64,000 nt of DNA from Streptomyces sp. NBC_01465 (lineage in GTDB: Bacteria > Actinomycetota > Actinomycetes > Streptomycetales > Streptomycetaceae): the NCBI RefSeq assembly GCF_036227325.1, contig NZ_CP109467.1, forward strand, positions 310,001 to 374,000, given 5' to 3'. The position numbers and the translations under genes were made by a program. The notes below the pieces were generated by a model. That model had not been told where the DNA came from. It was given only the letters and a program-made list of their open reading frames with translations, and did not search any database. Every line of letters begins with the position of its first letter. The first letter of the stretch is position 1. Shown here one piece after another: positions 1-64,000 of this stretch.

Positions 1-1
1 A

Positions 2-1075
2 CTCCGGTTCCGGCTCCCGAGGCTGCGTACGGCGCTCGTCGCCGCAGCGGCCGCGGCGCTCGCCTCGTTCGGTCTCACCGCAGGAGGTGCCCATGCGGCC
101 GGCACCGAGACCCTGCCGCTCTCCGGGGCCACGACGTCGGGCCTGCACAACACCTACGACCCGGCCGCGTTCCCCTATCTGGCCCAGGCGCTGGACACCG
201 GCACGTCGATGATCGAGCTGGACGTGTGGGACGACTTCATCACCAAGGAGTGGAAGGTCAGCCACTCCAACCCCCTGGGCAACAGCAACAACTGCGTCAA
301 CGCCTCCACCCCCGAACAGCTCTACACGGGAGGCGCGAACAAGAACCTGGAGAGCTGCCTGGACGACGTGCGCGTCTGGCTCTCCTCCCACCCCGGACAC
401 GCACCCCTGATGATCAAGCTCGAGATGAAGGCCGGATTCCAGTCCACCTTCGGCCTCGGCCCGGCGCAGCTCGACAAGACCGTCGCCGACCATCTCGGCA
501 GTACGGTCTTCCGCCCCGCGGACCTGCTGACCCGGCCCGGCGGCGGCCGGTACGCCACGCTCGACGAGGCGGCGGCCGCCGGAAACTGGCCCACCCGGGC
601 GCAGTTGGCCGGAAAGGTGATCCTGGAGGTCATCCCCGGCACGGTCGAGGAGAGCAATCCGACGGACTCGCTGTGGACGGACGTGGAGTACGCGAGGCAC
701 CTGCGCGACCTGCAGGCCTCCGGCTCCGTCGACAGCGCCCAGATCTTCCCCGCGGTCCACGGTGCGACCGCCGGCGATCCCCGTACGCGCTACGCGGACA
801 CCTCACTGCGCCCGTGGTTCGTGGTCTTCGACGGCGACGCGGCCACGTACCTGGGCGGCACGATCGACACCGGTTGGTACGACACCCGCCACTATCTGCT
901 GGTGATGACCGACGCCCAGAACGTCCCCCCGGCCCTCGACCCCGCCAACCCTTCGGCGGCGGACGCCAAAGCGCGTGTGACCCAGCTGGCGGCCGCCCAC
1001 GCCACGATCGCCTCGAACGACTGGAAGGCGCTCCCCGAGGTCCAGTCGCTCGCCCTCCCGCGCGGAACGGGCTGA
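2..1075 (+). CDS. Secreted PI-PLC-like phosphodiesterase, 5' truncated
   Basis: The reading frame is open from the first bases of the window, so the start codon lies upstream. The visible N-terminus is the hydrophobic part of a signal peptide (LVAAAAAALASFG) ending near AHAAG, so the mature protein is exported. The mature part carries SGLHNTYD, then IELDVWDDF and KEWKVSHSNP, the arrangement of the Ca2+-dependent phosphoinositide phospholipase C-like family (PI-PLC-C1 type) of the TIM-barrel phosphodiesterases. The His of LHNTYD and the Glu/Asp of ELDVW are the expected catalytic and metal positions. The likely role is extracellular hydrolysis of phosphoinositides or glycerophosphodiesters; the substrate cannot be read from the sequence. 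It ends 36 bases before the next gene on the same strand. Confidence 0.8.
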   Translation, partial: LRFRLPRLRTALVAAAAAALASFGLTAGGAHAAGTETLPLSGATTSGLHNTYDPAAFPYLAQALDTGTSMIELDVWDDFITKEWKVSHSNPLGNSNNCVNASTPEQLYTGGANKNLESCLDDVRVWLSSHPGHAPLMIKLEMKAGFQSTFGLGPAQLDKTVADHLGSTVFRPADLLTRPGGGRYATLDEAAAAGNWPTRAQLAGKVILEVIPGTVEESNPTDSLWTDVEYARHLRDLQASGSVDSAQIFPAVHGATAGDPRTRYADTSLRPWFVVFDGDAATYLGGTIDTGWYDTRHYLLVMTDAQNVPPALDPANPSAADAKARVTQLAAAHATIASNDWKALPEVQSLALPRGTG

Positions 1076-1111
1076 ATCCGTCGCACGCGCCTGTTGGGAG
1101 GCGCCGCGTGA

Positions 1112-1699
1112 GTGTGCCGTACTGGGGAGATGTGGCACGACATGCTGAACTCCGGTATTCCGTACGGCGAGAAGGCGATCCGCACCGTCGCCGTCTACGC
1201 GCTGATCCTGATCCTGCTCCGCGTGGCGGGGAAGCGGGAGCTGGCCCAGATCAACTCCTTCGACCTGGTCGTCATGCTCCTCCTCTCCAACGTCGTCCAG
1301 AACGCCATCATCGGTCCCGACAACTCGGTCACCGGGGCGGCGTTCGGGGCGGCGGTGCTGATCGCGGTCAACGCGCTGATGGTGCGGGTCTCCTCACGGA
1401 TCCCCTGGGTGGAGCGGCTCTTCGAGGGCACCCCCACGCTGCTGGCGCGGGACGGCCGGTGGATCCCCAGCGCCGTCAAACAGACCGGCCTGCGCCCCGC
1501 CGCCCTGTCCGTCGCCGTCCGCCGCCAGGGCGGTGACGGTGTCGCCGAGACGAGCCAGGTGACCCTGGAGCCGGGCGGCAGCCTGGTCGTCGAGCTGAAG
1601 CCGCAGGACCAGGCGGCGGACAAGGGCGACGTCGCCGCCCTCGCCGCCGCGATCGACGAGCTGCGGCGCACCCTGGAGCAGCGGCCGCCACTGCGGTGA
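1112..1699 (+). CDS. DUF421 (YetF-type) membrane protein
   Basis: 195 aa from a GTG with GGGAGG at 1096-1101. ATG at 1130 or 1142 are alternative starts, the latter with GGGGAG at 1124-1129. The N-terminal half has hydrophobic segments around TVAVYALILILLRVAG and TGAAFGAAVLIAVNAL, and the family signature GKRELAQINSFDLVVM. A small cytoplasmic domain follows (LLARDGRW). This is the DUF421/YetF family, associated in Bacillus with spore and membrane functions but without a defined biochemical activity. The last 40 residues are charged and likely helical. It is convergent with the P450 gene, and only nine bases separate the two stops. Confidence 0.8.
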   Translation: MCRTGEMWHDMLNSGIPYGEKAIRTVAVYALILILLRVAGKRELAQINSFDLVVMLLLSNVVQNAIIGPDNSVTGAAFGAAVLIAVNALMVRVSSRIPWVERLFEGTPTLLARDGRWIPSAVKQTGLRPAALSVAVRRQGGDGVAETSQVTLEPGGSLVVELKPQDQAADKGDVAALAAAIDELRRTLEQRPPLR

Positions 1700-1708
1700 G
1701 CCCGGGGG

Positions 1709-3031
1709 TCAGCCGTTCCGGCGCAGATGCACGGGCAGCGCTTCGATGCCGTACACGATGGACAGCTTGCGGAAGTTGAGGTCCTGGGGCGGGGCGGCGA
1801 GGCGCATCCCGGGAAATCTGCGGAGCAGGGCCGGGTAGGCGGCGCGCAGTTCCATCCGGGCCAGTTCGGCGCCGATGCAGCGGTGGATTCCGTAGCCGAA
1901 GGCGAGATGCCCGGTGGTGTCGCGATGCGGGTCGAAGCGGCTGCCGTCCTCGGTGTACGCGGGATCGCGGTTGGCGCCGCTCAGGGAGCAGAGCACCATG
2001 TCGCCCTGCGGTATGAGCTGTCCGCCTATCTCGATGTCCTGACGGGCGAAGCGCGGGAAGGCGATCTGGACGGCCGTGAGGTAGCGCAGTACCTCCTCGA
2101 CGAAGGGTGCGGTCATCGCCTCCTCGGTCCGTACGCGCCCGGCGAGTTCCTCGTCCTGCAGCAGGACGAGCGAGCCCAGCGCGAGCGTGCTGGCGGTCGT
2201 CTCGAAGCCGCCGGTGAGGACGCCGTCGGCTAGGCCTGCGAGTTCCTCGTCGTCGACGCTGTCGCCGTGTTCGCGCACGATCATGCCGAGCAGACCGTCG
2301 CCCGGGTCCGCGCGCTGCTTCTTGACGACGTCACGGAAGTAGGCGAGCGAGGCCGACATGGCGCCGAAGGGTGCGGTGGATCCGGCGGCGATGTCGAACC
2401 GGTCCATGGCGAGCTGCTGGAAGTCGTGGCGGTCCTCGTAGGGGACGCCGAGCAGTTCGCAGATGGTCAGCGACGGGATCGGCAGCGCGAACTCCTGCAC
2501 CAGGTCGACGGGGCCCTGCCGGGCCTCCATCGCGTCCAGGCGCTCCTCCACGATGGCATCGATCCGGGGGCCCAGGCGTCGCAGCCGGCGCATGGTGAAC
2601 TCGGGGGTGAGGATGCGGCGCAGCCGGGTGTGTACGGGAGGATCGCTGAACCCGAGCCCGCCGGGCGCCTGTTCCGCATCCGCCCCGGCGTTCACGGCGA
2701 GCCGGGCGAAGTCGGTGGAGAAGGCGTCGCCCTCACCGAGGACCGCCTTCGACTCCTCGTAGCCGGTGACGATCCAGGCGTCCATGCCGAACGGCAGCGT
2801 CACCTTGGACACGGGCGTACTCGCCTGCGCCTTGATCAGCCGGTCGACGGGGTCCATACCGTCCCGGCGCATCAGCATCAGCAGATCCGCGGGCAGCAGC
2901 CGGATGGTCGAGGGCCCCAGCCCTCGCTGCTGGATCCTGGACAGAAAGGCACGCCCGATACGGGCGGTCATACGAGAACGGATCGTCGTCCTCAACGTGC
3001 ACTCCAAGGGCTGGGCAGAAGGCGCGGACAT
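1709..3031 (-). CDS. Cytochrome P450
   Basis: 440 aa from the ATG at 3031 (MSAPSAQPLE). The frame stays open to 3085, but the extra residues are low-complexity and do not look coding. It has all P450 landmarks: I-helix oxygen-binding motif GGFETTAS, K-helix ExxR in EEVLR, and the heme-thiolate loop FGYGIHRCIG with the Cys ligand. It is a soluble class I bacterial monooxygenase that would need ferredoxin and a reductase from elsewhere, since none is encoded next to it. The ribosome binding site is poor, so the exact start is uncertain. It is divergent from the GNAT-aminotransferase fusion with about 130 bases between the starts, so the two may share regulation. The substrate is unknown. Confidence 0.9.
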   Translation of the reverse strand: MSAPSAQPLECTLRTTIRSRMTARIGRAFLSRIQQRGLGPSTIRLLPADLLMLMRRDGMDPVDRLIKAQASTPVSKVTLPFGMDAWIVTGYEESKAVLGEGDAFSTDFARLAVNAGADAEQAPGGLGFSDPPVHTRLRRILTPEFTMRRLRRLGPRIDAIVEERLDAMEARQGPVDLVQEFALPIPSLTICELLGVPYEDRHDFQQLAMDRFDIAAGSTAPFGAMSASLAYFRDVVKKQRADPGDGLLGMIVREHGDSVDDEELAGLADGVLTGGFETTASTLALGSLVLLQDEELAGRVRTEEAMTAPFVEEVLRYLTAVQIAFPRFARQDIEIGGQLIPQGDMVLCSLSGANRDPAYTEDGSRFDPHRDTTGHLAFGYGIHRCIGAELARMELRAAYPALLRRFPGMRLAAPPQDLNFRKLSIVYGIEALPVHLRRNG

Positions 3032-3162
3032 GGTCAGAGACGGCGAACGGGTGTCCGCCGACGGTACACAGTGCCGTCGGCGCATCTGTCCGCGGCCTCC
3101 CCGCCGGTACTCAGGTACGCGTACTCATGCTGCGGCGCCGGCGCACCCCCAAGGATGTGCTC

Positions 3163-4938
3163 ATGCCGAAAGAGACATGCATGCGTCGCGACCTGCAGAT
3201 ACGCACTGCCACCCCCGAGGACCTGGTCTGGATCCACGAGTTGAGGCACCGTGTGTACGCCCAGGAGCTCGGTCAGCACGCGCCGCGACCGGACCGGCGG
3301 CTGTACGACGCGCTGGACGGTGACAACGTCTATCTCGTCGCCGCCCGGGGGCCGGTCCGTATCGGCTTCGTCAGCCTGACCCCGCCGTGGCTCGGCAGCT
3401 ACGGCCTGGACAAGTACCTGACCCGCGACGAACTGCCGCTGCTGTCCGAGGGAGGCGTCTTCGAGGTCCGCATCCTCACCGTGGAGCCGCGCTGGCGCTC
3501 CACCGCGGTGGCACCCCTTCTGATGTACGCGGCCCTGCGCTGGATCTCCTCCCGGGGAGGGCGTGCGGTGGTGGCGATGGGCCGCACCGAACTGCTCGAC
3601 ATGTACCTCGCGGCCGGTCTGCGGCCCGTCGGCCGCACCGTCCGCAGCGGTGCGGTGAGTTTCGAGGTGCTGACGGGCGAGGTGGCCTCCCTGACGCAGG
3701 TGGCCACCAGCCGGTACCGCACGGTCCTGGAGCGGTTCGGCTCCGTGGTCGACTGGCAGTTGGACATGGAGTGGGCGCCGGGGCCGGACGGCTGTGAACA
3801 CGGCGGCGCTTCCTTCTCCGCCATCGGCACGGATTTCCGCACCTTGCACCGGCGTCACGAGATTGTCGCCGCCGACGTGCTCGACGCCTGGTTCCCGCCG
3901 GCTCCGGGGGTGCGGGACGCACTCGTGGAAGACCCCGCCTGGTCCGCCAGAACCTCCCCTCCCACCGGCGCCGAAGGCCTCCTGTCGGAACTCGCCACAT
4001 CCCGTGCGCTGCCGGTGGAGACACTCGTGGCGGGGGCAGGCTCCTCGGACCTGATCTTCAGGGCGTTCGGCCGGTGGCTGACCCCGGAGAGCAGAGTGCT
4101 TCTGCTGGACCCGGGGTACGGCGAGTACGCCCATGTCACCGAGCGCGTGATCGGGTGCCGCGTGGACCGCTTCCGCCTGCACCGGAGGGACGGCTGGCGG
4201 ATCGACTTCGCCCGGCTGGCCCCGGTCGTCGAGGCGGGCCGATACGACCTGGTGGTCGTGGTCAACCCGAACAACCCGACCGGACGCCACGCTCCGGCCG
4301 CCGAACTGCGCGCCCTGATCGCGGCCGCCCCGGCCGGGACGCGCTGGTGGATCGACGAGGCCTACCTCGGCTACGTGGACCTGGCGGAGTCGCTCGCCCC
4401 GCTGGCCGCGGTGGACCCGCGGGTCGTGGTCTGCACCTCGCTCTCCAAGATGTACGCGCTGTCCGGCGTACGGGCGGCTTTCCTGGTGGCCGAACCCGCC
4501 ACCGCGGCCCTGCTGCGCCGGTGGACACCGCCCTGGGCGGTGAGCCTCCCGGCCCAACTCGCCGCCGTGGCAGCCCTGCAGGACCCGGAGTACTACCGCG
4601 CACGCTGGCAGCGCACCCACACCCTGCGCCGCCAACTGGCCGCGGATCTGGCTCTGGTGGACGACACGGCCGTGGTCGAGGAGGGCGTGGCGAACTTCCT
4701 CAACGTCACCCTGCCGCACGACGGACCGAGCGCTGCCCGCCTGGTGCGGGAGTGCCGCCGGCACGACGTCTATCTGCGCGACCTGTCGCCCCTCTCGCCG
4801 CAGTACGAGGGGCGCACCGTCCGCGTCGCGGTCAGGGACGCGGCGGAGAACGCACGCATCGTGGCGGCGTACGAGTCTGCGCTGGAGAGGCTGCACCCCG
4901 GCAGACTCGCCCGGCAGCCCGCCGGACACATCCGGTGA
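3163..4938 (+). CDS. GNAT/autoinducer-synthase-like acyltransferase fused to PLP aminotransferase
   Basis: 591 aa from the ATG at 3163 with AAGGA at 3151-3155; the frame is open back to 3127. Residues about 10-165 form an acetyltransferase-type domain (IRTATPEDLVWIHELRHRVY, then FEVRILTVEPRWRS), resembling the GNAT-like fold of acyl-homoserine-lactone synthases. Residues about 220-590 form a fold-type I aminotransferase close to histidinol-phosphate aminotransferase, with NPNNPTG from residue 368, WIDEAYLGY, and the Schiff-base lysine K429 in SLSKMYALSG. A role in making an N-acylated amine or amino-acid product is inference. The divergent P450 is a possible tailoring partner. Function is otherwise unassigned. 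Confidence 0.78.
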   Translation: MPKETCMRRDLQIRTATPEDLVWIHELRHRVYAQELGQHAPRPDRRLYDALDGDNVYLVAARGPVRIGFVSLTPPWLGSYGLDKYLTRDELPLLSEGGVFEVRILTVEPRWRSTAVAPLLMYAALRWISSRGGRAVVAMGRTELLDMYLAAGLRPVGRTVRSGAVSFEVLTGEVASLTQVATSRYRTVLERFGSVVDWQLDMEWAPGPDGCEHGGASFSAIGTDFRTLHRRHEIVAADVLDAWFPPAPGVRDALVEDPAWSARTSPPTGAEGLLSELATSRALPVETLVAGAGSSDLIFRAFGRWLTPESRVLLLDPGYGEYAHVTERVIGCRVDRFRLHRRDGWRIDFARLAPVVEAGRYDLVVVVNPNNPTGRHAPAAELRALIAAAPAGTRWWIDEAYLGYVDLAESLAPLAAVDPRVVVCTSLSKMYALSGVRAAFLVAEPATAALLRRWTPPWAVSLPAQLAAVAALQDPEYYRARWQRTHTLRRQLAADLALVDDTAVVEEGVANFLNVTLPHDGPSAARLVRECRRHDVYLRDLSPLSPQYEGRTVRVAVRDAAENARIVAAYESALERLHPGRLARQPAGHIR

Positions 4939-5045
4939 TCGACCGGGGATGCCGCGGACGTCCGACCCCGTGACCTTCACTGCCACAAGGCCGATACTTC
5001 CCTCAGGCTCCCTTGCCCGTCCACCAGGCTCACTTGGAGGCACCT

Positions 5046-6038
5046 ATGAGGATGCTGATCAACGTCCCGGAGACCGTGGTCGCCGATGCCCTTCGCGGCA
5101 TGGCCGCCGCGCACCCCGAACTCAATGTGGACGTCGAGAACCGTGTGCTCGTACGGAGGGACGCCCCCGTCTCCGGCAAGGTGGGCCTGGTCTCCGGCGG
5201 CGGCAGTGGCCACGAGCCGTTGCACGGTTCGTTCGTGGGGCGCGGCATGCTCGACGCCGCCTGCCCCGGTGAGGTGTTCACCTCGCCCGTGCCCGATCAG
5301 ATGGTGCGCGCCGCCGCGGCCGTCGACAGCGGTGCCGGCGTGCTGTTCGTCGTGAAGAACTACACGGGCGACGTCCTCAACTTCGACATGGCCGCGGAGC
5401 TCTTGGAGGAAGAGGACATCCGGATCGCCAAGGTGCTCGTCAATGACGACGTCGCGGTGACCGACAGTCTGTACACGGCGGGGCGGCGCGGGACCGGGGC
5501 GACGCTCTTCGTGGAGAAGATCGCGGGAGCAGCCGCCGAGGAGGGCACCCCGCTGGAGCGCGTGGCGGAGATCGCCAAGCGGGTCAACGACCACTCTCGG
5601 TCCTTCGGGGTCGCGCTCAGCGCCTGTACGACGCCGGCCAAGGGCAGCCCGACCTTCGATCTGCCGTCCGGGCAGCTGGAGTTGGGCGTCGGCATCCATG
5701 GTGAGCCGGGGCGTGAGCGGCGGGCCATGATGACCTCGAGGGAGATCGCGGACTTCTCGGTGGACGCGATCCTCGACGACCGGCGGCCGACGGGGCCCGT
5801 GCTGGTGCTGGTCAACGGCATGGGGTCGACGCCGCTGCTCGAGCTGTACGGGTTCAACGCGGAGGTGCAGCGCGTGCTCGCCCAGCGCGGGGTGGTCGTC
5901 GCCCGGACCCTCGTGGGGAACTATGTGACCTCGCTCGACATGGCGGGCTGTTCGGTGACGCTCTGTCAGATCGACGAGGAGCTGCTGCGCCTGTGGGACG
6001 CGCCGGTGAAGACCGCGGCCCTGCGCTGGGGCTGCTGA
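5046..6038 (+). CDS. dhaK: PTS-dependent dihydroxyacetone kinase, DhaK subunit
   Basis: 330 aa from the ATG at 5046, with GGAGG five bases upstream. DhaK binds dihydroxyacetone covalently as a hemiaminal and presents it to DhaL. The sequence shows the family start MLINVPE, the glycine-rich substrate loop SGGGSGHEPLH, and H218 in GVGIHGEPG, which matches the covalent-binding histidine of the family by position and context. Length fits DhaK (about 330 aa), not the ATP-dependent single-chain kinases. It is first of three genes (dhaK, dhaL, dhaM) with short spacing, so they are very likely one operon. Cytoplasmic; it feeds dihydroxyacetone phosphate to glycolysis. Confidence 0.93.
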   Translation: MRMLINVPETVVADALRGMAAAHPELNVDVENRVLVRRDAPVSGKVGLVSGGGSGHEPLHGSFVGRGMLDAACPGEVFTSPVPDQMVRAAAAVDSGAGVLFVVKNYTGDVLNFDMAAELLEEEDIRIAKVLVNDDVAVTDSLYTAGRRGTGATLFVEKIAGAAAEEGTPLERVAEIAKRVNDHSRSFGVALSACTTPAKGSPTFDLPSGQLELGVGIHGEPGRERRAMMTSREIADFSVDAILDDRRPTGPVLVLVNGMGSTPLLELYGFNAEVQRVLAQRGVVVARTLVGNYVTSLDMAGCSVTLCQIDEELLRLWDAPVKTAALRWGC

Positions 6039-6075
6039 TCCGTTCCGTACACCGCCCTCTCACCAAGGAGCCTCC

Positions 6076-6681
6076 GTGCCCGACATGCTCGACGCCGCAC
6101 TCTTCCGCCGCTGGATGTACGCGATGGCCGCCGCCGTCGACCGTGAGGCGGGGCGGTTGACGGAACTGGACTCGGCGATCGGCGACGCCGACCACGGCAG
6201 CAATCTGCAGCGCGGATTCGCTGCCGTCGCGGCAGTGCTGGAGAAGGAGGAGCCTGCCACGCCCGGCGGCGTACTCACCCTGGCCGGACGGCAGTTGATC
6301 TCCACGGTGGGGGGTGCGTCGGGGCCGCTGTACGGGACTTTGCTGCGGCGTACCGGCAAGGAGCTGGGCGATGCGGCCTCGGTGAGCCGGGAGGAGCTGG
6401 CCTCGGCGCTCGGTACGGGAGTGGGTGCGGTGGCCCAGCTCGGCGGTGCGCAGGCCGGGGACAAGACCATGCTCGACGCACTGTTGCCCGCGGTGGAGGC
6501 GCTCGGCTCTTCGTTCGGTGCGGCGCGGGACGCGGCCGACGCCGGGGCCCTGGCCACCGTGCCGCTGCAGGCCCGCAAGGGCAGGGCCAGTTATCTCGGC
6601 GAGCGCAGCGTCGGACACCAGGATCCGGGGGCGACCTCGGCCGCGCTGCTCGTGGGCGCGCTCGCGGAGGTGGCCGGGTGA
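6076..6681 (+). CDS. dhaL: Dihydroxyacetone kinase, DhaL (nucleotide-binding) subunit
   Basis: 201 aa from the GTG at 6076 with AAGGAG upstream; it starts 37 bases after dhaK. DhaL holds ADP/ATP through two Mg2+ ions and passes phosphate from DhaM to dihydroxyacetone on DhaK. The Mg-binding Asp motif is visible as AIGDADHGSNL, where the family usually has GDGDHG. Glycine-rich VGGASGPLYG and GDKTMLD follow, also typical of DhaL. The end overlaps the next start by four bases (GTGA), implying translational coupling with the phosphodonor subunit. Confidence 0.92.
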   Translation: MPDMLDAALFRRWMYAMAAAVDREAGRLTELDSAIGDADHGSNLQRGFAAVAAVLEKEEPATPGGVLTLAGRQLISTVGGASGPLYGTLLRRTGKELGDAASVSREELASALGTGVGAVAQLGGAQAGDKTMLDALLPAVEALGSSFGAARDAADAGALATVPLQARKGRASYLGERSVGHQDPGATSAALLVGALAEVAG

Positions 6682-7088
6682 GCGCGGGGAAGGCGGTCGG
6701 GATCGTGCTCGTCTCGCACAGTGCCGCCGTCGCAGGCGCCGTCGCCGAGCTCGCCAAGGGCCTGGCAGGCGGGGGCGACACCGCCCCGGTCGCCGCTGCC
6801 GGCGGTACGCCCGACGGTGGTCTCGGTACGAGCGCGGAGCTGATCTGCGCGGCCGCCCGGGAGGTCGACCGGGGCGCGGGTGTCGCGGTGCTGGTCGATC
6901 TGGGCAGTGCCGTACTGACGGTGAAGGCGCTGCTGGCCGAGGGCGACGAACTGCCCGACGGCACCCGGCTGGTGGACGCACCCTTCGTGGAGGGCGCGGT
7001 GGCCGCACTGGTCACCGCATCCGCCGGTGCGGACCTTGCTGCGGTGGAGGCCGCGGCGGCGGAGGCCTACGACTACCGGAAGGCATAG
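6678..7088 (+). CDS. dhaM: Dihydroxyacetone kinase phosphotransfer subunit DhaM (EIIA-Man fold)
   Basis: 136 aa from a GTG that overlaps the dhaL stop. It has the start of an EIIA mannose-type domain, VGIVLVSHS, in which H14 is the expected phosphorylated histidine, followed by VLVDLGSAVLTV. It is a single-domain DhaM without the HPr and EI-like extensions of the E. coli protein, so phosphate must come from the cell's general PTS proteins EI and HPr. The locus therefore couples triose phosphorylation to phosphoenolpyruvate rather than to ATP. Confidence 0.88.
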   Translation: MSAGKAVGIVLVSHSAAVAGAVAELAKGLAGGGDTAPVAAAGGTPDGGLGTSAELICAAAREVDRGAGVAVLVDLGSAVLTVKALLAEGDELPDGTRLVDAPFVEGAVAALVTASAGADLAAVEAAAAEAYDYRKA

Positions 7089-7187
7089 GAGGCCTTGGCC
7101 GTTTCCTTGACTCGGCTCTCGCACCGCCTTAGCGTCGCCATACATGGACATGATTGATGTTCACATACCAGGACGATGGGGTGAGTC

Positions 7188-7937
7188 GTGAGTCAGCGAC
7201 GCGTAGTGGTGTCCGGCGGCGGTACGGGAATCGGTCGCGCGACGGCGGAGGCCTTCGCCGCCGACGGCGACCGGGTCGTCATCGTCGGACGACGTGAGGA
7301 GGTCCTGCGCAAGGCCGCGGACGAGATCAACGCCGTGCACGGCGAGGGTGCGGTCACCTGGACGACCGCCGACCTGAGCGAGCCCGAACAGGTGCGTGCC
7401 GCCGTCGGGTTCATCACCGCGGACGGCGGTGCGGTGGACGTTTTGGTGACCAACGCGGGCGGCAATGTGTCGTCCGGCAACGACGGCACCCTGGAGTCGA
7501 TCGCCCGGGGGTACCAGGCCAATTTCGCCGCGAATGTACTGACCGCCGTCCTGCTGACCGAGGGTCTGCTGCCCCACATCAGCCGGCCGGGCGGCCGCAT
7601 CATCCATCTGTCGTCGATCGCGGCGCTGCGCGGGCCCGGCTCGTACGGCGGGTCGAAGGCGATGGTCAACACGTACACCTTCGAACTCGCCCAGCGGCTC
7701 GGCAAGGACGGCATCACCGTCAACGCGATCGCCCCCGGTTTCGTCGCGGACACCGAGTTCTTCGGGGACCGTGCGACACCCGAGTTCGTGGCCGCCCGGG
7801 TGGCGCAGTCGCTGACCGGGAAGCCCGGTCTGCCGAGCGAGATCGCCGCGGCCGTACGCCATGTGGCCTCGCCCGAGGCCGCGTACACGACCGCCCAGAT
7901 CATCCATGTGAACGGCGGTGCCGCGCTGGGCCGTTGA
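7188..7937 (+). CDS. SDR family NAD(P)-dependent oxidoreductase
   Basis: 249 aa from a GTG at 7188, the usual length for classical short-chain dehydrogenases. Landmarks are the nucleotide loop SGGGTGIGRAT at the N-terminus, NAGG in VLVTNAGGNVS, the catalytic Ser in HLSSIAAL, and Tyr-x-x-x-Lys in GSYGGSKAM. The C-terminus (TTAQIIHVNGG) matches the FabG-like group. The residue after the glycine loop region does not settle NADH versus NADPH use. The substrate is unknown. It is 99 bases after dhaM and may be read separately. It is convergent with the LAETG protein across a strong hairpin. Confidence 0.88.
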   Translation: MSQRRVVVSGGGTGIGRATAEAFAADGDRVVIVGRREEVLRKAADEINAVHGEGAVTWTTADLSEPEQVRAAVGFITADGGAVDVLVTNAGGNVSSGNDGTLESIARGYQANFAANVLTAVLLTEGLLPHISRPGGRIIHLSSIAALRGPGSYGGSKAMVNTYTFELAQRLGKDGITVNAIAPGFVADTEFFGDRATPEFVAARVAQSLTGKPGLPSEIAAAVRHVASPEAAYTTAQIIHVNGGAALGR

Positions 7938-7961
7938 CGGCCCCGGCGACTGTGCACACCA

Positions 7962-7995
7962 AAGCGGCCGGCGCCCCGAGGGGTGCCGGCCGCTT
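7962..7995. terminator. Shared bidirectional terminator hairpin
   Basis: Arms AAGCGGCCGGC (7962-7972) and GCCGGCCGCTT (7985-7995) pair perfectly. The stem extends inward by one G-U and three G-C pairs to a four-base loop. It sits between the convergent stops of the SDR gene and the LAETG surface protein. The A-rich left flank supplies a short U-run in the minus direction. Confidence 0.75.
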
Positions 7996-8006
7996 CAGTG
8001 TCTAGG

Positions 8007-8627
8007 TCAGTGCTGCGCGGAGCGACGCTTGCGCGTGGCCCACACGATGCCGCCACCGGCCACGAGGACCACGGCAGCCGTGCCCGCGATGAGCGGCGTG
8101 GAGCTGGAGGATCCCGTCTCGGCCAGGTTGTCCGAGGACTTGCTCGGAGCGGGGGCCGCGGAGGTGGGAACAACACTCGCCGAGGTGCTCGGGGCCGGGG
8201 CCTCGGTGCTCGGAGTAGCGCTCGGGGTCGGGGTGGCCGACGCCGGCGGGGTCGACGGCGGCGGGGACGAGGGCTTCTCGCAGACCGGCGCGGTCTTGTC
8301 CAACGTCTTGTCGTAGCCGTTGTCGTGCGCATCGATGATGAGCTGGAGAGCAAGCGGCTTGTCGTGCGCGCCCAGCTTCTCCGACCAGTTGAAGTCGTTC
8401 TGGAAGTGCTTGAGGGGAAGAAGGTCCTTCCCGTCCACGGTGACACGCACCGTGTTGTCGCCATCGCCGTACGCGGTCAGGTCAACGCTGACCGAATCGC
8501 ACGTCACGGTCCAATTCGGGTTGTGCGCCTGCGCCGGTGTGGCGCTCAGTCCGACGCCGACAACGCCTGCAGTCGCGGCCGCTATGAGCGCCCCCCGGCG
8601 TCGCCACGATCCTCTGGTCACGGTCAC
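8007..8627 (-). CDS. LAETG-anchored cell-surface protein
   Basis: 206 aa from the GTG at 8627 with GGAGGA six bases upstream; the frame stays open to 8669. An N-terminal signal peptide (RRRGALIAAATAGVVGVG, cleavage near AQAHN) is followed by a folded domain of about 100 residues with two Cys (TVTCDS and APVCEK). Next comes a Pro/Ser/Thr/Ala-rich wall-spanning region, then the sorting signal LAETG, a hydrophobic stretch (IAGTAAVVLVAGGGIVW) and the tail RKRRSAQH. LAxTG is the signal of actinobacterial class E sortases, so the protein is expected to be covalently linked to peptidoglycan. I do not recognise the folded domain, so the ligand or role is unknown. Confidence 0.82.
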   Translation of the reverse strand: MTVTRGSWRRRGALIAAATAGVVGVGLSATPAQAHNPNWTVTCDSVSVDLTAYGDGDNTVRVTVDGKDLLPLKHFQNDFNWSEKLGAHDKPLALQLIIDAHDNGYDKTLDKTAPVCEKPSSPPPSTPPASATPTPSATPSTEAPAPSTSASVVPTSAAPAPSKSSDNLAETGSSSSTPLIAGTAAVVLVAGGGIVWATRKRRSAQH

Positions 8628-9030
8628 TAAAATTCCTCCGGAATTGCTGCGCCGCCCGACTGGCGGCACGCGCGCAGATTATCGCCTGGCCGCACAGGCC
8701 TTTACACAGGCCCCACATAGCTCAGGTGCGCCCAATACACCCACAGACCCGAGCAGTTGGCAACCGTCCCGGCTACCTCGTGATCGAACCTTTCCGTAAT
8801 CGGGCGGGCGCAGCACCAAAGAAGGAAGCGGGGACAGAAAGAGGGCCGTCCAATTCGCCCACAGGGCTCCCAAATACCCCAGGCAGCCCAATTCCCCTTA
8901 TCTCCGCTCCAACCGCGGCACGCCGTGACCTGCGATGAAATCGCTCCCGGCCGGGTGTCGGGCGACGATGTGCTGGATACCCGCCCGTCACCCCTCACCC
9001 GACCGCCCGACCGCCCAGGGAGACACCCGC
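8628..9030. other. 403-base intergenic region between divergent genes
   Basis: This is the upstream region of both the LAETG surface gene (minus) and the APC-type permease (plus). I see the two ribosome binding sites at its ends but no tRNA, no recognisable riboswitch core and no long repeat. Base composition is less G+C-rich than the flanking genes, as expected for promoters. Confidence 0.5.
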
Positions 9031-11001
9031 ATGACCGGCACTCAGGCCGAGACGACAGCCGAGCCCAAGGCATCGGTCCGCCCGTGGCGCGCCTGGCTGC
9101 TGGAGGGGCTGAGCGACCAGTCCGCCCGTCACCCCGGCCCGCACGGCACTCCCCCGGCCGAGCACAAGGGCCACACCTGGTGGCGCGTCATGTGCCTGAC
9201 CGGGGTGGACTACTTCTCCACCCTCGGGTACCAACCGGGCATCGCCGCCCTGGCCGCAGGTCTCCTCTCACCCCTGGCCACGCTCGTGCTCCTGGCCCTC
9301 ACCCTCGGCGGTGCGCTTCCCGTGTACCGGCGCGTCGCGAAGGAGAGCCCGCACGGCGAGGGTTCCATCGCGATGCTGGAGCGGCTGCTGCCGTGGTGGG
9401 CGGGGAAGCTCTTCGTCCTCGTGCTGCTCGGGTTCGCGGCGACCGACTTCATGATCACCATCACGCTGTCGGCGGCGGACGCCTCCGCGCACGTCGTGGA
9501 GAACCCCTTCGCACCGGGCTGGTTGCACGGAGAGAACCTCTGGATCACCCTCGCCCTGATCGCCGCCCTCGGAGCGGTGTTCCTCAAAGGATTCCGGGAA
9601 GCCATCGGCATCGCCGTGGTTCTCGTCGGCGTCTATCTGGCGCTCAATCTGGTGGTGCTCGCCGACGCCGTCTGGCATGTGGTGACCGAGCCGGTTGTAG
9701 TGGGCAACTGGTGGGACGCGATGACGGCCGAACACTCCTCGCCGCTCGCCATGATCGGTGTGGCGCTGCTCGTCTTCCCCAAGCTCGCGCTCGGCATGTC
9801 CGGATTCGAGACGGGCGTCGCGGTGATGCCGCAGGTGCGCGGCGACGCGTCGGACACGTACGAGAATCCCGCCGGGCGCATCCGCGACACCCGCAAACTG
9901 CTCACCACCGCCGCGCTGATCATGAGTTGTTTTCTGCTGGTCTCCAGCCTCGCGACGACCATCCTGATTCCCGAGGACGCGTTCAAGGCGGGCGGGCAGG
10001 CCAATGGGCGCGCGCTCGCCTATCTCGCCCATCAGAATCTGGGCGAGGCTTTCGGCACGGTGTACGACGTCTCGACCATCGCCATCCTGTGGTTCGCCGG
10101 AGCCTCGGCCACCGCCGGTCTGCTCAATCTCGTACCGCGCTATCTGCCGCGGTACGGCATGGCGCCCGAGTGGACGCGTGCGGTGCGGCCGTTGGTGCTG
10201 ATCTTCATGGCGATCGCCTTCTTCATCACCGCGTGGTTCAACGCGAACGTGGACGCGCAGAGCGGTGCGTACGCGACCGGCGTGCTGGTGCTGATGCTCT
10301 CGGCGTCCTTCGCCTCGACCGTCGCCGTGCACCGGAAGGGCCGCCGGGGTGCCGCGATCGGCTTCGGGGTCATCACCGCGATCTTCGCGTACACCCTGGT
10401 CACCAATGTCATCGAGCGGCCGGACGGCATCAAGATCGCCCTGCTGTTCATCATCGGCATCCTGGTGACCTCCTTCGCCTCGCGCGTCCACCGCGCCTTC
10501 GAACTGCGGGCCGCCGAGATGACCTTCGACAAGAAGGCGCTCCGGCTCATCGACGAGTGCGCGCAGGCCGGGCCGATCCGGGTCATCGCCAATGAGCCGC
10601 AGGAGCGGGACATGGCGGAGTACCGCGCCAAGGAGTACAGCCAGCGCGAGGCGACCCACATCCCCGGCGGCGGACCCGTGCTGTTCGTGGAGGTGACCGT
10701 CCCGAACTCCTCCGACTTCACCGGCGACGTCACCGTCCGGGGCGTCCAGCACCACGCGGTGCGCATCCTGCGCGTCGAGGGTCCCGTGGTGCCCAACACC
10801 ATCGCCGCCGTGCTCCTGGAGCTGCGCGACCGTACGGGCAAGGTTCCGCACGCGTACTTCAACTGGACCGAGGGACACCCGCTCAGCCATCTGCTGCGCT
10901 TCCTGGTCTTCGGCGACGGCGAGGTCGCCCCGGTCACCCGCGAGGTGCTGCGGCGCGCCGAACCGGATCCGGCACGGCGCCCGCGCATCCACGTCGGCTG
11001 A
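9031..11001 (+). CDS. APC-superfamily permease with cytoplasmic C-terminal domain
   Basis: 656 aa from the ATG at 9031, preceded by AGGGAGA at 9017-9023. The upstream in-frame extension to 8935 is rejected for lack of a site. About twelve membrane segments run from near residue 60 to about 500, starting with [20 protein letters not shown], which resembles the first helix of KimA-like potassium or amino-acid permeases of the APC superfamily. A soluble domain of about 150 residues follows ([14 protein letters not shown] and later [12 protein letters not shown]). It imports an ion or small nutrient by proton coupling; which one is not evident. KimA-type transporters are often c-di-AMP regulated, but no matching riboswitch is visible here. 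Confidence 0.75.
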
Positions 11002-11054
11002 CCGGGGCGGCACGGCCCCTGGACGGTGATCCGTTGCGCCGTACAGCATGAGCC

Positions 11055-11996
11055 ATGCTGCTTCGCCAACTCGAGTACCTCGTCGCCCTGGCCCGCGAGC
11101 GGCACTTCAGCCGCGCCGCCGACGCCTGCTTCGTCTCCCAGCCGTCCCTCTCGGCGGGGATACGCAAGCTCGAACACGAGCTGGACGTGCCGATCGTGCG
11201 GCGCGGCCGCCGCTTCGAGGGGCTGACACCGGAGGGCGAGCGTGTCCTGGCGTGGGCGCACCGCATCCTCGCCGAGCGGGACGCCCTGGAGCAGGAACTG
11301 TCCGTGATGCGGGGCGGGCTGACCGGCACACTGCGCCTCGGTGCGATCCCGACGGCACTCACCTCGGCCTCGCTGCTCACCACCCCGTTCTGTGCGACGC
11401 ACCCGAGGGTGCGGATCGCCCTGGAATCACTGTCGTCCCGTCAGATCCTGGACGGTCTTGGCGAGTTCGAACTGGATGCCGCGATGACGTACGTCGACGA
11501 CGACACGCTGCGCCACGTCCGCAAGATGCCCCTGTACGAGGAGCGCTATCTGCTGCTCACCCCGCTGGACGGCCCCCTCTCCGGTCAGCGCCGAGCACGC
11601 TGGGCGCAGGCCGCGAGCCTGCCGCTGTGCCTGCTCTCCCCGAGGATGCGCAACCGGCAGATCATGGACGAGTGCTTCGCCGCCGACGGTGTCACCGCGA
11701 CCCCCGCGCTCGAGTCGGACACCGTCGCCGGGCTGTACGCGCATCTGTCCGGCGGCAGCTGGTCGAGCGTCATCTCGCACGCCTGGCTGCACATGTTCGG
11801 GGTGCCGAAGGGCATGCGCGTCCTCCCTCTGGAGGGTCCGGCGCACGGTCCCCGGGTGGGCCTCGTCATCGGTGACCACAAGCCGGAGTCGGTACTGGGC
11901 CGGGCGCTGTGGGAGGTCGCCCGGGGAGCCCGGGTGCGCGACACCCTGGAGGAGCTGCTCGCGGCGCACACCGGCCCTTCCGCAGGCGGGAGTTGA
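11055..11996 (+). CDS. LysR-family transcriptional regulator
   Basis: 313 aa. An N-terminal winged helix-turn-helix (LRQLEYLVALARERHFSRAA, then VSQPSLSAGIRKLE) is followed by the long linker helix (ILAERDALEQELS) and a periplasmic-binding-protein-like effector domain. It lies 112 bases upstream of the formate dehydrogenase gene on the same strand, so control of that gene is plausible; LysR proteins more often control a divergent neighbour. The effector is unknown. Confidence 0.88.
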   Translation: MLLRQLEYLVALARERHFSRAADACFVSQPSLSAGIRKLEHELDVPIVRRGRRFEGLTPEGERVLAWAHRILAERDALEQELSVMRGGLTGTLRLGAIPTALTSASLLTTPFCATHPRVRIALESLSSRQILDGLGEFELDAAMTYVDDDTLRHVRKMPLYEERYLLLTPLDGPLSGQRRARWAQAASLPLCLLSPRMRNRQIMDECFAADGVTATPALESDTVAGLYAHLSGGSWSSVISHAWLHMFGVPKGMRVLPLEGPAHGPRVGLVIGDHKPESVLGRALWEVARGARVRDTLEELLAAHTGPSAGGS

Positions 11997-12108
11997 TAGG
12001 TGTGGGCTATGACGGCATAGCAACGTTCGCTTTGACGGCTCCGTCCCGCCGCGAGGAGCGTGGGGGCATTCCCGCACCTCACACCCCTCGACGACGAGGA
12101 GCCGCACC

Positions 12109-13275
12109 ATGGCCAAGGTTCTCTGTGTGCTGTACGACGACCCCAAGGACGGATACCCGACGTCGTACGCCCGGGACGATCTGCCCGTCATCGACCACTA
12201 CCCCGGCGGGCAGACCGCTCCCACCCCGAAGTCCACCGACTTCACCCCCGGCCATCTCCTCGGCAGCGTCTCCGGTGAACTCGGCCTGCGCACCTTCCTG
12301 GAGAGCCGGGGCCACACCCTGGTCGTCACCTCCGACAAGGACGCGGCCGGCTCCGCCTTCGACCGTGAGCTGGCGGACGCGGACGTCGTCATATCGCAGC
12401 CGTTCTGGCCGGCCTATCTGACTCCGGAGCGGATCGCCGCCGCCAAGAACCTGAAGCTGGCCGTGACGGCGGGCATCGGCTCGGACCATGTCGATCTGGA
12501 CGCCGCCATCGCGCACGGTGTCACCGTCGCCGAGGTGACGTACTGCAACAGCATCAGCGTCGCCGAGCACGTGGTGATGATGACGCTCTCGCTCGTACGC
12601 AACTACCTGCCGTCGCACCGGACGGTGCTCGACGGCGGCTGGGACATCGCGGACTGCGTGGCGCGCAGTTACGACCTGGAGGGGATGCACGTCGGTACGG
12701 TCGCGGCCGGGCGCATCGGCCTCGCCGTCCTGCGCCGGCTCGCCCCCTTCGACGTGAAGCTGCACTACACCGACCGCCACCGGCTGCCGAAGGAGGTCGA
12801 GGAGGAACTGGGGCTGACCTTCCACGCCTCGGCCGAGGAGATGGTGCCGTACTGCGACGTGGTGACCATCAACGCACCGCTGCACCCGGAGACGGAGGGG
12901 CTCTTCGGCGACAAGCTGCTCGGCTCCATGAAGCGCGGCACGTATCTCATCAACACCGCGCGGGCGAAGATCGTCGACCAGGACGCCGTCCAACGGGCCC
13001 TGGAGAGCGGTCAGTTGGCGGGGTACGCGGGTGACGTCTGGTATCCGCAGCCCGCACCGGCGGACCACCCGTGGCGCACCATGCCGCACCACGGGATGAC
13101 CCCGCACATCTCGGGCTCCTCGCTCTCCGCCCAGGCCCGGTACGCGGCGGGCACGCGGGAGATCCTGGAGTGCTGGCTGGACGGCACACCGATCCGGGAC
13201 GAGTACCTGATCGTCCAGGGCGGCGGGCTGGCCGGAACCGGTGCGCACTCCTACGCGGTCGGCGGCCGCGGCTGA
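12109..13275 (+). CDS. fdh: NAD-dependent formate dehydrogenase
   Basis: 388 aa. It oxidises formate to CO2 with reduction of NAD+ and needs no metal or molybdopterin, despite the molybdenum genes next door. It follows the Pseudomonas-type enzyme closely: CNSISVAEHVVMM, the nucleotide loop GTVAAGRIGL from residue 196, LHYTDRHRLP, and catalytic H333 in MTPHISGSS, followed by YAAGTREILE and the end GTGAHSY. Length is as expected. Its role may be detoxifying formate or gaining NADH. The start ATG has a GAGGAG-like site in GACGAGGAGCC. Confidence 0.95.
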   Translation: MAKVLCVLYDDPKDGYPTSYARDDLPVIDHYPGGQTAPTPKSTDFTPGHLLGSVSGELGLRTFLESRGHTLVVTSDKDAAGSAFDRELADADVVISQPFWPAYLTPERIAAAKNLKLAVTAGIGSDHVDLDAAIAHGVTVAEVTYCNSISVAEHVVMMTLSLVRNYLPSHRTVLDGGWDIADCVARSYDLEGMHVGTVAAGRIGLAVLRRLAPFDVKLHYTDRHRLPKEVEEELGLTFHASAEEMVPYCDVVTINAPLHPETEGLFGDKLLGSMKRGTYLINTARAKIVDQDAVQRALESGQLAGYAGDVWYPQPAPADHPWRTMPHHGMTPHISGSSLSAQARYAAGTREILECWLDGTPIRDEYLIVQGGGLAGTGAHSYAVGGRG

Positions 13276-13366
13276 GGCGGCAGATCCGCACCTGCTGGGC
13301 CAGTTGGCGCATCGGGCCGACAACTGCCAGGAGAATCAAGCCTTTTGCTTGCTTCTGAGGTTCGCC

Positions 13367-13404
13367 GTGACGCATGCCGGGCAGGACTTTCAGGCATGCG
13401 TCAC
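13367..13404. repeat. Perfect 12-bp inverted repeat before the molybdenum cluster
   Basis: GTGACGCATGCC (13367-13378) is repeated inverted as GGCATGCGTCAC (13393-13404) across a 14-base spacer. It lies 26 bases before the start of the molybdopterin-fold protein gene and 91 bases after the fdh stop. There is no U-run, so an operator or 5' leader hairpin is more likely than a simple terminator. The inner half-site GGCAT/ATGCC recurs before the Mop regulator. Confidence 0.6.
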
Positions 13405-13430
13405 AGCGGATCGCTCACAGGGGGCAGCCG

Positions 13431-13892
13431 ATGACCCGGCTCGGTACACGCACCAGGCCGTTCGTCCTCGACGGGGAACTGCACCGGCCGGCGAGGCTGA
13501 CCGTCGCGGAGCTGCGGGAGGGATGGGATCAGCACCGGGCCGACGTGGTCTTCGACTGCGCCACCGCCGGCCCGCAGCGGCACACCTTCGAGGGGCCGCT
13601 CCTGCGGGAGGTCGTCGCCTCCGCGGGCCCCGCCTTCGACGTACGGCGCCGGAAGGACCGCTCCCGTTTCGTACTGGCGGTCTCCGGCGGGGACGGCCAC
13701 CACACGGTGCTGTCCTGGGCGGAGATCGACGCCGACTTCGGCAATACGCCGGTCCTGCTGGCCACGCACCTGGACGGCGAGGGGCTCGACGGGCAGGGCA
13801 GCCAGCTGGTGGTCCCCTCCGACCGTTGCGGGGCCCGTTACGTCAGCGCGATCACCCGGGTGTGGTTCGGACCCTGCACCGTTCCGGAGTGA
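13431..13892 (+). CDS. Small molybdopterin-binding-fold oxidoreductase-like protein
   Basis: 153 aa from the ATG at 13431 with an AGGGGG site. The sequence FDCATAGPQRHTFEGPLLREV matches the sulfite-oxidase-type molybdopterin domain, with the Cys that ligates molybdenum in the family (C in FDCATAG). Later, VLSWAEIDADFGNTPVLLATHLDG and DRCGARYVSAITRVWFG continue the fold. It is much shorter than enzymatic members, so it may carry a minimal cofactor-binding domain. The location directly before a molybdate-responsive regulator and molybdate transporter supports a link to molybdenum. Catalytic activity is uncertain. Confidence 0.65.
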   Translation: MTRLGTRTRPFVLDGELHRPARLTVAELREGWDQHRADVVFDCATAGPQRHTFEGPLLREVVASAGPAFDVRRRKDRSRFVLAVSGGDGHHTVLSWAEIDADFGNTPVLLATHLDGEGLDGQGSQLVVPSDRCGARYVSAITRVWFGPCTVPE

Positions 13893-13923
13893 TCCGTTCT
13901 TTGGGGCTTCCTCCAAGTGGGTT

Positions 13924-13964
13924 GGCAGATGCCCCACAAATCGGCGTCAGGGATTGCAGATGCC
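13924..13964. promoter_or_regulatory. Direct repeat GCAGATGCC before the Mop regulator
   Basis: GCAGATGCC occurs at 13925-13933 and again at 13956-13964, a 31-base period (about three helical turns). The first copy is part of GGCAGATGCC, itself a small inverted repeat. The second copy ends 26 bases before the start of the HTH-Mop gene, the right place for autoregulation. Half-sites resemble those of the inverted repeat at 13367-13404. Confidence 0.45.
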
Positions 13965-13990
13965 AGGTCTCAAGGCCTAGTTTTCCGCTT

Positions 13991-14386
13991 ATGCAGTCCT
14001 ACACCATCGGCCAGGCAGCGCGTCTGCTCGGCGTCAGCCCCGACACCGCTCGTCGCTGGGCGGACGCGGGGAAGGTCGCGACCCACCGCGACGAGAGCGG
14101 CCGCCGTCTGATCGACGGACGTGATCTGGCCGCCTTCTCCGTGGAGGTCGCCCAGAACGGCACCGACGAGGACGAGACCTCGTACACCTCCGCCCGCAAC
14201 GCCTTCCCGGGGATCGTCACCGCGGTCAAGCTCGGCGACGTGGCGGCACAGGTGGAGATCCAGGCGGGCCCGCACCGGCTCGTCTCGCTCCTCACCCGTG
14301 AGGCGGTCGAGGAGCTGGGTCTCGAGGTCGGCATGCAGGCCACCGCCCGCGTGAAGTCCACCAGCGTGCACATCGACCGCGTCTGA
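13991..14386 (+). CDS. HTH-Mop (TOBE) molybdate-responsive regulator
   Basis: 131 aa from the ATG at 13991; the frame is open far upstream, but homology begins here (MQSYTIGQAARLLGVSPD). Residues about 4-50 are an excisionase/MerR-type helix-turn-helix (TARRWADAGKV, then RRLIDGRDLAAF). Residues about 62-130 are a Mop/TOBE domain (SARNAFPGIVTAVKLGD and QATARVKSTSVHIDR), which binds molybdate or tungstate in ModE and molbindins. The arrangement is that of a compact ModE analogue of actinobacteria and points to control of the downstream modA-modBC genes. No clear ribosome binding site is visible, so the mRNA may be leaderless. Confidence 0.85.
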   Translation: MQSYTIGQAARLLGVSPDTARRWADAGKVATHRDESGRRLIDGRDLAAFSVEVAQNGTDEDETSYTSARNAFPGIVTAVKLGDVAAQVEIQAGPHRLVSLLTREAVEELGLEVGMQATARVKSTSVHIDRV

Positions 14387-14405
14387 CGTCACCGCTCACC
14401 CTCCT

Positions 14406-14434
14406 GCGGGGGCCGTCCGTCCCACGGCCCCCGC
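14406..14434 (+). terminator. Hairpin between the Mop regulator and modA
   Basis: GCGGGGGCCGT (14406-14416) pairs perfectly with ACGGCCCCCGC (14424-14434) over a seven-base loop. It starts 20 bases after the regulator stop and ends 30 bases before modA. There is no long U-run, as is common in streptomycetes, so it may terminate or only attenuate. Confidence 0.6.
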
Positions 14435-14464
14435 CGCTTCATTCCACCTAGGAGTCCCACCCTC

Positions 14465-15262
14465 ATGTCTCTCGTCATCACCCGGCGCCGGTCCGCCGCC
14501 GCGGTTCTGTCGGCCGCTCTGCTTCTCTCGCTGGCCGCCTGCGGCAGCGACGACAAGAAGGACAGCGGGGCCAAGGCCACCGGGGCCTCCGACGCCAAGG
14601 CCGATCTGACCGTCCTCGCCGCCTCCTCGCTGACCGACGTCTTCAAGACGGCGGGCGCCGCGTACGAGAAGGAGCACCCGGGCACGAAGATCAAGTTCTC
14701 CTTCGCCGGTTCCCAGGAGTTGGCCGCCCAGGTGAAGCAGGGTGCGCCCGCCGACGCGCTGGTCACCGCCGACACCAAGACCATGGACGGGGTGGCGTCC
14801 GACGCGGGCACCCCGACGGTGATCGCCAAGAACCGTCTGGTCATCGCGGTCGGCAAGGGCAACCCCGAGAAGGTCGCCTCGCTCAAGGACCTCGCCGACA
14901 CCAAGCTGAAGGTCGTGCTCGCCGCCCCCGAGGTGCCGGTCGGCAAGTACAGCCAGAAGGTCCTGGACGCACAGAAGATCACGGTGAAGCCGGTCTCGCA
15001 GGAGCCCAACGTGCGCGCCGTGCTCTCCAAGGTGGAGCTGGGCGAGGCCGACGCCGGTCTCGTCTACAAGACGGACGCGGCCACCGCGACCGGCAAGGTC
15101 GACGCCATCACCATTCCCGACGCTCAGAACGCCGTGGCCTCCTACCCGGCCGCGACGCTGAAGACGTCGAAGAACGCCGATGCCGCTGCGGCCTTCGTCA
15201 AGTGGCTCTCCGGGGCCGAGGCGCAGAAGATTCTCCAGGACGCGGGCTTCCAGCAGCCGTAA
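14465..15262 (+). CDS. modA: Molybdate ABC transporter substrate-binding lipoprotein
   Basis: 265 aa with a lipoprotein signal ([19 protein letters not shown]; Cys is the lipidated residue). The mature part starts [14 protein letters not shown], the ModA hallmark in which the Ser residues contact the oxyanion, and has [12 protein letters not shown]. It binds molybdate or tungstate outside the membrane and delivers it to the ModBC membrane complex. It is preceded by a hairpin after the Mop regulator and followed by another before modBC. Confidence 0.93.
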
Positions 15263-15270
15263 CCGCGCAG

Positions 15271-15299
15271 GGGCCGCCCGGGCAGGAGTCGGGCGGCCC
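15271..15299 (+). repeat. Hairpin between modA and modBC
   Basis: GGGCCGCCCG (15271-15280) pairs with CGGGCGGCCC (15290-15299), ten perfect base pairs over a nine-base loop, eight bases after the modA stop. It could stabilise the modA mRNA 3' end or reduce read-through into modBC, giving more binding protein than transporter. Confidence 0.55.
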
Positions 15300-15352
15300 G
15301 CTCGGCGGTAGCCGCCGCCGGGGTCAGCACCGGCCCGAATTCAGGAATCTTC

Positions 15353-17290
15353 ATGAAACGCCTCCGCCCCCGCAGCGGCACCACCCGCGCCCCCGTCGCC
15401 CTGGTCGTGCCCGCGCTGCTCGCGATCGCGTTTCTGCTGATGCCCCTCATCGGCATCCTCGCCCGCACCACCTGGAGCGATCTCGGCACTCATCTTTCGA
15501 GTCCGGGCGTCACCCAGGCGCTGCGGCTCTCGCTCGTCGTCTCCTTCTGGGCGCTCGGCCTCTCGCTCGTCCTGGGCGTACCGCTGGCCTGGCTGCTTGC
15601 ACGCGTCGACTTCCCCGGCAAGACCCTCGTCCGCTCCCTCGTGCTGCTCCCCATGGTGCTGCCGCCCACGGTCGGCGGAGTCGCCCTGCTCCTCGGCTTC
15701 GGGCGGCGCGGGCTGCTCGGCCCCTGGCTGGAGAACACCTTCGGCATCACGCTGCCGTTCAGCACGTCCGGCGCCGTCGTCGCCGCGACCTTCGTCGCGA
15801 TGCCGTTCCTGGTCATCAGCCTCGAAGGCACCCTGGCCGGAATGCGCCCGAGTTATGAGGAGACCGCGGCCTCCCTCGGAGCGTCACCGGTGCGCGTCTT
15901 CTTCACCGTCACGCTCCCCATGGTCGCGCCCGGACTGGCCGCGGGCGCCGCCCTCACCTGGGCGCGGGCGCTGGGCGAGTTCGGCGCCACGATCACCTTC
16001 GCCGGCAACCTGCCCGGCTCCACCCAGACCCTCCCCCTACAGGTCTACCTCCTCCTCCAGGACTCCCCCGAGGCCGCGACCTCCGTCTCCCTGCTGCTGC
16101 TCGCCATCGCCATGGCCGTACTGATCGCGCTGCGCGGCCGCTGGACGGGTGCCGGCACCCGCGCCGACCGTGCGACGGACAAGCGCCCGGTGGACGAAGT
16201 GCCTGCGGCCGCCGACGACTTCGCTCCCGTCGAGCCGCCGTCCCCGAAGGAGCTCTGGCCGCTTCACGCCGAGGTCAGCGGCTTCAACCAGCTGACCCTG
16301 GACGCCGATCCGGGCACCACCATCGCCGTCGTCGGCGAGAACGGTGCGGGCAAGACCACCCTGCTGCGGGCCCTCCTCGGCCTCACTCCGCGCGCCCACG
16401 CCGCCCTGCGCCTCGGCACCACCGACGTCACCGCCCTCCCGCCGCACCGCCGCGGCGTCGCCTGGGTCCCCCAGGAGGGTGCGCTCTTCCCGCATCTGAC
16501 GGCCCTCGCCAACACGGCGTACGGACTGCGCGCCCAGGGGACCGGCCGCGCCGAGGCCCGGCGCGAGGCACTCCAGTGGCTGGAGCGGCTCGGCGTGGGC
16601 CATCTCGGCCACCGCAAGCCGGGGCAGCTCTCCGGCGGGCAGGCCCAACGGGTCGCGCTGGCACGGGCGTTGGCGGCGCGCCCCCGTCTGCTCCTGCTGG
16701 ACGAGCCCCTCGCCGCCCTCGACCAGACCACCCGCGCCCACGTACGCCACACCCTGCGCACCCACCTCGCCGGGTTCGGCGGCGTCTGTCTGATCGTCAC
16801 GCACGACCCGGTGGAGGCGGTGTCGCTGGCCGACCGGGTGCTCGTACTCGACGAGGGGCGCACGCTGCAGTACGCGCCGCCCGCCGAGGTCTCCCGCCAT
16901 CCGCGCTCGCCGTGGGTGGCGCGGATGCTCGGCCGCAACGCCTGGACGGGCTCCGCCGCCGCGGACGGCACCCTCGAACTCGCCGACGGCGGGCGGCTCG
17001 TCGTCGCCGACCCGCTCGACGAGGGGGCCACGGCGCTGGCCGTCATCGCCCCGGAAGCCGTCTCCGTACACCGCGACAAGCCGGGCGGCAGCCCGCGCAA
17101 CGTCTGGCCCGGCACCGTCCGCGAGATCACCGCCGCCGGCAGCCGTCTCCGTATCGTCATCACCTCCGACCAGGCCCCGGACCTGGTCGCCGAGATCACC
17201 GCGGCGGCGGCGGCCGAGCTCGGCCTCGCGGACGGAGCCGACGTCTGGACCAGCGTCAAGGCGACCGAAGTCACCCTGGTCGCGCTGTAG
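15353..17290 (+). CDS. modBC: Fused molybdate ABC transporter permease and ATPase (ModB-ModC)
   Basis: 645 aa. Residues about 1-260 are the permease, with hydrophobic helices and the coupling loop around EETAASLGASPVRVFF. A short linker leads to the ATPase: Walker A GENGAGKTT (K334), signature LSGGQAQRVALARAL, Walker B LLLLDEP, switch His in IVTHDPVEAV. The C-terminus (from about 580, NVWPGTVREITAAG) looks like a TOBE/Mop regulatory domain. Separate ModB and ModC are the norm; fusion forces equal stoichiometry, with two chains forming one transporter. Imports molybdate from ModA at the cost of ATP. Confidence 0.92.
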   Translation: MKRLRPRSGTTRAPVALVVPALLAIAFLLMPLIGILARTTWSDLGTHLSSPGVTQALRLSLVVSFWALGLSLVLGVPLAWLLARVDFPGKTLVRSLVLLPMVLPPTVGGVALLLGFGRRGLLGPWLENTFGITLPFSTSGAVVAATFVAMPFLVISLEGTLAGMRPSYEETAASLGASPVRVFFTVTLPMVAPGLAAGAALTWARALGEFGATITFAGNLPGSTQTLPLQVYLLLQDSPEAATSVSLLLLAIAMAVLIALRGRWTGAGTRADRATDKRPVDEVPAAADDFAPVEPPSPKELWPLHAEVSGFNQLTLDADPGTTIAVVGENGAGKTTLLRALLGLTPRAHAALRLGTTDVTALPPHRRGVAWVPQEGALFPHLTALANTAYGLRAQGTGRAEARREALQWLERLGVGHLGHRKPGQLSGGQAQRVALARALAARPRLLLLDEPLAALDQTTRAHVRHTLRTHLAGFGGVCLIVTHDPVEAVSLADRVLVLDEGRTLQYAPPAEVSRHPRSPWVARMLGRNAWTGSAAADGTLELADGGRLVVADPLDEGATALAVIAPEAVSVHRDKPGGSPRNVWPGTVREITAAGSRLRIVITSDQAPDLVAEITAAAAAELGLADGADVWTSVKATEVTLVAL

Positions 17291-17325
17291 GGAACCGGCA
17301 CCCGTCCGAACTGCGTTCTCCAGGC

Positions 17326-18609
17326 ATGAGCGAGTTGGTCCCCGGCGGCAATCTGGCCCTCCCCGGCGGTGTGCTGACGTTCCATGTGCCGGGGCCTTTC
17401 GATCTGTCGGTGCTGATCACCGACGACAGCGGAAAGGTCGGCGGCGACGCCGACTTCGTCTTCTACAACCAGCCGACGGCGCCCGGGGCCCGCCTGGGCG
17501 ACGGCACGGTGAGCGTGGACCCGGGGCGGCTGCGCGCCGGGGCGAGCAGGGTCACCGTGGTCGTGAGCCCCGCGGACCCCGGCACCGCGCTGGGCCGGCT
17601 GCCCGCGCCCGCCCTGCGCCTCAGCGGCTCCGGCGGGCAGACGCTCGTCACGTTCACCCCGCCGCGCCCGACGCACGAGACCGTACTGCTGCTCGCCGAG
17701 GTCTACCGCCGCGGCACCGGCTGGAAGATCCGCGCCATCGGCCAGGGTTACGCGGACGGGCTGGCCGGGATCGCCCGCGACTTCGACGTCGACGTCGCGG
17801 AGGACACGGCCGGGGGCTCCGGCGACACCCTCGCGACGGCCTCCGCCCCCGACGGTCTGCTCGGTCTCGTCAACGCGGACCGCGCCGGTGCGGGCGCCCC
17901 GCCCGTGCGCCTGGACCCGCGACTGGCCTCCGCGGCGCAGGCGCACGCCACCGGCATGGCGGGGCAGGACCGGCTGAGTGTGGAGGGCCCGGACGGCATC
18001 TCCGTCTACCAACGGGTCTCGGCCTGCGGGTACGCGTACCTCACCATCGCCGAGCACCTCGTCTCCGGGCCGCGCACGCCGGCCGAGTTCGTCGAGTACT
18101 GCCGGAGTGACGCCCAGACCCGGCGTGCGCTGCGGAACCCGGATCTCACGGACGCCGGCTTCGCGCACGTCGGCGAGTACTGGACAGCGCTGTGGGCCAG
18201 GCCCTTCACGGCGGAGGGTCTGGTGCGTACGGCGTCGGAGGTGGTCGCCCTGACCAACACCGAGCGCTCCAGGGACGGACTGCGGCCGCTGGCCACCGAT
18301 CCCCGGCTGACCGCGGCCGCGCAGGCGTACAGCACCGACATGGCGGCCCGCGGCTTCTACTCGCACACCTCCCCCGAGGGGCTCCAGCCGTGGGACCGGG
18401 CGGCCGCGGCCGGAGCGGCCCACCGGGGCATCGGCGAGAACATCGCCTGCGGCCAGCGCACCGGCCCCGAGGTGGTGCTGGGGTGGATGAACAGCCCGGG
18501 GCACCGCGCCAACATCCTGAAACCTGACTTCACACACATCGGCATCGGCTTCGCGGGCGGCGGTCTGGCGGGAACGTACTGGACCCAGCTCTTCGGGCAG
18601 TCCGGGTAG
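17326..18609 (+). CDS. TerD domain fused to two CAP/SCP domains
   Basis: 427 aa from the ATG at 17326; the frame runs upstream inside modBC, but the protein begins here. Residues about 1-165 form a TerD-type domain (LVPGGNLALPGG, then DADFVFYNQP and AIGQGYADGL), a Ca2+-binding fold of tellurite-resistance/stress proteins. Residues about 180-300 are a degenerate CAP/SCP domain, and 305-427 a better-kept one with FYSHTSPEG, GENIACGQ and GWMNSPGHRANIL. No signal peptide is visible, although most CAP proteins are secreted and TerD proteins are cytoplasmic. The function is unknown; stress-related surface or envelope work is a guess. Confidence 0.8.
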   Translation: MSELVPGGNLALPGGVLTFHVPGPFDLSVLITDDSGKVGGDADFVFYNQPTAPGARLGDGTVSVDPGRLRAGASRVTVVVSPADPGTALGRLPAPALRLSGSGGQTLVTFTPPRPTHETVLLLAEVYRRGTGWKIRAIGQGYADGLAGIARDFDVDVAEDTAGGSGDTLATASAPDGLLGLVNADRAGAGAPPVRLDPRLASAAQAHATGMAGQDRLSVEGPDGISVYQRVSACGYAYLTIAEHLVSGPRTPAEFVEYCRSDAQTRRALRNPDLTDAGFAHVGEYWTALWARPFTAEGLVRTASEVVALTNTERSRDGLRPLATDPRLTAAAQAYSTDMAARGFYSHTSPEGLQPWDRAAAAGAAHRGIGENIACGQRTGPEVVLGWMNSPGHRANILKPDFTHIGIGFAGGGLAGTYWTQLFGQSG

Positions 18610-18706
18610 TTCACGCGGGGCGAACAACTGCCGCGCATGTGCGGGGAGTTAACGGATACCCGTACCCCCGCCGGAACCACACCTCGGCGAGCCGAAGGAG
18701 CAGCTG

Positions 18707-18904
18707 ATGCCGATCACGTTCCGCAAGAGCTTCCGGATCCTGCCCGGAGTGCGGCTGAACATCAACCGCCACTCCTGGTCCATCACCACCGGCGGCCGGA
18801 ACGGCCCGCACCACACGTCGAGCAGCACGGGCCGCCGCACCACCTCCATGGACCTGCCCGGCCCGTTCGGCTGGCGTCGCACCACCCGCCGCCGACGCGG
18901 CTGA
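18707..18904 (+). CDS. DUF4236 small protein
   Basis: 65 aa. It begins MPITFRKSFRILPGVRLNIN and continues SITTGGRNGP, the beta-rich DUF4236 pattern (FRKS.., PGVRLN.., GGR) found in many small bacterial proteins. Basic C-terminus (RRTTRRRRG). A GAAGGAG site precedes the ATG. Nothing is known of the family's activity. The stop is three bases before the convergent DUF1275 gene ends. Confidence 0.7.
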   Translation: MPITFRKSFRILPGVRLNINRHSWSITTGGRNGPHHTSSSTGRRTTSMDLPGPFGWRRTTRRRRG

Positions 18905-18907
18905 CCG

Positions 18908-19582
18908 CTAGGCCTTTACGGAGCGGGCGGCCATCAGGGCGACGGCCGCGAGCAGGGCCACCGCCGGTGCCAGCGCCCAGGCCGTCCCCTCGTTGATCTG
19001 GAGAAGGCCGCCCGCGAGCGCGCCGCAGAACATGGCGGCGACCGAGACCAGCCGGCGGACCGTGGCCGGTCCCGGCCGGTCCGCCGCCAGTCCGGTCAGG
19101 GTGAGCGTGAGCACGGTGGTGGTGAAGTCGGGCACCGCGAGCCCCCGTACGACCGCGTTCTGCAGGCCCATGCCCAGCGCGAGGAGCGCGATCAGTACGT
19201 ACGGGGAGACTCCCGCGAGCTCTGCGGCCAGCGCCGCGGCGACCAGCGCCGCGTGGATCCCGACCAGCGCGGCGAAGAGCCGCAACCGGTCGGGGACCCG
19301 CGGGGAGATCCGTCCGCCGGCCAGCGCGCCGACGACGAAGACCCCTCCCGCCAACAGGGATGCGGTGGCGGAGAGTTGATGGTCACCGGCGAGCGCGAAG
19401 CCGAGAAAGACCACGTTGCCGGTCATGTTGGCGACGAAGACCCGGCCGAGCCCCAGATAACTGACGGCGTCCACCAGGCCCGTGACGACGGTGAGCACCA
19501 CCAGCAGGGGCGGCAGCACACCGTGGTGACCCGCATGGTCGGGGAAGAGGCGGGCGGCGGCCCGGCGAAGGAGAGTGTCCAC
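18908..19582 (-). CDS. DUF1275 (YoaK-type) membrane protein
   Basis: 224 aa with about six hydrophobic segments. Family landmarks are TGLVDAVSYLGLGRVFVANMTGN near the start (quoted in part: VDAVSYLGLG, ANMTGN) and GMGLQNAVVRGL with DFTTTVLTLTLTGL later. YoaK/DUF1275 proteins are integral membrane proteins of unassigned transport function. It follows trpF on the same strand after 40 bases; co-transcription is possible but not shown. Confidence 0.85.
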   Translation of the reverse strand: MDTLLRRAAARLFPDHAGHHGVLPPLLVVLTVVTGLVDAVSYLGLGRVFVANMTGNVVFLGFALAGDHQLSATASLLAGGVFVVGALAGGRISPRVPDRLRLFAALVGIHAALVAAALAAELAGVSPYVLIALLALGMGLQNAVVRGLAVPDFTTTVLTLTLTGLAADRPGPATVRRLVSVAAMFCGALAGGLLQINEGTAWALAPAVALLAAVALMAARSVKA

Positions 19583-19622
19583 ATGATCCCTTCGGCAGAA
19601 AGACTCCGCCCTTGAAGCGACC

Positions 19623-20231
19623 CTAGAGCGGTCGCCGGGCCGCGGCCAGGAAGTCCTTGATCAACTGCGGTGACTTCACACCGCGTTCGCCCTCCACTCC
19701 GCTGGACACGTCCACACCCCACGCGCCGGTGGCCTCGGTGGCCCGGCGGACATTGCCCGGATGCAGTCCGCCGGCGAGCAGCCAGTGGCCGGCGGGGGCG
19801 GCGAACTCCGGCGAGGACCAGTTCCACGGCTTGCCCGATCCGGGGTCCGGGGCGTCGAGGAGCAGCAGGTCCTCGCCCAACTCCCCGTACCGGACCGGCT
19901 CTTCGGCGGCGGACGTCGCCCGGATCAGAGTACGGCCCTCGGCGCGCAGGGCCTCGTAGTACTCGATGCCCTCGTCGCCGTGCAGCTGTACGGCACGGAT
20001 GCCGCTCTCCTCGGTCAGCCGCCGCACCTCTTCCACGGACTGCCCGCGGAAGACCCCGACCGTCAGAACGTGGGCCGGTACCCGTTCCGCGAGACGTCGG
20101 GCCGTGGCGCCGTCGACCGTGCGCGCACCGGACGCGAAGACAAAACCGATGGCGTCGGCACCGGCCTCGACGGCCGTGTCGACGTCCTGTCCGGTTCTCA
20201 GACCGCAGATCTTGACGAAGAGATCACTCAT
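19623..20231 (-). CDS. trpF: Stand-alone phosphoribosylanthranilate isomerase
   Basis: 202 aa from the ATG at 20231 (MSDLFVKICGL); the frame extends four codons further. It catalyses the Amadori isomerisation of N-(5-phosphoribosyl)anthranilate in tryptophan synthesis. Catalytic residues of the family are present: C9 in KICGL and D126 in LLLLDAPDPG. GFVFASGARTV and VQLHGDE are also typical. Most streptomycetes lack trpF and use the dual HisA/TrpF enzyme PriA. A separate trpF in Streptomyces has been described as trpF-3, co-occurring with a PriA variant (PriB). No other trp gene is near. It lies 25 bases after the Lrp-type regulator stop. Confidence 0.9.
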   Translation of the reverse strand: MSDLFVKICGLRTGQDVDTAVEAGADAIGFVFASGARTVDGATARRLAERVPAHVLTVGVFRGQSVEEVRRLTEESGIRAVQLHGDEGIEYYEALRAEGRTLIRATSAAEEPVRYGELGEDLLLLDAPDPGSGKPWNWSSPEFAAPAGHWLLAGGLHPGNVRRATEATGAWGVDVSSGVEGERGVKSPQLIKDFLAAARRPL

Positions 20232-20256
20232 GCCCCGATTCAAGCAAACACCCGGC

Positions 20257-20715
20257 TCAATCCGTAACTTTGATCTTCTTCATGGTGGGCTGCGAGATCA
20301 CGCGGGCGACACCGGGGATACCGATGATCTTGCCGGTCTGGAACGCCTCGTACGCGGCGTAGTCGGCGACCAGAACCCGCAGGTGGTAGTCGGGGGTGCC
20401 GAACAGGCGGCGGAATTCGACGACTTCCTCATAGGCCGCGATGGTGGTCTCCAGTCCCTCCAGCGTCTTGAGGTCACTCACCGAGACCTCGATGGAGACG
20501 ATGACCTCAAGACCCCGCCCGGCCGCCTCGGGGTTGATGCGGGCCCGGTAGCCGGTGATGATCCCGGACTCCTCCAGCCGCTTGACGCGCCGCAGACACG
20601 GCGGAGGGGTGAGCCCGACGCGTCGGGCCAGCTCCACGTTGGTCAGCCGCCCGTCCTGCTGAAGGTGGAACAAAATGTCGCGATCAATCTGATCCAGTTC
20701 GCGTTCATTGCCCAT
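20257..20715 (-). CDS. Lrp/AsnC-family transcriptional regulator
   Basis: 152 aa. N-terminal helix-turn-helix (LDQIDRDILFHLQQDGRLTN, VELARRVGLTPPPCLRRVKRL quoted in part: GLTPPPCLRRV) and C-terminal RAM ligand-binding domain (VEFRRLFGTPDYHLRVLV). It is divergent from azlCD, the standard arrangement in which an Lrp-type protein controls branched-chain amino-acid export. The intergenic region carries a perfect inverted repeat that is its likely operator. The effector is probably an amino acid. Confidence 0.92.
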   Translation of the reverse strand: MGNERELDQIDRDILFHLQQDGRLTNVELARRVGLTPPPCLRRVKRLEESGIITGYRARINPEAAGRGLEVIVSIEVSVSDLKTLEGLETTIAAYEEVVEFRRLFGTPDYHLRVLVADYAAYEAFQTGKIIGIPGVARVISQPTMKKIKVTD

Positions 20716-20717
20716 CC

Positions 20718-20775
20718 GGCAATTCTAGAGTCATATTTCGCAACCATATAAGTCCGATTCCTTCCTAGAATTGCC
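20718..20775. promoter_or_regulatory. Candidate Lrp operator: 11-bp inverted repeat
   Basis: GGCAATTCTAG (20718-20728) is repeated inverted as CTAGAATTGCC (20765-20775), perfectly, with 36 bases between. It occupies almost the whole 63-base gap between the divergent Lrp and azlC starts. The A/T-rich arms are typical of Lrp-type sites, and the spacing would suit a DNA-wrapping octamer. Confidence 0.6.
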
Positions 20776-20778
20776 CAC

Positions 20779-21489
20779 ATGGGAACACCTCCGCCCGGAC
20801 ACGGGCTGCGGTCGGACATCGGGCAGGCGCTCAAGGACTCCGGAGCGGTCGGACTCGGCGCCTTCCCGATGGGAGTCGCCTTCGGAGTCCTCGTCGTCCA
20901 CTCCGGTCTGGCGTGGTGGTGGGCGAGCGTCTTCTCCACCCTCATCTACGCCGGGTCGCTCGAGTTCCTGCTGATCGGCCTGGTCGTGGCCACCGCCCCG
21001 CTGATGCAGATCGCGCTCACCGCGTTCCTGGTGAACCTGCGGCATGTGTTCTACGCCCTGTCCTTCCCGCTGCACCGGGTCAACGGCCTGGTGGCGAAGT
21101 CGTACAGCACCTTCGCGCTCTCGGACGAGGCGTACGCGGTCACCACGGGCGAGGCCGCGCAGTCCTATCCCCGGCGCCGCATCCTGTGGCTCCAGGTGTT
21201 CATCCACCTCTACTGGGCCGGCGGCGCGACGGCCGGCGCCCTGTCCGGCTCGCTCGTACCCGCCCGGGTCACCGGCCTGGAGTTCGCGGTGACCGCGCTG
21301 TTCACCGTGCTGGCCATCGACGCGTACCGGGCCAGGCGCTCCGCGGCGACTGCCGCTCTCGCGCTGGCGTGCGCGCTCCTGGCGCGCATCGCGCTGCCCG
21401 GCCAACTGCTCCCGGCCGCCTTCCTGATGTTCACCGCCGTGCTGGTGACCCGCCACGCCCTCACGCACAGGAGCGCGCACGATGCCTGA
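20779..21489 (+). CDS. azlC: Branched-chain amino-acid exporter, AzlC subunit
   Basis: 236 aa. Membrane protein with the AzlC signature GVAFGVLVVHSGL near the start and the segment STLIYAGSLEFLLIGLV, where the family has AGAAQF-like residues; then NLRHVFYALSF, a strongly conserved AzlC motif. It pairs with the small AzlD protein to export branched-chain amino acids or analogues. It overlaps azlD by eight bases, so translation is coupled. Control by the divergent Lrp protein is likely. Confidence 0.9.
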   Translation: MGTPPPGHGLRSDIGQALKDSGAVGLGAFPMGVAFGVLVVHSGLAWWWASVFSTLIYAGSLEFLLIGLVVATAPLMQIALTAFLVNLRHVFYALSFPLHRVNGLVAKSYSTFALSDEAYAVTTGEAAQSYPRRRILWLQVFIHLYWAGGATAGALSGSLVPARVTGLEFAVTALFTVLAIDAYRARRSAATAALALACALLARIALPGQLLPAAFLMFTAVLVTRHALTHRSAHDA

Positions 21490-21811
21490 CACCCGCTATC
21501 TGCTCGCCGCGGTCGCCACCGCCGTCGTGGTCACCTGGTCCTTGCGGGCCCTGCCGTTCGCCGCCCTGGCGCCGCTGCGTTCCAGTCCGCTGGTCGCACG
21601 CCTGGGCAGGTCGATGCCACTGGGCGTGATGACGATCCTCACCGTCTACACCCTGCGCGACCTCGGTCCGTACGTCCCCGACCGGACCTGGCCGACCCTC
21701 ATCGCACTCGCCCTGACCGCGGCCCTGCATCTGTGGCGGCGGAACGTGCTGCTGTCGGTCCTCGGCGGAACCGCCGCCCATGTCGCCCTGGTCAGCACCC
21801 TGTTCAGCTGA
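21482..21811 (+). CDS. azlD: Branched-chain amino-acid exporter, AzlD subunit
   Basis: 109 aa. Small, very hydrophobic protein with about four membrane helices and the AzlD features TWSLRALPFAAL, SMPLGVMTILTVYTL and LHLWRRNVLLSVLGGTAAH. The start overlaps the azlC stop. It is the required small subunit of the AzlCD exporter. Confidence 0.88.
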   Translation: MPDTRYLLAAVATAVVVTWSLRALPFAALAPLRSSPLVARLGRSMPLGVMTILTVYTLRDLGPYVPDRTWPTLIALALTAALHLWRRNVLLSVLGGTAAHVALVSTLFS

Positions 21812-21992
21812 ACGTTTTTCCACATCAGCGCCGGTTCCCATGCTTTCACACCGGCCCATGATCGTGCGCCAATGCCGTCAAGTACCCGGTTTGACCACGG
21901 CAGTTGAGGCACGGTGTTCTATCGGTTGTCAGCACCGACGAATACGGAGGCTCCGGAGCGAGGGTCCCACGGCACCCCGCCCCGGATTGATC

Positions 21993-23612
21993 ATGTCGCG
22001 AACACACCAACAGCCCGCCCCGGACAGCGATCAGGCTCAGCAGGACAGCAGCAGAGCCCTGTCCTGGGTGGCTCTGCTCCTCAGCACGCCCGAGGCCGCC
22101 GTGTTCGTGGATGCGGGCAACCGCATCGTCTCCCTCAGCCAGCCCGCCGCCGTCCTGCTGCCGGAACTCCGGGCGGGCGATCCCCTGGATCCGGACGCGC
22201 TGCCCGGCTGGCTCGTCTGCCGGGATGTGCAGTTGCACGGCTACAGCGGGCGCCCGACTGCGGCCGTGCACACCGCGGTTGCCCCGGACCGGTCAACTCC
22301 GCCCACCCAGGACATTCACCCGGACGACGGACATCGCACGAGCCGCCCGCAGAGCCTCTGGGGCCCCGGAGTCTCCTGGGAACAGTGCACCCTCGCTGTC
22401 GCGCACCGTCTCGTGGACCGGTGGGCGGACAGTGCGGCGGTGGTCACGCCCATCCGCCGCGGTTCGGCCGAGGTGGCCCGGGCCACCCGTCCCGACGGCG
22501 CCCTCCGGTGCCTGAGCGAGCGGTACGAGCGGGTACGGATCGAGGGGGATGCGGTGCCCGGCCTGGCGGACGCGCTGGACGGCGTACCCGCACCCGAGCC
22601 GTACTGGCAACCCGCGCCCCCGGAGCTCCCGTTGTGGCTCACCGGGCCCGACGCCGCCGGGTTCGACTCGCTGCTGGTCGTGCCGCTCCCCGGTGACGGC
22701 ACAGCCCCCGGCGCCCTGGTGCTGCTCCGCCGGGGGCAGGGCGTGCAGGAGCCGGTCGCGGAGGGCGGCACCCTCCAGACGTTCGCACGGCAGGCCGCGA
22801 TCGCCCTGCACGCGGCTGGACTTCAGCGCATCGTCGACGGCGTGGCCGAGGGCCTGGCGGAACAGCTGAGGCCGCCTCCCGCCGCCCGGTTCAAGGGAGC
22901 CGACGTCGCCGGAGCCTGGCGCCCGTCGCACACCGGGCTCGGTGCCGGAGGTGATTTCTACGACTTCCTTCCGCGCGGGAACCCCAGCACCGTGGTGCTG
23001 GGCGACATCTGCGGCAACAACACGCGCTCCGCGCTGCGGGCGAGCGCCATGCGCGAACAGCTCGCCGCCCTCGCCGGCCACGACACCTCCCACCGGGAAC
23101 TCCTCGGCCGCCTCGACGCCCTTCAGCACCACGACGACGACTGCGCCTTCGCCTCACTCGTCCTCGCCACGGTCTCCTCCGGCGTCCGGGGCGGGCTGGC
23201 ACTGCGCATCTCCACGGCGGGCCACCCGCCGGCCCTGATCCTGCGGCGCGGGGGGAAGGTCGCGTCCGTCGCCTCCGGGGGTTCGCTGATCGGGGTGGCG
23301 CCCCGGGTGAGCGGCCGGAGCCGGTTGGTCAGGCTGCGCCCGGGCGAGACCTGTCTGCTGTACAGCGACGGGCTGACCGAGGCGCGCGGGGGCCCGCACG
23401 CGGAGCTGCTGGGCGAGGACCGCTTCTCGGAGGCGCTCGCCACCTGTTACGGACTGCCGCCCGAGGCCGTGGTCGAGCGCATGCTCATGACCACCGCGCA
23501 GTGGCTCGACGGACGCGACCACGACGACATCACGCTGGTCGCCATCCAGGCGCCTCCCCTCCCCGGCGGCCTGACGCACACACGTACCAGCAGGAGGAGA
23601 GGAAGCCCATGA
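21993..23612 (+). CDS. GAF-SpoIIE (PP2C-type) serine/threonine phosphatase
   Basis: 539 aa from the ATG at 21993; the frame is open to 21780, but that stretch does not look coding. A PAS-like N-terminal stretch (AVFVDAGNRIVSLSQPAAVLL) and a GAF-like domain (about 120-285, FARQAAIALHAAGLQ at its end) precede the SpoIIE catalytic domain (about 300-525). The metal-binding motifs are present: GAGGDFYDFL, VVLGDICGNN, STAGHPPALIL, LLYSDGLTEARGG and DHDDITLVAI. Such enzymes dephosphorylate anti-sigma-factor antagonists (STAS proteins) and so release sigma factors. It is translationally coupled (ATGA) to the B12-binding gene, which may be its sensory partner. Confidence 0.88.
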   Translation: MSRTHQQPAPDSDQAQQDSSRALSWVALLLSTPEAAVFVDAGNRIVSLSQPAAVLLPELRAGDPLDPDALPGWLVCRDVQLHGYSGRPTAAVHTAVAPDRSTPPTQDIHPDDGHRTSRPQSLWGPGVSWEQCTLAVAHRLVDRWADSAAVVTPIRRGSAEVARATRPDGALRCLSERYERVRIEGDAVPGLADALDGVPAPEPYWQPAPPELPLWLTGPDAAGFDSLLVVPLPGDGTAPGALVLLRRGQGVQEPVAEGGTLQTFARQAAIALHAAGLQRIVDGVAEGLAEQLRPPPAARFKGADVAGAWRPSHTGLGAGGDFYDFLPRGNPSTVVLGDICGNNTRSALRASAMREQLAALAGHDTSHRELLGRLDALQHHDDDCAFASLVLATVSSGVRGGLALRISTAGHPPALILRRGGKVASVASGGSLIGVAPRVSGRSRLVRLRPGETCLLYSDGLTEARGGPHAELLGEDRFSEALATCYGLPPEAVVERMLMTTAQWLDGRDHDDITLVAIQAPPLPGGLTHTRTSRRRGSP

Positions 23613-24634
23613 GCGGAAGCCCCGCGGACAGCTCGTTCACCGCGCAGTTGTCGGTGCAGTTCCACAACAGCCTGCTCCGGCAGAACGAGGGGATGATCAC
23701 GGCACTGGTCCGCCGGGCCCTCGACAAAGGGGTCACCCGGCAGGCCTTCCTGCTCGACGTGGTGGCACCGGCCCAGCTGCGGATCGGCGAAGCCTGGGCG
23801 AGCGGCGCGATCGGCGTCGCGCAGGAGCACGCCGCGACGGCCCTCAGCGACCGGGCCATCACCCTCGTGCTCGCTTCTCCGCACGACGTCCCCGAACTCC
23901 GGGCCGACCCCGTCCGGGCCACCGTCACCTGCGTGGAGGGGGAATGGCACGCGCTGCCCGCACGGCTGGTCGCCGATGTCCTGCGTCTGCACGGGCAGCG
24001 GGTCACTTTCCTCGGCGCCCATGTCCCCACGCACCATCTGCGCACCCATCTGCGCACCGACCGGCCGCAGGTCCTCGCGCTGAGCTGCTCCATGGCCTCG
24101 CGTCTGCCCTTCGCCCACGCGGCGGTCGAGGCCGGACGGACCGCCGGCATTCCCGTACTGGCGGGCGGCGCCGCGTTCGGACCCTCCGGAAAGCGGGCGC
24201 GCGAGGTGGGCGCGGAACACTGGTGCAAGGACGCCACGGACGCCGCGGACCTTCTTGCGAAGGGCGCCGTCGGCCCCACCGGGGCACCTCCGTACACACC
24301 GGGCCCGGAGAACCTGGAGGAGTTCAGGCTCCTCACCTCCACCCGCGCCCGCCTGGTGCACGACCTGGCCACCGGTCTCGGACACCCGGATCCGGCCCAT
24401 CCCCTGCATCACACGCACCTCACGGACCACTTGGGGCTGCTCGCGGAGTCCCTCGCCTCGTCCGTGTACATGGCCGACCGGAGCATCTTCGCCGATGCGG
24501 TCTCCTGGCTGGCCGCCATCGGCCGCCCCCGTCGGCTCTCGCCGGCGTTCCTGGAAACCGCCCTGGAGCGCATGACCGCGCGGCTCAGGGACTTCCCGCT
24601 GGCCGCGGCCGTCCTGCACGCGGCCGCCGACTGA
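23609..24634 (+). CDS. Cobalamin-binding sensor protein (CarH/LitR-like B12 module, no DNA-binding domain)
   Basis: 341 aa from the ATG at 23609, with AGGAGGAGAGGA upstream and a four-base overlap with the phosphatase gene. Residues about 10-95 form the helical B12 cap with the Wx9EH motif (W63, E73, H74). Residues about 100-225 are the Rossmann-type B12-binding domain with ExH (E112, H114), where H114 is the expected lower cobalt ligand. The usual Gly three residues on is P117. The position of the extra His of Thermus CarH that forms the light-state adduct is A64. A C-terminal helical part (about 240-341, YMADRSIFADAVSWLAAIG) follows. It has no MerR helix-turn-helix, so output must be by protein contact, probably with the SpoIIE phosphatase. 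Confidence 0.8.
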   Translation: MSGSPADSSFTAQLSVQFHNSLLRQNEGMITALVRRALDKGVTRQAFLLDVVAPAQLRIGEAWASGAIGVAQEHAATALSDRAITLVLASPHDVPELRADPVRATVTCVEGEWHALPARLVADVLRLHGQRVTFLGAHVPTHHLRTHLRTDRPQVLALSCSMASRLPFAHAAVEAGRTAGIPVLAGGAAFGPSGKRAREVGAEHWCKDATDAADLLAKGAVGPTGAPPYTPGPENLEEFRLLTSTRARLVHDLATGLGHPDPAHPLHHTHLTDHLGLLAESLASSVYMADRSIFADAVSWLAAIGRPRRLSPAFLETALERMTARLRDFPLAAAVLHAAAD

Positions 24635-24729
24635 CCTCACCTTGATCATCCGGCGCTCAAATACGGACGTTTCCGACCGTTTTCCGGGATGCCGTACGGC
24701 TGCGGTCCCCCAGGCGGCAGGATGGGCCC

Positions 24730-26766
24730 GTGGTAGGCAACCTCCCCGTCATGACGACCAGTTTCGTCGGCCGCAGAAGCGAACTGGTAGCTACCGGGCG
24801 GGCATTGACGGATCACCGTCTGGTCACCCTCACAGGCACCGGCGGCGTCGGCAAGAGCAGACTCGCGTTACGCACCGCCGAGCAGGCGCGTGACGGATAC
24901 AGCGACGGGGTGTGGTGGGCGGATCTCTCCCACCTCTACGACGACCGTCTGTTCACCGCCATGGTCTGCGACGCCGTAGGACTTCTCGACCACAGCCTGC
25001 GCAAGCCCGCCGAGGCCCTCTGCGACTGGCTCGCCGACCGGCGGATACTGCTGGTCCTCGACTGCTGCGAGCGGGTCATCGGGGCCTGCCGCACGCTGGT
25101 GGCCGAACTGCTCACCGCGGCCCCGGGGCTGACGATTCTCGCCACCAGCCGCGAACCCCTCGGTGTGTCCGGCGAGTTCTGTCTGGAGGTGCCGCCGCTG
25201 TCCCTGGGCGCCGAGGGGGACGAGGCGGTGCTCCTCTTCCGCGAGCGGTGTGCCACCAGCGCTCCCGATCTGTCGCTCGACGCCCCGGAGACGGCCGCCG
25301 CGGTGTCCGACATCTGCCGCCGTCTGGAAGGGATTCCCCTCGCTCTCGAGCTGGCCTGTGCGCGGCTGCACGAGAACAGCGTCGCGGACATCTCCGAACG
25401 CCTGACGTCACGGCTCGACACCCTCGTCGACGACTCCCTGTGGCCGGCACGCCATCGCGCGCTGCGCACCGCCATCGGCTGGAGCCACGAACTCTGCACT
25501 CCGCTCGAGCGGCTCCTGTGGGCCAGGCTCTCGGTCTTCCGCGGCCCCGTCCATGCGGCGGATGCCACATCCGTCTGCAGCGGCGGCCCGTTGACCGCCG
25601 ACACGATCCCCCCGCTCCTGGAGCGGCTCGCGGCCCGGTCCGTGCTCCAGCGGCACGGCACCCGCTACCGCATGCTCGACACCCTCCGCGAGTACGGAGC
25701 GATGTGGCTCACCGAGCTCGGCGAGGACCGCACCGTCGCGGGGCGCCACGCCGCGCACTTCGCCGACATGCTGGCCCAGGCGCAGACCGACTGGCTCAGT
25801 CCGCAGCAGGCCGGCTGGTTCGACAGGATCTCCGAGAGCCACGCCGACCTGTGCGCCGCACTCGACCACCTCCTCGCCGAGGAGCCGGAGACCGCCGTGG
25901 AAATGGCAGGGCGCACCGGTGTGTTCTGGCCCTCCTGCGCACATCTCCACGAGTCCCGCGACTATCTGGAGCGCGCCCTGGCGCTCGACACGGAGAAGGG
26001 GCCCGAGCGCACCCAGGCGCTCTGGGCGCTGGGTGTCACGCTCATCTTCCAGGGTGATCACGAGGCGGCCCTGCAGGTCGGGGAGGAGTGCACCCAGGCC
26101 GCCTGGCAGGACCACGATCCCGGATCCGCGCTCCTCGCGGCGCACACCGTCGGCCTCACACATTTGATGACGGGCCACCCGCAGATGACGCGCACCGTCT
26201 GCGACCGCGCGCTGAAGGCCTGCGAGGAAGGACCCACGACGGGTCCCGGCTACCTCGCCTGCATGGTGGTCAAGATCTTCGCCCTCACGGCCCTGGGCGA
26301 GCTGGAGGAGGCGTACGAGGACGCCTCCAGCCTGCACCGGATCAGTGTGCGCTACGGCGAGCACTGGGCCCGTGCGTACGCGGACTACCATCTCGCCTTC
26401 ATACACCTCCTGCAGGGACGCCCCGACACGGCCGAGAAGCACGCCCGGGCCATGCTCGCGAGCAAGCAGGTCCTGCACGACAGGCTGGGGCTCGCCCTCG
26501 GTCTCGATCTGCTCGCCGGGGCGATCGCGGTCCAGGGCGACGGAGTCGAGGCCGCTCGCACCTCCGGCACGGGGGACGCGTACTGGCGCATGCTCGGTGA
26601 TCCCAACCGCGGATCCCCCGAGCTCGGCGCGCTGCGTGACGACTGGGAGCAGAGGGCCCGTACGTCGGCGGGCGAGGCCGCCTACGAGACCGCGTACCGC
26701 CGTGCCGTGTCCGACGACGCCGAACGCGGCCTCGCCCACGCGCTGCAGGGCCACCACTCCCCGTAA
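24730..26766 (+). CDS. STAND (NB-ARC-like) ATPase with TPR repeats, no HTH
   Basis: 678 aa from a GTG at 24730; ATG at 24751 (MTTSFVGRRSEL) is an alternative. The NTPase starts with Walker A GTGGVGKSRL, then Walker B ILLVLDCCE, the sensor ATSREPLG, and PLALELACARL, as in AfsR/LuxR-type (LAL, GutR, AfsR) regulators. After about residue 400 come helical TPR-like repeats. The C-terminus ends in a helical tail without a LuxR or SARP DNA-binding domain, which relatives usually have at one end. It may therefore be a signalling switch or scaffold rather than a transcription factor. It lies 95 bases after the B12 sensor on the same strand; a functional link is possible. Confidence 0.82.
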   Translation: MVGNLPVMTTSFVGRRSELVATGRALTDHRLVTLTGTGGVGKSRLALRTAEQARDGYSDGVWWADLSHLYDDRLFTAMVCDAVGLLDHSLRKPAEALCDWLADRRILLVLDCCERVIGACRTLVAELLTAAPGLTILATSREPLGVSGEFCLEVPPLSLGAEGDEAVLLFRERCATSAPDLSLDAPETAAAVSDICRRLEGIPLALELACARLHENSVADISERLTSRLDTLVDDSLWPARHRALRTAIGWSHELCTPLERLLWARLSVFRGPVHAADATSVCSGGPLTADTIPPLLERLAARSVLQRHGTRYRMLDTLREYGAMWLTELGEDRTVAGRHAAHFADMLAQAQTDWLSPQQAGWFDRISESHADLCAALDHLLAEEPETAVEMAGRTGVFWPSCAHLHESRDYLERALALDTEKGPERTQALWALGVTLIFQGDHEAALQVGEECTQAAWQDHDPGSALLAAHTVGLTHLMTGHPQMTRTVCDRALKACEEGPTTGPGYLACMVVKIFALTALGELEEAYEDASSLHRISVRYGEHWARAYADYHLAFIHLLQGRPDTAEKHARAMLASKQVLHDRLGLALGLDLLAGAIAVQGDGVEAARTSGTGDAYWRMLGDPNRGSPELGALRDDWEQRARTSAGEAAYETAYRRAVSDDAERGLAHALQGHHSP

Positions 26767-26818
26767 CAGGCCGCTCCCGCCGGGCAGTTGAAGGTGCTCG
26801 GCAAACACTGGGGCATGA

Positions 26819-26856
26819 AGTGGTCTGGACCCTTGACGTGGACATGGTCCAGACCA
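26819..26856 (+). promoter_or_regulatory. Pair of DasR-type (dre) / chitinase direct-repeat boxes
   Basis: TGGTCTGGACCC (26821-26832) and TGGTCCAGACCA (26845-26856) are 24 bases apart and 47-82 bases before the chitinase start. They match the 12-bp direct repeats known from Streptomyces chitinase promoters and the DasR consensus (ACTGGTCTAGACCACT). A TTGAC at 26833-26837 between them could be the -35 element. The expected effect is repression or induction responsive to N-acetylglucosamine/chitin breakdown. Confidence 0.85.
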
Positions 26857-26902
26857 ATCATGGGGCGCGATCACCTCCTTGTCTCACCCATCGGGAGCCC
26901 CC

Positions 26903-28651
26903 ATGAGACGGAACAGACCCCTGCGCGCCCTTCTGACCGCCCTGACGACCACGCTCGCCTCGGCCGGTCTGGTCCTGGGCGGGACCGGCGCCGCCCACGC
27001 GGCCACCCCCCTGCCCGCCCATGTCTTCGCGCCGTACTTCGAGGCGTACAACGGCGACAGCCCGGCGGCCCTCGCCCAGCAGTCCGGCGCCAAGTACCTG
27101 ACGATGGCGTTCGTCCAGACCGAGGCGAAGGGGTCCTGCACCCCCTACTGGAACGGTGACACGGGCCAGCCCGTGTCCTCCTCCGTGTTCGGCGCGGACT
27201 TCACCACCATCCGCTCGCGCGGCGGGGACGTGATCCCGTCCTTCGGGGGGTACGCGGCCGACAACGGCGCCACCGAGATCGCGGACAGCTGCACCAGTGT
27301 CGACTCGATCGCCGCCGCGTACGAGAAGCTCGTCACCACGTACGACGTCACCCGCCTCGACATGGACATCGAGGACAACTCGCTGACCAACTCGGCCGGG
27401 ATCGACCGCCGCAACAAGGCCATCAAGAAGCTGCAGGACTGGGCCGCCGCCAACGGCCGTACGGTGCAGATCTCGTACACCCTGCCGACCACCACCAGCG
27501 GCCTCGCGGACAGCGGACTCGCGGTCCTGCGGAACGCCGTCACCAACGGCGCCCGCGTCGACGTCGTGAACCTCATGACGTTCGACTACTACGACGGCGC
27601 CTCGCACAACATGGCCACCGACACCCAGACCGCGATCACCGGACTGGTCGGCCAGCTGGGCTCCCTCTACCCGTCGAAGACCTCCGCCCAGCTGTGGGGA
27701 ATGACCGGCATCATCGAGATGCCCGGCATCGACGACTTCGGCGCCGCCGAGACCTTCACCACGGCGAACGCGACCACCGTCTACAACTGGGCCGTCTCCA
27801 AGGGGGTCAACACCCTCTCCTTCTGGGCCCTGCAGCGCGACAACGGCGGCTGCCCGGGCACCGGCGGCTCGGACACCTGCTCCGGCATCGCCCAGGACCA
27901 GTGGTACTTCACCCACACCTTCGCGCCCTTCACCGGCGGCGGCGGTCCGGTGGCGGACGACTTCTCGCTCTCCGTTGCGCCCGGTTCGGCGGCGGTCGCC
28001 CCCGGCGGCTCGGCCACCGCGACCGTGAGCACGGCGGTCGCATCCGGCACCGCGCAGACCGTGGCTCTCACCGCCTCGGGCGCGCCTTCCGGTGTGACGG
28101 CCACGCTCACCCCCTCCTCGGTCACGGCGGGCGCCTCCTCGCAGCTCAAGGTCACCGCATCGGCCTCGGCCGCACCCGGGACGTACCCGATCACCGTCAA
28201 GGGAACGGCAGGCACGACGAGCCACTCCTCGACGTACACCCTCACCGTCTCCGGTCCCGGCGGCGGCACGGGCGCGCTGGTCAACGGCGACCTGGAGAGC
28301 GGCGCCCTCGCGCCGTGGAGCTGCGAGAGCGGCGGCGCGGTGGTGGCCACCCCGGTGCACGGCGGGACACACGCGCTCAAGACCAACCCGACGTCCTCGC
28401 AGACCGGTGAGTGCACCCAGACCCTCACCCTGGCCCCCAACACCAAGTACACGCTGAGCGGTTGGGTGCAGGGCAACTACGCCTACCTCGGCGTACGGGG
28501 CGGTGCGACCGCCAGCGCCTGGACCAGTTCCGCGGGCTGGTCGAAGCTCTCGGTCCCGTTCACCACGGGCGCGTCCGGTGCGGTCACCGTCTATCTGCAC
28601 GGCTGGTACGGGCAGGGCGCGGTGTACGGCGACGACCTCGCCGTCGGCTGA
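26903..28651 (+). CDS. Secreted GH18 chitinase with Ig-like and carbohydrate-binding modules
   Basis: 582 aa from the ATG at 26903 (GGGAG five bases upstream). A signal peptide ends near GAAHAATP. The GH18 catalytic domain (about 35-345) has D153-x-D155-x-E157 in RLDMDIEDN; E157 is the catalytic acid. The substrate-assisted mechanism hydrolyses chitin beta-1,4 links. A linker leads to an Ig-like or fibronectin-like repeat (DDFSLSVAPGSAAVAPGG, about 350-455) also seen in the M4-M28 protease of this window. A C-terminal carbohydrate-binding module (about 462-582, NGDLESGALAPWSC, VYGDDLAVG) follows. Two dre boxes precede the gene, and a strong hairpin follows. Confidence 0.92.
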   Translation: MRRNRPLRALLTALTTTLASAGLVLGGTGAAHAATPLPAHVFAPYFEAYNGDSPAALAQQSGAKYLTMAFVQTEAKGSCTPYWNGDTGQPVSSSVFGADFTTIRSRGGDVIPSFGGYAADNGATEIADSCTSVDSIAAAYEKLVTTYDVTRLDMDIEDNSLTNSAGIDRRNKAIKKLQDWAAANGRTVQISYTLPTTTSGLADSGLAVLRNAVTNGARVDVVNLMTFDYYDGASHNMATDTQTAITGLVGQLGSLYPSKTSAQLWGMTGIIEMPGIDDFGAAETFTTANATTVYNWAVSKGVNTLSFWALQRDNGGCPGTGGSDTCSGIAQDQWYFTHTFAPFTGGGGPVADDFSLSVAPGSAAVAPGGSATATVSTAVASGTAQTVALTASGAPSGVTATLTPSSVTAGASSQLKVTASASAAPGTYPITVKGTAGTTSHSSTYTLTVSGPGGGTGALVNGDLESGALAPWSCESGGAVVATPVHGGTHALKTNPTSSQTGECTQTLTLAPNTKYTLSGWVQGNYAYLGVRGGATASAWTSSAGWSKLSVPFTTGASGAVTVYLHGWYGQGAVYGDDLAVG

Positions 28652-28658
28652 CAGCGCA

Positions 28659-28685
28659 GGGGCCGTACCCGCCGGGTGCGGCCCC
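28659..28685 (+). terminator. Terminator hairpin after the chitinase
   Basis: GGGGCCGTACCC (28659-28670) pairs with GGGTGCGGCCCC (28674-28685) with one G-U pair and a three-base loop, seven bases after the chitinase stop. There is no U-run. Confidence 0.65.
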
Positions 28686-28772
28686 ACCGGCGGACGGTGC
28701 GGCACTCTCCCCCTCGGGCGGCACAGATAATGGTCGGGCCGACCGTGACACACAATCTGGAGGAGTGGGCAG

Positions 28773-30413
28773 ATGCCGCACGAACGAGCGGGACAGCCCG
28801 CGGGTCCCGGGGATCTCATCGACGTGGCCCGACTGGTGACCGCGTACTACGCGCTGCGCCCGGACCCTTCCGTGCCGGACCAGCGCGTCGCCTTCGGGAC
28901 GTCGGGGCACCGCGGCTCGGCGCTGAACACCGCGTTCAACGACGACCACATCGCCGCGACCAGCCAGGCCATCTGCGAGTACCGGGCCCGTCAGGGCACC
29001 GACGGGCCCCTCTTCCTGGGGGCCGACACCCATGCGCTGTCGGAGCCGGCCCGGGTGACGGCGATCGAGGTGTTCGCCGCCAACGACGTGACGCTGCTCA
29101 TCGACAGCGCGGACGGGTACACGCCGACCCCGGTGGTGTCGCACGCGATCCTCGCGCACAACCGCGGCCGCACCTCCGCGCTCGCCGACGGTGTTGTCGT
29201 GACCCCGTCGCACAATCCGCCCGCCGACGGCGGCTTCAAGTACAACCCGCCCAGCGGCGGCCCCGCGGGGTCGGACGCGACGGGGTGGATCCAGGACCGG
29301 GCGAACGAGATCATCGCGAGCGGCCTCAAGGACGTCCGCCGCATCCCGTACGCCCGCGCGCTCGCCGCACCGACGACCGGCCGCCACGACTTCCTGAGCG
29401 CGTACGTCGCCGATCTGCCCTCGGTCCTCGACCTGGACGCCGTCCGGGACGCGGGTGTGCGGATCGGCGCCGATCCGCTGGGCGGTGCGTCGGTGGCGTA
29501 CTGGGGCAGGATCGCCGAGCAGCACCGCCTGGACCTGACCGTGGTCAATCCCCTCGCGGATCCGACCTGGCGGTTCATGACGCTGGACTGGGACGGCAAG
29601 ATCCGCATGGACTGCTCGTCGCCGTACGCGATGGCCTCGCTCATCGAGCAGCGCGACCGCTTCCAGATCGCCACCGGCAACGACGCGGACGCCGACCGGC
29701 ACGGCATCGTCACCCCCGACGGTGGGCTGATGAACCCCAACCACTACCTCGCGGTCGCCATCCAGTACCTGTACGGGCACCGCGACCGTTGGCCGGCCGC
29801 GGCGGGCATCGGCAAGACCCTGGTCTCCTCCTCGATGATCGACCGGGTGGCCTCGGACCTGGGCCGCAGGCTCGTCGAAGTACCCGTCGGCTTCAAGTGG
29901 TTCGTGGACGGCCTGTCCGACGGTTCGCTGGGCTTCGGCGGCGAGGAGTCCGCCGGGGCGTCGTTCCTGCGCCGCGACGGATCGGTGTGGACCACCGACA
30001 AGGACGGCATCCTCCTCGCCCTGCTCGCCTCGGAGATCCTCGCCGTCACCGGCAGTTCGCCCTCGCAGCACTACGCGGAGCTCACCGGGCGCTTCGGCGC
30101 ACCGGCGTACGCGCGCATTGACGCACCCGCCAGCCGCGAGGAGAAGGCGGTGCTCGCGCGGCTCTCCCCGCAGCAGGTCACCGCGGACACCCTGGCCGGG
30201 GAGCCGGTGACCTCCGTGCTCACCGAGGCGCCCGGCAACGGCGCGGCCGTCGGCGGCATCAAGGTCACGACGGAGAGCGCCTGGTTCGCGGCCCGCCCCT
30301 CCGGCACCGAGGACGTGTACAAGATCTACGGGGAGTCCTTCCAGGGCGCCGACCACCTGGCCCGCGTCCAGGAAGAGGCCAAGGCCGTGGTCTCCGCCGC
30401 CCTCTCCGCCTGA
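28773..30413 (+). CDS. pgm: Phosphoglucomutase (alpha-D-glucose phosphate-specific)
   Basis: 546 aa from the ATG at 28773 with GGAGGAG at 28759-28765. Interconverts glucose 1-phosphate and glucose 6-phosphate. Motifs in order: [11 protein letters not shown], the phosphoserine loop [16 protein letters not shown] (S146), the Mg loop [10 protein letters not shown], sugar-binding [12 protein letters not shown], and phosphate-binding [14 protein letters not shown]. Length and motifs fit the Pgm group rather than ManB. Links central metabolism to glycogen, trehalose and cell-wall precursors. Convergent with the LysR gene. Confidence 0.95.
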
Positions 30414-30438
30414 CGTACTGCCCGGGCCGTACCCCGCC

Positions 30439-31401
30439 TCACACCGGCGCGGAGACGGGGTGCAGCTCCGGGTGGGCGTCCCACCAGACGCGGTGGAACG
30501 CGTTGTTGTCGACGTTGGCCAGATAGGCGCGTGCCGCGGCCCGGTAGAGCAGTTCCGCCTGCCGGGCCGAGACCGCCGAACGGTTCCACGCCAGCCGGAT
30601 CCGGCCGGTGATCGGGGATCCGACGAGGGGCCGTACGACCGTGCCCTCGGCCCCCTGGGCGGTGGGCTGGGTCAGCCCGACCGCGCGGCCTCTCGCGATC
30701 AGGCCGTAGTACATCTTGCGGTCCGTGATCCGGTAGCGGAGCGAAGGGACGAACCCCGCCTTCGCGCAGGCCTCGACGAGCGCCTCGGGTCCCCCGTCGT
30801 CGTCCTCCACCAGCGTCATCCACAACTCCCCTGCCAGGTCGGCGAGTTCGATGGCGGCGCGGTCCGCGAGGGCGTGCCGCGCCGACATCCGTACGGCGAA
30901 CGGCTCCATGGGGATGAGGGTCCTGGCCGTCGCCCCTTCGGGCAGGGCCACCTCGTGGTCGTTCACCTCGCCGTACACGATCGCGTCGTAGCGACCGGCT
31001 CCGAGCATCCGTGCCAGCGCGGTCACCGAGTGCTGGAGATCGACCGTGATCTCCTCGGTCATCGTCAGGTCGGTCTGCTCCAGGAGGCCGTCGAGCAGGA
31101 CGAGCATGATGCAGCCGAGCCGCAGGGGCGCACCGGCCGTCATGGCGCGGGCCTCCGAGCCCAGCGCGTCCATCTCACTGAGCACCCGGCGCGCCCTGTC
31201 GAGGACGAACTGGCCCAGCGCGGTGGGCTCCATCCCGTGCTGCGTACGGACGAAGAGATCGCCGCCGGTGGCGCGTTCGATGCGGCGCAGCTGCGCCGAG
31301 AGCGCGGGCTGGGACACGCCGAGCCGCCGTGCCGCACGCCCCAGACTGCCTGCTTCGGCTATCCGGCAGACCGCCTGTAGATGCCTCAACTCCAGCTGCA
31401 T
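30439..31401 (-). CDS. LysR-family transcriptional regulator
   Basis: 320 aa from the ATG at 31401 ([11 protein letters not shown]); the frame is open further upstream without coding character. The N-terminal HTH is [20 protein letters not shown]. The effector domain follows from about residue 90. It is divergent from the M4-M28 double peptidase with 133 bases between the starts, which is the classical LysR layout, so it probably regulates that gene. The effector is unknown. Confidence 0.88.
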
Positions 31402-31534
31402 CTTCCGCAGCGTACGCAGCCGTTCACCGGCGCACCATAACTCCCGCCCTATGCCCGCCGAGATGCCCCGTATTGCCATGTCCACGCCCATACTCGGCCC
31501 GACGAACCACCCCCCACCACGATCGGAGTGGACC

Positions 31535-34500
31535 TTGCACCCCATAAGATCGATGGCCGCCGTGGCAGCCCTCGCGCTGACCGCGAGCCTGGCCGGCACC
31601 GCTGCCGGCCAGGCATCGGCCGCACAGCAGCCGCAGAACCGCACCGCCGCCGAACAGCCGGCCACCCCGCTCTCGCGGGCCGTCGCCGCGGCCGACCAGG
31701 CCGTACGCAGCGGACTCGACACGCTGGTCAACTCCTCGCAGGAGCAGTACGAACGGCACCAGGTCACCCCCTGGCTGAAGGGGCTCTACTCGGTCGCGTA
31801 CGAGCGGAGCTACCGCGGTCTGCCGGTCGTCGGCGGCGACGCTGTCGTCCTCGCGGACGGCGACGGAGACGTACGCGCCCTCCAGTCCGCCTCGTCGCGG
31901 CGCATCGACGTCGCGACCGAGCCCTCGGTCACCGCGAAGCGGGCCGAGAACGTCTCACGGGCGAAGCTGAAGGCGGTCGACAAGGTCGTGAGCAGCCGGC
32001 TCGTCGTCCGGCTCAGGGACGACCGGCAGAACCTGGCGTGGGAGACCGTGCTCTCGGGACGGACGAGCACCGCGCCCAGCAAGCTGCACGTCTTCGTCGA
32101 CGCGCGCACCGGCAAGGTGATCGACAGCTACGACGAGGTCGCGGCGGGCAGCGGCACCAGCAAGTGGAACGGCCCCAACCCGCTCACCATCGACACCACC
32201 AACTCCGGTGGTACGTACAGCCTCCGCGACCCCAGCAGGACCGGTCTGAGCTGCGCCGACTACAGCACCGGATCCGTCCTCTCGAAGTCCACGGACTCCT
32301 GGGGCACGGGCAACCCGACGTCCAGGGAGACCGGCTGCGTCGACCTGATGTTCGCCGCGCAGAAGCAGTGGGACATGCTCGGCAGCTGGCTCGGCCGCAA
32401 CGGCGTCAACGGCAACGGGCGCAGCTTCCCCGGCAAGGTCGGACTGAGCGACCTCAACGCGTACTGGGACGGCAGCTCGGTCACCATCGGGCACAACAGC
32501 GCCAACGAGTGGATCGCGGGCGTCGACGTGGTGGCCCACGAGTACGGGCACGCCATCGACTCCAACACGCCCGGCGGCACCAGCGGGCAGGAGTCGGGGC
32601 TGGGTGAGGGCACCGGGGACATCTTCGGCGCGCTGACCGAGGCGTACATCAACGAGCCCTCGCCGTACGACACTCCGGACTACACGGTCGGCGAGAAGAT
32701 CAACCTCCAGGGCCAGGGCCCGATCCGCAACATGTACAACCCGCCTGCCGTCAACAACGACCCGGCCTGCTACAGCTCCTCCATCCCCAACACCGAGGTG
32801 CACGCGGCGGCAGGCCCGCTCAACCACTGGTTCTATCTGCTGGCCGAGGGCACGAACCCGGGCGGCGGAAAGCCGAACAGCAGCACCTGCAACCAGACCA
32901 CCCTGACGGGTGCCGGGGTCCAGACCGCCGGGAAGATCTTCTACGGCGGGATGCTGCTCAAGACCAGCTCCATGTCGTACAAGAAGTACCGTACGGCGAC
33001 GCTCAGTTCGGCGAAGTCGCTCGATGCCACCTGCGGTCTCTACACCAAGACCAAGGCGGCCTGGGACGCGATCAGCGTGCCCGCCCAGAGCGCCGACCCC
33101 ACCTGTACGCCCAGCGGCCAGAACAGCGACTTCTCGCTGGCGCTGAGCCCGGCGTCGGGGACCGTCCAGCAGGGCGGTTCGGTCACCACGACGGTGTCCA
33201 CCAACACCACCACGGGGACGGCCCAGTCGGTGACGCTCACCGCCACGGGTCTGCCGTCCGGGGTGACGGCGTCCTTCAACCCGGCCACCGTGCAGTCCGG
33301 TCAGTCCTCGGTGCTGACGCTCTCGGCGACCGCCAACGCGGCACCCGGCAGCTCGACCGTCACGGTGAAGGGCCAGGGCACCACGCTCTCGCACACCGTC
33401 GACTACGCGCTGAACGTCGGCTCCACCACGCCCGGCACCGACCCGCCGGACGTCAGCGTCTCCAACATCCAGGCGCACCTGACGCAGCTCAACACCATCG
33501 CCTCGCAGAACGGCGGCAACCGCCGTGCGGGCAGCGCCGGTTACACGCAGTCGGTGGCGTATGTGAAGGGCAAGCTGCAGGCCGCCGGTTACACCGTCAC
33601 CGAGCAGCCCTGCACCAGTTGCACCTACCCGTCCAACAACCTGATCGCCGACTGGCCGGGCGGACCCGCCGACCAGACCGTCATGTTCGGCGCGCACCTC
33701 GACAGCGTCTCGGCCGGCCCCGGCATCAACGACAACGGCTCCGGTTCGGCGACGCTGCTGGAGAACGCCCTGGTACTGGCGCAGAAGAACCCGACCATGA
33801 CCAAGCACGTGCGGTTCGCCTGGTGGACGGACGAGGAGCAGGGCCTCAACGGCTCGAAGTTCTACGTCAACCAGCTGTCCAGCACCCAGCGTTCGGCCAT
33901 CAAGGGCTATTACAACTTCGACATGGTCGGCTCCACCAACGCCGGCTACTTCATCAACAACGTCAACTCCACCACGGCCGCACCCCTCAAGGCGTACTGG
34001 ACATCGCTGAACCTCGCCCCCGAGGAGAACGTCGAGGGCCAGGGCCGCAGCGACGACGCCTCCTTCCAGTCGGCCGGAATCCCGACCTCCGGCTACGCGG
34101 CCGGGGCAGACGCCCGCAAGACGGCGGCGCAGGCCACCAAGTGGGGCGGCACCGCCAACGCCTCGTACGACTCCTGCTACCACAGCGCCTGCGACACCAC
34201 GAACAACATCAGCGCCACGGTCCTGGACCGCAGCGCGGACGGTGTCGCGTACGCGGTGTGGAAGACGGCCGTCGGAGGCACGACGCCCGCGCAGGACTTC
34301 TCCGTGAGCACCAGCCCGTCCTCGGGCAGCGTCAACGCGGGTTCCAGCGTGACCAGTACGGTGAACACGGCAACGGTGAGCGGTGGAGCGCAGACCGTGT
34401 CCCTGTCGGTCTCCGGCGCACCCAGCGGCGTGACCGCGAGCCTCAGCCCGACGTCCGTACAGTCGGGGAACTCCTCGACGCTCACCGTGCAGGCGGGTGC

Positions 34501-35050
34501 GAGCGCGACGCCGGGCACGTACACCCTGACGGTCACCGGCTCCGGCACGGTCAGCCACAGCACCACGTACACGCTGACCGTCGGCGGGACGTCGACCTGC
34601 ACGGCGCGCCAGCTGGTCGTCAACGGCGGCTTCGAGAGCGGCACTTCCCCGTGGTCGAGCACCTCGGGCGTGATCACCAACCAGGCCGGGGAGTCGCCGC
34701 GCAGCGGCGCCTACATGGCCTGGCTGAACGGCTGGGGCTCGCCGCGCACGGACAGCGTCTCGCAGTCGCTGACCCTGCCGTCCGGGTGCGCCTCCTACCG
34801 GCTCTCCTTCTACCAGCACATCGACACGGACGAGACGGAGAACGTCGCCTACGACACCTTCACCGTCTCGGTGGGCGGCCAGACGCTGGCGAGCTACTCC
34901 AACCTGGACGCCAACTCCGGCTACGTACAGAAGTCGTTCGACGTCTCGCGGTTCGCCGGGCAGACCGTCGTCCTGAAATTCAACGGAGTGGAGGACCAGG
35001 CACTGCAGAGCTCGTACGTCGTGGACGACGTCACCCTTCAGGTGAGCTGA
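31535..35050 (+). CDS. Secreted two-enzyme protease: M4 (thermolysin-like) fused to M28 aminopeptidase
   Basis: 1171 aa from a TTG at 31535, with GGAG at 31525-31528; ATG 31553 is the alternative. The frame is open back to 31046 in the LysR gene. Signal peptide about 1-29, then FTP/PepSY-like propeptide. M4 catalytic domain: zinc motif HEYGH (H335, E336, H339), third ligand E358 in [11 protein letters not shown], and H423 of [15 protein letters not shown]. After an Ig-like repeat (about 530-630) comes an M28 aminopeptidase like the S. griseus enzyme: H721 and D733 ([19 protein letters not shown]), E767/E768, D796 and H883. A second Ig-like repeat and a C-terminal domain resembling a carbohydrate-binding or P-type module ([13 protein letters not shown]) complete it. 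It would cut proteins internally and then trim the N-termini. Confidence 0.88.
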
Positions 35051-35104
35051 CGCCCCTCACCTGCCGCTCCGGACGATCCGGGACGGATCAGACACCAATG
35101 CGGC

Positions 35105-35126
35105 GTTGATGTCGCGGCCATGTGCC
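35105..35126 (+). promoter_or_regulatory. OmpR-type tandem site upstream of the STAS gene
   Basis: GTTGATGTC-GCGG-CCATGTGCC contains ATGT twice, 11 bases apart, the spacing of OmpR-family response-regulator half-sites. The same motif (20 of 22 bases) lies at 38051-38072 upstream of the nearby response regulator gene. It ends 56 bases before the STAS start. Probable operator of that regulator. Confidence 0.5.
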
Positions 35127-35182
35127 GCAGGTACAAAGAAGTGGTCCGGGATCCTCCCGGAACGCGCAAGGGGGGAACCGGT

Positions 35183-35602
35183 ATGGACCCGGGCAACGGG
35201 AGTGCGCCGACGCCTGTCGCCCGGGTCCATGCGGGTGCCGGATCTCAGGATCCGGCTGTGCTGCGCGCCGAGGACGGCCTGACGATCGTCGAGTTCCACG
35301 GCGACATCGACCTCGCCGTGGAGACCCGGGTGCGCAGCCGGCTCGATGCCGCACTGGCCCGGCAGGCACCGGTCTTCGTCGTCGATCTGCGGCAGGTCAC
35401 CTTTCTGGACAGCACCGGTCTGCGGCTGCTGTTCCGCGCCCGCCAGCGCGCCCTGAGCGTGGGCGTCTCCTACGCGGTGGTCTGCGCGGCCCCTTCGGTG
35501 CTCCGGGTGCTGCGCATCCACGACGCCCTGGACCTGCTGCGCCCGGCGCCGACTCTGGACGGGGCGCTCGCCCTGGTGGGGCGGCGGCGGAGCCGCTCGT
35601 GA
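35183..35602 (+). CDS. STAS-domain anti-sigma-factor antagonist
   Basis: 139 aa from the ATG at 35183 with AAGGGGGGAA upstream. The STAS domain (about 35-135) has DLRQVTFLDSTGLRLLF; the Ser of DSTG is the residue phosphorylated by anti-sigma kinases in the SpoIIAA/RsbV family. Unphosphorylated protein captures the anti-sigma factor and frees a stress sigma factor. It has an operator-like motif in common with the two-component gene cluster that follows in the opposite orientation. It ends directly at the stop of the histidine kinase gene (no spacer). Confidence 0.88.
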   Translation: MDPGNGSAPTPVARVHAGAGSQDPAVLRAEDGLTIVEFHGDIDLAVETRVRSRLDAALARQAPVFVVDLRQVTFLDSTGLRLLFRARQRALSVGVSYAVVCAAPSVLRVLRIHDALDLLRPAPTLDGALALVGRRRSRS

Positions 35603-37291
35603 CTACCGCCCGCGCTCCCAGGCGGCCAGGAGCGCATCCAGGTCGGCGAGGGCGAGGGGCTTGCCCAAGTGGGCGTCGAATCCGGCTTCGTACGACTTGG
35701 CCTGGTCGGAGGGGCGGTTCAGCCCGGACACCGCGACGAGCCGGGCCGGGCAGCTCCGGGGAGCGGCCCTAAGGCTCCTGGCGACCTGTATCCCGTCGAT
35801 GTCCGGCAGGCCCAGGTCGCACAGGACCAGATCGAAGGAGCTGTCCCCGGCGGAGGCGAGGGCGTCGCGTCCGGTGTGGACGGTGGTGACCCGGTGTCCG
35901 CGGCGGCGCAGCAGGGCGTCGTAGGCGGCCGCGAGCTCGCTGTTGTCCTCGACGAGCAGGACGCGCAGCCCCTGCGGGGGCCGGATCGCCTCTGCGCGCG
36001 GTTCGGGTGTCGGCGGTGCGGGAGCGGCGGACGCCAGCGGCAGCAGTGCGGTGAAGGTGGCCCCGGTGCCTGGCCCGTCACTGTGGGCGGTGACGGAGCC
36101 GCCGTGCAGATGGGCGATGGTGCGTACGACGGAGAGCCCCAGCCCGAGGCCCTCCGGGGTGGTGGGGCCCGCCTGCGCGACACGGGTGAAGGCGCCGAAC
36201 AGCTCCTCGGCTCGGGCGGGTTCGAAGCCGATGCCCTGGTCGCGTACGGTCAGTCTGGCCCGCTCGCCGGCCCGCTCCACCGCGACGAAGGTGCTGCGGC
36301 CGGGCCCGGTGTACTTGTGGGCGTTGGTGAGCAGGTTGACCAGGAGCTGGGCGAGTCGCACGCCGTCACCGTCGACGTACACCGGCAGCTCGGGCAGTTT
36401 CACCTCGACGGTTCGCTGGGTGCGGGTGAAGGTGTGCTCCACGTCGTCGATGGCCATGCGGACCACGGTGCGCAGGTCGAGGGTCTCGCGTACGAGCTCG
36501 AGACGGCCGGTCAGGGCGCGTGCCGCGTCCAGCAGATCGTCGCTCATCCGGGCCAGAACGCCCAGTTGGCGGTCGAGGACCGACAGCGCGGGATGGCCGG
36601 CCGACAGGTCGAGGCCGAGCAGCTCGGCAGCGGCGCTCGCCGCAGCGAGGGGGTTGCGGAGCTCGTGCGACAGAGTGGCGATGAACCGGTCCTTCGCCTC
36701 CTGCTGGTGACGCAACTGCTCGGTGACGACGCCCAGTTCGGTGTTGGCCTGGCGCAGCTGGTCGTTGACTTCGCGGATCTCGCGGGCGCGGACGAACAGG
36801 TCGATCTCCATGCGCTCGGCGCGCATCTGGGCCTCGGCCCTGGCCCGTTCCTGTTCACGGCCCGCCCGCCGCTGATGGACGAAGTCGGTGACGTCCTCGA
36901 CCCGGTGGACGATGTGCGCCACCTCCCCCTTGTCGTCGAGGACAGGGGCGTTGACGGGGCTCCAGTAGCGTTCGGTGAACGGGCCGCCGTCGGCGGAGGG
37001 GATGTCGTACCGCTGCAGGGACATGGTGTCGGTGCGGCCGGTGGCGACCACGGTCTCCAGGGAGCGCCGCAGGTTCGCCACTCCGTCCGCGGTCGGGTCG
37101 TCGGGGTTGTCGGGGAAGACGTCGAAGATCGACCGGCCCATGATCTCGGGCGCCTTGGTGGACGTCGCGGCGAGGTAGGCGTGGTTGACGGCGACGATGG
37201 TGAAGTCGGGGGCGAGGACGAGCAGCGGGGAGAGCACCGCGTCGAACAGCCGGTCGTAGGCGGGTGGTGCGGGACTCGGGTTGATCGTCAA
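35603..37291 (-). CDS. Hybrid sensor histidine kinase/response regulator (PAS-HisKA-HATPase-REC)
   Basis: About 562 aa if it starts at the TTG at 37291, ten bases after the response-regulator stop; the ribosome binding site is weak, so the start is uncertain. PAS domain about 8-125 (YDRLFDAVLSPLLVLAPDF), coiled-coil about 130-205, HisKA with the phosphorylated His in ATLSHELRNPLAA, ATPase domain (NLLTNAHKYTG, GLGLGLSVVRTI), and a receiver domain with the phosphoacceptor Asp in LVLCDLGLPDIDG. No membrane segment, so a cytoplasmic signal is likely. Part of an operon with the response regulator upstream. Confidence 0.85.
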   Translation of the reverse strand: MTINPSPAPPAYDRLFDAVLSPLLVLAPDFTIVAVNHAYLAATSTKAPEIMGRSIFDVFPDNPDDPTADGVANLRRSLETVVATGRTDTMSLQRYDIPSADGGPFTERYWSPVNAPVLDDKGEVAHIVHRVEDVTDFVHQRRAGREQERARAEAQMRAERMEIDLFVRAREIREVNDQLRQANTELGVVTEQLRHQQEAKDRFIATLSHELRNPLAAASAAAELLGLDLSAGHPALSVLDRQLGVLARMSDDLLDAARALTGRLELVRETLDLRTVVRMAIDDVEHTFTRTQRTVEVKLPELPVYVDGDGVRLAQLLVNLLTNAHKYTGPGRSTFVAVERAGERARLTVRDQGIGFEPARAEELFGAFTRVAQAGPTTPEGLGLGLSVVRTIAHLHGGSVTAHSDGPGTGATFTALLPLASAAPAPPTPEPRAEAIRPPQGLRVLLVEDNSELAAAYDALLRRRGHRVTTVHTGRDALASAGDSSFDLVLCDLGLPDIDGIQVARSLRAAPRSCPARLVAVSGLNRPSDQAKSYEAGFDAHLGKPLALADLDALLAAWERGR

Positions 37292-37301
37292 GGCTGCCGT
37301 C

Positions 37302-38027
37302 TCAGGCGTCGAGGCGGTAGCCGAAGCCCCGCACGGTGATGATGGCCGGGCCCGGGCGGCCCGAGAGACCGGTCGTGAGGTGGCGTCGCAGCCGGTACAC
37401 ATGCTCGGTGACGGTGCTGGTGGCCAGCCAGGGAGTGGAGTCCCAGACCACCTTGAGGAGTTGGTCGGCGGAGAACACCCGGCCCGGCGCGCGGGCGAGA
37501 ACCTCGAGGAGTGCGTACTCCTTGGGCCGCAGCGCGAGCGCGACGTCGCCGGTGCTGGCCTGGCAGGCCGCGGTGTCGATGCGCAGCAGCCCCAGTTCGA
37601 TGACGTCGGAGACGCCCTCGGGACCGCTGCGCCGCAGTACGGCCCGGATACGTGCGGCCAGTTCACGCTGGGAGAACGGCTTGACCAGGTAGTCGTCGGC
37701 CCCGAGCTCCAGGCCGACGACCCGGTCGGCCTCCTCGCCCCACCCGGTCACGATGATCACCGGGATGCCGCTGGTCCGCCGCAGGGCGCGCAGCAGGTCG
37801 AGTCCGCTGCCGTCCGGCAGTCCGAGGTCCAGGACCAGCAGGTCCGTCGGATGTCCCAGGACGGCGGCGTGGCCTGTGCGGGCGTCGTGGGCCCAGGTCA
37901 CCTGGAAGGCGTCGCGTTCCAGGAAGGCGCGACACATCGCCGCCAGATCCGCATCGTCCTCGATCAGCACGATGCGCGGACGGACGGCTGCGGGCAGTCC
38001 CGCAGCGCCGCTAGGCGAGGGCCGCAC
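37302..38027 (-). CDS. OmpR/PhoB-family response regulator
   Basis: 241 aa from a GTG at 38027. The receiver domain has the acidic pair IEDDAD and phosphoacceptor Asp in LVLDLGLPDGSG, with Lys in LVKPFS. The winged-helix output domain (about 135-240) has LRPKEYALLEVLARAPGRVFS and the wing end ITVRGFGYRLDA. It precedes the hybrid kinase by ten bases, so the two form an operon. The likely DNA target, a pair of ATGT half-sites 11 bases apart, lies just upstream and again before the STAS gene. Confidence 0.9.
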   Translation of the reverse strand: MRPSPSGAAGLPAAVRPRIVLIEDDADLAAMCRAFLERDAFQVTWAHDARTGHAAVLGHPTDLLVLDLGLPDGSGLDLLRALRRTSGIPVIIVTGWGEEADRVVGLELGADDYLVKPFSQRELAARIRAVLRRSGPEGVSDVIELGLLRIDTAACQASTGDVALALRPKEYALLEVLARAPGRVFSADQLLKVVWDSTPWLATSTVTEHVYRLRRHLTTGLSGRPGPAIITVRGFGYRLDA

Positions 38028-38050
38028 GGTTGATCCGGCGGCGAACGGAC

Positions 38051-38072
38051 GTTGATGTCCCGACCATGTGCC
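38051..38072 (-). promoter_or_regulatory. OmpR-type tandem site upstream of the response regulator
   Basis: On the plus strand this reads GTTGATGTC-CCGA-CCATGTGCC, 20 of 22 bases identical to the site at 35105-35126. The two ATGT half-sites are 11 bases apart. It starts 24 bases before the response-regulator start, in opposite orientation relative to the gene. Autoregulation is the simplest reading. Confidence 0.5.
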
Positions 38073-38123
38073 AATGCTAGAGGGACAGTTGGCCCACCCT
38101 CAACCGAATGCGTACAGCCAGCC

Positions 38124-38951
38124 TCAGGCGAAGAACGCCGCGGTCGTCGCAACGAACCGCCGGGCGTCGTCGACCCAGGGGTAGTGCCCCGCACCCGGCT
38201 GCACCACGAGCGAGGCGTCGGGGAACAGGCCGGCGAACTCGGCCACGGCGCGTGGGGGGCTGTTCATGTCGAACTCCCCGGCGAGCAGCAGAACGCGGGC
38301 CGCACCGGCGGTCAGCTCCGCACGTGTGGCGGCCGGATCGAAGGCCCCTTCGGCACCGAAGTGAGCAACAGCGTCCTGGTTCTGCGGCCGGCCCGCGGCC
38401 AGGTTCTCCCGCGCGGCGGCGTCCCAACGGCCGCAGAAGAAGGGGTCGATGGCCTCCCAGTCGCTGCCCCTGCCCTCGGTGATGGCCTCCAGGGCCGCGT
38501 ACGCCGCCGGGAACCACGGCTCGGCCTTACGGAGTTGCGCGAGTTCGCGCCGCATCTCTCCGGTGATGTCGATGCCGACGGCGCGCATTCCGGGGGTGAC
38601 GAGGGCGAGCCTGCTGACCCTTTCGGGGTGGCGTGCCGCGTACTGCGTCGCGACATTCGCGCCGGCGGAGTGGCCGAGCAGCCGGATCGTGTCCAGGCCG
38701 AGGTGTACGCGCAGGGCCTCGATGTCGTCGACGAGGCGGTCGCACCGGTAGGTGGAGGTGTCGTCGGGGAGGGCGGACCGGCCGGTGCCGCGCAGATCCA
38801 GAACGATCAGCCGGTGATGCGCGGACAGTCCGCCGAGGTCACCGAGGTACGTGGAGTCCGCGGGGCCTCCGGGGACGCAGATGACGGGGTCGCCGTCCCC
38901 GGCCGTGCGGTAGGCGAGCCGGGTGCCGTCTGAGGCGGAGAAGGTGGGCAT
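38124..38951 (-). CDS. Alpha/beta-hydrolase
   Basis: 275 aa. The fold shows the oxyanion region CVPGGPADST, the nucleophile elbow GHSAGA (Ser), a cap segment of helices in the middle (PWFPAAYAALEAI) and the catalytic His in QPGAGHYPWVDD. The catalytic Asp is probably in LAGEFDMNSPP. The PGGPADS start resembles proline iminopeptidase-type hydrolases, but the substrate cannot be assigned. It is divergent from the HTH gene across an inverted repeat and is probably regulated by that protein. Confidence 0.85.
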   Translation of the reverse strand: MPTFSASDGTRLAYRTAGDGDPVICVPGGPADSTYLGDLGGLSAHHRLIVLDLRGTGRSALPDDTSTYRCDRLVDDIEALRVHLGLDTIRLLGHSAGANVATQYAARHPERVSRLALVTPGMRAVGIDITGEMRRELAQLRKAEPWFPAAYAALEAITEGRGSDWEAIDPFFCGRWDAAARENLAAGRPQNQDAVAHFGAEGAFDPAATRAELTAGAARVLLLAGEFDMNSPPRAVAEFAGLFPDASLVVQPGAGHYPWVDDARRFVATTAAFFA

Positions 38952-38963
38952 GCGCCGATGATG

Positions 38964-39001
38964 ACAGTCATAACCGAGTTATACAACCCGGTTATGACTG
39001 T
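38964..39001. promoter_or_regulatory. Inverted-repeat operator between hydrolase and HTH regulator
   Basis: ACAGTCATAACC (38964-38975) pairs with GGTTATGACTGT (38990-39001), perfectly, across 14 bases. The core ATAACCGAG recurs at 38970-38978 and 39017-39025, and ATAAC-CGA-GTTAT is a nested inverted repeat (38970-38982). Probable operator for the adjacent HTH protein. Confidence 0.6.
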
Positions 39002-39012
39002 GTTCGATCACG

Positions 39013-39633
39013 GTGTATAACCGAGAGGTGGCAGGCGAAGAGAGCAGTGCAGGGAACCCCGGATCGCTGAGCGAGGCGCAGGCCGAGCGGATGCTCGCGC
39101 GGATGAACGAGGTCATCCGCGCCGGCGAGGAGATGCGGAAGCTCCGCACCGAGATGATCAAGGTCTTCACGGGCTTCGGCTGGACCCAGGAGAAGATCGC
39201 CAGGCTCACGGACATGAGCCAGCCCGCCGTCTCCAAGCAGGTGACGAAGTACCGGGCGGAGGATCCTGTGCCCCCGATGGAGTTCTCCCTCGACCAGCAC
39301 GACACCCCCTGGCTCGAAGGACGGCTCTGGGCCCTCGCCGAGGAGATCTCCGAGACCCTGCAGGGCGCCGCCGCCTGCACCCGCTGCGTACAGGACCTCG
39401 CCCGGGGCAGGACGCGCTTCACGCCCCGGAACGTGGACGCACTGCGACGCCTCGTCGAGGACGATCTGAGGCAGCACCACAACCGGCTGGGCGGCGCTCA
39501 CCGGTCCGCGTACGACACGATCAGCCGGGGCCTCGACGTCCCCGCGAAGACCCCTGCCGCCACCGCATCGGCCTCACTGCGCCGCACCCTCGCCCACCAG
39601 GTCCAGCGCGACAGCCTCAGGGGCGATTCCTGA
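39013..39633 (+). CDS. Helix-turn-helix DNA-binding protein
   Basis: 206 aa from a GTG at 39013; GTG 39028 is an alternative that would leave the third ATAACCGAG motif outside the gene. A helical start (residues 15-45) leads to a helix-turn-helix of sigma-70 region 4 type: [20 protein letters not shown]. The rest is helical with Cys in [10 protein letters not shown] do not recognise the family. It is divergent from the alpha/beta-hydrolase and probably represses it and itself through the inverted repeat between them. It overlaps the end of the nitrobindin gene by 17 bases. Confidence 0.65.
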
Positions 39634-40165
39634 GGACGAGTCGCGCCGAGAGATGGTGCTGCAGGGGCTGACCCACCGCCGCGAGATCGTGGGTGAAAGC
39701 GAGTGTGCCGTCATCGCTCAAGGAGTACCTGCGGCGGGTGCCGTTGACCTCCTTGGCCGTGGGCGTGACGGCAACCTCGTGCGTCGACAGATCGACAACG
39801 TCGGCCTCCGCCGTACCGACCAGGATCTCCGCGATGCCGGTGGGCTGGGTGACCAGCCCCTCCACCCGGCCGTCGGGCTGGAGCCGCCACCAGCCGCTCT
39901 CGCGCGCCGAGGGGCGCAGCGTCGCGCCGTCGGCGCCGAGCAGCCAGGCACGGGCCTCGTAGCGCAGGAAGGGACGCCCGTCGTGGGAGAAGGTGACCTC
40001 CTGCGCGTACGTGAAGTCCGCGTCGAGCGTGGGATATTCGCCGCGCCCCCGCCCGTGCCAGGTGCCGATGAGGCCGAGCACGGGGGCGAGCAGCGCGTGC
40101 GGCTGCGGCGCCCCGTCCCGTCGGTGGCTGTCGGGGTACGGGTTCTCCGGTACGGGGTCGAACAC
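39617..40165 (-). CDS. Nitrobindin-family heme beta-barrel protein
   Basis: 182 aa. The family signature [13 protein letters not shown] opens a ten-stranded barrel of lipocalin/FABP type; [10 protein letters not shown] and [15 protein letters not shown] continue it. The His pair in LQHHLSARL near the C-terminus is the place of the proximal heme ligand. Bacterial nitrobindins bind ferric heme and nitric oxide and isomerise peroxynitrite to nitrate. It is convergent with the HTH gene, sharing 17 bases at the 3' ends. Confidence 0.85.
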
Positions 40166-40222
40166 GGTGTGCGCTCCTGGGATCGGGGCCTGGGCCGGCT
40201 CGAAGCCTATGGCGCCGGGCGC

Positions 40223-41467
40223 CTACCCGATGTCCACCACCCGTGCCCACGCGGGCGGCGTGTCCGGTACGTAGTCGGGATCGCTCTCGATCCAGGATCC
40301 GGTCCCTCTCGGGAACAGGCCCACCACCGTCCGGCACGGCGGCCGGGTCTCCGGCCAGGGCGTCTGCCCGTCGGTCAGGACCACGACGACGTCCGGCGCG
40401 GGCCGCGCCTTCAGCGCCCTGGCGAAACCCGTGCGCAGATCCGTACCCCCTCCGCCCGTCAGCGGGATGCCTTCGCCCCGGCAGAGCGCGTGCACGAAGT
40501 CGGCGGTCGCGTCGCACGGCACCACGGAGACCAGGTCCCTGCGGCCGCCCACGGCACGGGAGATCGCGGCGACTTCGAGGAGCGCGCTGCCCAGTTCGGT
40601 GTCGCTGACCGACCCCGAGGTGTCGATGACGACGGTCACCTTGGGCGGTCTGCGCCGCAGGCTCGGCAGGACGACGCCTGGCACCCCGGCCGAGCGCCGT
40701 GACGGACGGCCGTAGGTGTAGTCCTCGCCCGCACCCGCACCGGAGACCGCCGAGCGGACCGCGGCCCCCAGCAGGTCCCGCCAGGGCTGCGGCGGATGGA
40801 ACGCCTCCTCCGCCCACCGCTGCCACCCCTTCGGGGCGCTCCCCGGCCGGCCCCTGATGCCCTGAGCCACCCGGAACCGGACCGCGTCCCGTTCCTGCGC
40901 GGTGAGTCCGTGGGCGCCGTCGGGTCCCAGCTCCCACTCCCGGCCAAGGCCGTCGGCGCCGCTGCCGCAGTCCAGCCAGGCGAGCTCCGCCGTACGCGGC
41001 CCGAGCTTGAACTGCCGCAGGTACTCCTCCATCAGCTTCCCCTCGACCAGCCCCATGTCCCGCGCACGGACAGCACCTTGGGGCTCGGCGAGTCCGTCGC
41101 CGTACACGTCGTCGTTGATCTCGAAGTCCGCGGCGATGTTCATCCGCAGCCGCTCCCCCGGCCCGGTCAGCCCGCGTTCCCGCGCCACCCGGTCGCTGCG
41201 CCCGTGGTGGTCGCGCAGCAGGTGCGAGACCTCGTGCACCCACACCCCGGCCAGTTCCTCCACCGGTGTCCGGTCCACGAAGCCCGGTGAGACGTAGCAC
41301 CGCCAGTGCCGGTCGACGGCCATCGTCGGTACGGACCGCGACGCCACGGTGTGCAGGGCGAACAGCGCCGTCGCCAGGTACGGACGGGCCCGGGCGGCGT
41401 GCAGCCGGGCGGCGTAGAGCTTGTCGAGGTCGAGCTCCCCCGGCGTGTCCGGGGTCCGGTGCGTCAT
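40223..41467 (-). CDS. vWA-domain protein with metallopeptidase-like N-terminus (DUF2201 type)
   Basis: 414 aa. An N-terminal domain carries a zinc-peptidase-like motif HEVSH in VWVHEVSHLLRDHH; its third ligand is not evident. The C-terminal von Willebrand A domain has the MIDAS DTSGS in VTVVIDTSGSVSD and the further Thr/Asp in GGGGTDLRTGF and VVLTDGQTPW. This pairing is the DUF2201 family. It overlaps the MoxR ATPase gene by four bases, so the two are made together, as in vWA-MoxR chaperone systems. Cytoplasmic. Confidence 0.85.
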   Translation of the reverse strand: MTHRTPDTPGELDLDKLYAARLHAARARPYLATALFALHTVASRSVPTMAVDRHWRCYVSPGFVDRTPVEELAGVWVHEVSHLLRDHHGRSDRVARERGLTGPGERLRMNIAADFEINDDVYGDGLAEPQGAVRARDMGLVEGKLMEEYLRQFKLGPRTAELAWLDCGSGADGLGREWELGPDGAHGLTAQERDAVRFRVAQGIRGRPGSAPKGWQRWAEEAFHPPQPWRDLLGAAVRSAVSGAGAGEDYTYGRPSRRSAGVPGVVLPSLRRRPPKVTVVIDTSGSVSDTELGSALLEVAAISRAVGGRRDLVSVVPCDATADFVHALCRGEGIPLTGGGGTDLRTGFARALKARPAPDVVVVLTDGQTPWPETRPPCRTVVGLFPRGTGSWIESDPDYVPDTPPAWARVVDIG

Positions 41468-42690
41468 CGGCCCGCCTTCGCGGCGACCGCGACGCGGGCC
41501 GCCGCATGGTCGGCGCGGCGGGACACCGAGACCGCTCCGGCGAGCCGCTCGATCGATTCCGGTACATCCCAGTCCTCGCGGCGCAGGGTGGCGAGCGTGG
41601 TCGCGGGTACGACCACCAGATCGGGTGCCCCTGTCTCCAACGCCCGGACCAGGAGCGCCCAGGCGGCGTCCCAGCGGGACTTCTCCGGGCGGCTGCGGAC
41701 GGCGGCGACCACTCCGTCGAGCACGGCCTGGCGCAGGTCCCCGCGCTCGGGCAGGACGGCCCCTGCCGGGTCGGCGAGCAGGGTCTCGGGGTCGGGGAGG
41801 TCCATCCGGTCGAGGCTTGCGAGCAGTTCAAGCCCCGGGCCGTCGCCGACGGTGCCCCTGACCAGCAGCGAGAGCACGTCCCGCGAGGCGCCCGCGGCCG
41901 TGGCGAAGGCGATCAGACAGAGCGTCATGTCCCAGCTCCGCGGCGACGGCCAGGGACCGCCCCGGCGCGTTTCGCCGCTGGGCAGCCGGTGCACAAGTCC
42001 CGGGCGGGCGGAGAGGAGTCCGCAGACCGCGCGCCGCGCGAAGTCCACGGCGTCCGGCAGTGCCTCCGGGTCGAGCTGCGGGAGTGTGGCGCGGGGCCAG
42101 GTCCCGGCGAGGCCGCGTACGACGACTTCATGGTCGTGGGTCCACTGCAGATGCACGAACCGGTTGGCCAGCGGCGGGCTCAGCTCCCAGCCGTCGGCGG
42201 CCGACGACCGCGGGTTGGCGGCAGCCACGATCCGTACCCCGGGCGGCAGTTGAAGGGCGCCGATACGCCGCTCCAGTACGAGACGGAGCAGGGCGGCCTG
42301 GACGGCCGGGGGCGCGGTGGACAACTCGTCGAGGAACAGCAGCCCCCGTCCGGCCCGTACCAGCCGCACGGCCCAGTCCGGCGGCGCCATCGGGACACCG
42401 TGCTCCGCGGGATCGTCGCCCACGACGGGCAGCCCGGAGAAGTCGGACGGCTCGTGCACGCTGGCGATCACCGTGGTCAGAGGAAGGTTCAGGGACTCGG
42501 CGAGCTGGGTGAGGGCCGCGGTCTTGCCGATCCCCGGCTCGCCCCACAGCAGGACGGGCAGGTCGGCGGCGACGGCCAGGGTCAGGGCCTCCAGTTGTGT
42601 GTCGGGGCGCGGTTCGGTGGTGGTGTCGCGCAGCAGCGTCAACAGTTCGCCTGCGACGTCGAGTTGGGATGTCTGGGAGTACGTGGGCAT
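41464..42690 (-). CDS. MoxR-type AAA+ ATPase
   Basis: 408 aa. Walker A GEPGIGKTAAL, Walker B LLFLDELSTAPP, sensor 1 AAANPRSS and ARFVHL-like NRFVHLQW are as in MoxR/RavA ATPases. The C-terminal half is helical. MoxR proteins act with vWA partners as substrate-specific chaperones or remodellers. It overlaps the vWA gene (ATGA) downstream and lies 59 bases after the end of the third gene of the operon. Confidence 0.9.
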   Translation of the reverse strand: MPTYSQTSQLDVAGELLTLLRDTTTEPRPDTQLEALTLAVAADLPVLLWGEPGIGKTAALTQLAESLNLPLTTVIASVHEPSDFSGLPVVGDDPAEHGVPMAPPDWAVRLVRAGRGLLFLDELSTAPPAVQAALLRLVLERRIGALQLPPGVRIVAAANPRSSAADGWELSPPLANRFVHLQWTHDHEVVVRGLAGTWPRATLPQLDPEALPDAVDFARRAVCGLLSARPGLVHRLPSGETRRGGPWPSPRSWDMTLCLIAFATAAGASRDVLSLLVRGTVGDGPGLELLASLDRMDLPDPETLLADPAGAVLPERGDLRQAVLDGVVAAVRSRPEKSRWDAAWALLVRALETGAPDLVVVPATTLATLRREDWDVPESIERLAGAVSVSRRADHAAARVAVAAKAGR

Positions 42691-42749
42691 CAGTGATCAC
42701 CTGTGTGTTCGTGGTACGGAAAGTGGGTGCGGGGAACGGAGCCCCCGGT

Positions 42750-44123
42750 TCAGCGGAAGGTGGCCTGGCGCGGGTGGGAGCGCTGGTCGCGAGGGCTGCG
42801 ATGCGGGCGGGGTCGGCGCGGTTCGGGTACGGCCAGGCCGGCCCGGAACAGTCCGTGGGCGATGCGCCGGTCCGCCGCGGCCTGCAGTTCGTCGCGCAGT
42901 GCGCCGTGGCGGAGCGATGCGCCGGCGCCCAGCAGACTCTCGACGACGTCGAGTGCCCCGGTGATGTCACCGTGGATGAGGCGCTCGCGGACACCGGCGA
43001 GACACTCCGGGCGCCGGTGCGCCTCGTCGATGGCCTGCAGACAGGGCAGCGGAGGACCGCCGAGTGCGGCCAGCAGTTCTTCGCGACGGATTTCGACCGG
43101 GTCGTGGTCGAGCGGCGTCAGCACCCCGTCGACCAGACCGATCCGGTGCCGGGCGTCCCTGCACTCGACGATGCGCGGCCGGCCCGCCCGGTCGGGAGTC
43201 CAGGAGGCGCCGCCGTCTGCCCGACGGTCCGGTACGAGGACCGAGGCGACCAGCGGGTGGAGCCGGTCGGCCTCGATCGCACCCGTGCGGATCAGTTCGA
43301 GATCGGGCAGCACCCAGGTCGCCGCGTCGGGCAGGACCGGCAGCACGGCCGAACTGCCGTCCGTGGGGGCGGCCGTGGTCCGCAGCGCAGGCGGCCCTGT
43401 TCCGTCCCGGCCCGTGACCAGGTCCAGAGCCAGCCAGTGCTGTGAGCCGACGCGCACCGCGACCGTGCCGGTCGTCCGCCCCTCGGAGCGGAGCAGGATC
43501 CCTGCCTCGTCGGCCCACCGGTCAACGGCGCAGTGGCCCGATCCCAGGCCCAACAGGCCTTCATCCGCCGCTAGTTGCCCGACCCCGGCCCTGACCTTCA
43601 GTTCGCCAGACCTGCCCGCATCCCAGAGGTGGCGGTGCAGGTCGAACCGGAACCGCCGGTCCGGATGGGGATGCGGATGTGACCGTGCGCCGGGCTCCGC
43701 ACAGGACCTGTCCCACAGGGCAAGGCTGATCCGCTGTCCCCCATCCGCCCAGGCGGGCGGGGTCCGTACGACGAGCTGCACCGGGCTCGGGCCTTCGTAC
43801 CGGACCAGAGCGATGGTCAGACCCGGACGCAACAGGCCGTCGGGAGCGATTCTGGGCATGTGCCAGCGCAGCAGATCAGGTGCCAGTTGCCGGAGATCGG
43901 CCCGGATGCGGGTGGCGAGTTCATGGCCGTAACGACGTGCCACGCAACGGAGATTGAGATCGACGTCGATTCCTGCGGCAGCACACGCCCCGGCCCAGTC
44001 TCCGGCACAACGGCGGGCGGTCGCGGTCTCGATCATCGACGGCGGCACGGCGAACTCACGCACGCGCGGCCAGAACGAAGGGAGGGATGGAGGGGATTCC
44101 TCGTACGCGGTCTCAGTGAGCAT
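42750..44123 (-). CDS. Unknown protein, third component of MoxR-vWA operon
   Basis: 457 aa from the ATG at 44123 (AAGGTG nine bases upstream); GTG 44129 is an alternative. I do not recognise it. It has mixed alpha/beta character, no signal peptide or membrane segment, and a His-rich stretch (RSHPHPHPDRRF). Regions of note are EIRREELLAALGG and IHGDITGALDVVESLLGAGAS near the C-terminus, which ends very basic. Being first in the operon with the MoxR ATPase and vWA/peptidase genes, it is probably the substrate, adaptor or effector of that machine. The middle ADEGLLGLG.. GHCAVDRWADEAGILL section looks like a folded domain. Confidence 0.65.
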   Translation of the reverse strand: MLTETAYEESPPSLPSFWPRVREFAVPPSMIETATARRCAGDWAGACAAAGIDVDLNLRCVARRYGHELATRIRADLRQLAPDLLRWHMPRIAPDGLLRPGLTIALVRYEGPSPVQLVVRTPPAWADGGQRISLALWDRSCAEPGARSHPHPHPDRRFRFDLHRHLWDAGRSGELKVRAGVGQLAADEGLLGLGSGHCAVDRWADEAGILLRSEGRTTGTVAVRVGSQHWLALDLVTGRDGTGPPALRTTAAPTDGSSAVLPVLPDAATWVLPDLELIRTGAIEADRLHPLVASVLVPDRRADGGASWTPDRAGRPRIVECRDARHRIGLVDGVLTPLDHDPVEIRREELLAALGGPPLPCLQAIDEAHRRPECLAGVRERLIHGDITGALDVVESLLGAGASLRHGALRDELQAAADRRIAHGLFRAGLAVPEPRRPRPHRSPRDQRSHPRQATFR

Positions 44124-44262
44124 CAGCACTCACCTTGCGCGGACGGGACCCCCGATCTGTTCAGAGTCTGAGTCGTCATCGGGAAGATCGTAGCTCTGCC
44201 GACCGCGATCGGCCAGGGCCATTTCCGGGACTGTCCCCGACACGACTGCTCCACAGGGACGT

Positions 44263-45036
44263 TCAGCCGTTGGGATAGGCCTCGGCGAGGAGCTTCTGGC
44301 GCAGGACCGTCCACTGGGCGGTCATGTCGTGGACGAGATACAGCTCACGGCGCCGCGTCCAGGCCTGCCCCGAGTCCGGGTCGTACGTACCCGGCATCAC
44401 GAAGCCGCGTGGTGCGTACGCCGTCACGCCCCGGTCGCGGGTGGTCTGCACGCACCGCTTCACATGGTCGCGGAAGCCGACCACACCCGCGGTGCCGATA
44501 CCGCCGGGCAGGTTCTTGCGGGCCTCGACGACCTGAGCGGCGACCCCGTCGGTGCTCAAGTAGGTGATCGTCCCGTCGGGGGCGGTCACAGGCTCGATCG
44601 ATGTCACGTTCGTCATGCGGTACTTCGCCTTCAGGAACCGGGCGATCTCCCACTGCGCGTACACGGGGACGTCGCGACGGCGGCGGATGCGGGCGACGGT
44701 GTCGGCCAGTTCCTCATTGACCGGGCCCGGCTCGGGAAGGACCTTTGACGGGTCACCGCCGCCGGCCGGCGGCCGGTTGCCGAAGCCGTAGGCGACGATG
44801 AAGTCCAGCGCTTCCAGCCTGGCGGTCTCCGGGTGCCAGTCGAATCCGACGTCGTGGAGGTACGGGACCAACGCACGGGCCGCGCGCTGGTCGCCGAGTT
44901 CCGCGGCAAGCGCCGTCCGCATCCGGCGCGACAGCCCGTCGCCCGAACGGTCGTCGGCGTGGGCCGGTGTCCCAGTGAGGACGGCCGGGGTGGCAAGAGC
45001 CGCTGTCAGGGCGGCTGCGAAATGACGTCGTTGCAC
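44263..45036 (-). CDS. Secreted protein of unknown function
   Basis: 257 aa from the GTG at 45036 with GAGAGG seven bases upstream. The frame runs on to 45948, but that is a shadow of the deacetylase gene. Signal peptide MQRRHFAAALTAALATPAVL with cleavage near AHADD. The mature part is helical and has RRRDVPVYAQWEIARFLKA and AYAPRGFVMPGTYDPDSG. No family recognised. It is divergent from the polysaccharide deacetylase gene with 117 bases between the starts, which hints at joint cell-wall or sporulation use, without proof. Confidence 0.7.
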   Translation of the reverse strand: MQRRHFAAALTAALATPAVLTGTPAHADDRSGDGLSRRMRTALAAELGDQRAARALVPYLHDVGFDWHPETARLEALDFIVAYGFGNRPPAGGGDPSKVLPEPGPVNEELADTVARIRRRRDVPVYAQWEIARFLKAKYRMTNVTSIEPVTAPDGTITYLSTDGVAAQVVEARKNLPGGIGTAGVVGFRDHVKRCVQTTRDRGVTAYAPRGFVMPGTYDPDSGQAWTRRRELYLVHDMTAQWTVLRQKLLAEAYPNG

Positions 45037-45153
45037 GTGAGGGCCTCTCTTCTCGAGCAGTACCCACGGATGATCTCCGTCGGAGGGAAACCCCGGCTGA
45101 ACACCGCATGTCAGGACCTCGACCGAACCTCCCGCTCTGGTACAGATTCCCCC

Positions 45154-45951
45154 GTGTTCACCTCCCGTCGTCTTGTACAGACAGCCGTCGCTGCCGCCGT
45201 GTCCGTCGCCGTGGCAGCCTGCGGCTCGGCGCAGAAACCTGCCTCTCCCCTGGCCAGGAATGCGGCGGCGTCGCCCCTCGCCGCGCCGTTGAGCCCGACG
45301 CCCTCGCCCCGTCCCGCGCCGGCCGCGCCTCACCCGGTGGACTGCCGTACGGCCCGGTGCGTCGCACTGACCTTCGACGCCGGGCCCGGCCGTGACACCG
45401 CCGCGTTGCTGGACATCCTCAAGGCCAAGCGCGTCAACGCGACCTTCTTCCTGCTGGGCAACGACATCCAGACGCGTCCTCAGCTCGTGACGAGGGAAGC
45501 GATGGAAGGTCACGAGATCGGCAACCACAGCTGGACCCATCCGCGGCTGACCGAGGTGAGCGACGCGGAGATCCGACGTGAACTCGGCCGCGTACAGCAC
45601 CGCGTGAAGCAGCTCACCGGCCGGACCCCGACGCTGATGCGCCCGCCCCAGGGGCGGACCGACGAGCGGGTCGCCGCGGTCTCCCGCTCCCTCGGGCTCG
45701 CCCAGATCCTGTGGACCGTCACCGCCAGCGACTACCGCGACCACGACCCCGAAATCATCAAGAGCCGAATCCTGGACGGCGCCGCGCCCGGCGGAATCAT
45801 CCTGCTCCACGACATCTACCCGGGCACCGTGCCCGCGGTGCCCGGCATCATCGACGGGCTCCGCGCCCGCGGCCTGACGCCAGTCACGGTCTCCCAGCTT
45901 TTCGCCCCCGCCGAACCGCAGCCGGGCGTCGCCTATTGGAACGCCCAATGA
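45154..45951 (+). CDS. NodB-type polysaccharide deacetylase lipoprotein, possibly with altered metal site
   Basis: 265 aa from the GTG at 45154 (VFTSRRLVQ), a lipoprotein signal with Cys in AVAVAACGS. The ribosome binding site is weak. After a Pro/Ala linker, the CE4 NodB domain has motif 1 as TFDAGPG (D75, A76), motif 2 NHSWTH (H125, H129), motif 3 RPPQGRTD and the C-terminal LLHDIYPG. In most CE4 enzymes motif 1 is TFDDGP and the second Asp binds the metal; here it is Ala. The enzyme would deacetylate peptidoglycan, chitin or acetylxylan if active. Confidence 0.82.
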   Translation: MFTSRRLVQTAVAAAVSVAVAACGSAQKPASPLARNAAASPLAAPLSPTPSPRPAPAAPHPVDCRTARCVALTFDAGPGRDTAALLDILKAKRVNATFFLLGNDIQTRPQLVTREAMEGHEIGNHSWTHPRLTEVSDAEIRRELGRVQHRVKQLTGRTPTLMRPPQGRTDERVAAVSRSLGLAQILWTVTASDYRDHDPEIIKSRILDGAAPGGIILLHDIYPGTVPAVPGIIDGLRARGLTPVTVSQLFAPAEPQPGVAYWNAQ

Positions 45952-45975
45952 GCCACCACGCAGGCACTGTCGGGC

Positions 45976-46821
45976 TCATTCCGGGCGGTTCGCGGTGACC
46001 AGCCAGGCGGCACTGCGCAGTCGTACGTCACCGTTCTCCTCATAGGGGCGCAGGATGCCGGCGAGCGTCTTACGGGCACGATCCTCTGCCTCCTGATCGA
46101 CCTGGTCCATCAGATGGCGGCCCGGCCCTGACCCGAGAAGGAAGTCGGCCGCATCGTCGGCGCCCCTCCCCCATTTCCCCCGCGCCTGCGCGCGTGCCAC
46201 CGCAATGTCGACGAACCCCGCGGCGGAAAGCAGCTCCCTCACCCGGTCGGGGTCGGCCAGGGAGAACATTCCGGGACCACCCGGTTCACCGAAGCCCCCC
46301 ATGGGCAGGATGTCGCGCAGCCCCGCGACGGCCCGCAGCCATTCGTTTCCCTCGGCCTCCGCACCGCAGACGAATGCCATCCGGCCGCCCGGACGCAGGG
46401 ACTTTCCGATATTGGTGAAGGCGGCCACGGGGTCGGCGAAGAACATCACCCCGTAGCGGCTGATCACGACGTCGAACGTGCCCGCCTCGAAGGGATGTGC
46501 CTGGGCGTCACCCTGCTCGAAGAACACGTTGGAGATGTGCGCGGATTGCGCGGACTCACGGGCGCGCTCCAGCATCGGCGCCGAAAGATCCAGGCCCAGA
46601 ACCCGGCCGCCCGACGCGCGCTGCGCGGCGAGTCGCGTCGTACAGCCGGCTCCGCAGCCGATGTCCAGGACATGGTCGCGCTCCCCGATCGCGGCGGCGG
46701 CGAGGAGCGGCTCGTTGAAGCCCTCGTTCACGGCGTCCCACCTGGCCTGGTTCCGCGCCCAGTGCGTGCCCTCGTAGCCGTTCCATGCCTGTGCCTGCTC
46801 GGTGTTGACGAGGTCGTGCAT
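45976..46821 (-). CDS. SAM-dependent class I methyltransferase
   Basis: 281 aa from the ATG at 46821, with GGAGGA upstream. SAM-binding motif I is VLDIGCGAGCTT, motif II GRVLGLDLSAPML, and then FDVVISRYGVMFF and LRPGGRMAFV, as in UbiE/ubiquinone-type methyltransferases. Substrate unknown. It is divergent from a TetR gene with palindromic boxes between, so it is probably the TetR target. Confidence 0.88.
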   Translation of the reverse strand: MHDLVNTEQAQAWNGYEGTHWARNQARWDAVNEGFNEPLLAAAAIGERDHVLDIGCGAGCTTRLAAQRASGGRVLGLDLSAPMLERARESAQSAHISNVFFEQGDAQAHPFEAGTFDVVISRYGVMFFADPVAAFTNIGKSLRPGGRMAFVCGAEAEGNEWLRAVAGLRDILPMGGFGEPGGPGMFSLADPDRVRELLSAAGFVDIAVARAQARGKWGRGADDAADFLLGSGPGRHLMDQVDQEAEDRARKTLAGILRPYEENGDVRLRSAAWLVTANRPE

Positions 46822-46841
46822 GCGATTCCTCCATGGATAGA

Positions 46842-46878
46842 ATGGGCATCCGCCCAAACAGTATGGGCGTGCGCCCAT
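46842..46878. promoter_or_regulatory. Two TetR-type palindromic boxes
   Basis: ATGGGCG-TG-CGCCCAT (46863-46878) is a 16-base palindrome with seven-base arms. A near copy, ATGGGCATCCGCCCAA, is at 46842-46857. They are 21 bases apart, start to start, between the divergent methyltransferase (start 46821) and TetR (start 46938) genes. Likely operator. Confidence 0.65.
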
Positions 46879-46937
46879 TCCGGCAATCCCCCTGCCGGTA
46901 CCGGGTGTTCGTCCCGAGCCCGTACCTGGAGAGCCCT

Positions 46938-47537
46938 GTGTCGCCACGTGGCGTAGCCATCCCCGACGTTCGCGAGCGGCTGTTCTCCGCCGCCGAGCGT
47001 GTACTGGACCGCGCGGATCCCGTCGCGCTGACCAGCCGCGCCGTCACGGACGAGGCGGACTGCGCCAAGGGGCTGCTGCATGCGCACTTCAGCGGCGGGC
47101 TGGACGAATTCGTCGCCGAACTCGTGCTGGACCGGTTCGCGCGGACCGCGCGACTGGCCGGGGAACTCTCCGCGCGGGCGGGCCGGGCGACGGTGGCCGA
47201 CAACCTCACCGGGGTGGCGCTCGCGCTCCTCACGTCGACCAGTCCGAAAGTCGCCGGGCTTGCCCTCGCCCGCCCCGGGGCGGCCGATCTGGTGCGCAGG
47301 GCGCTGGAGTCGGGCGCACCCGGCTTCGCGGCGGTCCAGGACTCGGTCACCGGCTACCTGGACGCCGAACGGCAGCTCGGACGCCTCACCGAGGGCGCCG
47401 ACACCGCCTCGCTCGCCCTCGCCCTCGTCGGGACCGTCCACCATCTGCTGATGACGAGCTGGGCAGGTTCGCCCGACCCCCGCGACCAGGTGGAGCGGCT
47501 GATCGTCCTGCTCTGCGGCGCTGTGACACCACCCTGA
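46938..47537 (+). CDS. TetR-family transcriptional regulator
   Basis: 199 aa from the GTG at 46938 (GGAGAG five bases upstream); the frame is open to 46833. N-terminal HTH about residues 8-55 (DVRERLFSAAERVLD, then LTSRAVTDEADCAKGLLHAHF quoted in part: AKGLLHAHF). C-terminal helical ligand-binding domain with LALVGTVHHLLMT. The fairly degenerate HTH and the two palindromes toward the methyltransferase gene suggest autoregulation plus control of that gene. Ligand unknown. Confidence 0.8.
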   Translation: MSPRGVAIPDVRERLFSAAERVLDRADPVALTSRAVTDEADCAKGLLHAHFSGGLDEFVAELVLDRFARTARLAGELSARAGRATVADNLTGVALALLTSTSPKVAGLALARPGAADLVRRALESGAPGFAAVQDSVTGYLDAERQLGRLTEGADTASLALALVGTVHHLLMTSWAGSPDPRDQVERLIVLLCGAVTPP

Positions 47538-47717
47538 CGCTTTCAGCCAAGCGGCGCGGTGAATATGCCACGGATATGGCCAGAATTCATGGGGTACCAG
47601 TGTGGCGGGTGCGAAGATAATCGTCTGTTGAGTCAACTGAGTAATGAACCCAGGGGACTTGAGGCGCCGACGCACGACTTTAACTGCCAAGCCGCAAACT
47701 GCCCAAGGGGAGTGGCT

Positions 47718-48284
47718 GTGCACGACGAATTCCTGTGCCATGTCACCGCGTACGGAGTCTGCGGTGGCCGACGTGTCGGTGTGCCGTTGGGAACCTACCG
47801 CGCGCCGACCCTCGCGCTGGCCCTGTGGTGGCTGCGGGACAGGGCCACCTGGATCTCGGAGCGGCTCGATCCCGGCCCGGACACCGCCTACTTTCCGCCG
47901 CAGGCGCTTTTCCCACTGGCCGCGGACGCACCCGACATACCCGGGGCGCTCCGCTCCTGGCGCGACAACTCGGTGCACCAGGATTCGGCTGCCGAAGTGC
48001 TGACCGCCGGTCGCCTGATGCGTTTCGCCGTCCGTGACGAGACGACGGAATACGAACTGCTCGCCGAGTCGGTGGACGCGTTGCGGATGCAGCGCGCCAC
48101 ACCCCTTCTCTCCGCGCCCGCTGCGGAAATGCCACCGGACCGCCGGCGTCCGCTCGTGACATCTGCAAATACACCCGACAGCAGTGAATTCAGTACCGCC
48201 GCATTCGGCGAACTGCCGTCGGGTGCGGCGCTTCTCACCTCCCTGAAGAGTTCCACCGTGGTGTTCAGCTCGGCGGCGGGATGA
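47718..48284 (+). CDS. Unknown protein
   Basis: 188 aa from the GTG at 47718 with AAGGGGAG before it; the frame is open to 47559. It begins VHDEFLCHVTAYGVCGGRRVG. The centre has TAYFPPQALFPLAADAPD and SWRDNSVHQDSAAEVLTAGR. There is no signal peptide, membrane segment or recognised family. An imperfect palindrome GTTGA-G-TCAAC lies at 47627-47637 upstream. The gene is convergent with the LUD protein gene. The tail (about 120-188) is low in predicted structure. Confidence 0.55.
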   Translation: MHDEFLCHVTAYGVCGGRRVGVPLGTYRAPTLALALWWLRDRATWISERLDPGPDTAYFPPQALFPLAADAPDIPGALRSWRDNSVHQDSAAEVLTAGRLMRFAVRDETTEYELLAESVDALRMQRATPLLSAPAAEMPPDRRRPLVTSANTPDSSEFSTAAFGELPSGAALLTSLKSSTVVFSSAAG

Positions 48285-48290
48285 CACGGT

Positions 48291-48920
48291 TCAGAAACCG
48301 ATGGCTTCGCGGAGCAGCAGGACGGTGCCGCGCCCGGGGACGTACTCACCGTTGAGGACGAGGAGCCTGTTGACGGCGCTGGGGTATCCGTAGGCCTCCT
48401 GGGTGCGGGCACTCTCCAGCGGAAGGCAGTGGTCCTCGACGCGCCGCAGTGCGGTGTCCAGGTCGGGCACCACCTTCTGCGCCCCGACGACCCAGATCGC
48501 GCGGGCGGCGCCGCCCGCGTTGCCGGGCAACTGGCTTCCGCTGCCCGAGGCGATGACGAGGGAGCCGGTTTCGGTGACCGCGTGGACGCTGTTGACGATG
48601 ACGTCGGGGGTGGCGGTCAGCCGCCGGATCTCGTCCGCCTGCGTGGCACGGTCCATGGCCAGGACGCGTGGCCTGATGGCGTCGTACCGCCCGCCGGCGT
48701 TGATGTCCTCCTCGATGCCGGACCTGCGGAGGGTCTCGCTGGCCCCGGTGAACACACTGGCGCCCTCCGGGATCAGGTCCTGGATGCGCGTCCGCGCGGC
48801 GGCATCGTCGTCGAGGATCTCCACGGTGAAACCGTGCGCGGTCAGCGCGCCCGCCGCCCGCTCCAGGCGGTCCGCGGTCGCCGCTTCGGTGAACTGCGTG
48901 GTCGGTGTGGAGGTCGTCAT
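48291..48920 (-). CDS. LUD-domain (LutC/YkgG-like) protein
   Basis: 209 aa from the ATG at 48920 (MTTSTPTTQF). The LUD fold is shown by VFTGASETLRRSGIEEDI, VTETGSLVIASGSGSQ and the end YVPGRGTVLLLREAIGF. LutC relatives belong to an iron-sulfur lactate-utilisation complex, but stand-alone LUD proteins such as this have no assigned role. No lutA/lutB is near. Divergent from the ECF41-like sigma gene. Confidence 0.8.
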   Translation of the reverse strand: MTTSTPTTQFTEAATADRLERAAGALTAHGFTVEILDDDAAARTRIQDLIPEGASVFTGASETLRRSGIEEDINAGGRYDAIRPRVLAMDRATQADEIRRLTATPDVIVNSVHAVTETGSLVIASGSGSQLPGNAGGAARAIWVVGAQKVVPDLDTALRRVEDHCLPLESARTQEAYGYPSAVNRLLVLNGEYVPGRGTVLLLREAIGF

Positions 48921-48991
48921 GATGCCCCTCAACTCCCTGTTCGCTGGATGATGTGTCCGTCTCGGCCGTTCGACAACGCAGCCCCCGGAAG

Positions 48992-49016
48992 TGTGAGGCG
49001 CCGCACCCGCCTCACA
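48992..49016. repeat. Inverted repeat before the ECF sigma gene
   Basis: TGTGAGGCG (48992-49000) and CGCCTCACA (49008-49016) pair perfectly over seven bases, 63 bases before the sigma start. Possible operator or leader hairpin. Confidence 0.5.
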
Positions 49017-49078
49017 TTCGGGCGCGCTGTCTTGTCGTACGGATGAAGGCGGAGACGACCGAGGGAGCTGCAGGCACC

Positions 49079-49963
49079 ATGACCACCCCTGATCCTGGCC
49101 TCGACGCGATCATGCGCGAGCGGCGTCAGCTGACGAATGTCGCCTACCGGCTGCTGGGCTCCCTCGCCGAGGCCGAGGACGCCGTCCAGGAGGCGTACGC
49201 CCGCTGGTACGCCATGGCCCCGCAGCAGCAGGACGCCATCGACTCCCCCGGCGCCTGGCTGACGACGGTCGTGAGCCGCGTGTGCCTCAACGTGCTCGGC
49301 TCCGCCCGGGCCCGGCGCGAGACCTACGTGGGCGAATGGATCCCCGAACCGCTTCCCGGACAACCGGACTCCACCGCCGCCGACCCGGCCGACCGGATCA
49401 CCCTGGACGAGTCGGTCAACCTGGCCTTCCTCGTCGTGCTCGAGTCGATGACCCCCGCCGAACGCGTCTCGTTCATCCTCCACGACGTCTTCTGCCACTC
49501 CTTCGCCGAAGTGGCCGAGATCGTCGGCCGCACCCCGGCGGCCTGCCGCCAGCTGGCCTCGTCGGCCCGCCGCCGTATCCGGGCGTCGCAGCCTCTCGCG
49601 GCGCCGGCGGCCCAACACGCGGTCGTGGTACGGGACTTCAAGCAGGCGTGGGAGGCCAAGGACATCGACGCGCTGATCGGTCTGCTCGACCCCGACGCCA
49701 CGGCGATCGCGGACGGCGGCGGCCGGGCCGTCACCTTCCTCCACCCGATCGAGGGCGGCGAGAACGTCGCACACGCCTGGGTCGAACTCGCCCGGCGCAG
49801 GCCCAGCACCATGACGCTGCTGGAGCGTACGGTCAACGGTCTGCCCGGGCTGGTGGCCCAGGAGGACGGCAGGACCGTGACGGTGTTCGCGTTCGACGTC
49901 GCGGGCGGCCGGATCAAGCACATCTGGGTGGTGCGCAACCCCGAGAAGCTCTCACGCTGGTAG
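49079..49963 (+). CDS. ECF41-like (SigJ-type) sigma factor with SnoaL-like C-terminal domain
   Basis: 294 aa from the ATG at 49079; ATG 49043 is an alternative. Sigma region 2 (about 10-80, LTNVAYRLLGSLAEAEDAVQEA) and region 4 (about 120-170, FCHSFAEVAEIVGRTPAACRQ) are followed by a SnoaL/NTF2-like domain (about 185-294), as in ECF41 and M. tuberculosis SigJ. In that group the C-terminal domain regulates the sigma factor directly, and no separate anti-sigma is needed. The common ECF41 partner (an oxidoreductase or carboxymuconolactone decarboxylase) is not adjacent; the divergent neighbour is the LUD protein. Confidence 0.88.
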   Translation: MTTPDPGLDAIMRERRQLTNVAYRLLGSLAEAEDAVQEAYARWYAMAPQQQDAIDSPGAWLTTVVSRVCLNVLGSARARRETYVGEWIPEPLPGQPDSTAADPADRITLDESVNLAFLVVLESMTPAERVSFILHDVFCHSFAEVAEIVGRTPAACRQLASSARRRIRASQPLAAPAAQHAVVVRDFKQAWEAKDIDALIGLLDPDATAIADGGGRAVTFLHPIEGGENVAHAWVELARRRPSTMTLLERTVNGLPGLVAQEDGRTVTVFAFDVAGGRIKHIWVVRNPEKLSRW

Positions 49964-49984
49964 CCGACGGGCCCCGGAGGGAGG

Positions 49985-50632
49985 CTACTTCGGCGCGGCG
50001 GCCAGTCGTACGGCCAGCCCCGCGAACACCGTGCCGCTGAAGATGTTGAGGCCGCGGGCCACCCGGCGGCTGCGCCGGAGCATCGCGGACAACCGCCCCG
50101 AGAGCAGTCCGATCGAGCCGTCGACGACGAACCCCATGACCACGATGGTCAGGCCGAGAATCATCAACTGCCCTGTCATGTGCCCGAGTCGGGGATCCAC
50201 GAACTGCGGCAGGAACGACACGTTGAAGAGGATCACCTTGGGGTTGAGCAGGTTGGTGAGGGCGCCCTGCCAGAAGGCACGCCGCCTCACCGGCCCCGGC
50301 CTCCCGCCGTCCTCGCCCGCGTCCTCCCCCGGCAGCGATCGATCGCGGAACGCCTTGACCGCCAGGTAGAAGAGATAGGCCGCGCCCACCCAGCGCAGCA
50401 CGTGGTACAGCTCCGGGAGCGCCAGGAACAGCGCCGAAAGGCCAAGCGCCGCGGCGAGCGCGTGCACGAACATCGCGCAGGCCACTCCCAGCGCGGCGAG
50501 TACGCCGGTCGACGGCCCGCCGCGGCCCCCCATGGCCACGATGAACATCATGTCGGGTCCCGGAGTGATGCAGAGCACTAAGGCGGCAACGAGGAAAGCC
50601 GCGTACAGAGTTGGATTCACCATGCTCACCAT
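49985..50632 (-). CDS. LysE/RhtB-family amino-acid exporter
   Basis: 215 aa from the ATG at 50632 (MVSMVNPTLY, GGAG upstream); MVNPTLY at 50623 is the alternative. Five to six hydrophobic segments and the family motif LCITPGPDMMFI at the N-terminus, then LTNLLNPKVILFNVSFLPQF, both typical of RhtB-type exporters. Exports amino acids or derivatives. It is divergent from the DUF2975-HTH pair. Confidence 0.88.
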   Translation of the reverse strand: MVSMVNPTLYAAFLVAALVLCITPGPDMMFIVAMGGRGGPSTGVLAALGVACAMFVHALAAALGLSALFLALPELYHVLRWVGAAYLFYLAVKAFRDRSLPGEDAGEDGGRPGPVRRRAFWQGALTNLLNPKVILFNVSFLPQFVDPRLGHMTGQLMILGLTIVVMGFVVDGSIGLLSGRLSAMLRRSRRVARGLNIFSGTVFAGLAVRLAAAPK

Positions 50633-50676
50633 GCTGACTCCGTGACAGAGCACCGGCAAGGTCGAACCTTGTCGCG

Positions 50677-50715
50677 TCTATCGAAATTCGATAGATTCCC
50701 ATCGTTGCTCGATGG
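50677..50715. promoter_or_regulatory. Palindromes upstream of the DUF2975-HTH operon
   Basis: TCTATCGAA-A-TTCGATAGA (50677-50695) is a perfect inverted repeat with nine-base arms. CCATCG-TTGCT-CGATGG (50699-50715) follows at once. Both share ATCG/CGAT cores and lie just before the operon start (50727), so they are good candidates for autoregulation by the HTH protein. Confidence 0.6.
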
Positions 50716-50726
50716 AAGGATGGGCC

Positions 50727-51218
50727 ATGGGAAAGCTGACCGTGCGCGCACTGCGCACCGTGCTCGCGGTGGTACTCACCGGCACGGTGCTCGTACAGGT
50801 ATTGATGGTGTGGACGTTGATCAGCGGGAACGATCCGGAGGACGGTTCGCTCCCGCTGACCCCGCTGCGCGTGATCACGATCCTGGGCATCGGGGCGGCC
50901 CAGGCCGCCCTGCTGTCCGTATGGCGACTGGTCACGATGGTGCGACGCGGAACCGTGTTCTCCCACGCCGCCTTCCGTTACGTGGACATCATCATCGGCG
51001 CGATCGTCGCGGACTCTCTCCTGTGGTTCACGGTCACGGCCGTCAATGCGCCCGGCCAGCGGGACGACCCGGGCGTCACCTTCATCATGGGCGGGATCGG
51101 CCTGGCCATCCTGGGCGTCGCCCTCATCGTGCTCGTACTGCGCATGCTGCTCGCCCAGGCCGTCGCCCGCGACGTCGAAGCGACGCAGATGCAGGCCGAG
51201 TTGGACGAGGTGATCTGA
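50727..51218 (+). CDS. DUF2975 membrane protein
   Basis: 163 aa from the ATG at 50727 (GGAAGGATGG upstream). Four hydrophobic segments: VLAVVLTGTVLVQVLMVW, ITILGIGAAQAALLSVW, IIIGAIVADSLLWFTVT and GIGLAILGVALIVLVLR. The pattern and the coupled HTH gene define DUF2975, a family of membrane partners of small Cro/CI-type regulators. The stop overlaps the next ATG by one base. Confidence 0.82.
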   Translation: MGKLTVRALRTVLAVVLTGTVLVQVLMVWTLISGNDPEDGSLPLTPLRVITILGIGAAQAALLSVWRLVTMVRRGTVFSHAAFRYVDIIIGAIVADSLLWFTVTAVNAPGQRDDPGVTFIMGGIGLAILGVALIVLVLRMLLAQAVARDVEATQMQAELDEVI

Positions 51219-51439
51219 TGCCGATCGCCGTCGACATCGACGTGATGCTGGCCAAGCGGAAGATGTCCGTGGGCGAACTCGCGGACCGCGTAGGGATCAC
51301 TCCCGCCAACCTGGCGGTACTCAAGAACGGCCGCGCCAAGGCGGTGCGCTTCGCGACGCTCGCCGCACTCTGCGCGGTCCTCGAGTGCCAGCCGGGCGAC
51401 CTGCTCCGCTGGGAGGCCGAGGACACCGCGAGCGAATGA
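51218..51439 (+). CDS. Cro/CI-type (YozG-like) HTH regulator
   Basis: 73 aa starting in TGATG, one base overlapping the DUF2975 stop. A single helix-turn-helix makes up most of the protein: MSVGELADRVGITPANLAVLK, then LAALCAVLECQPGDLL (quoted parts, positions about 15-65). It is of the HTH_26/YozG type that travels with DUF2975 membrane proteins. Probably regulates its own operon through the palindromes at 50677-50715. Confidence 0.88.
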   Translation: MPIAVDIDVMLAKRKMSVGELADRVGITPANLAVLKNGRAKAVRFATLAALCAVLECQPGDLLRWEAEDTASE

Positions 51440-51454
51440 CTGACGGCGGTCGTT

Positions 51455-52567
51455 TCAGCCGTTCTTGCCGTGCGGGGGCGCTGCAGCGGCCGCGAGCGCG
51501 TCGTGGATCGCGTCGTAGGCCGGCTTGTGGGCGAGGTTCTCGTCCCACGGGAGGGCTGCGCCCTCGCCCGGGAAGACGGCGGGAATCCACGAGTGCCGGT
51601 CCGAGTAGCCCCACACCGTGATGCCGACGCAGCGCTTCACCGCGAGGCAGGCGTCGGTCACCTGCCGGTACCAGTCGGCCTGTTGGGTCAGCTTGGCCGT
51701 GTCCGACGGCAGGTTCATTCGGATGTCGAGTTCGGTGAAGGCGACGTCGACGCGGAGGGCGGCGAAGCGCTGGAGGTTCTCCTTCAGCCCGGACGGGAAG
51801 CCGTACTGCAGCGCCAGGTGGCCCTGGAGGCCGAAGCCGTCGATCGGGACACGGTCGGCCTTGAGCTGCTTGATGAGGGTGTAGTACGCGTCCGACTTCG
51901 GGCCGATCGCCTCGACGTTGTAGTCGTTCAGGTACAGCTTGACCTTGGGGTCGGCCGCGTGGGCCCAGCGCAGGGCGTCGGCGATGTAGCCGGGGCCGAG
52001 GGTCTTGTAGAAGATGCTCTCCCGGTAGGTGCCGTCCTCGTTCATGATCTCGTTGGCGACGTCCCAGGCGAACACCTTGCCCTTGAAATGCTTGACCTCG
52101 GTCGTGATGTGGTTCTTGAGGATCGAACGGAGCTCGTCCGGCGTCCAGGTGCCGGAGGTCAGCCAGCCTGGCAGCTGGTTGTGCCACAGCAGGGTGTGGC
52201 CGCGGAGCTTGAGCCCGTTGGCGCGGGCGTAGTTCACGATCTCGTCGCCGGCGGTGAAGTCGAAGACACCGCGCTGGGGTTCGGTTGATTCCCACTTCAT
52301 GGCGTTGCCGGGGGTGGTGGCGCCGAACTCGGTGCCGAGGAGGTCGGCGTAGGCGGTGTCGGCGAGTTCGGGGTTGTCGACGGCGGAGCCGTAGTAGCGG
52401 CCGGTCTTCTGGGCGAGGTCGTCGAGCGTGGCCGCGCGATGGTGCCGTTCGGTGCCCGCGTGGGCGGCAGGCATTCCGGCGAGGCCGAGGGCGAGCGCGG
52501 CGGTCAGGCCGAGGGCGGCGGCTCTGGCGCACGTGCGGGTGCGGGTGCGTTGGACGGGAAGGGTCAT
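51455..52567 (-). CDS. Secreted GH10 endo-1,4-beta-xylanase
   Basis: 370 aa from the ATG at 52567 with GAGGAG upstream; the frame extends to 53497 inside the GH3 gene. Signal peptide ends near PAAHAGTE. GH10 catalytic domain with TPGNAMKWESTEP, GHTLLWHNQLPGW, acid/base Glu in AWDVANEIMN and nucleophile Glu in AFTELDIRMN; ITVWGYSDRHSW near the end. No binding module, so a single-domain xylanase. It cuts the xylan backbone outside the cell. Last gene in the GH3-ABC transporter direction, 103 bases after the GH3 stop with a hairpin between. Confidence 0.94.
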   Translation of the reverse strand: MTLPVQRTRTRTCARAAALGLTAALALGLAGMPAAHAGTERHHRAATLDDLAQKTGRYYGSAVDNPELADTAYADLLGTEFGATTPGNAMKWESTEPQRGVFDFTAGDEIVNYARANGLKLRGHTLLWHNQLPGWLTSGTWTPDELRSILKNHITTEVKHFKGKVFAWDVANEIMNEDGTYRESIFYKTLGPGYIADALRWAHAADPKVKLYLNDYNVEAIGPKSDAYYTLIKQLKADRVPIDGFGLQGHLALQYGFPSGLKENLQRFAALRVDVAFTELDIRMNLPSDTAKLTQQADWYRQVTDACLAVKRCVGITVWGYSDRHSWIPAVFPGEGAALPWDENLAHKPAYDAIHDALAAAAAPPHGKNG

Positions 52568-52634
52568 CGTGCGGCTCCTCAACTGGGGGATGTGGACGTG
52601 CAGTTGACGACGTACGCAATGTGCTGGTCGCGCC

Positions 52635-52666
52635 GGGCCGGGCGGCGGCTGGCGCGCGCCCGGCCC
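52635..52666 (-). terminator. Hairpin between GH3 and GH10 genes
   Basis: GGGCCGGGCG (52635-52644) pairs with CGCCCGGCCC (52657-52666), perfectly, over 12 bases. It begins five bases after the GH3 stop in the direction of transcription. It may terminate or attenuate, so the xylanase may have its own promoter. Confidence 0.55.
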
Positions 52667-52670
52667 CGCG

Positions 52671-54893
52671 CTACTTGACGCGCATCTCGCACCGCATCCG
52701 GCGCTCGTGCCCGACCTCCCGTACCGGCCCGGTGAGGGTGAGCGGCACGGTGTGGTGGACCTCCGCGCTGGAGGCGGCGATGCGCAGTTCGAGGGCACCG
52801 GGTTCGACGACACGGCGGCCGTCGGCTCCGGTGTAGGCGGCGAGGTCCGCGGGGAACGTGGCGTGGACCTCGGCCGAGGCGCCGGCGTCGAGCGGTACGC
52901 GGGCGTAGCCGACGAGCCGGACTTCGGGGCGGGCGACGGTGCCGACGGGGTCGTGGAGGTAGAGCTGTACGACCTCGGTGCCGGCCCGGTCGCCGGTGTT
53001 GCGGACGGTGAGGCGCACCGTGGTGTCGCCGTCGGTGGGCAGTTCGGGTGCGTCGCACTCGGGGAGGTCCCAGGCGAAGGCGGAGTAGGACAGGCCGTGC
53101 CCGAACGGGTAGAGGGGCGTCGGGTCCACGGTGCTGGGAAAGCCGTGCAGGGCGAGCGGCGGCGCGAGGTACGGGGCGGGCTGTCCTCCCGGCCTGGCGG
53201 GGACCGCGACCGGCAGGCGTCCGGAGGGATCGACGCGCCCGGACAGGACGCCCGCCACGGCCCCGCCGCCCTCCTGCCCGGGGAAGAACGCCTGGACGAC
53301 GGCGGCTGCCCGGCCGGCCCAGCGGCCGAGTGCGTACGGCCTGCCGCTGAGTACGACGATGACGACGGGAACCCCGGAGTCCATCGCGGAGTCCAGCACC
53401 TCCGCCTGCCCGTACGGCAGTTGGAGATCCTCCGCGTCGCACCCCTCTCCGGAGGAGCCGCGCCCGAACAGTCCCGACCGGTCCCCGACCACGGCAAGGC
53501 AGATGTCTGCTCCCGCCAGGTCGCCGACGAACGCGGCGTCCGGCAGCTCGGTGCGCAGCGCCTCGGCGAGCGTCGGCACGTCGATGCCGGTCGGCAGGCC
53601 GGGGTGGTGGACGCCGACGTGCCGCGGGAACGTGTAGCAGCCGAGCATGGCGGCCTGCTCGTCGGCGAGCGGCCCGACGAGTGCGATGCGCAGCCCGTCG
53701 CGCAGGGGCAGCACCCCGGCGTCGTTGGCGAGCAGCACCACGGACTCCTGGGCCACCCTCTGCGCCAGCTCCCGCATATGGGGCGGGTTCAGATCGACGG
53801 GTCCGTCGGCGGTGACGGGTTCCCAGCCGGGGTCGAGGAGCCCCAGTTCGCACTTCTGTGTGAGGACGCGCAGGGCGGCCCGGTCGAGCAGGTCCTCAGG
53901 GAGCGCGTCGGTGGGGCTGAAGCAGCGGGCCGCCGGCAGCTCCACGTCGACTCCGGCCGCGAGGGCGAGGCGCGCCGCCGCACCCTCCCCGTCGGCGATC
54001 TTGTGCGCCTCCTCCAGCAGGGAGACACCGTAGTAGTCCGACACCACCGTGCCGGTGAACTCCCATTGTTCTCGGAGGAGTTGGGTGAGCAGTGCGGGGT
54101 GGGCGTGGGCGGGCAGTCCGTCGATGTCGTTGTACGCGGGCATCACGGAGCGGGCGCCGCCGTCGCGCAGGGCCATCTCGAAGGGGGGCAGGATCACATC
54201 GGCGAGTTCGCGCGGGCCGAGCGAGGCGGGCGCGTGGTTGCGGGCGGCGCGCGAGGCGGAGTAGCCGGCGAAGTGCTTGAGCGTGGCGACGATGCCCGCG
54301 CTCTGCAGCCCCTGTACGTATGCGGTGCCGATGGTGCCGACGAGGTACGGGTCCTCGCCGATGGCCTCCTCGGTGCGGCCCCAGCGGGGATCGCGTACGA
54401 CGTCGAGGACCGGGGCGAGCCCCTGGTGGATGCCGACCGCGCGCATCGACACCCCGATCGCCAGGGCCATGTCGGTGATCAGCGCCGGGTCGAAGGTGGC
54501 GCCCCAGGCGAGAGGGGTCGGGAAGACGGTGGCCTGCCAGGCGGTGAAGCCGGTGAGGCACTCCTCGTGGGCGATCGCGGGCAGGCCGAACCGGTTGCCC
54601 CCGCTGATGGTGCGCTGCAGGTCGGCGAGGCGTGCGACGCCCTCGGCGGGTTCGACGGGGACGGTTCCGAAGGGCCGGGTGAGGTGCCCGAGGCCGTACG
54701 GGAGGAGTGCGTCCAGTACGGCGCTGCGGGCGGCGAAGGTGTGCTGCCCCGGGGCCACGTCGGCGCCCTCGGTGTCGGCGCCGATCCACACGCTGGACAG
54801 CTGGGCGGTCTTCTCCTCGTTGGTCATCCGGGCGAGCAGGTCCGCCGCCCGGGCGTGGGCGGGCAGGGTGGTGTCCTGCCATGGCTTGACCAT
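52671..54893 (-). CDS. GH3 beta-glycosidase (beta-xylosidase/beta-glucosidase type)
   Basis: 740 aa from the ATG at 54893 with GAGGAG upstream. N-terminal barrel with LAPVLDVVRDPRWGRTEE, GEDPYLVG, ATLKHFAGYSAS (KH and transition-state residues) and nucleophile Asp in TGTVVSDYYGV. The second domain has VVLLANDAGVLPLR and the C-terminal FnIII domain LTVRNTGDRAG. No signal peptide, so it is intracellular and acts on imported oligosaccharides. It is next to the sugar ABC permeases, which supports xylooligosaccharide as substrate. Specificity for xylose or glucose cannot be fixed from sequence. Confidence 0.92.
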   Translation of the reverse strand: MVKPWQDTTLPAHARAADLLARMTNEEKTAQLSSVWIGADTEGADVAPGQHTFAARSAVLDALLPYGLGHLTRPFGTVPVEPAEGVARLADLQRTISGGNRFGLPAIAHEECLTGFTAWQATVFPTPLAWGATFDPALITDMALAIGVSMRAVGIHQGLAPVLDVVRDPRWGRTEEAIGEDPYLVGTIGTAYVQGLQSAGIVATLKHFAGYSASRAARNHAPASLGPRELADVILPPFEMALRDGGARSVMPAYNDIDGLPAHAHPALLTQLLREQWEFTGTVVSDYYGVSLLEEAHKIADGEGAAARLALAAGVDVELPAARCFSPTDALPEDLLDRAALRVLTQKCELGLLDPGWEPVTADGPVDLNPPHMRELAQRVAQESVVLLANDAGVLPLRDGLRIALVGPLADEQAAMLGCYTFPRHVGVHHPGLPTGIDVPTLAEALRTELPDAAFVGDLAGADICLAVVGDRSGLFGRGSSGEGCDAEDLQLPYGQAEVLDSAMDSGVPVVIVVLSGRPYALGRWAGRAAAVVQAFFPGQEGGGAVAGVLSGRVDPSGRLPVAVPARPGGQPAPYLAPPLALHGFPSTVDPTPLYPFGHGLSYSAFAWDLPECDAPELPTDGDTTVRLTVRNTGDRAGTEVVQLYLHDPVGTVARPEVRLVGYARVPLDAGASAEVHATFPADLAAYTGADGRRVVEPGALELRIAASSAEVHHTVPLTLTGPVREVGHERRMRCEMRVK

Positions 54894-54943
54894 GGAACTC
54901 CTCAAGTGCGGTGTGTGCAGGGGGGTGGGCGGGCGGTCGCGAG

Positions 54944-55783
54944 TCAGCCCTTGGTCGCGCCCAGCGTGATCCCGCCGATCAGCTGCCGTTCGGCCACCGC
55001 GTAGAAGCCCAGCGCGGGCACCATGGCGAGGACGAGGTAGGCGAAGACGCGGGCGATGTCGGCGGAGTACTGGCCCTGGAACTGCTGGACGCCGACGGGG
55101 ATCGTCCACCAGGTCTGTTCGCTGAACACGAGCAGCGGCAGCAGGAAGTTGTTCCAGCTCGCCACCACCGCGAGCACCGAGACGGTGCCGAGGGCGGGCC
55201 GCGCCATGGGCAGCAGGATCCGCCAGAAGAATCCGAACGACGAGCAGCCGTCGAGAGTGGCCGCCTCCTCCAGCTCGCCGGGGATCTCCCGGAAGAAGCC
55301 GCGCAGGATGACGATGGTGATCGGCAGCCCGAACGCCGCCTGCGGCAGAATCACGCCCCACGGGTTGTCGAGCAGTCCGAAGGTGCGCAGCAGGATGAAC
55401 AGCGGCAGGATCGCCACGGCGAACGGGAACATGAGTCCGACGGTGAAGACCGTGAAGAGCAACTCCCGCCCACGGAAGGCGAATCGGGCCAGCGCGAACG
55501 CGGCGAGGGCGGCCGCGCCGACGGTCAGGACGGTCGTACCGACGGCGATGAGGGTGGAGGACCCGATGGCCCGCCAGAACGTTTCGGACTTCAGGATCGC
55601 CGTGTAGTTCCCCGTCTCCCAGGGCGAGGGAAGCCCGAAGACATTACTGGAGAGCTGGTCGGTGGACTTGAACCCGGAGACGAGTGCGTACAGCAGCGGC
55701 GTCACCATGACGATGCCGACCACCCACACGGTCACGTACAGGGGAACGGAGCGCAGCCGGCGCCGCAGCGCGGGGGCCGTCAT
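54944..55783 (-). CDS. Carbohydrate ABC transporter permease (MalG type)
   Basis: 279 aa from the ATG at 55783, which overlaps the stop of the upstream permease gene by four bases (ATGA). Six membrane segments (VPLYVTVWVVGIVMVTPLLY first) and the EAA loop EEAATLDGCSSFGFFWRILLP (part), which contacts the ATPase. The end GGITLGATKG is typical of the MalG group. No ATPase gene is near; streptomycetes normally share MsiK for such importers. Together with the other permease and the binding lipoprotein it would import oligosaccharides, here probably xylo-oligomers. Confidence 0.92.
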   Translation of the reverse strand: MTAPALRRRLRSVPLYVTVWVVGIVMVTPLLYALVSGFKSTDQLSSNVFGLPSPWETGNYTAILKSETFWRAIGSSTLIAVGTTVLTVGAAALAAFALARFAFRGRELLFTVFTVGLMFPFAVAILPLFILLRTFGLLDNPWGVILPQAAFGLPITIVILRGFFREIPGELEEAATLDGCSSFGFFWRILLPMARPALGTVSVLAVVASWNNFLLPLLVFSEQTWWTIPVGVQQFQGQYSADIARVFAYLVLAMVPALGFYAVAERQLIGGITLGATKG

Positions 55784-56775
55784 CGGGAGGCTCGCATGGT
55801 GGTGAGTGCTCCTTCGGTGTCGCGGCGCAGCACGAAGCGCTGGTAGGCGAGGGCGAAGACAAGGCTGATGAGGAACATGGCGATGCTGATCGCGCTGGCG
55901 TAGCCGACCTGGTAGCGCTTGAAGCCGTACTGGAACATGCTCACGGCCATGGTTTCCGAGTGGTGGTCCGGGCCGCCCTGGGTGGTCACCCACACCAGGT
56001 CGAAGAGCTGGATGGCGCCGATGACCGACAGGAAGATGCTCATCCGAATGGTCGGGCCCAGCAGCGGCAGCGTCACATGACGGAAGCGCTGCCAGGGCCC
56101 GGCGCCGTCGATGCGGGCGGCCTCGTGCAGCTCGGGCGGGATGCCCTGGAGCCCGGCGAGGTAGAGCATCATGTGGAAGCCGAAGTACTTCCACATCATG
56201 ACCAGGAAGAGCGTGGGCATGACGGTGTCCTGCCCGGCGAACCACAGCCCGCCGAGCGAGTCGAGGCCGACCGCGCCGAGCACCTTGTCCGCGAGCCCGT
56301 CGTCGGGCGCGAAGATCATGCCGAAGAGGATTCCGGTGATGACCTCGGACAGGACGTACGGGGCGAAGAACAGCATCCGGTAGAAGGCGCGGCCGCGCAG
56401 TTTCTGGTTGAGCAGGACCGCCATCGCCAGGGCGAACGGCAACTGGAGCGCGAGCGAGGCCACGACCAGGATCAGCCCGCGCCACAGGTCGCCGAGGAAG
56501 ACCGGGTCGTCGAGGAGGCGGGTGAAGTTGCCGAGGCCGGTGAAGTCCGAAGGCGACCCGAAACCGCCCCAGTTGAAGAAACTGACGTAGAGCGCGTACA
56601 TGATGGGCAGCAGGACGAAGAGCCCGAAGAGTGCGAGGGCCGGCACCGTGAACGTGACGGCCGTCAGCCACTCCCGCACCCGGCGCCCCAGGGGGCGCCT
56701 GTTCGCCGCGGCGGGGTCCGGGCCTTCGGCGAGCGGCGGTCGCCCGCCACGTATCTGGGTCGAAGTCATCGTCAT
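55780..56775 (-). CDS. Carbohydrate ABC transporter permease (MalF type)
   Basis: 331 aa. The start directly follows the solute-binding protein stop. Membrane segments include TVPALALFGLFVLLPIMYAL and the EAA loop HEAARIDGAGPWQRFRHVTLP (part). Pairs with the MalG-type permease, whose gene overlaps its stop by four bases. The first 35 residues are Pro-rich and basic. Confidence 0.92.
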   Translation of the reverse strand: MTMTSTQIRGGRPPLAEGPDPAAANRRPLGRRVREWLTAVTFTVPALALFGLFVLLPIMYALYVSFFNWGGFGSPSDFTGLGNFTRLLDDPVFLGDLWRGLILVVASLALQLPFALAMAVLLNQKLRGRAFYRMLFFAPYVLSEVITGILFGMIFAPDDGLADKVLGAVGLDSLGGLWFAGQDTVMPTLFLVMMWKYFGFHMMLYLAGLQGIPPELHEAARIDGAGPWQRFRHVTLPLLGPTIRMSIFLSVIGAIQLFDLVWVTTQGGPDHHSETMAVSMFQYGFKRYQVGYASAISIAMFLISLVFALAYQRFVLRRDTEGALTTMRASR

Positions 56776-58077
56776 TTACTGGCTCTTGAAGACCTGAGTG
56801 ATGGAACGGGTGACCTGTTCCGGCGACTTGGACCCGGCGATGAGGGCCGCGACGGAGTCGTTCACCTCCTGGCCGACCGCCGGTGGCAGGGCCTGGTCGA
56901 GGTAGAGCTGGAAGCCGGTCGCCTTGCCGAGCGTGTCGGAGACCGCCTTGAGGTTCGGGTCGGTGAGCGCGCTCACGGCGTCCTTGACGACCGGCATCAT
57001 GGATCCCTTGGTCACGAGGATGCGGTCGGACTCGGCGGTCATGAACCACTTCAGGAAGTCGGCAGCCGCTTTCGGGGCGCCCTTGCGCACCGCGTAACCG
57101 CCGCCTCCTCCGAAGACGTCGGTGAGCGCCCCCTGGCCGCCCGCCACCGAGGGGAACGGGAAGAAGCCGAGGTCGTCGCCGAGGCCCTTGCCCGCGTCGG
57201 CCTGGGTGACCGGGGCCCACTGGCCCATCAGCTCCATCGCCGCCTTGCCGTTGCCCATGGCGGCCGCCTCGCCGGTGGGCGTGGAGTACGCGGCACCGAG
57301 GAAGCCCTTCTGGAACGGCTCCAGGGCGACGAGCTCCTTGAGGTGGCCGCCTGCCGCGACGAACGGGTCGCCGGTGAAGTCCTTGGATTCGATGGCCTTC
57401 TGCATCCCGTCGACGCCCGCGGTGCGCATCGAGAGGTACGCCCAGTAGTACATGCCGGGCCACTTCTCCTTGCCGGCGAGGGCGAGTGGGGTGATCCCTG
57501 CGGCCTTGAGCTGCTTCACCGCGCTGAGGAAGTCCGCCCAGGTGGCGGGCGGGGCGGTGATCGAGGCCTTCTTGAAGAGCGCCTTGTTGTACCAGAAGCC
57601 GACGGCCCCGATGTCGATGGGGACGGCGTACGTCTTGCCGTCGACCTCGTAGGGCGCCCTCGATGCGGGGATGAGGGTGTCGGACCACGATTTGGTGGAT
57701 GCGGTGAGGTCCTCCACGAGACCGGCGTCGATCTGTTGCTCGAGAACCCCGCCGCCCCAGGTGTGGTAGATGTCCGGAAGCTTTCCGGAGCTGGTCAGCG
57801 CGGTCATCTTCGACTTGTACGCATCGTTCTCCAGCGTGACCAGCTTGATGTGCACCTTGGGGTTGGCTGCCTCGAAGTCCTTGGCGCGCTGGGGCCACAG
57901 GGTCTTCGTCGGTTCGGTGGTCTGGATGTTCCACCACTCCACCACGGTCCGTCCTGAGCTGTCCGTGGAGCCGGAACCCGAGTCGGAGCAGGCGCTGAGC
58001 GCCGCCGCGCCCAGGCCGGCCGCGGACGTGGCGGCCAGAAACTTGCGGCGACTGAGTGACGAGACGGTCCTGGGCAT
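56776..58077 (-). CDS. Extracellular sugar-binding lipoprotein of ABC importer
   Basis: 433 aa from 58077. Twin-arginine-like lipoprotein signal: RRKFLAATSAAGLGAAALSAC, Cys in LSAC. The mature part begins as an MBP-type (family 1) solute-binding protein: VEWWNIQTTEP, IKLVTLENDAYKSKM, GGAVL-like GGGVLEQQI and GGGGYAVRKGAPK. It captures the sugar outside and hands it to the two permeases encoded next. First gene of the operon; a palindrome CTTCCGGAAG and a terminator lie upstream. Tat export needs confirmation because the RR motif is followed by K-F-L. Confidence 0.92.
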   Translation of the reverse strand: MPRTVSSLSRRKFLAATSAAGLGAAALSACSDSGSGSTDSSGRTVVEWWNIQTTEPTKTLWPQRAKDFEAANPKVHIKLVTLENDAYKSKMTALTSSGKLPDIYHTWGGGVLEQQIDAGLVEDLTASTKSWSDTLIPASRAPYEVDGKTYAVPIDIGAVGFWYNKALFKKASITAPPATWADFLSAVKQLKAAGITPLALAGKEKWPGMYYWAYLSMRTAGVDGMQKAIESKDFTGDPFVAAGGHLKELVALEPFQKGFLGAAYSTPTGEAAAMGNGKAAMELMGQWAPVTQADAGKGLGDDLGFFPFPSVAGGQGALTDVFGGGGGYAVRKGAPKAAADFLKWFMTAESDRILVTKGSMMPVVKDAVSALTDPNLKAVSDTLGKATGFQLYLDQALPPAVGQEVNDSVAALIAGSKSPEQVTRSITQVFKSQ

Positions 58078-58084
58078 CGCACAC

Positions 58085-58094
58085 CTTCCGGAAG
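58085..58094. promoter_or_regulatory. Candidate LacI operator before the ABC operon
   Basis: CTTCCGGAAG is a perfect ten-base palindrome with a central CG, eight bases before the binding-protein start. It shares TTCCGGAA with the palindrome upstream of the LacI gene (59319-59328). LacI-family sites are typically palindromes with central CG. Confidence 0.45.
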
Positions 58095-58138
58095 TGATCC
58101 GAAAACTATCGGGGAATGGCCACGGAAGTTACGGGCAC

Positions 58139-58185
58139 AAAAAGGGGGTGTCAACAGCCTTAACAAAAAAGGCTGTTGACACCCC
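58139..58185 (-). terminator. Intrinsic terminator of the LacI gene
   Basis: Perfect 15-base arms, GGGGTGTCAACAGCC (58145-58159) and GGCTGTTGACACCCC (58171-58185), enclose an 11-base A/T-rich loop. Read on the minus strand the stem is followed by a T-run (58143-58139). It begins 18 bases after the LacI stop and separates the LacI gene from the transporter operon. Confidence 0.88.
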
Positions 58186-58202
58186 TGGTGGCGGCGCCGC
58201 GG

Positions 58203-59288
58203 CTAGGACGCGCGCGGCGCCGCCGTACTGGCCCTGACCACGAGTTCTGTCGCCAACTCCACACGCGGGGACGCGGGCTCGACAGCACGGGCCAGATCGA
58301 GCAGCATCCGGGCCGCCAACTTGCCCATGTCGGACAGAGGCTGGCGAACCGTGGTGAGCGGTGGCGCCGACCACCGCACCTCGGGAAGGTCGTCGAAGCC
58401 GACCACGCTCATGTCCTCCGGCACCCGCAGCCCGCGCCGGCGCAGCGCCTCGATCGCCCCGAGTGCCATCTGGTCGCTGGCGGCGAAGACGGCGGTCGGG
58501 GGCCGGTCCAGGTCCAACAGCCGGTTGCAGCCGGTGAATCCGGACGCATGATAGAAATCCCCGGGCACGATCAGGGAGTCGTCCACCGCTACGCCGGCCA
58601 CGTCCAGGGCCGCCCGGTAGCCGTCCAGCCGGGCCCGTGAGCACAGCAGCCGCGACGGACCCTGTACGAATCCGATCCGGCGGTGCCCGAGACCGAGCAG
58701 ATGCTCGGTGGCTGCCATCCCGCCCGCCCAGTTGGTGGCGCCCACCGTCGGCTCCTCCGAAGCGGGCGAACCGGCCGAGTCGACCACCACCAACGGCACA
58801 CCCAGGCGCCGCAGTTCGTCGTGGAGGCCCGGTTCAAGGACCGAAGTCACCAGGATCACGCCGTCGGACGCACGGGAGCGCAGATTGGTCATCCACTGGC
58901 GGGCCGCCCCCGCCCGGTCGTGGATCGCGGAGACCACCGTGCCCACCCCCGCCTCGTGCGCGACCTCCTCGACACCCCGGATGATCTCGACGGCCCAGGG
59001 GCTGTCCAGGTCGTTGAAGACCAGGTCGAGCAGGGCCGCCCGGTCGCCCGGCGAGGGCGAGCGACGCCGGTAGCCGTGGAGCCGCAGCAGCTCCTCGACC
59101 CGGGCGCGGGTGGCCGGAGCGACGTCGGAGCGCCCGTTGACGACGCGCGAGACAGTCGGGACGGACACCCCGGCCTCCCGTGCGATCTCGGTGATCGTCA
59201 CCTTGGCCGGCCCGTCCGGGCTCCGCGCGGCGGTCCTGCGCTGGGTGTCTTCCCGGGCCACGTTCCCCACCTCCGTCGACATCTCCAT
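58203..59288 (-). CDS. LacI-family transcriptional regulator
   Basis: 361 aa from the ATG at 59288 (AAGGAA upstream); ATG 59282 is an alternative and the frame runs to 59576. DNA-binding domain about 30-85: VTITEIAREAGVSVPTVSRVVNGRSDV, in which VSVPTVSRVVNG is the recognition helix and hinge. Ligand-binding core follows (LVFNDLDSPWAVEIIRGVEE, VVGFDDLPEVRWSAPPLTTV quoted in parts). It faces the xylan-utilisation genes on the same strand and probably controls them like Streptomyces BxlR or CebR. The effector may be a xylo-oligosaccharide. Confidence 0.9.
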   Translation of the reverse strand: MEMSTEVGNVAREDTQRRTAARSPDGPAKVTITEIAREAGVSVPTVSRVVNGRSDVAPATRARVEELLRLHGYRRRSPSPGDRAALLDLVFNDLDSPWAVEIIRGVEEVAHEAGVGTVVSAIHDRAGAARQWMTNLRSRASDGVILVTSVLEPGLHDELRRLGVPLVVVDSAGSPASEEPTVGATNWAGGMAATEHLLGLGHRRIGFVQGPSRLLCSRARLDGYRAALDVAGVAVDDSLIVPGDFYHASGFTGCNRLLDLDRPPTAVFAASDQMALGAIEALRRRGLRVPEDMSVVGFDDLPEVRWSAPPLTTVRQPLSDMGKLAARMLLDLARAVEPASPRVELATELVVRASTAAPRAS

Positions 59289-59318
59289 CCGGCTTCCTTC
59301 CGAGAAGACTCCGGATGT

Positions 59319-59328
59319 TTTCCGGAAA
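59319..59328. promoter_or_regulatory. Candidate LacI operator in the LacI-sigma intergenic region
   Basis: TTTCCGGAAA is a perfect ten-base palindrome within GTTTTCCGGAAAC, 31 bases before the LacI start and 89 bases before the sigma-AbfB start. It shares TTCCGGAA with the site before the transporter operon. Confidence 0.5.
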
Positions 59329-59416
59329 CCGTATGCCATGCCGTCGACCTGATGGCACCCGAAGTCTTGACGTGTGCAGGAGACGCCACAATCCTGAGTG
59401 ACCGGCTGGTCGACCC

Positions 59417-60994
59417 ATGTTCGACATGACGAATACGATGAGCGAGATGGGAAGAAAACTCGTGGATGCGGACCACGCGCGGCTGGTCGTCGCAGCACAG
59501 GCCGGTGACGACCGGGCACGCGAGGAACTGATCGCCGCATACCTGCCATTGCTCTACAACATCGTCGGGCGCGCACTGAGCGGGCATGCGGATGTCGACG
59601 ACGTCGTCCAGGAGACCCTGCTGCGCGTGGTGCGCGACCTGCCCGCCCTGCGTGCCCCGGAGAGCTTCCGGTCCTGGCTGGTGTCGATCACGCTCCGCCA
59701 GATCAGTACCCAACGGCAACGGCAACGCGCCTTCGCCGGCCGGACCGCGGTCATCGACGAGGCACGCGAGATCCCGGACGCCGGTGCCGAACCCGAGGAC
59801 CTCACGATCCTGCGCCTGCACAGGTCGGACGAGCGCCGTCAGGCTGTCGAGGCCGGCCGGTGGCTCGACCCGGACCAGCGGGTGCTGCTGTCGCTGTGGT
59901 GGCAGGAGGGCGCCGGATCGCTGAGCCGTGGCGACATCGCCGCCGCGACGGGGCTCACCGTCGCCCATGTCGGGGTGAGCCTCCAACGCATGCGTGAGCA
60001 GCTGGAGTTGAGCCGTACGATCGTCGCCGCGCTGGAGGCCGACCCCCGCTGTCCGCAGTTGGACGAGACTCTCGTCGGCTGGGACGGTCTGCGTACGTCG
60101 GTGTGGCGCAAGAGGATCGCTCGGCACACCCGCGCATGCCCGGTCTGCGCGGCAACGACGACGGAACGGGTTCCGGCCGAGCTCCTGCTCTTCAGCCTCG
60201 CCCCGCTGGCGGTCCCCGCCGGGCTCGTCGCCGCGCTGGCCGTCAAGGGCCTGCTGTCGGGTACGGCCACGAGCACCGCCGGGCTGGCCACGGCGGCAGC
60301 GGGAGGAGGCGGTCTGCACGGCACACTGATCGGCAAACTCTCCGCGGTGACCACGCATCAGCTGGTGGGCCTCACCACCGGCGCGGTGCTCGTCGCCGGG
60401 ACCGCCGCTTACGTGACCTGGCCCGAACCGGCGCATCGGGTCCCCGGCGTCACCGCCGCTCCCACGGTCGGCAGTCCCACGCCGGCCCCGTCGCACACCG
60501 CCCCGCCGGCCGCGCCGTCCCCGGTGAGTCCGTCCGCCGTCGCGGGCACTGTTCCGCTGGGCGCGCAGTCACTGGAGTCCATGGACGAACCCGGACAATA
60601 CCTCACGTATGCGGGCGCCTTCGCGACGCTCGGCGGGCTCTCCGCGGACAGCAGTGCGCAGACACGCCGGCGGTTCGTCTTCACGGTGGTACGGGGGCTG
60701 GCCGATCCCCGGTGCGTCACCTTCCGCGCCGCCGACGGCCGCTATCTGCGCCATCGTGACCTGCGGCTACGGCTGAGTTCCGACAACGGCAGCGACCTGT
60801 TCCGTGAAGACGCCACCTTCTGCCCGTCCCCCGGCGCGACCGCCGGATCGGTGACCCTGCACGCACACAACTATCCCGGATCAGTCCTCCGCCACCGCGA
60901 CGGTGGCATCCGGCTGGACGGCTCCGACGGCACGCGGGCCTTCGCAGGCCAGGCGTCCTTCTTCGCGCGGACCGGGACGGCAGGCTCGGCGTAA
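59417..60994 (+). CDS. Transmembrane ECF sigma factor with ZAS motif and C-terminal AbfB (CBM42) domain
   Basis: 525 aa from the ATG at 59417; in-frame ATG codons at 59426, 59438 and 59447 are also possible. Sigma region 2 about 20-105 (YNIVGRALSGHADVDDVVQETL, part) and region 4 about 145-205 (GDIAAATGLTVAHVGVSLQRM). Next, H237-x3-C241-x2-C244 (RHTRACPVC) looks like the zinc-binding anti-sigma (ZAS) motif. Hydrophobic stretches at 255-280 and 316-335, with a weaker Ala/Gly-rich one between, cross the membrane. A Pro/Ser/Thr linker (340-380) leads to an AbfB arabinose-binding domain (386-518: PGQYLTYAG, RCVTFRAADGRYLRH, NYPGSVLRH). Divergent from LacI; xylanase-arabinofuranosidase downstream. 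Confidence 0.85.
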   Translation: MFDMTNTMSEMGRKLVDADHARLVVAAQAGDDRAREELIAAYLPLLYNIVGRALSGHADVDDVVQETLLRVVRDLPALRAPESFRSWLVSITLRQISTQRQRQRAFAGRTAVIDEAREIPDAGAEPEDLTILRLHRSDERRQAVEAGRWLDPDQRVLLSLWWQEGAGSLSRGDIAAATGLTVAHVGVSLQRMREQLELSRTIVAALEADPRCPQLDETLVGWDGLRTSVWRKRIARHTRACPVCAATTTERVPAELLLFSLAPLAVPAGLVAALAVKGLLSGTATSTAGLATAAAGGGGLHGTLIGKLSAVTTHQLVGLTTGAVLVAGTAAYVTWPEPAHRVPGVTAAPTVGSPTPAPSHTAPPAAPSPVSPSAVAGTVPLGAQSLESMDEPGQYLTYAGAFATLGGLSADSSAQTRRRFVFTVVRGLADPRCVTFRAADGRYLRHRDLRLRLSSDNGSDLFREDATFCPSPGATAGSVTLHAHNYPGSVLRHRDGGIRLDGSDGTRAFAGQASFFARTGTAGSA

Positions 60995-61023
60995 CACTTT
61001 TTGCCTGCGAGATGCATCACTGA

Positions 61024-63543
<2,520 letters not shown>

Positions 63544-63618
63544 CCTGTCTGCTCAGGCCGGGTAGGAAAGGCCCGCCGGCCCACGCGGAGACCGTCCGCG
63601 AGAGCACGGCCCCACCCA

Positions 63619-63646
63619 GGACTGACCCGCGACCGCGGGTCAGTCC
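63619..63646 (+). terminator. Terminator hairpin after the GH10-GH62 gene
   Basis: GGACTGACCCGCG (63619-63631) and CGCGGGTCAGTCC (63634-63646) are perfect inverted copies; in practice a 12-bp stem with a four-base loop. 76 bases after the stop. No U-run. Confidence 0.6.
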
Positions 63647-63800
63647 ACCCCCGCACACCCCCCGAACACCGTCCTCACCGAGCTACCGTCCACCGGCTCA
63701 TCGTGCTGCCAGATGCTCAGGACGTCCGTATGCCGGGAATACAACCCGGCACCCGAACTTCCTTGAGCCCGCGGTTTCCCGGAAGGACGTACCCCCCCAC

Positions 63801-64000
63801 ATGTTCACCACTCAGGAGAAATGGGACCGCGGTTATGCCGACGGCCACCGTTATCGCCAACTCCGCGACAGCGAACGCTCATTGCTGGCAACACATGCAC
63901 CGGCACCAGTCGAGGGACGGGCTCTGGACGTCGGCTGCGGACTCGGCGAACTCGCAGCCCACCTGTCCGCACTCGGCTACACCGTGGATGCCGTCGACTG
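63801..64000 (+). CDS. SAM-dependent methyltransferase, 3' truncated
   Basis: Starts at the ATG 63801 (MFTTQEKWDRGYADG) and runs off the window after 66 codons. Motif I is ALDVGCGLGELAAHL, followed by GYTVDAVD as motif II start, as in class I methyltransferases of the UbiE/Ubie-like group. A GGAAGGA lies 15 bases upstream, rather far for a ribosome binding site. No function beyond methyl transfer can be given. Confidence 0.8.
   Translation, partial: MFTTQEKWDRGYADGHRYRQLRDSERSLLATHAPAPVEGRALDVGCGLGELAAHLSALGYTVDAVD

Follow-up and report, generated by a model that had tools for sequence, protein, structure and literature searches.

The window, a 64,000-nucleotide stretch of the Streptomyces sp. 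NBC_01465 genome, contains on its forward strand a gene (59417..60994) for a protein of 525 amino acids, here called AbfB-sigma, followed on the same strand by a gene for a secreted xylanase-arabinofuranosidase (61132..63543). From the N-terminus, the AbfB-sigma protein consists of an ECF sigma domain (residues 34-197, 59516..60007, with region 2 at 38-104), a zinc anti-sigma-like motif C212-H237-C241-C244 (60050..60148), a first hydrophobic stretch (254-276, 60176..60244), a second one that is the likely single membrane span (316-334, 60362..60418), a Pro/Ser/Thr-rich linker (336-384, 60422..60568), and an AbfB/CBM42 beta-trefoil (385-515, 60569..60961), all on the + strand. Translation may begin further in, since the upstream consensus of the orthologues shows, by eye, a GGAGG-ATG that is conserved and points to about M11, which would place the true start perhaps at 59447. 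The upstream consensus of 63 AbfB-sigma genes also holds, by eye, a housekeeping-like TTGGCC-N17-TAAGGT, which is consistent with steady, not self-activated, expression.

An earlier sequence-only reading had described the protein as a single chain with sigma regions 2 and 4, an HxxxCxxC motif, hydrophobic segments, a Pro/Ser/Thr linker and a C-terminal arabinose-type AbfB module, and all of these parts were recovered by domain and motif matches. Pfam Sigma70_r2 matched residues 38-104 (E 2.9e-13), NCBIfam TIGR02937 (sigma70-ECF) residues 34-197 (7.4e-19, above cut-off), and Pfam AbfB residues 385-515 (1.1e-36, 126.5 bits against a cut-off of 22.8). As the TIGR02937 match spans residues 34-197, it includes the region-4 part of the sigma domain, and the Pfam region-4 model itself gave no match in the protein at E up to 1. 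Together, TIGR02937 and Sigma70_r2 give regions 2 and 4 without region 3, as in ECF group IV. The Pfam zinc-finger model zf-HC2 likewise gave no match at E up to 1, so the zinc motif is identified from its ligands, spacing and position, i.e. HxxxCxxC (H237, C241, C244) with an upstream Cys/His ligand as in ZAS domains; the upstream C212, a fourth candidate ligand, had been missed in the sequence-only reading.

The top PDB sequence match of the protein was the CBM42 of the Clostridium anti-sigma factor RsgI5 (9fnk), and E. coli sigma-E was among the PDB sequence matches to the N-terminal half. Foldseek and VIA-align (its rows mostly covering residues 371-523) concurred in the AbfB assignment, which combines the AbfB profile with the beta-trefoil fold of CBM42. 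Foldseek matches of the sigma half had an rmsd near 19 A across both domains, i.e. single domains match and their arrangement does not, and in the AlphaFold model (pTM 0.37) the mutual placement of the zinc motif and the sigma domain is not fixed.

Orthologues aligned from the sigma domain through AbfB amounted to 70 rows (66 distinct sequences), made up of 60 of the best 80 of 94 places in a scan of named genomes and ten from other searches. C212, H237, C241 and C244 are present in 70/70 rows with a spacing of 25-4-3, and are invariant in a 35-row family alignment including eight relatives with other C-termini; by comparison with ZAS proteins they are the putative zinc ligands. H446 and D465, also present in 70/70 rows, correspond to the residues that form the pocket in the beta subdomain of AbfB (register taken from the PDB match), and the gamma pocket is less well kept (H493 in 56 of 70 rows). 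In a published CBM42 crystal structure, arabinose occupied the beta and the gamma pocket and no other (PMC12493170). Full-length forms were identified in Streptomyces, Kitasatospora, Catellatospora, Phytomonospora and Micromonospora. Their spread over five genera with invariant ligand residues speaks against a chance or decayed fusion without function, a reading that we regard as extremely improbable; in its favour, the frame is broken relative to the query on three contigs (L093 10010-11389, L094 10010-11584 and L095 9965-11224), by sequencing error or decay.

Of the two hydrophobic stretches after the zinc motif, the first is a conserved motif with prolines, modelled by AlphaFold as two short helices, and is probably no membrane span. 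A simple insertion-energy scan placed the better span in the second stretch in 90/90 proteins, with a bias toward the second as a longer stretch was searched for it than for the first, and the second is likelier to be the actual span; the AlphaFold model is not confident there, and its confidence is low at residues 281-355 and 360-376, overlapping the linker. In five CAP-type relatives (L019, L020, L022, L024 and L035) an Arg run lies directly before the second stretch, as expected for the inner side; in the AbfB type the charge at this place is just +1, with no Arg run. The simplest reading, which these features favour, is one membrane pass with the C-terminus and AbfB outside, in keeping with the odd number of passes that the sequence-only reading had called for. 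Two passes, by which AbfB would end up inside, are disfavoured by the scan.

The gene at 61132..63543, read as a xylanase-arabinofuranosidase from the sequence alone, encodes a secreted protein in which Pfam recognises a GH10 xylanase, a Ricin-type lectin and a GH62 arabinofuranosidase domain, and is the predicted target. Downstream DNA was compared at 65 loci (60 of the 70 orthologue rows together with L093, L094, L095, L098 and L100), and adjacency was counted by tblastn, a simple gene finder having missed several GH10 genes. Altogether 59 of the loci belong to Streptomyces or Kitasatospora, including L081, which is named 'Actinobacteria bacterium OV450'. In 58 of these 59, GH10 and GH62 matches lie downstream on the same strand; the one exception, L046, has neither match. 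A GH74 match follows in 40 and is present anywhere in the locus in 46. Two loci (L044 and L052) have a different GH62 in place, with 44% identity, and a GH10 of about 80%. The remaining six of the 65 loci lack the sigma-GH10-GH62 gene order: nearby genes are GH127, GH62, GH43 and GH10 in L090 (Phytomonospora), alpha-L-arabinofuranosidase, GH29 and GH43 in L092 (Catellatospora), GH29 and alpha-galactosidase in L089 (Catellatospora), and a GH30-like protein in L100, and in L091 and L098 (Micromonospora) there is no recognisable arabinoxylan enzyme beside the AbfB-sigma gene.

These pairings bear on the nature of the signal. The sigma factor could drive the xylanase gene without a sugar trigger, if the Cys/His motif sensed oxidation or the membrane segment envelope stress, and if AbfB just docked the protein to plant material. 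Redox-sensing zinc anti-sigma factors, such as RsrA, exist, and the complete Cys-His-Cys-Cys set is common to relatives with modules that do not bind carbohydrate, e.g. CAP. This alternative is nevertheless unlikely in our judgement, because the outer module fits the target, AbfB being found with GH62/GH10 in 58/59 loci and with alpha-L-arabinofuranosidase (L092) or GH127/GH62 (L090) elsewhere, and because the beta-pocket residues of AbfB are invariant.

On the opposite strand beside the sigma gene, the region 51321-59576 contains genes for a LacI regulator and a solute-binding protein and, by reading of the ORFs, two permeases, a GH3-like and another GH10-like protein, i.e. a second xylan-type set.

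The intergenic DNA between the sigma and xylanase genes shows a conserved block of about 110 bases across 58 rows, one of which is the window. After the addition of distant loci, the core left was TTYYGTTAY-N17/18-GYCTCC, which in the window reads TTCCGTTAC, 18 bases, GCCTCC (61048..61080, + strand) and is the predicted promoter of the AbfB-sigma factor. The last base of GCCTCC is 52 bases before the ATG at 61132, a distance that plausibly suits a promoter role. With a spacer of 15-19 bases allowed and at most 800 bases downstream of the sigma gene, the pattern was found in 62 of the 65 loci, with no further site in 2.66 Mb of their DNA (both strands counted) and none in Markov shuffles of the flank DNA. 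The loci missed were L038 and L049, which a looser pattern fits, and L100. In the whole 9.14 Mb genome, the site at 61048-61080 is the single one, and the reversed control gave 0. The loose pattern GTTAYN{16,19}GYCTC produced 41 genome sites versus 38 for its reversed control, which is at background level, and no wider regulon is therefore claimed. The element is retained where the downstream gene differs (L089, L090, L091, L092 and L098), and in L046, which is without GH10 and GH62, it now precedes GH74. As a candidate second promoter of AbfB-sigma, CTTTTTTGTTAAG at 58159-58171 was rejected; by eye, it lies within a palindrome just before the housekeeping-type promoter (TTGACA-N17-TAACTT) of the transporter gene.

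Upstream of the promoter, a conserved element TAACACTTTTTGCCTGCGAGATGCATCAC (60992..61020, + strand) overlaps the sigma stop codon and contains the palindrome GATGCATC. It has a single genome site at up to 3 mismatches, and is perhaps an operator for a second regulator. No known RNA element was found in the conserved block at gathering score (region 58000-64000). Alternatively, the whole block could be an operator or promoter for other regulators, such as the nearby LacI or a housekeeping sigma factor, with AbfB-sigma acting elsewhere. About 110 conserved bases, the unique 60992-61020 element among them, exceed the need of a promoter, and the window has a LacI-family gene beyond the far end of the sigma gene. 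We assign a low probability to this explanation. Against it stand the distribution of the element among enzyme homologues and sigma relatives and the window sequence from the element to the xylanase start codon, in which no housekeeping-type promoter was seen by eye.

In a control sample of 30 of the 82 matches to the xylanase-arabinofuranosidase protein, the promoter element was present before 8/8 GH10-GH62 genes adjoining AbfB-sigma and before 0/22 other homologues, which argues against control by other regulators. Three of these 22 (L222, L223 and L224, the last with a stop inside) have the same GH10-lectin-GH62 build and no element, and no full-length AbfB-sigma was found in their respective genomes (G016, G049 and G011). 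Among ten AbfB-sigma loci from a second search, several of which share genomes with the named-genome scan and are not independent, the element was downstream in eight, on the other strand in L127 and absent in L126, which is of AbfB type with a GH26 gene next. In L127 (genome G007), the element is 137 bases ahead of the sigma match and faces a divergent gene for a secreted 551-aa protein, which ends in an AbfB domain and whose front part gave no identification. By eye, a TTGACA-N18-TAACTT lies between the element and the divergent gene, and thus the case for a promoter-target link is weaker at this locus.

A family search of 100 genomes at E 1e-20 returned matches to the AbfB-sigma protein in 63, at least one of them (G032) through AbfB alone; the full AbfB form occurred in 10 of the 100, own genome included. 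From 80 regions of non-AbfB matches, which are a subset, 81 members were read. Their module types were obtained by clustering, and a single representative was scanned with Pfam for each of eight types. CAP type accounted for 46 members (L134, L135 and 44 others) and was the commonest outer module, and an unnamed type for 14 (L140, L143, L144 and 11 others), with an outer module of ~200 residues for which Pfam gave no match in its scanned representative. The other members were 4 Glyco_hydro_cc, 4 GH99-like, 2 + 2 of other unnamed types, 2 beta-helix, 1 RicinB, and 6 short, masked or unclear. In L162 and L165, a Glyco_hydro_cc or GH99-like module occupies the sensor position.

When the pattern GTTAY-N16..19-GYCTCN was searched from 250 bases before to 60 bases into the gene, a promoter-type element was found before the own sigma gene in 37 of the 81 relatives with other C-termini (24/46 CAP, 9/14 unnamed, 2/4 Glyco_hydro_cc and 2/6 unclear). 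For 33 of these 37, its distance ahead of the gene start is 65-124 bases. Elsewhere in the DNA of the relatives, there were 3 pattern matches in 1.81 Mb. The pattern was not found before the gene in 44/81, including all 4 GH99, both beta-helix, all 4 unnamed-A/B and the RicinB member; near variants were seen by eye in several of 14 inspected upstream stretches without a match. Its own promoter element before a sigma gene is the usual sign of self-activation, and for this reason the GTTAY-N-GYCTCC-type element looks like the promoter of the sigma family. Such an occurrence before the sigma genes of relatives also counts against assigning the conserved block to other regulators. In the AbfB branch, the element is located before the downstream gene, not before the sigma gene. 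The tie between AbfB-sigma and the xylanase-arabinofuranosidase gene, which the sequence-only reading had based on adjacency, is thus strengthened by conserved gene order and by a promoter element common to the family, and AbfB-sigma probably turns on the neighbouring xylan-degrading enzyme gene via a recognisable promoter.

A tree built from 103 sigma-zinc halves requires the AbfB label to change twice, and its starred branches force two changes. L017 of genome G007 (region L127), which is of AbfB type, clusters with the unnamed-module type, on a long branch that makes its placement less sure. We lean slightly toward the view that these one-chain sigma factors of Actinobacteria form a plug-in sensor platform, in which a constant sigma-zinc-membrane half would be combined with outer modules that can be exchanged (AbfB, CAP, glycosidase cores, lectin and others), and in which GTTAY-N17/18-GYCTCC would be the common promoter code. 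For the AbfB branch, where the promoter precedes one arabinoxylan operon, this would mean a nearly single-target switch, and AbfB would have been gained on two or more occasions, the target going along with the sensor.

The sequence-only reading is supported in part: the parts that it named and the tie to the neighbouring gene hold, and one-chain architecture of this kind is already published; what is new is the wiring to a xylanase gene and the promoter. ECF52 proteins, represented by SCO4117 of Streptomyces coelicolor, are described as an ECF sigma domain, zinc finger, membrane region, Pro-rich extension and carbohydrate-binding domain in one chain, with release proposed by proteolysis or shape change, and SCO4117 as a pleiotropic regulator of development with the proposed motif CSGYN-17-SRHA (PMC5826349). 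The same order of parts would allow AbfB-sigma to be an ordinary developmental regulator of the SCO4117 type that carries another sugar module, but its likeness to ECF52 is one of architecture alone. BLASTP against the ECF52-type protein that this genome encodes elsewhere (L132; NPCBM, zf-HC2, next to a TetR-like gene) showed no similarity (best E 10), the ECF52 type has NPCBM in place of AbfB, and one xylanase gene is the predicted target here in contrast to a pleiotropic role. Membership in ECF52 was thus rejected, and the developmental reading is very improbable.

ECF53 proteins are described as combining a zinc finger with one or two membrane helices, and some of them are predicted to carry glycosyl hydrolase and carbohydrate-binding domains (PMC8999054, PMC10766802); modules of such kinds are among those of the relatives of AbfB-sigma. 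In Clostridium thermocellum, RsgI5 is given as RsgI_N-unknown-CBM42 (PMC4711584), and the RsgI route as ending with RseP and ClpXP (PMC12203970). Both SigI5/RsgI5 and AbfB-sigma couple an extracellular CBM42 (predicted to be outside in the latter) to a sigma factor and plant-wall enzymes; the former has a SigI-type sigma and a separate anti-sigma factor, whereas the latter is one chain with an ECF sigma and a zinc motif, in which Pfam found no RsgI_N domain. IutY of Pseudomonas putida (ECF243) also has an anti-sigma part fused at the C-terminus, and its release by Prc and RseP proteolysis is reported as shown experimentally (PMC8999054). IutY responds to a siderophore by Gram-negative surface signalling and has no carbohydrate module. 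In the literature covered, which includes few subscription papers, no paper was found that links AbfB, or the promoter element, to an ECF sigma factor. A 2024 review notes that ECF52 and ECF53 members predicted to contain glycosyl hydrolase and carbohydrate-binding domains have yet to be validated by experiment (PMC10766802).

The best explanation of the locus, and in our estimation a fairly likely one, is a sugar-gated, membrane-anchored one-chain switch that drives the adjoining xylanase-arabinofuranosidase gene. At the level of sequence comparison, the parts, the gene order, the promoter element and its co-occurrence with the sigma family are well supported, and from these we infer zinc binding, the outside position of AbfB, inhibition in cis, sugar as the signal, and a release step. 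Inside the cell, the zinc motif would keep its own sigma domain inactive, and the one membrane pass and the disordered linker would place the AbfB module outside. On meeting arabinofuranosyl side chains of arabinoxylan, the module would cause the hold to be lifted, through proteolysis at the membrane or a conformational change, and the freed sigma domain would transcribe the xylanase-arabinofuranosidase gene from the promoter element at 61048-61080 (TTCCGTTAC-N18-GCCTCC).

The likely input at this locus is arabinofuranosyl groups, promoter and target enzyme are both defined, and the genome has a single such site, which allows the whole chain to be tested with one reporter fusion. If the explanation is true, the promoter code would let other family members be paired with their targets, and Gram-positive hosts could be made to sense sugars of choice by a natural design in which the outer module is swapped.
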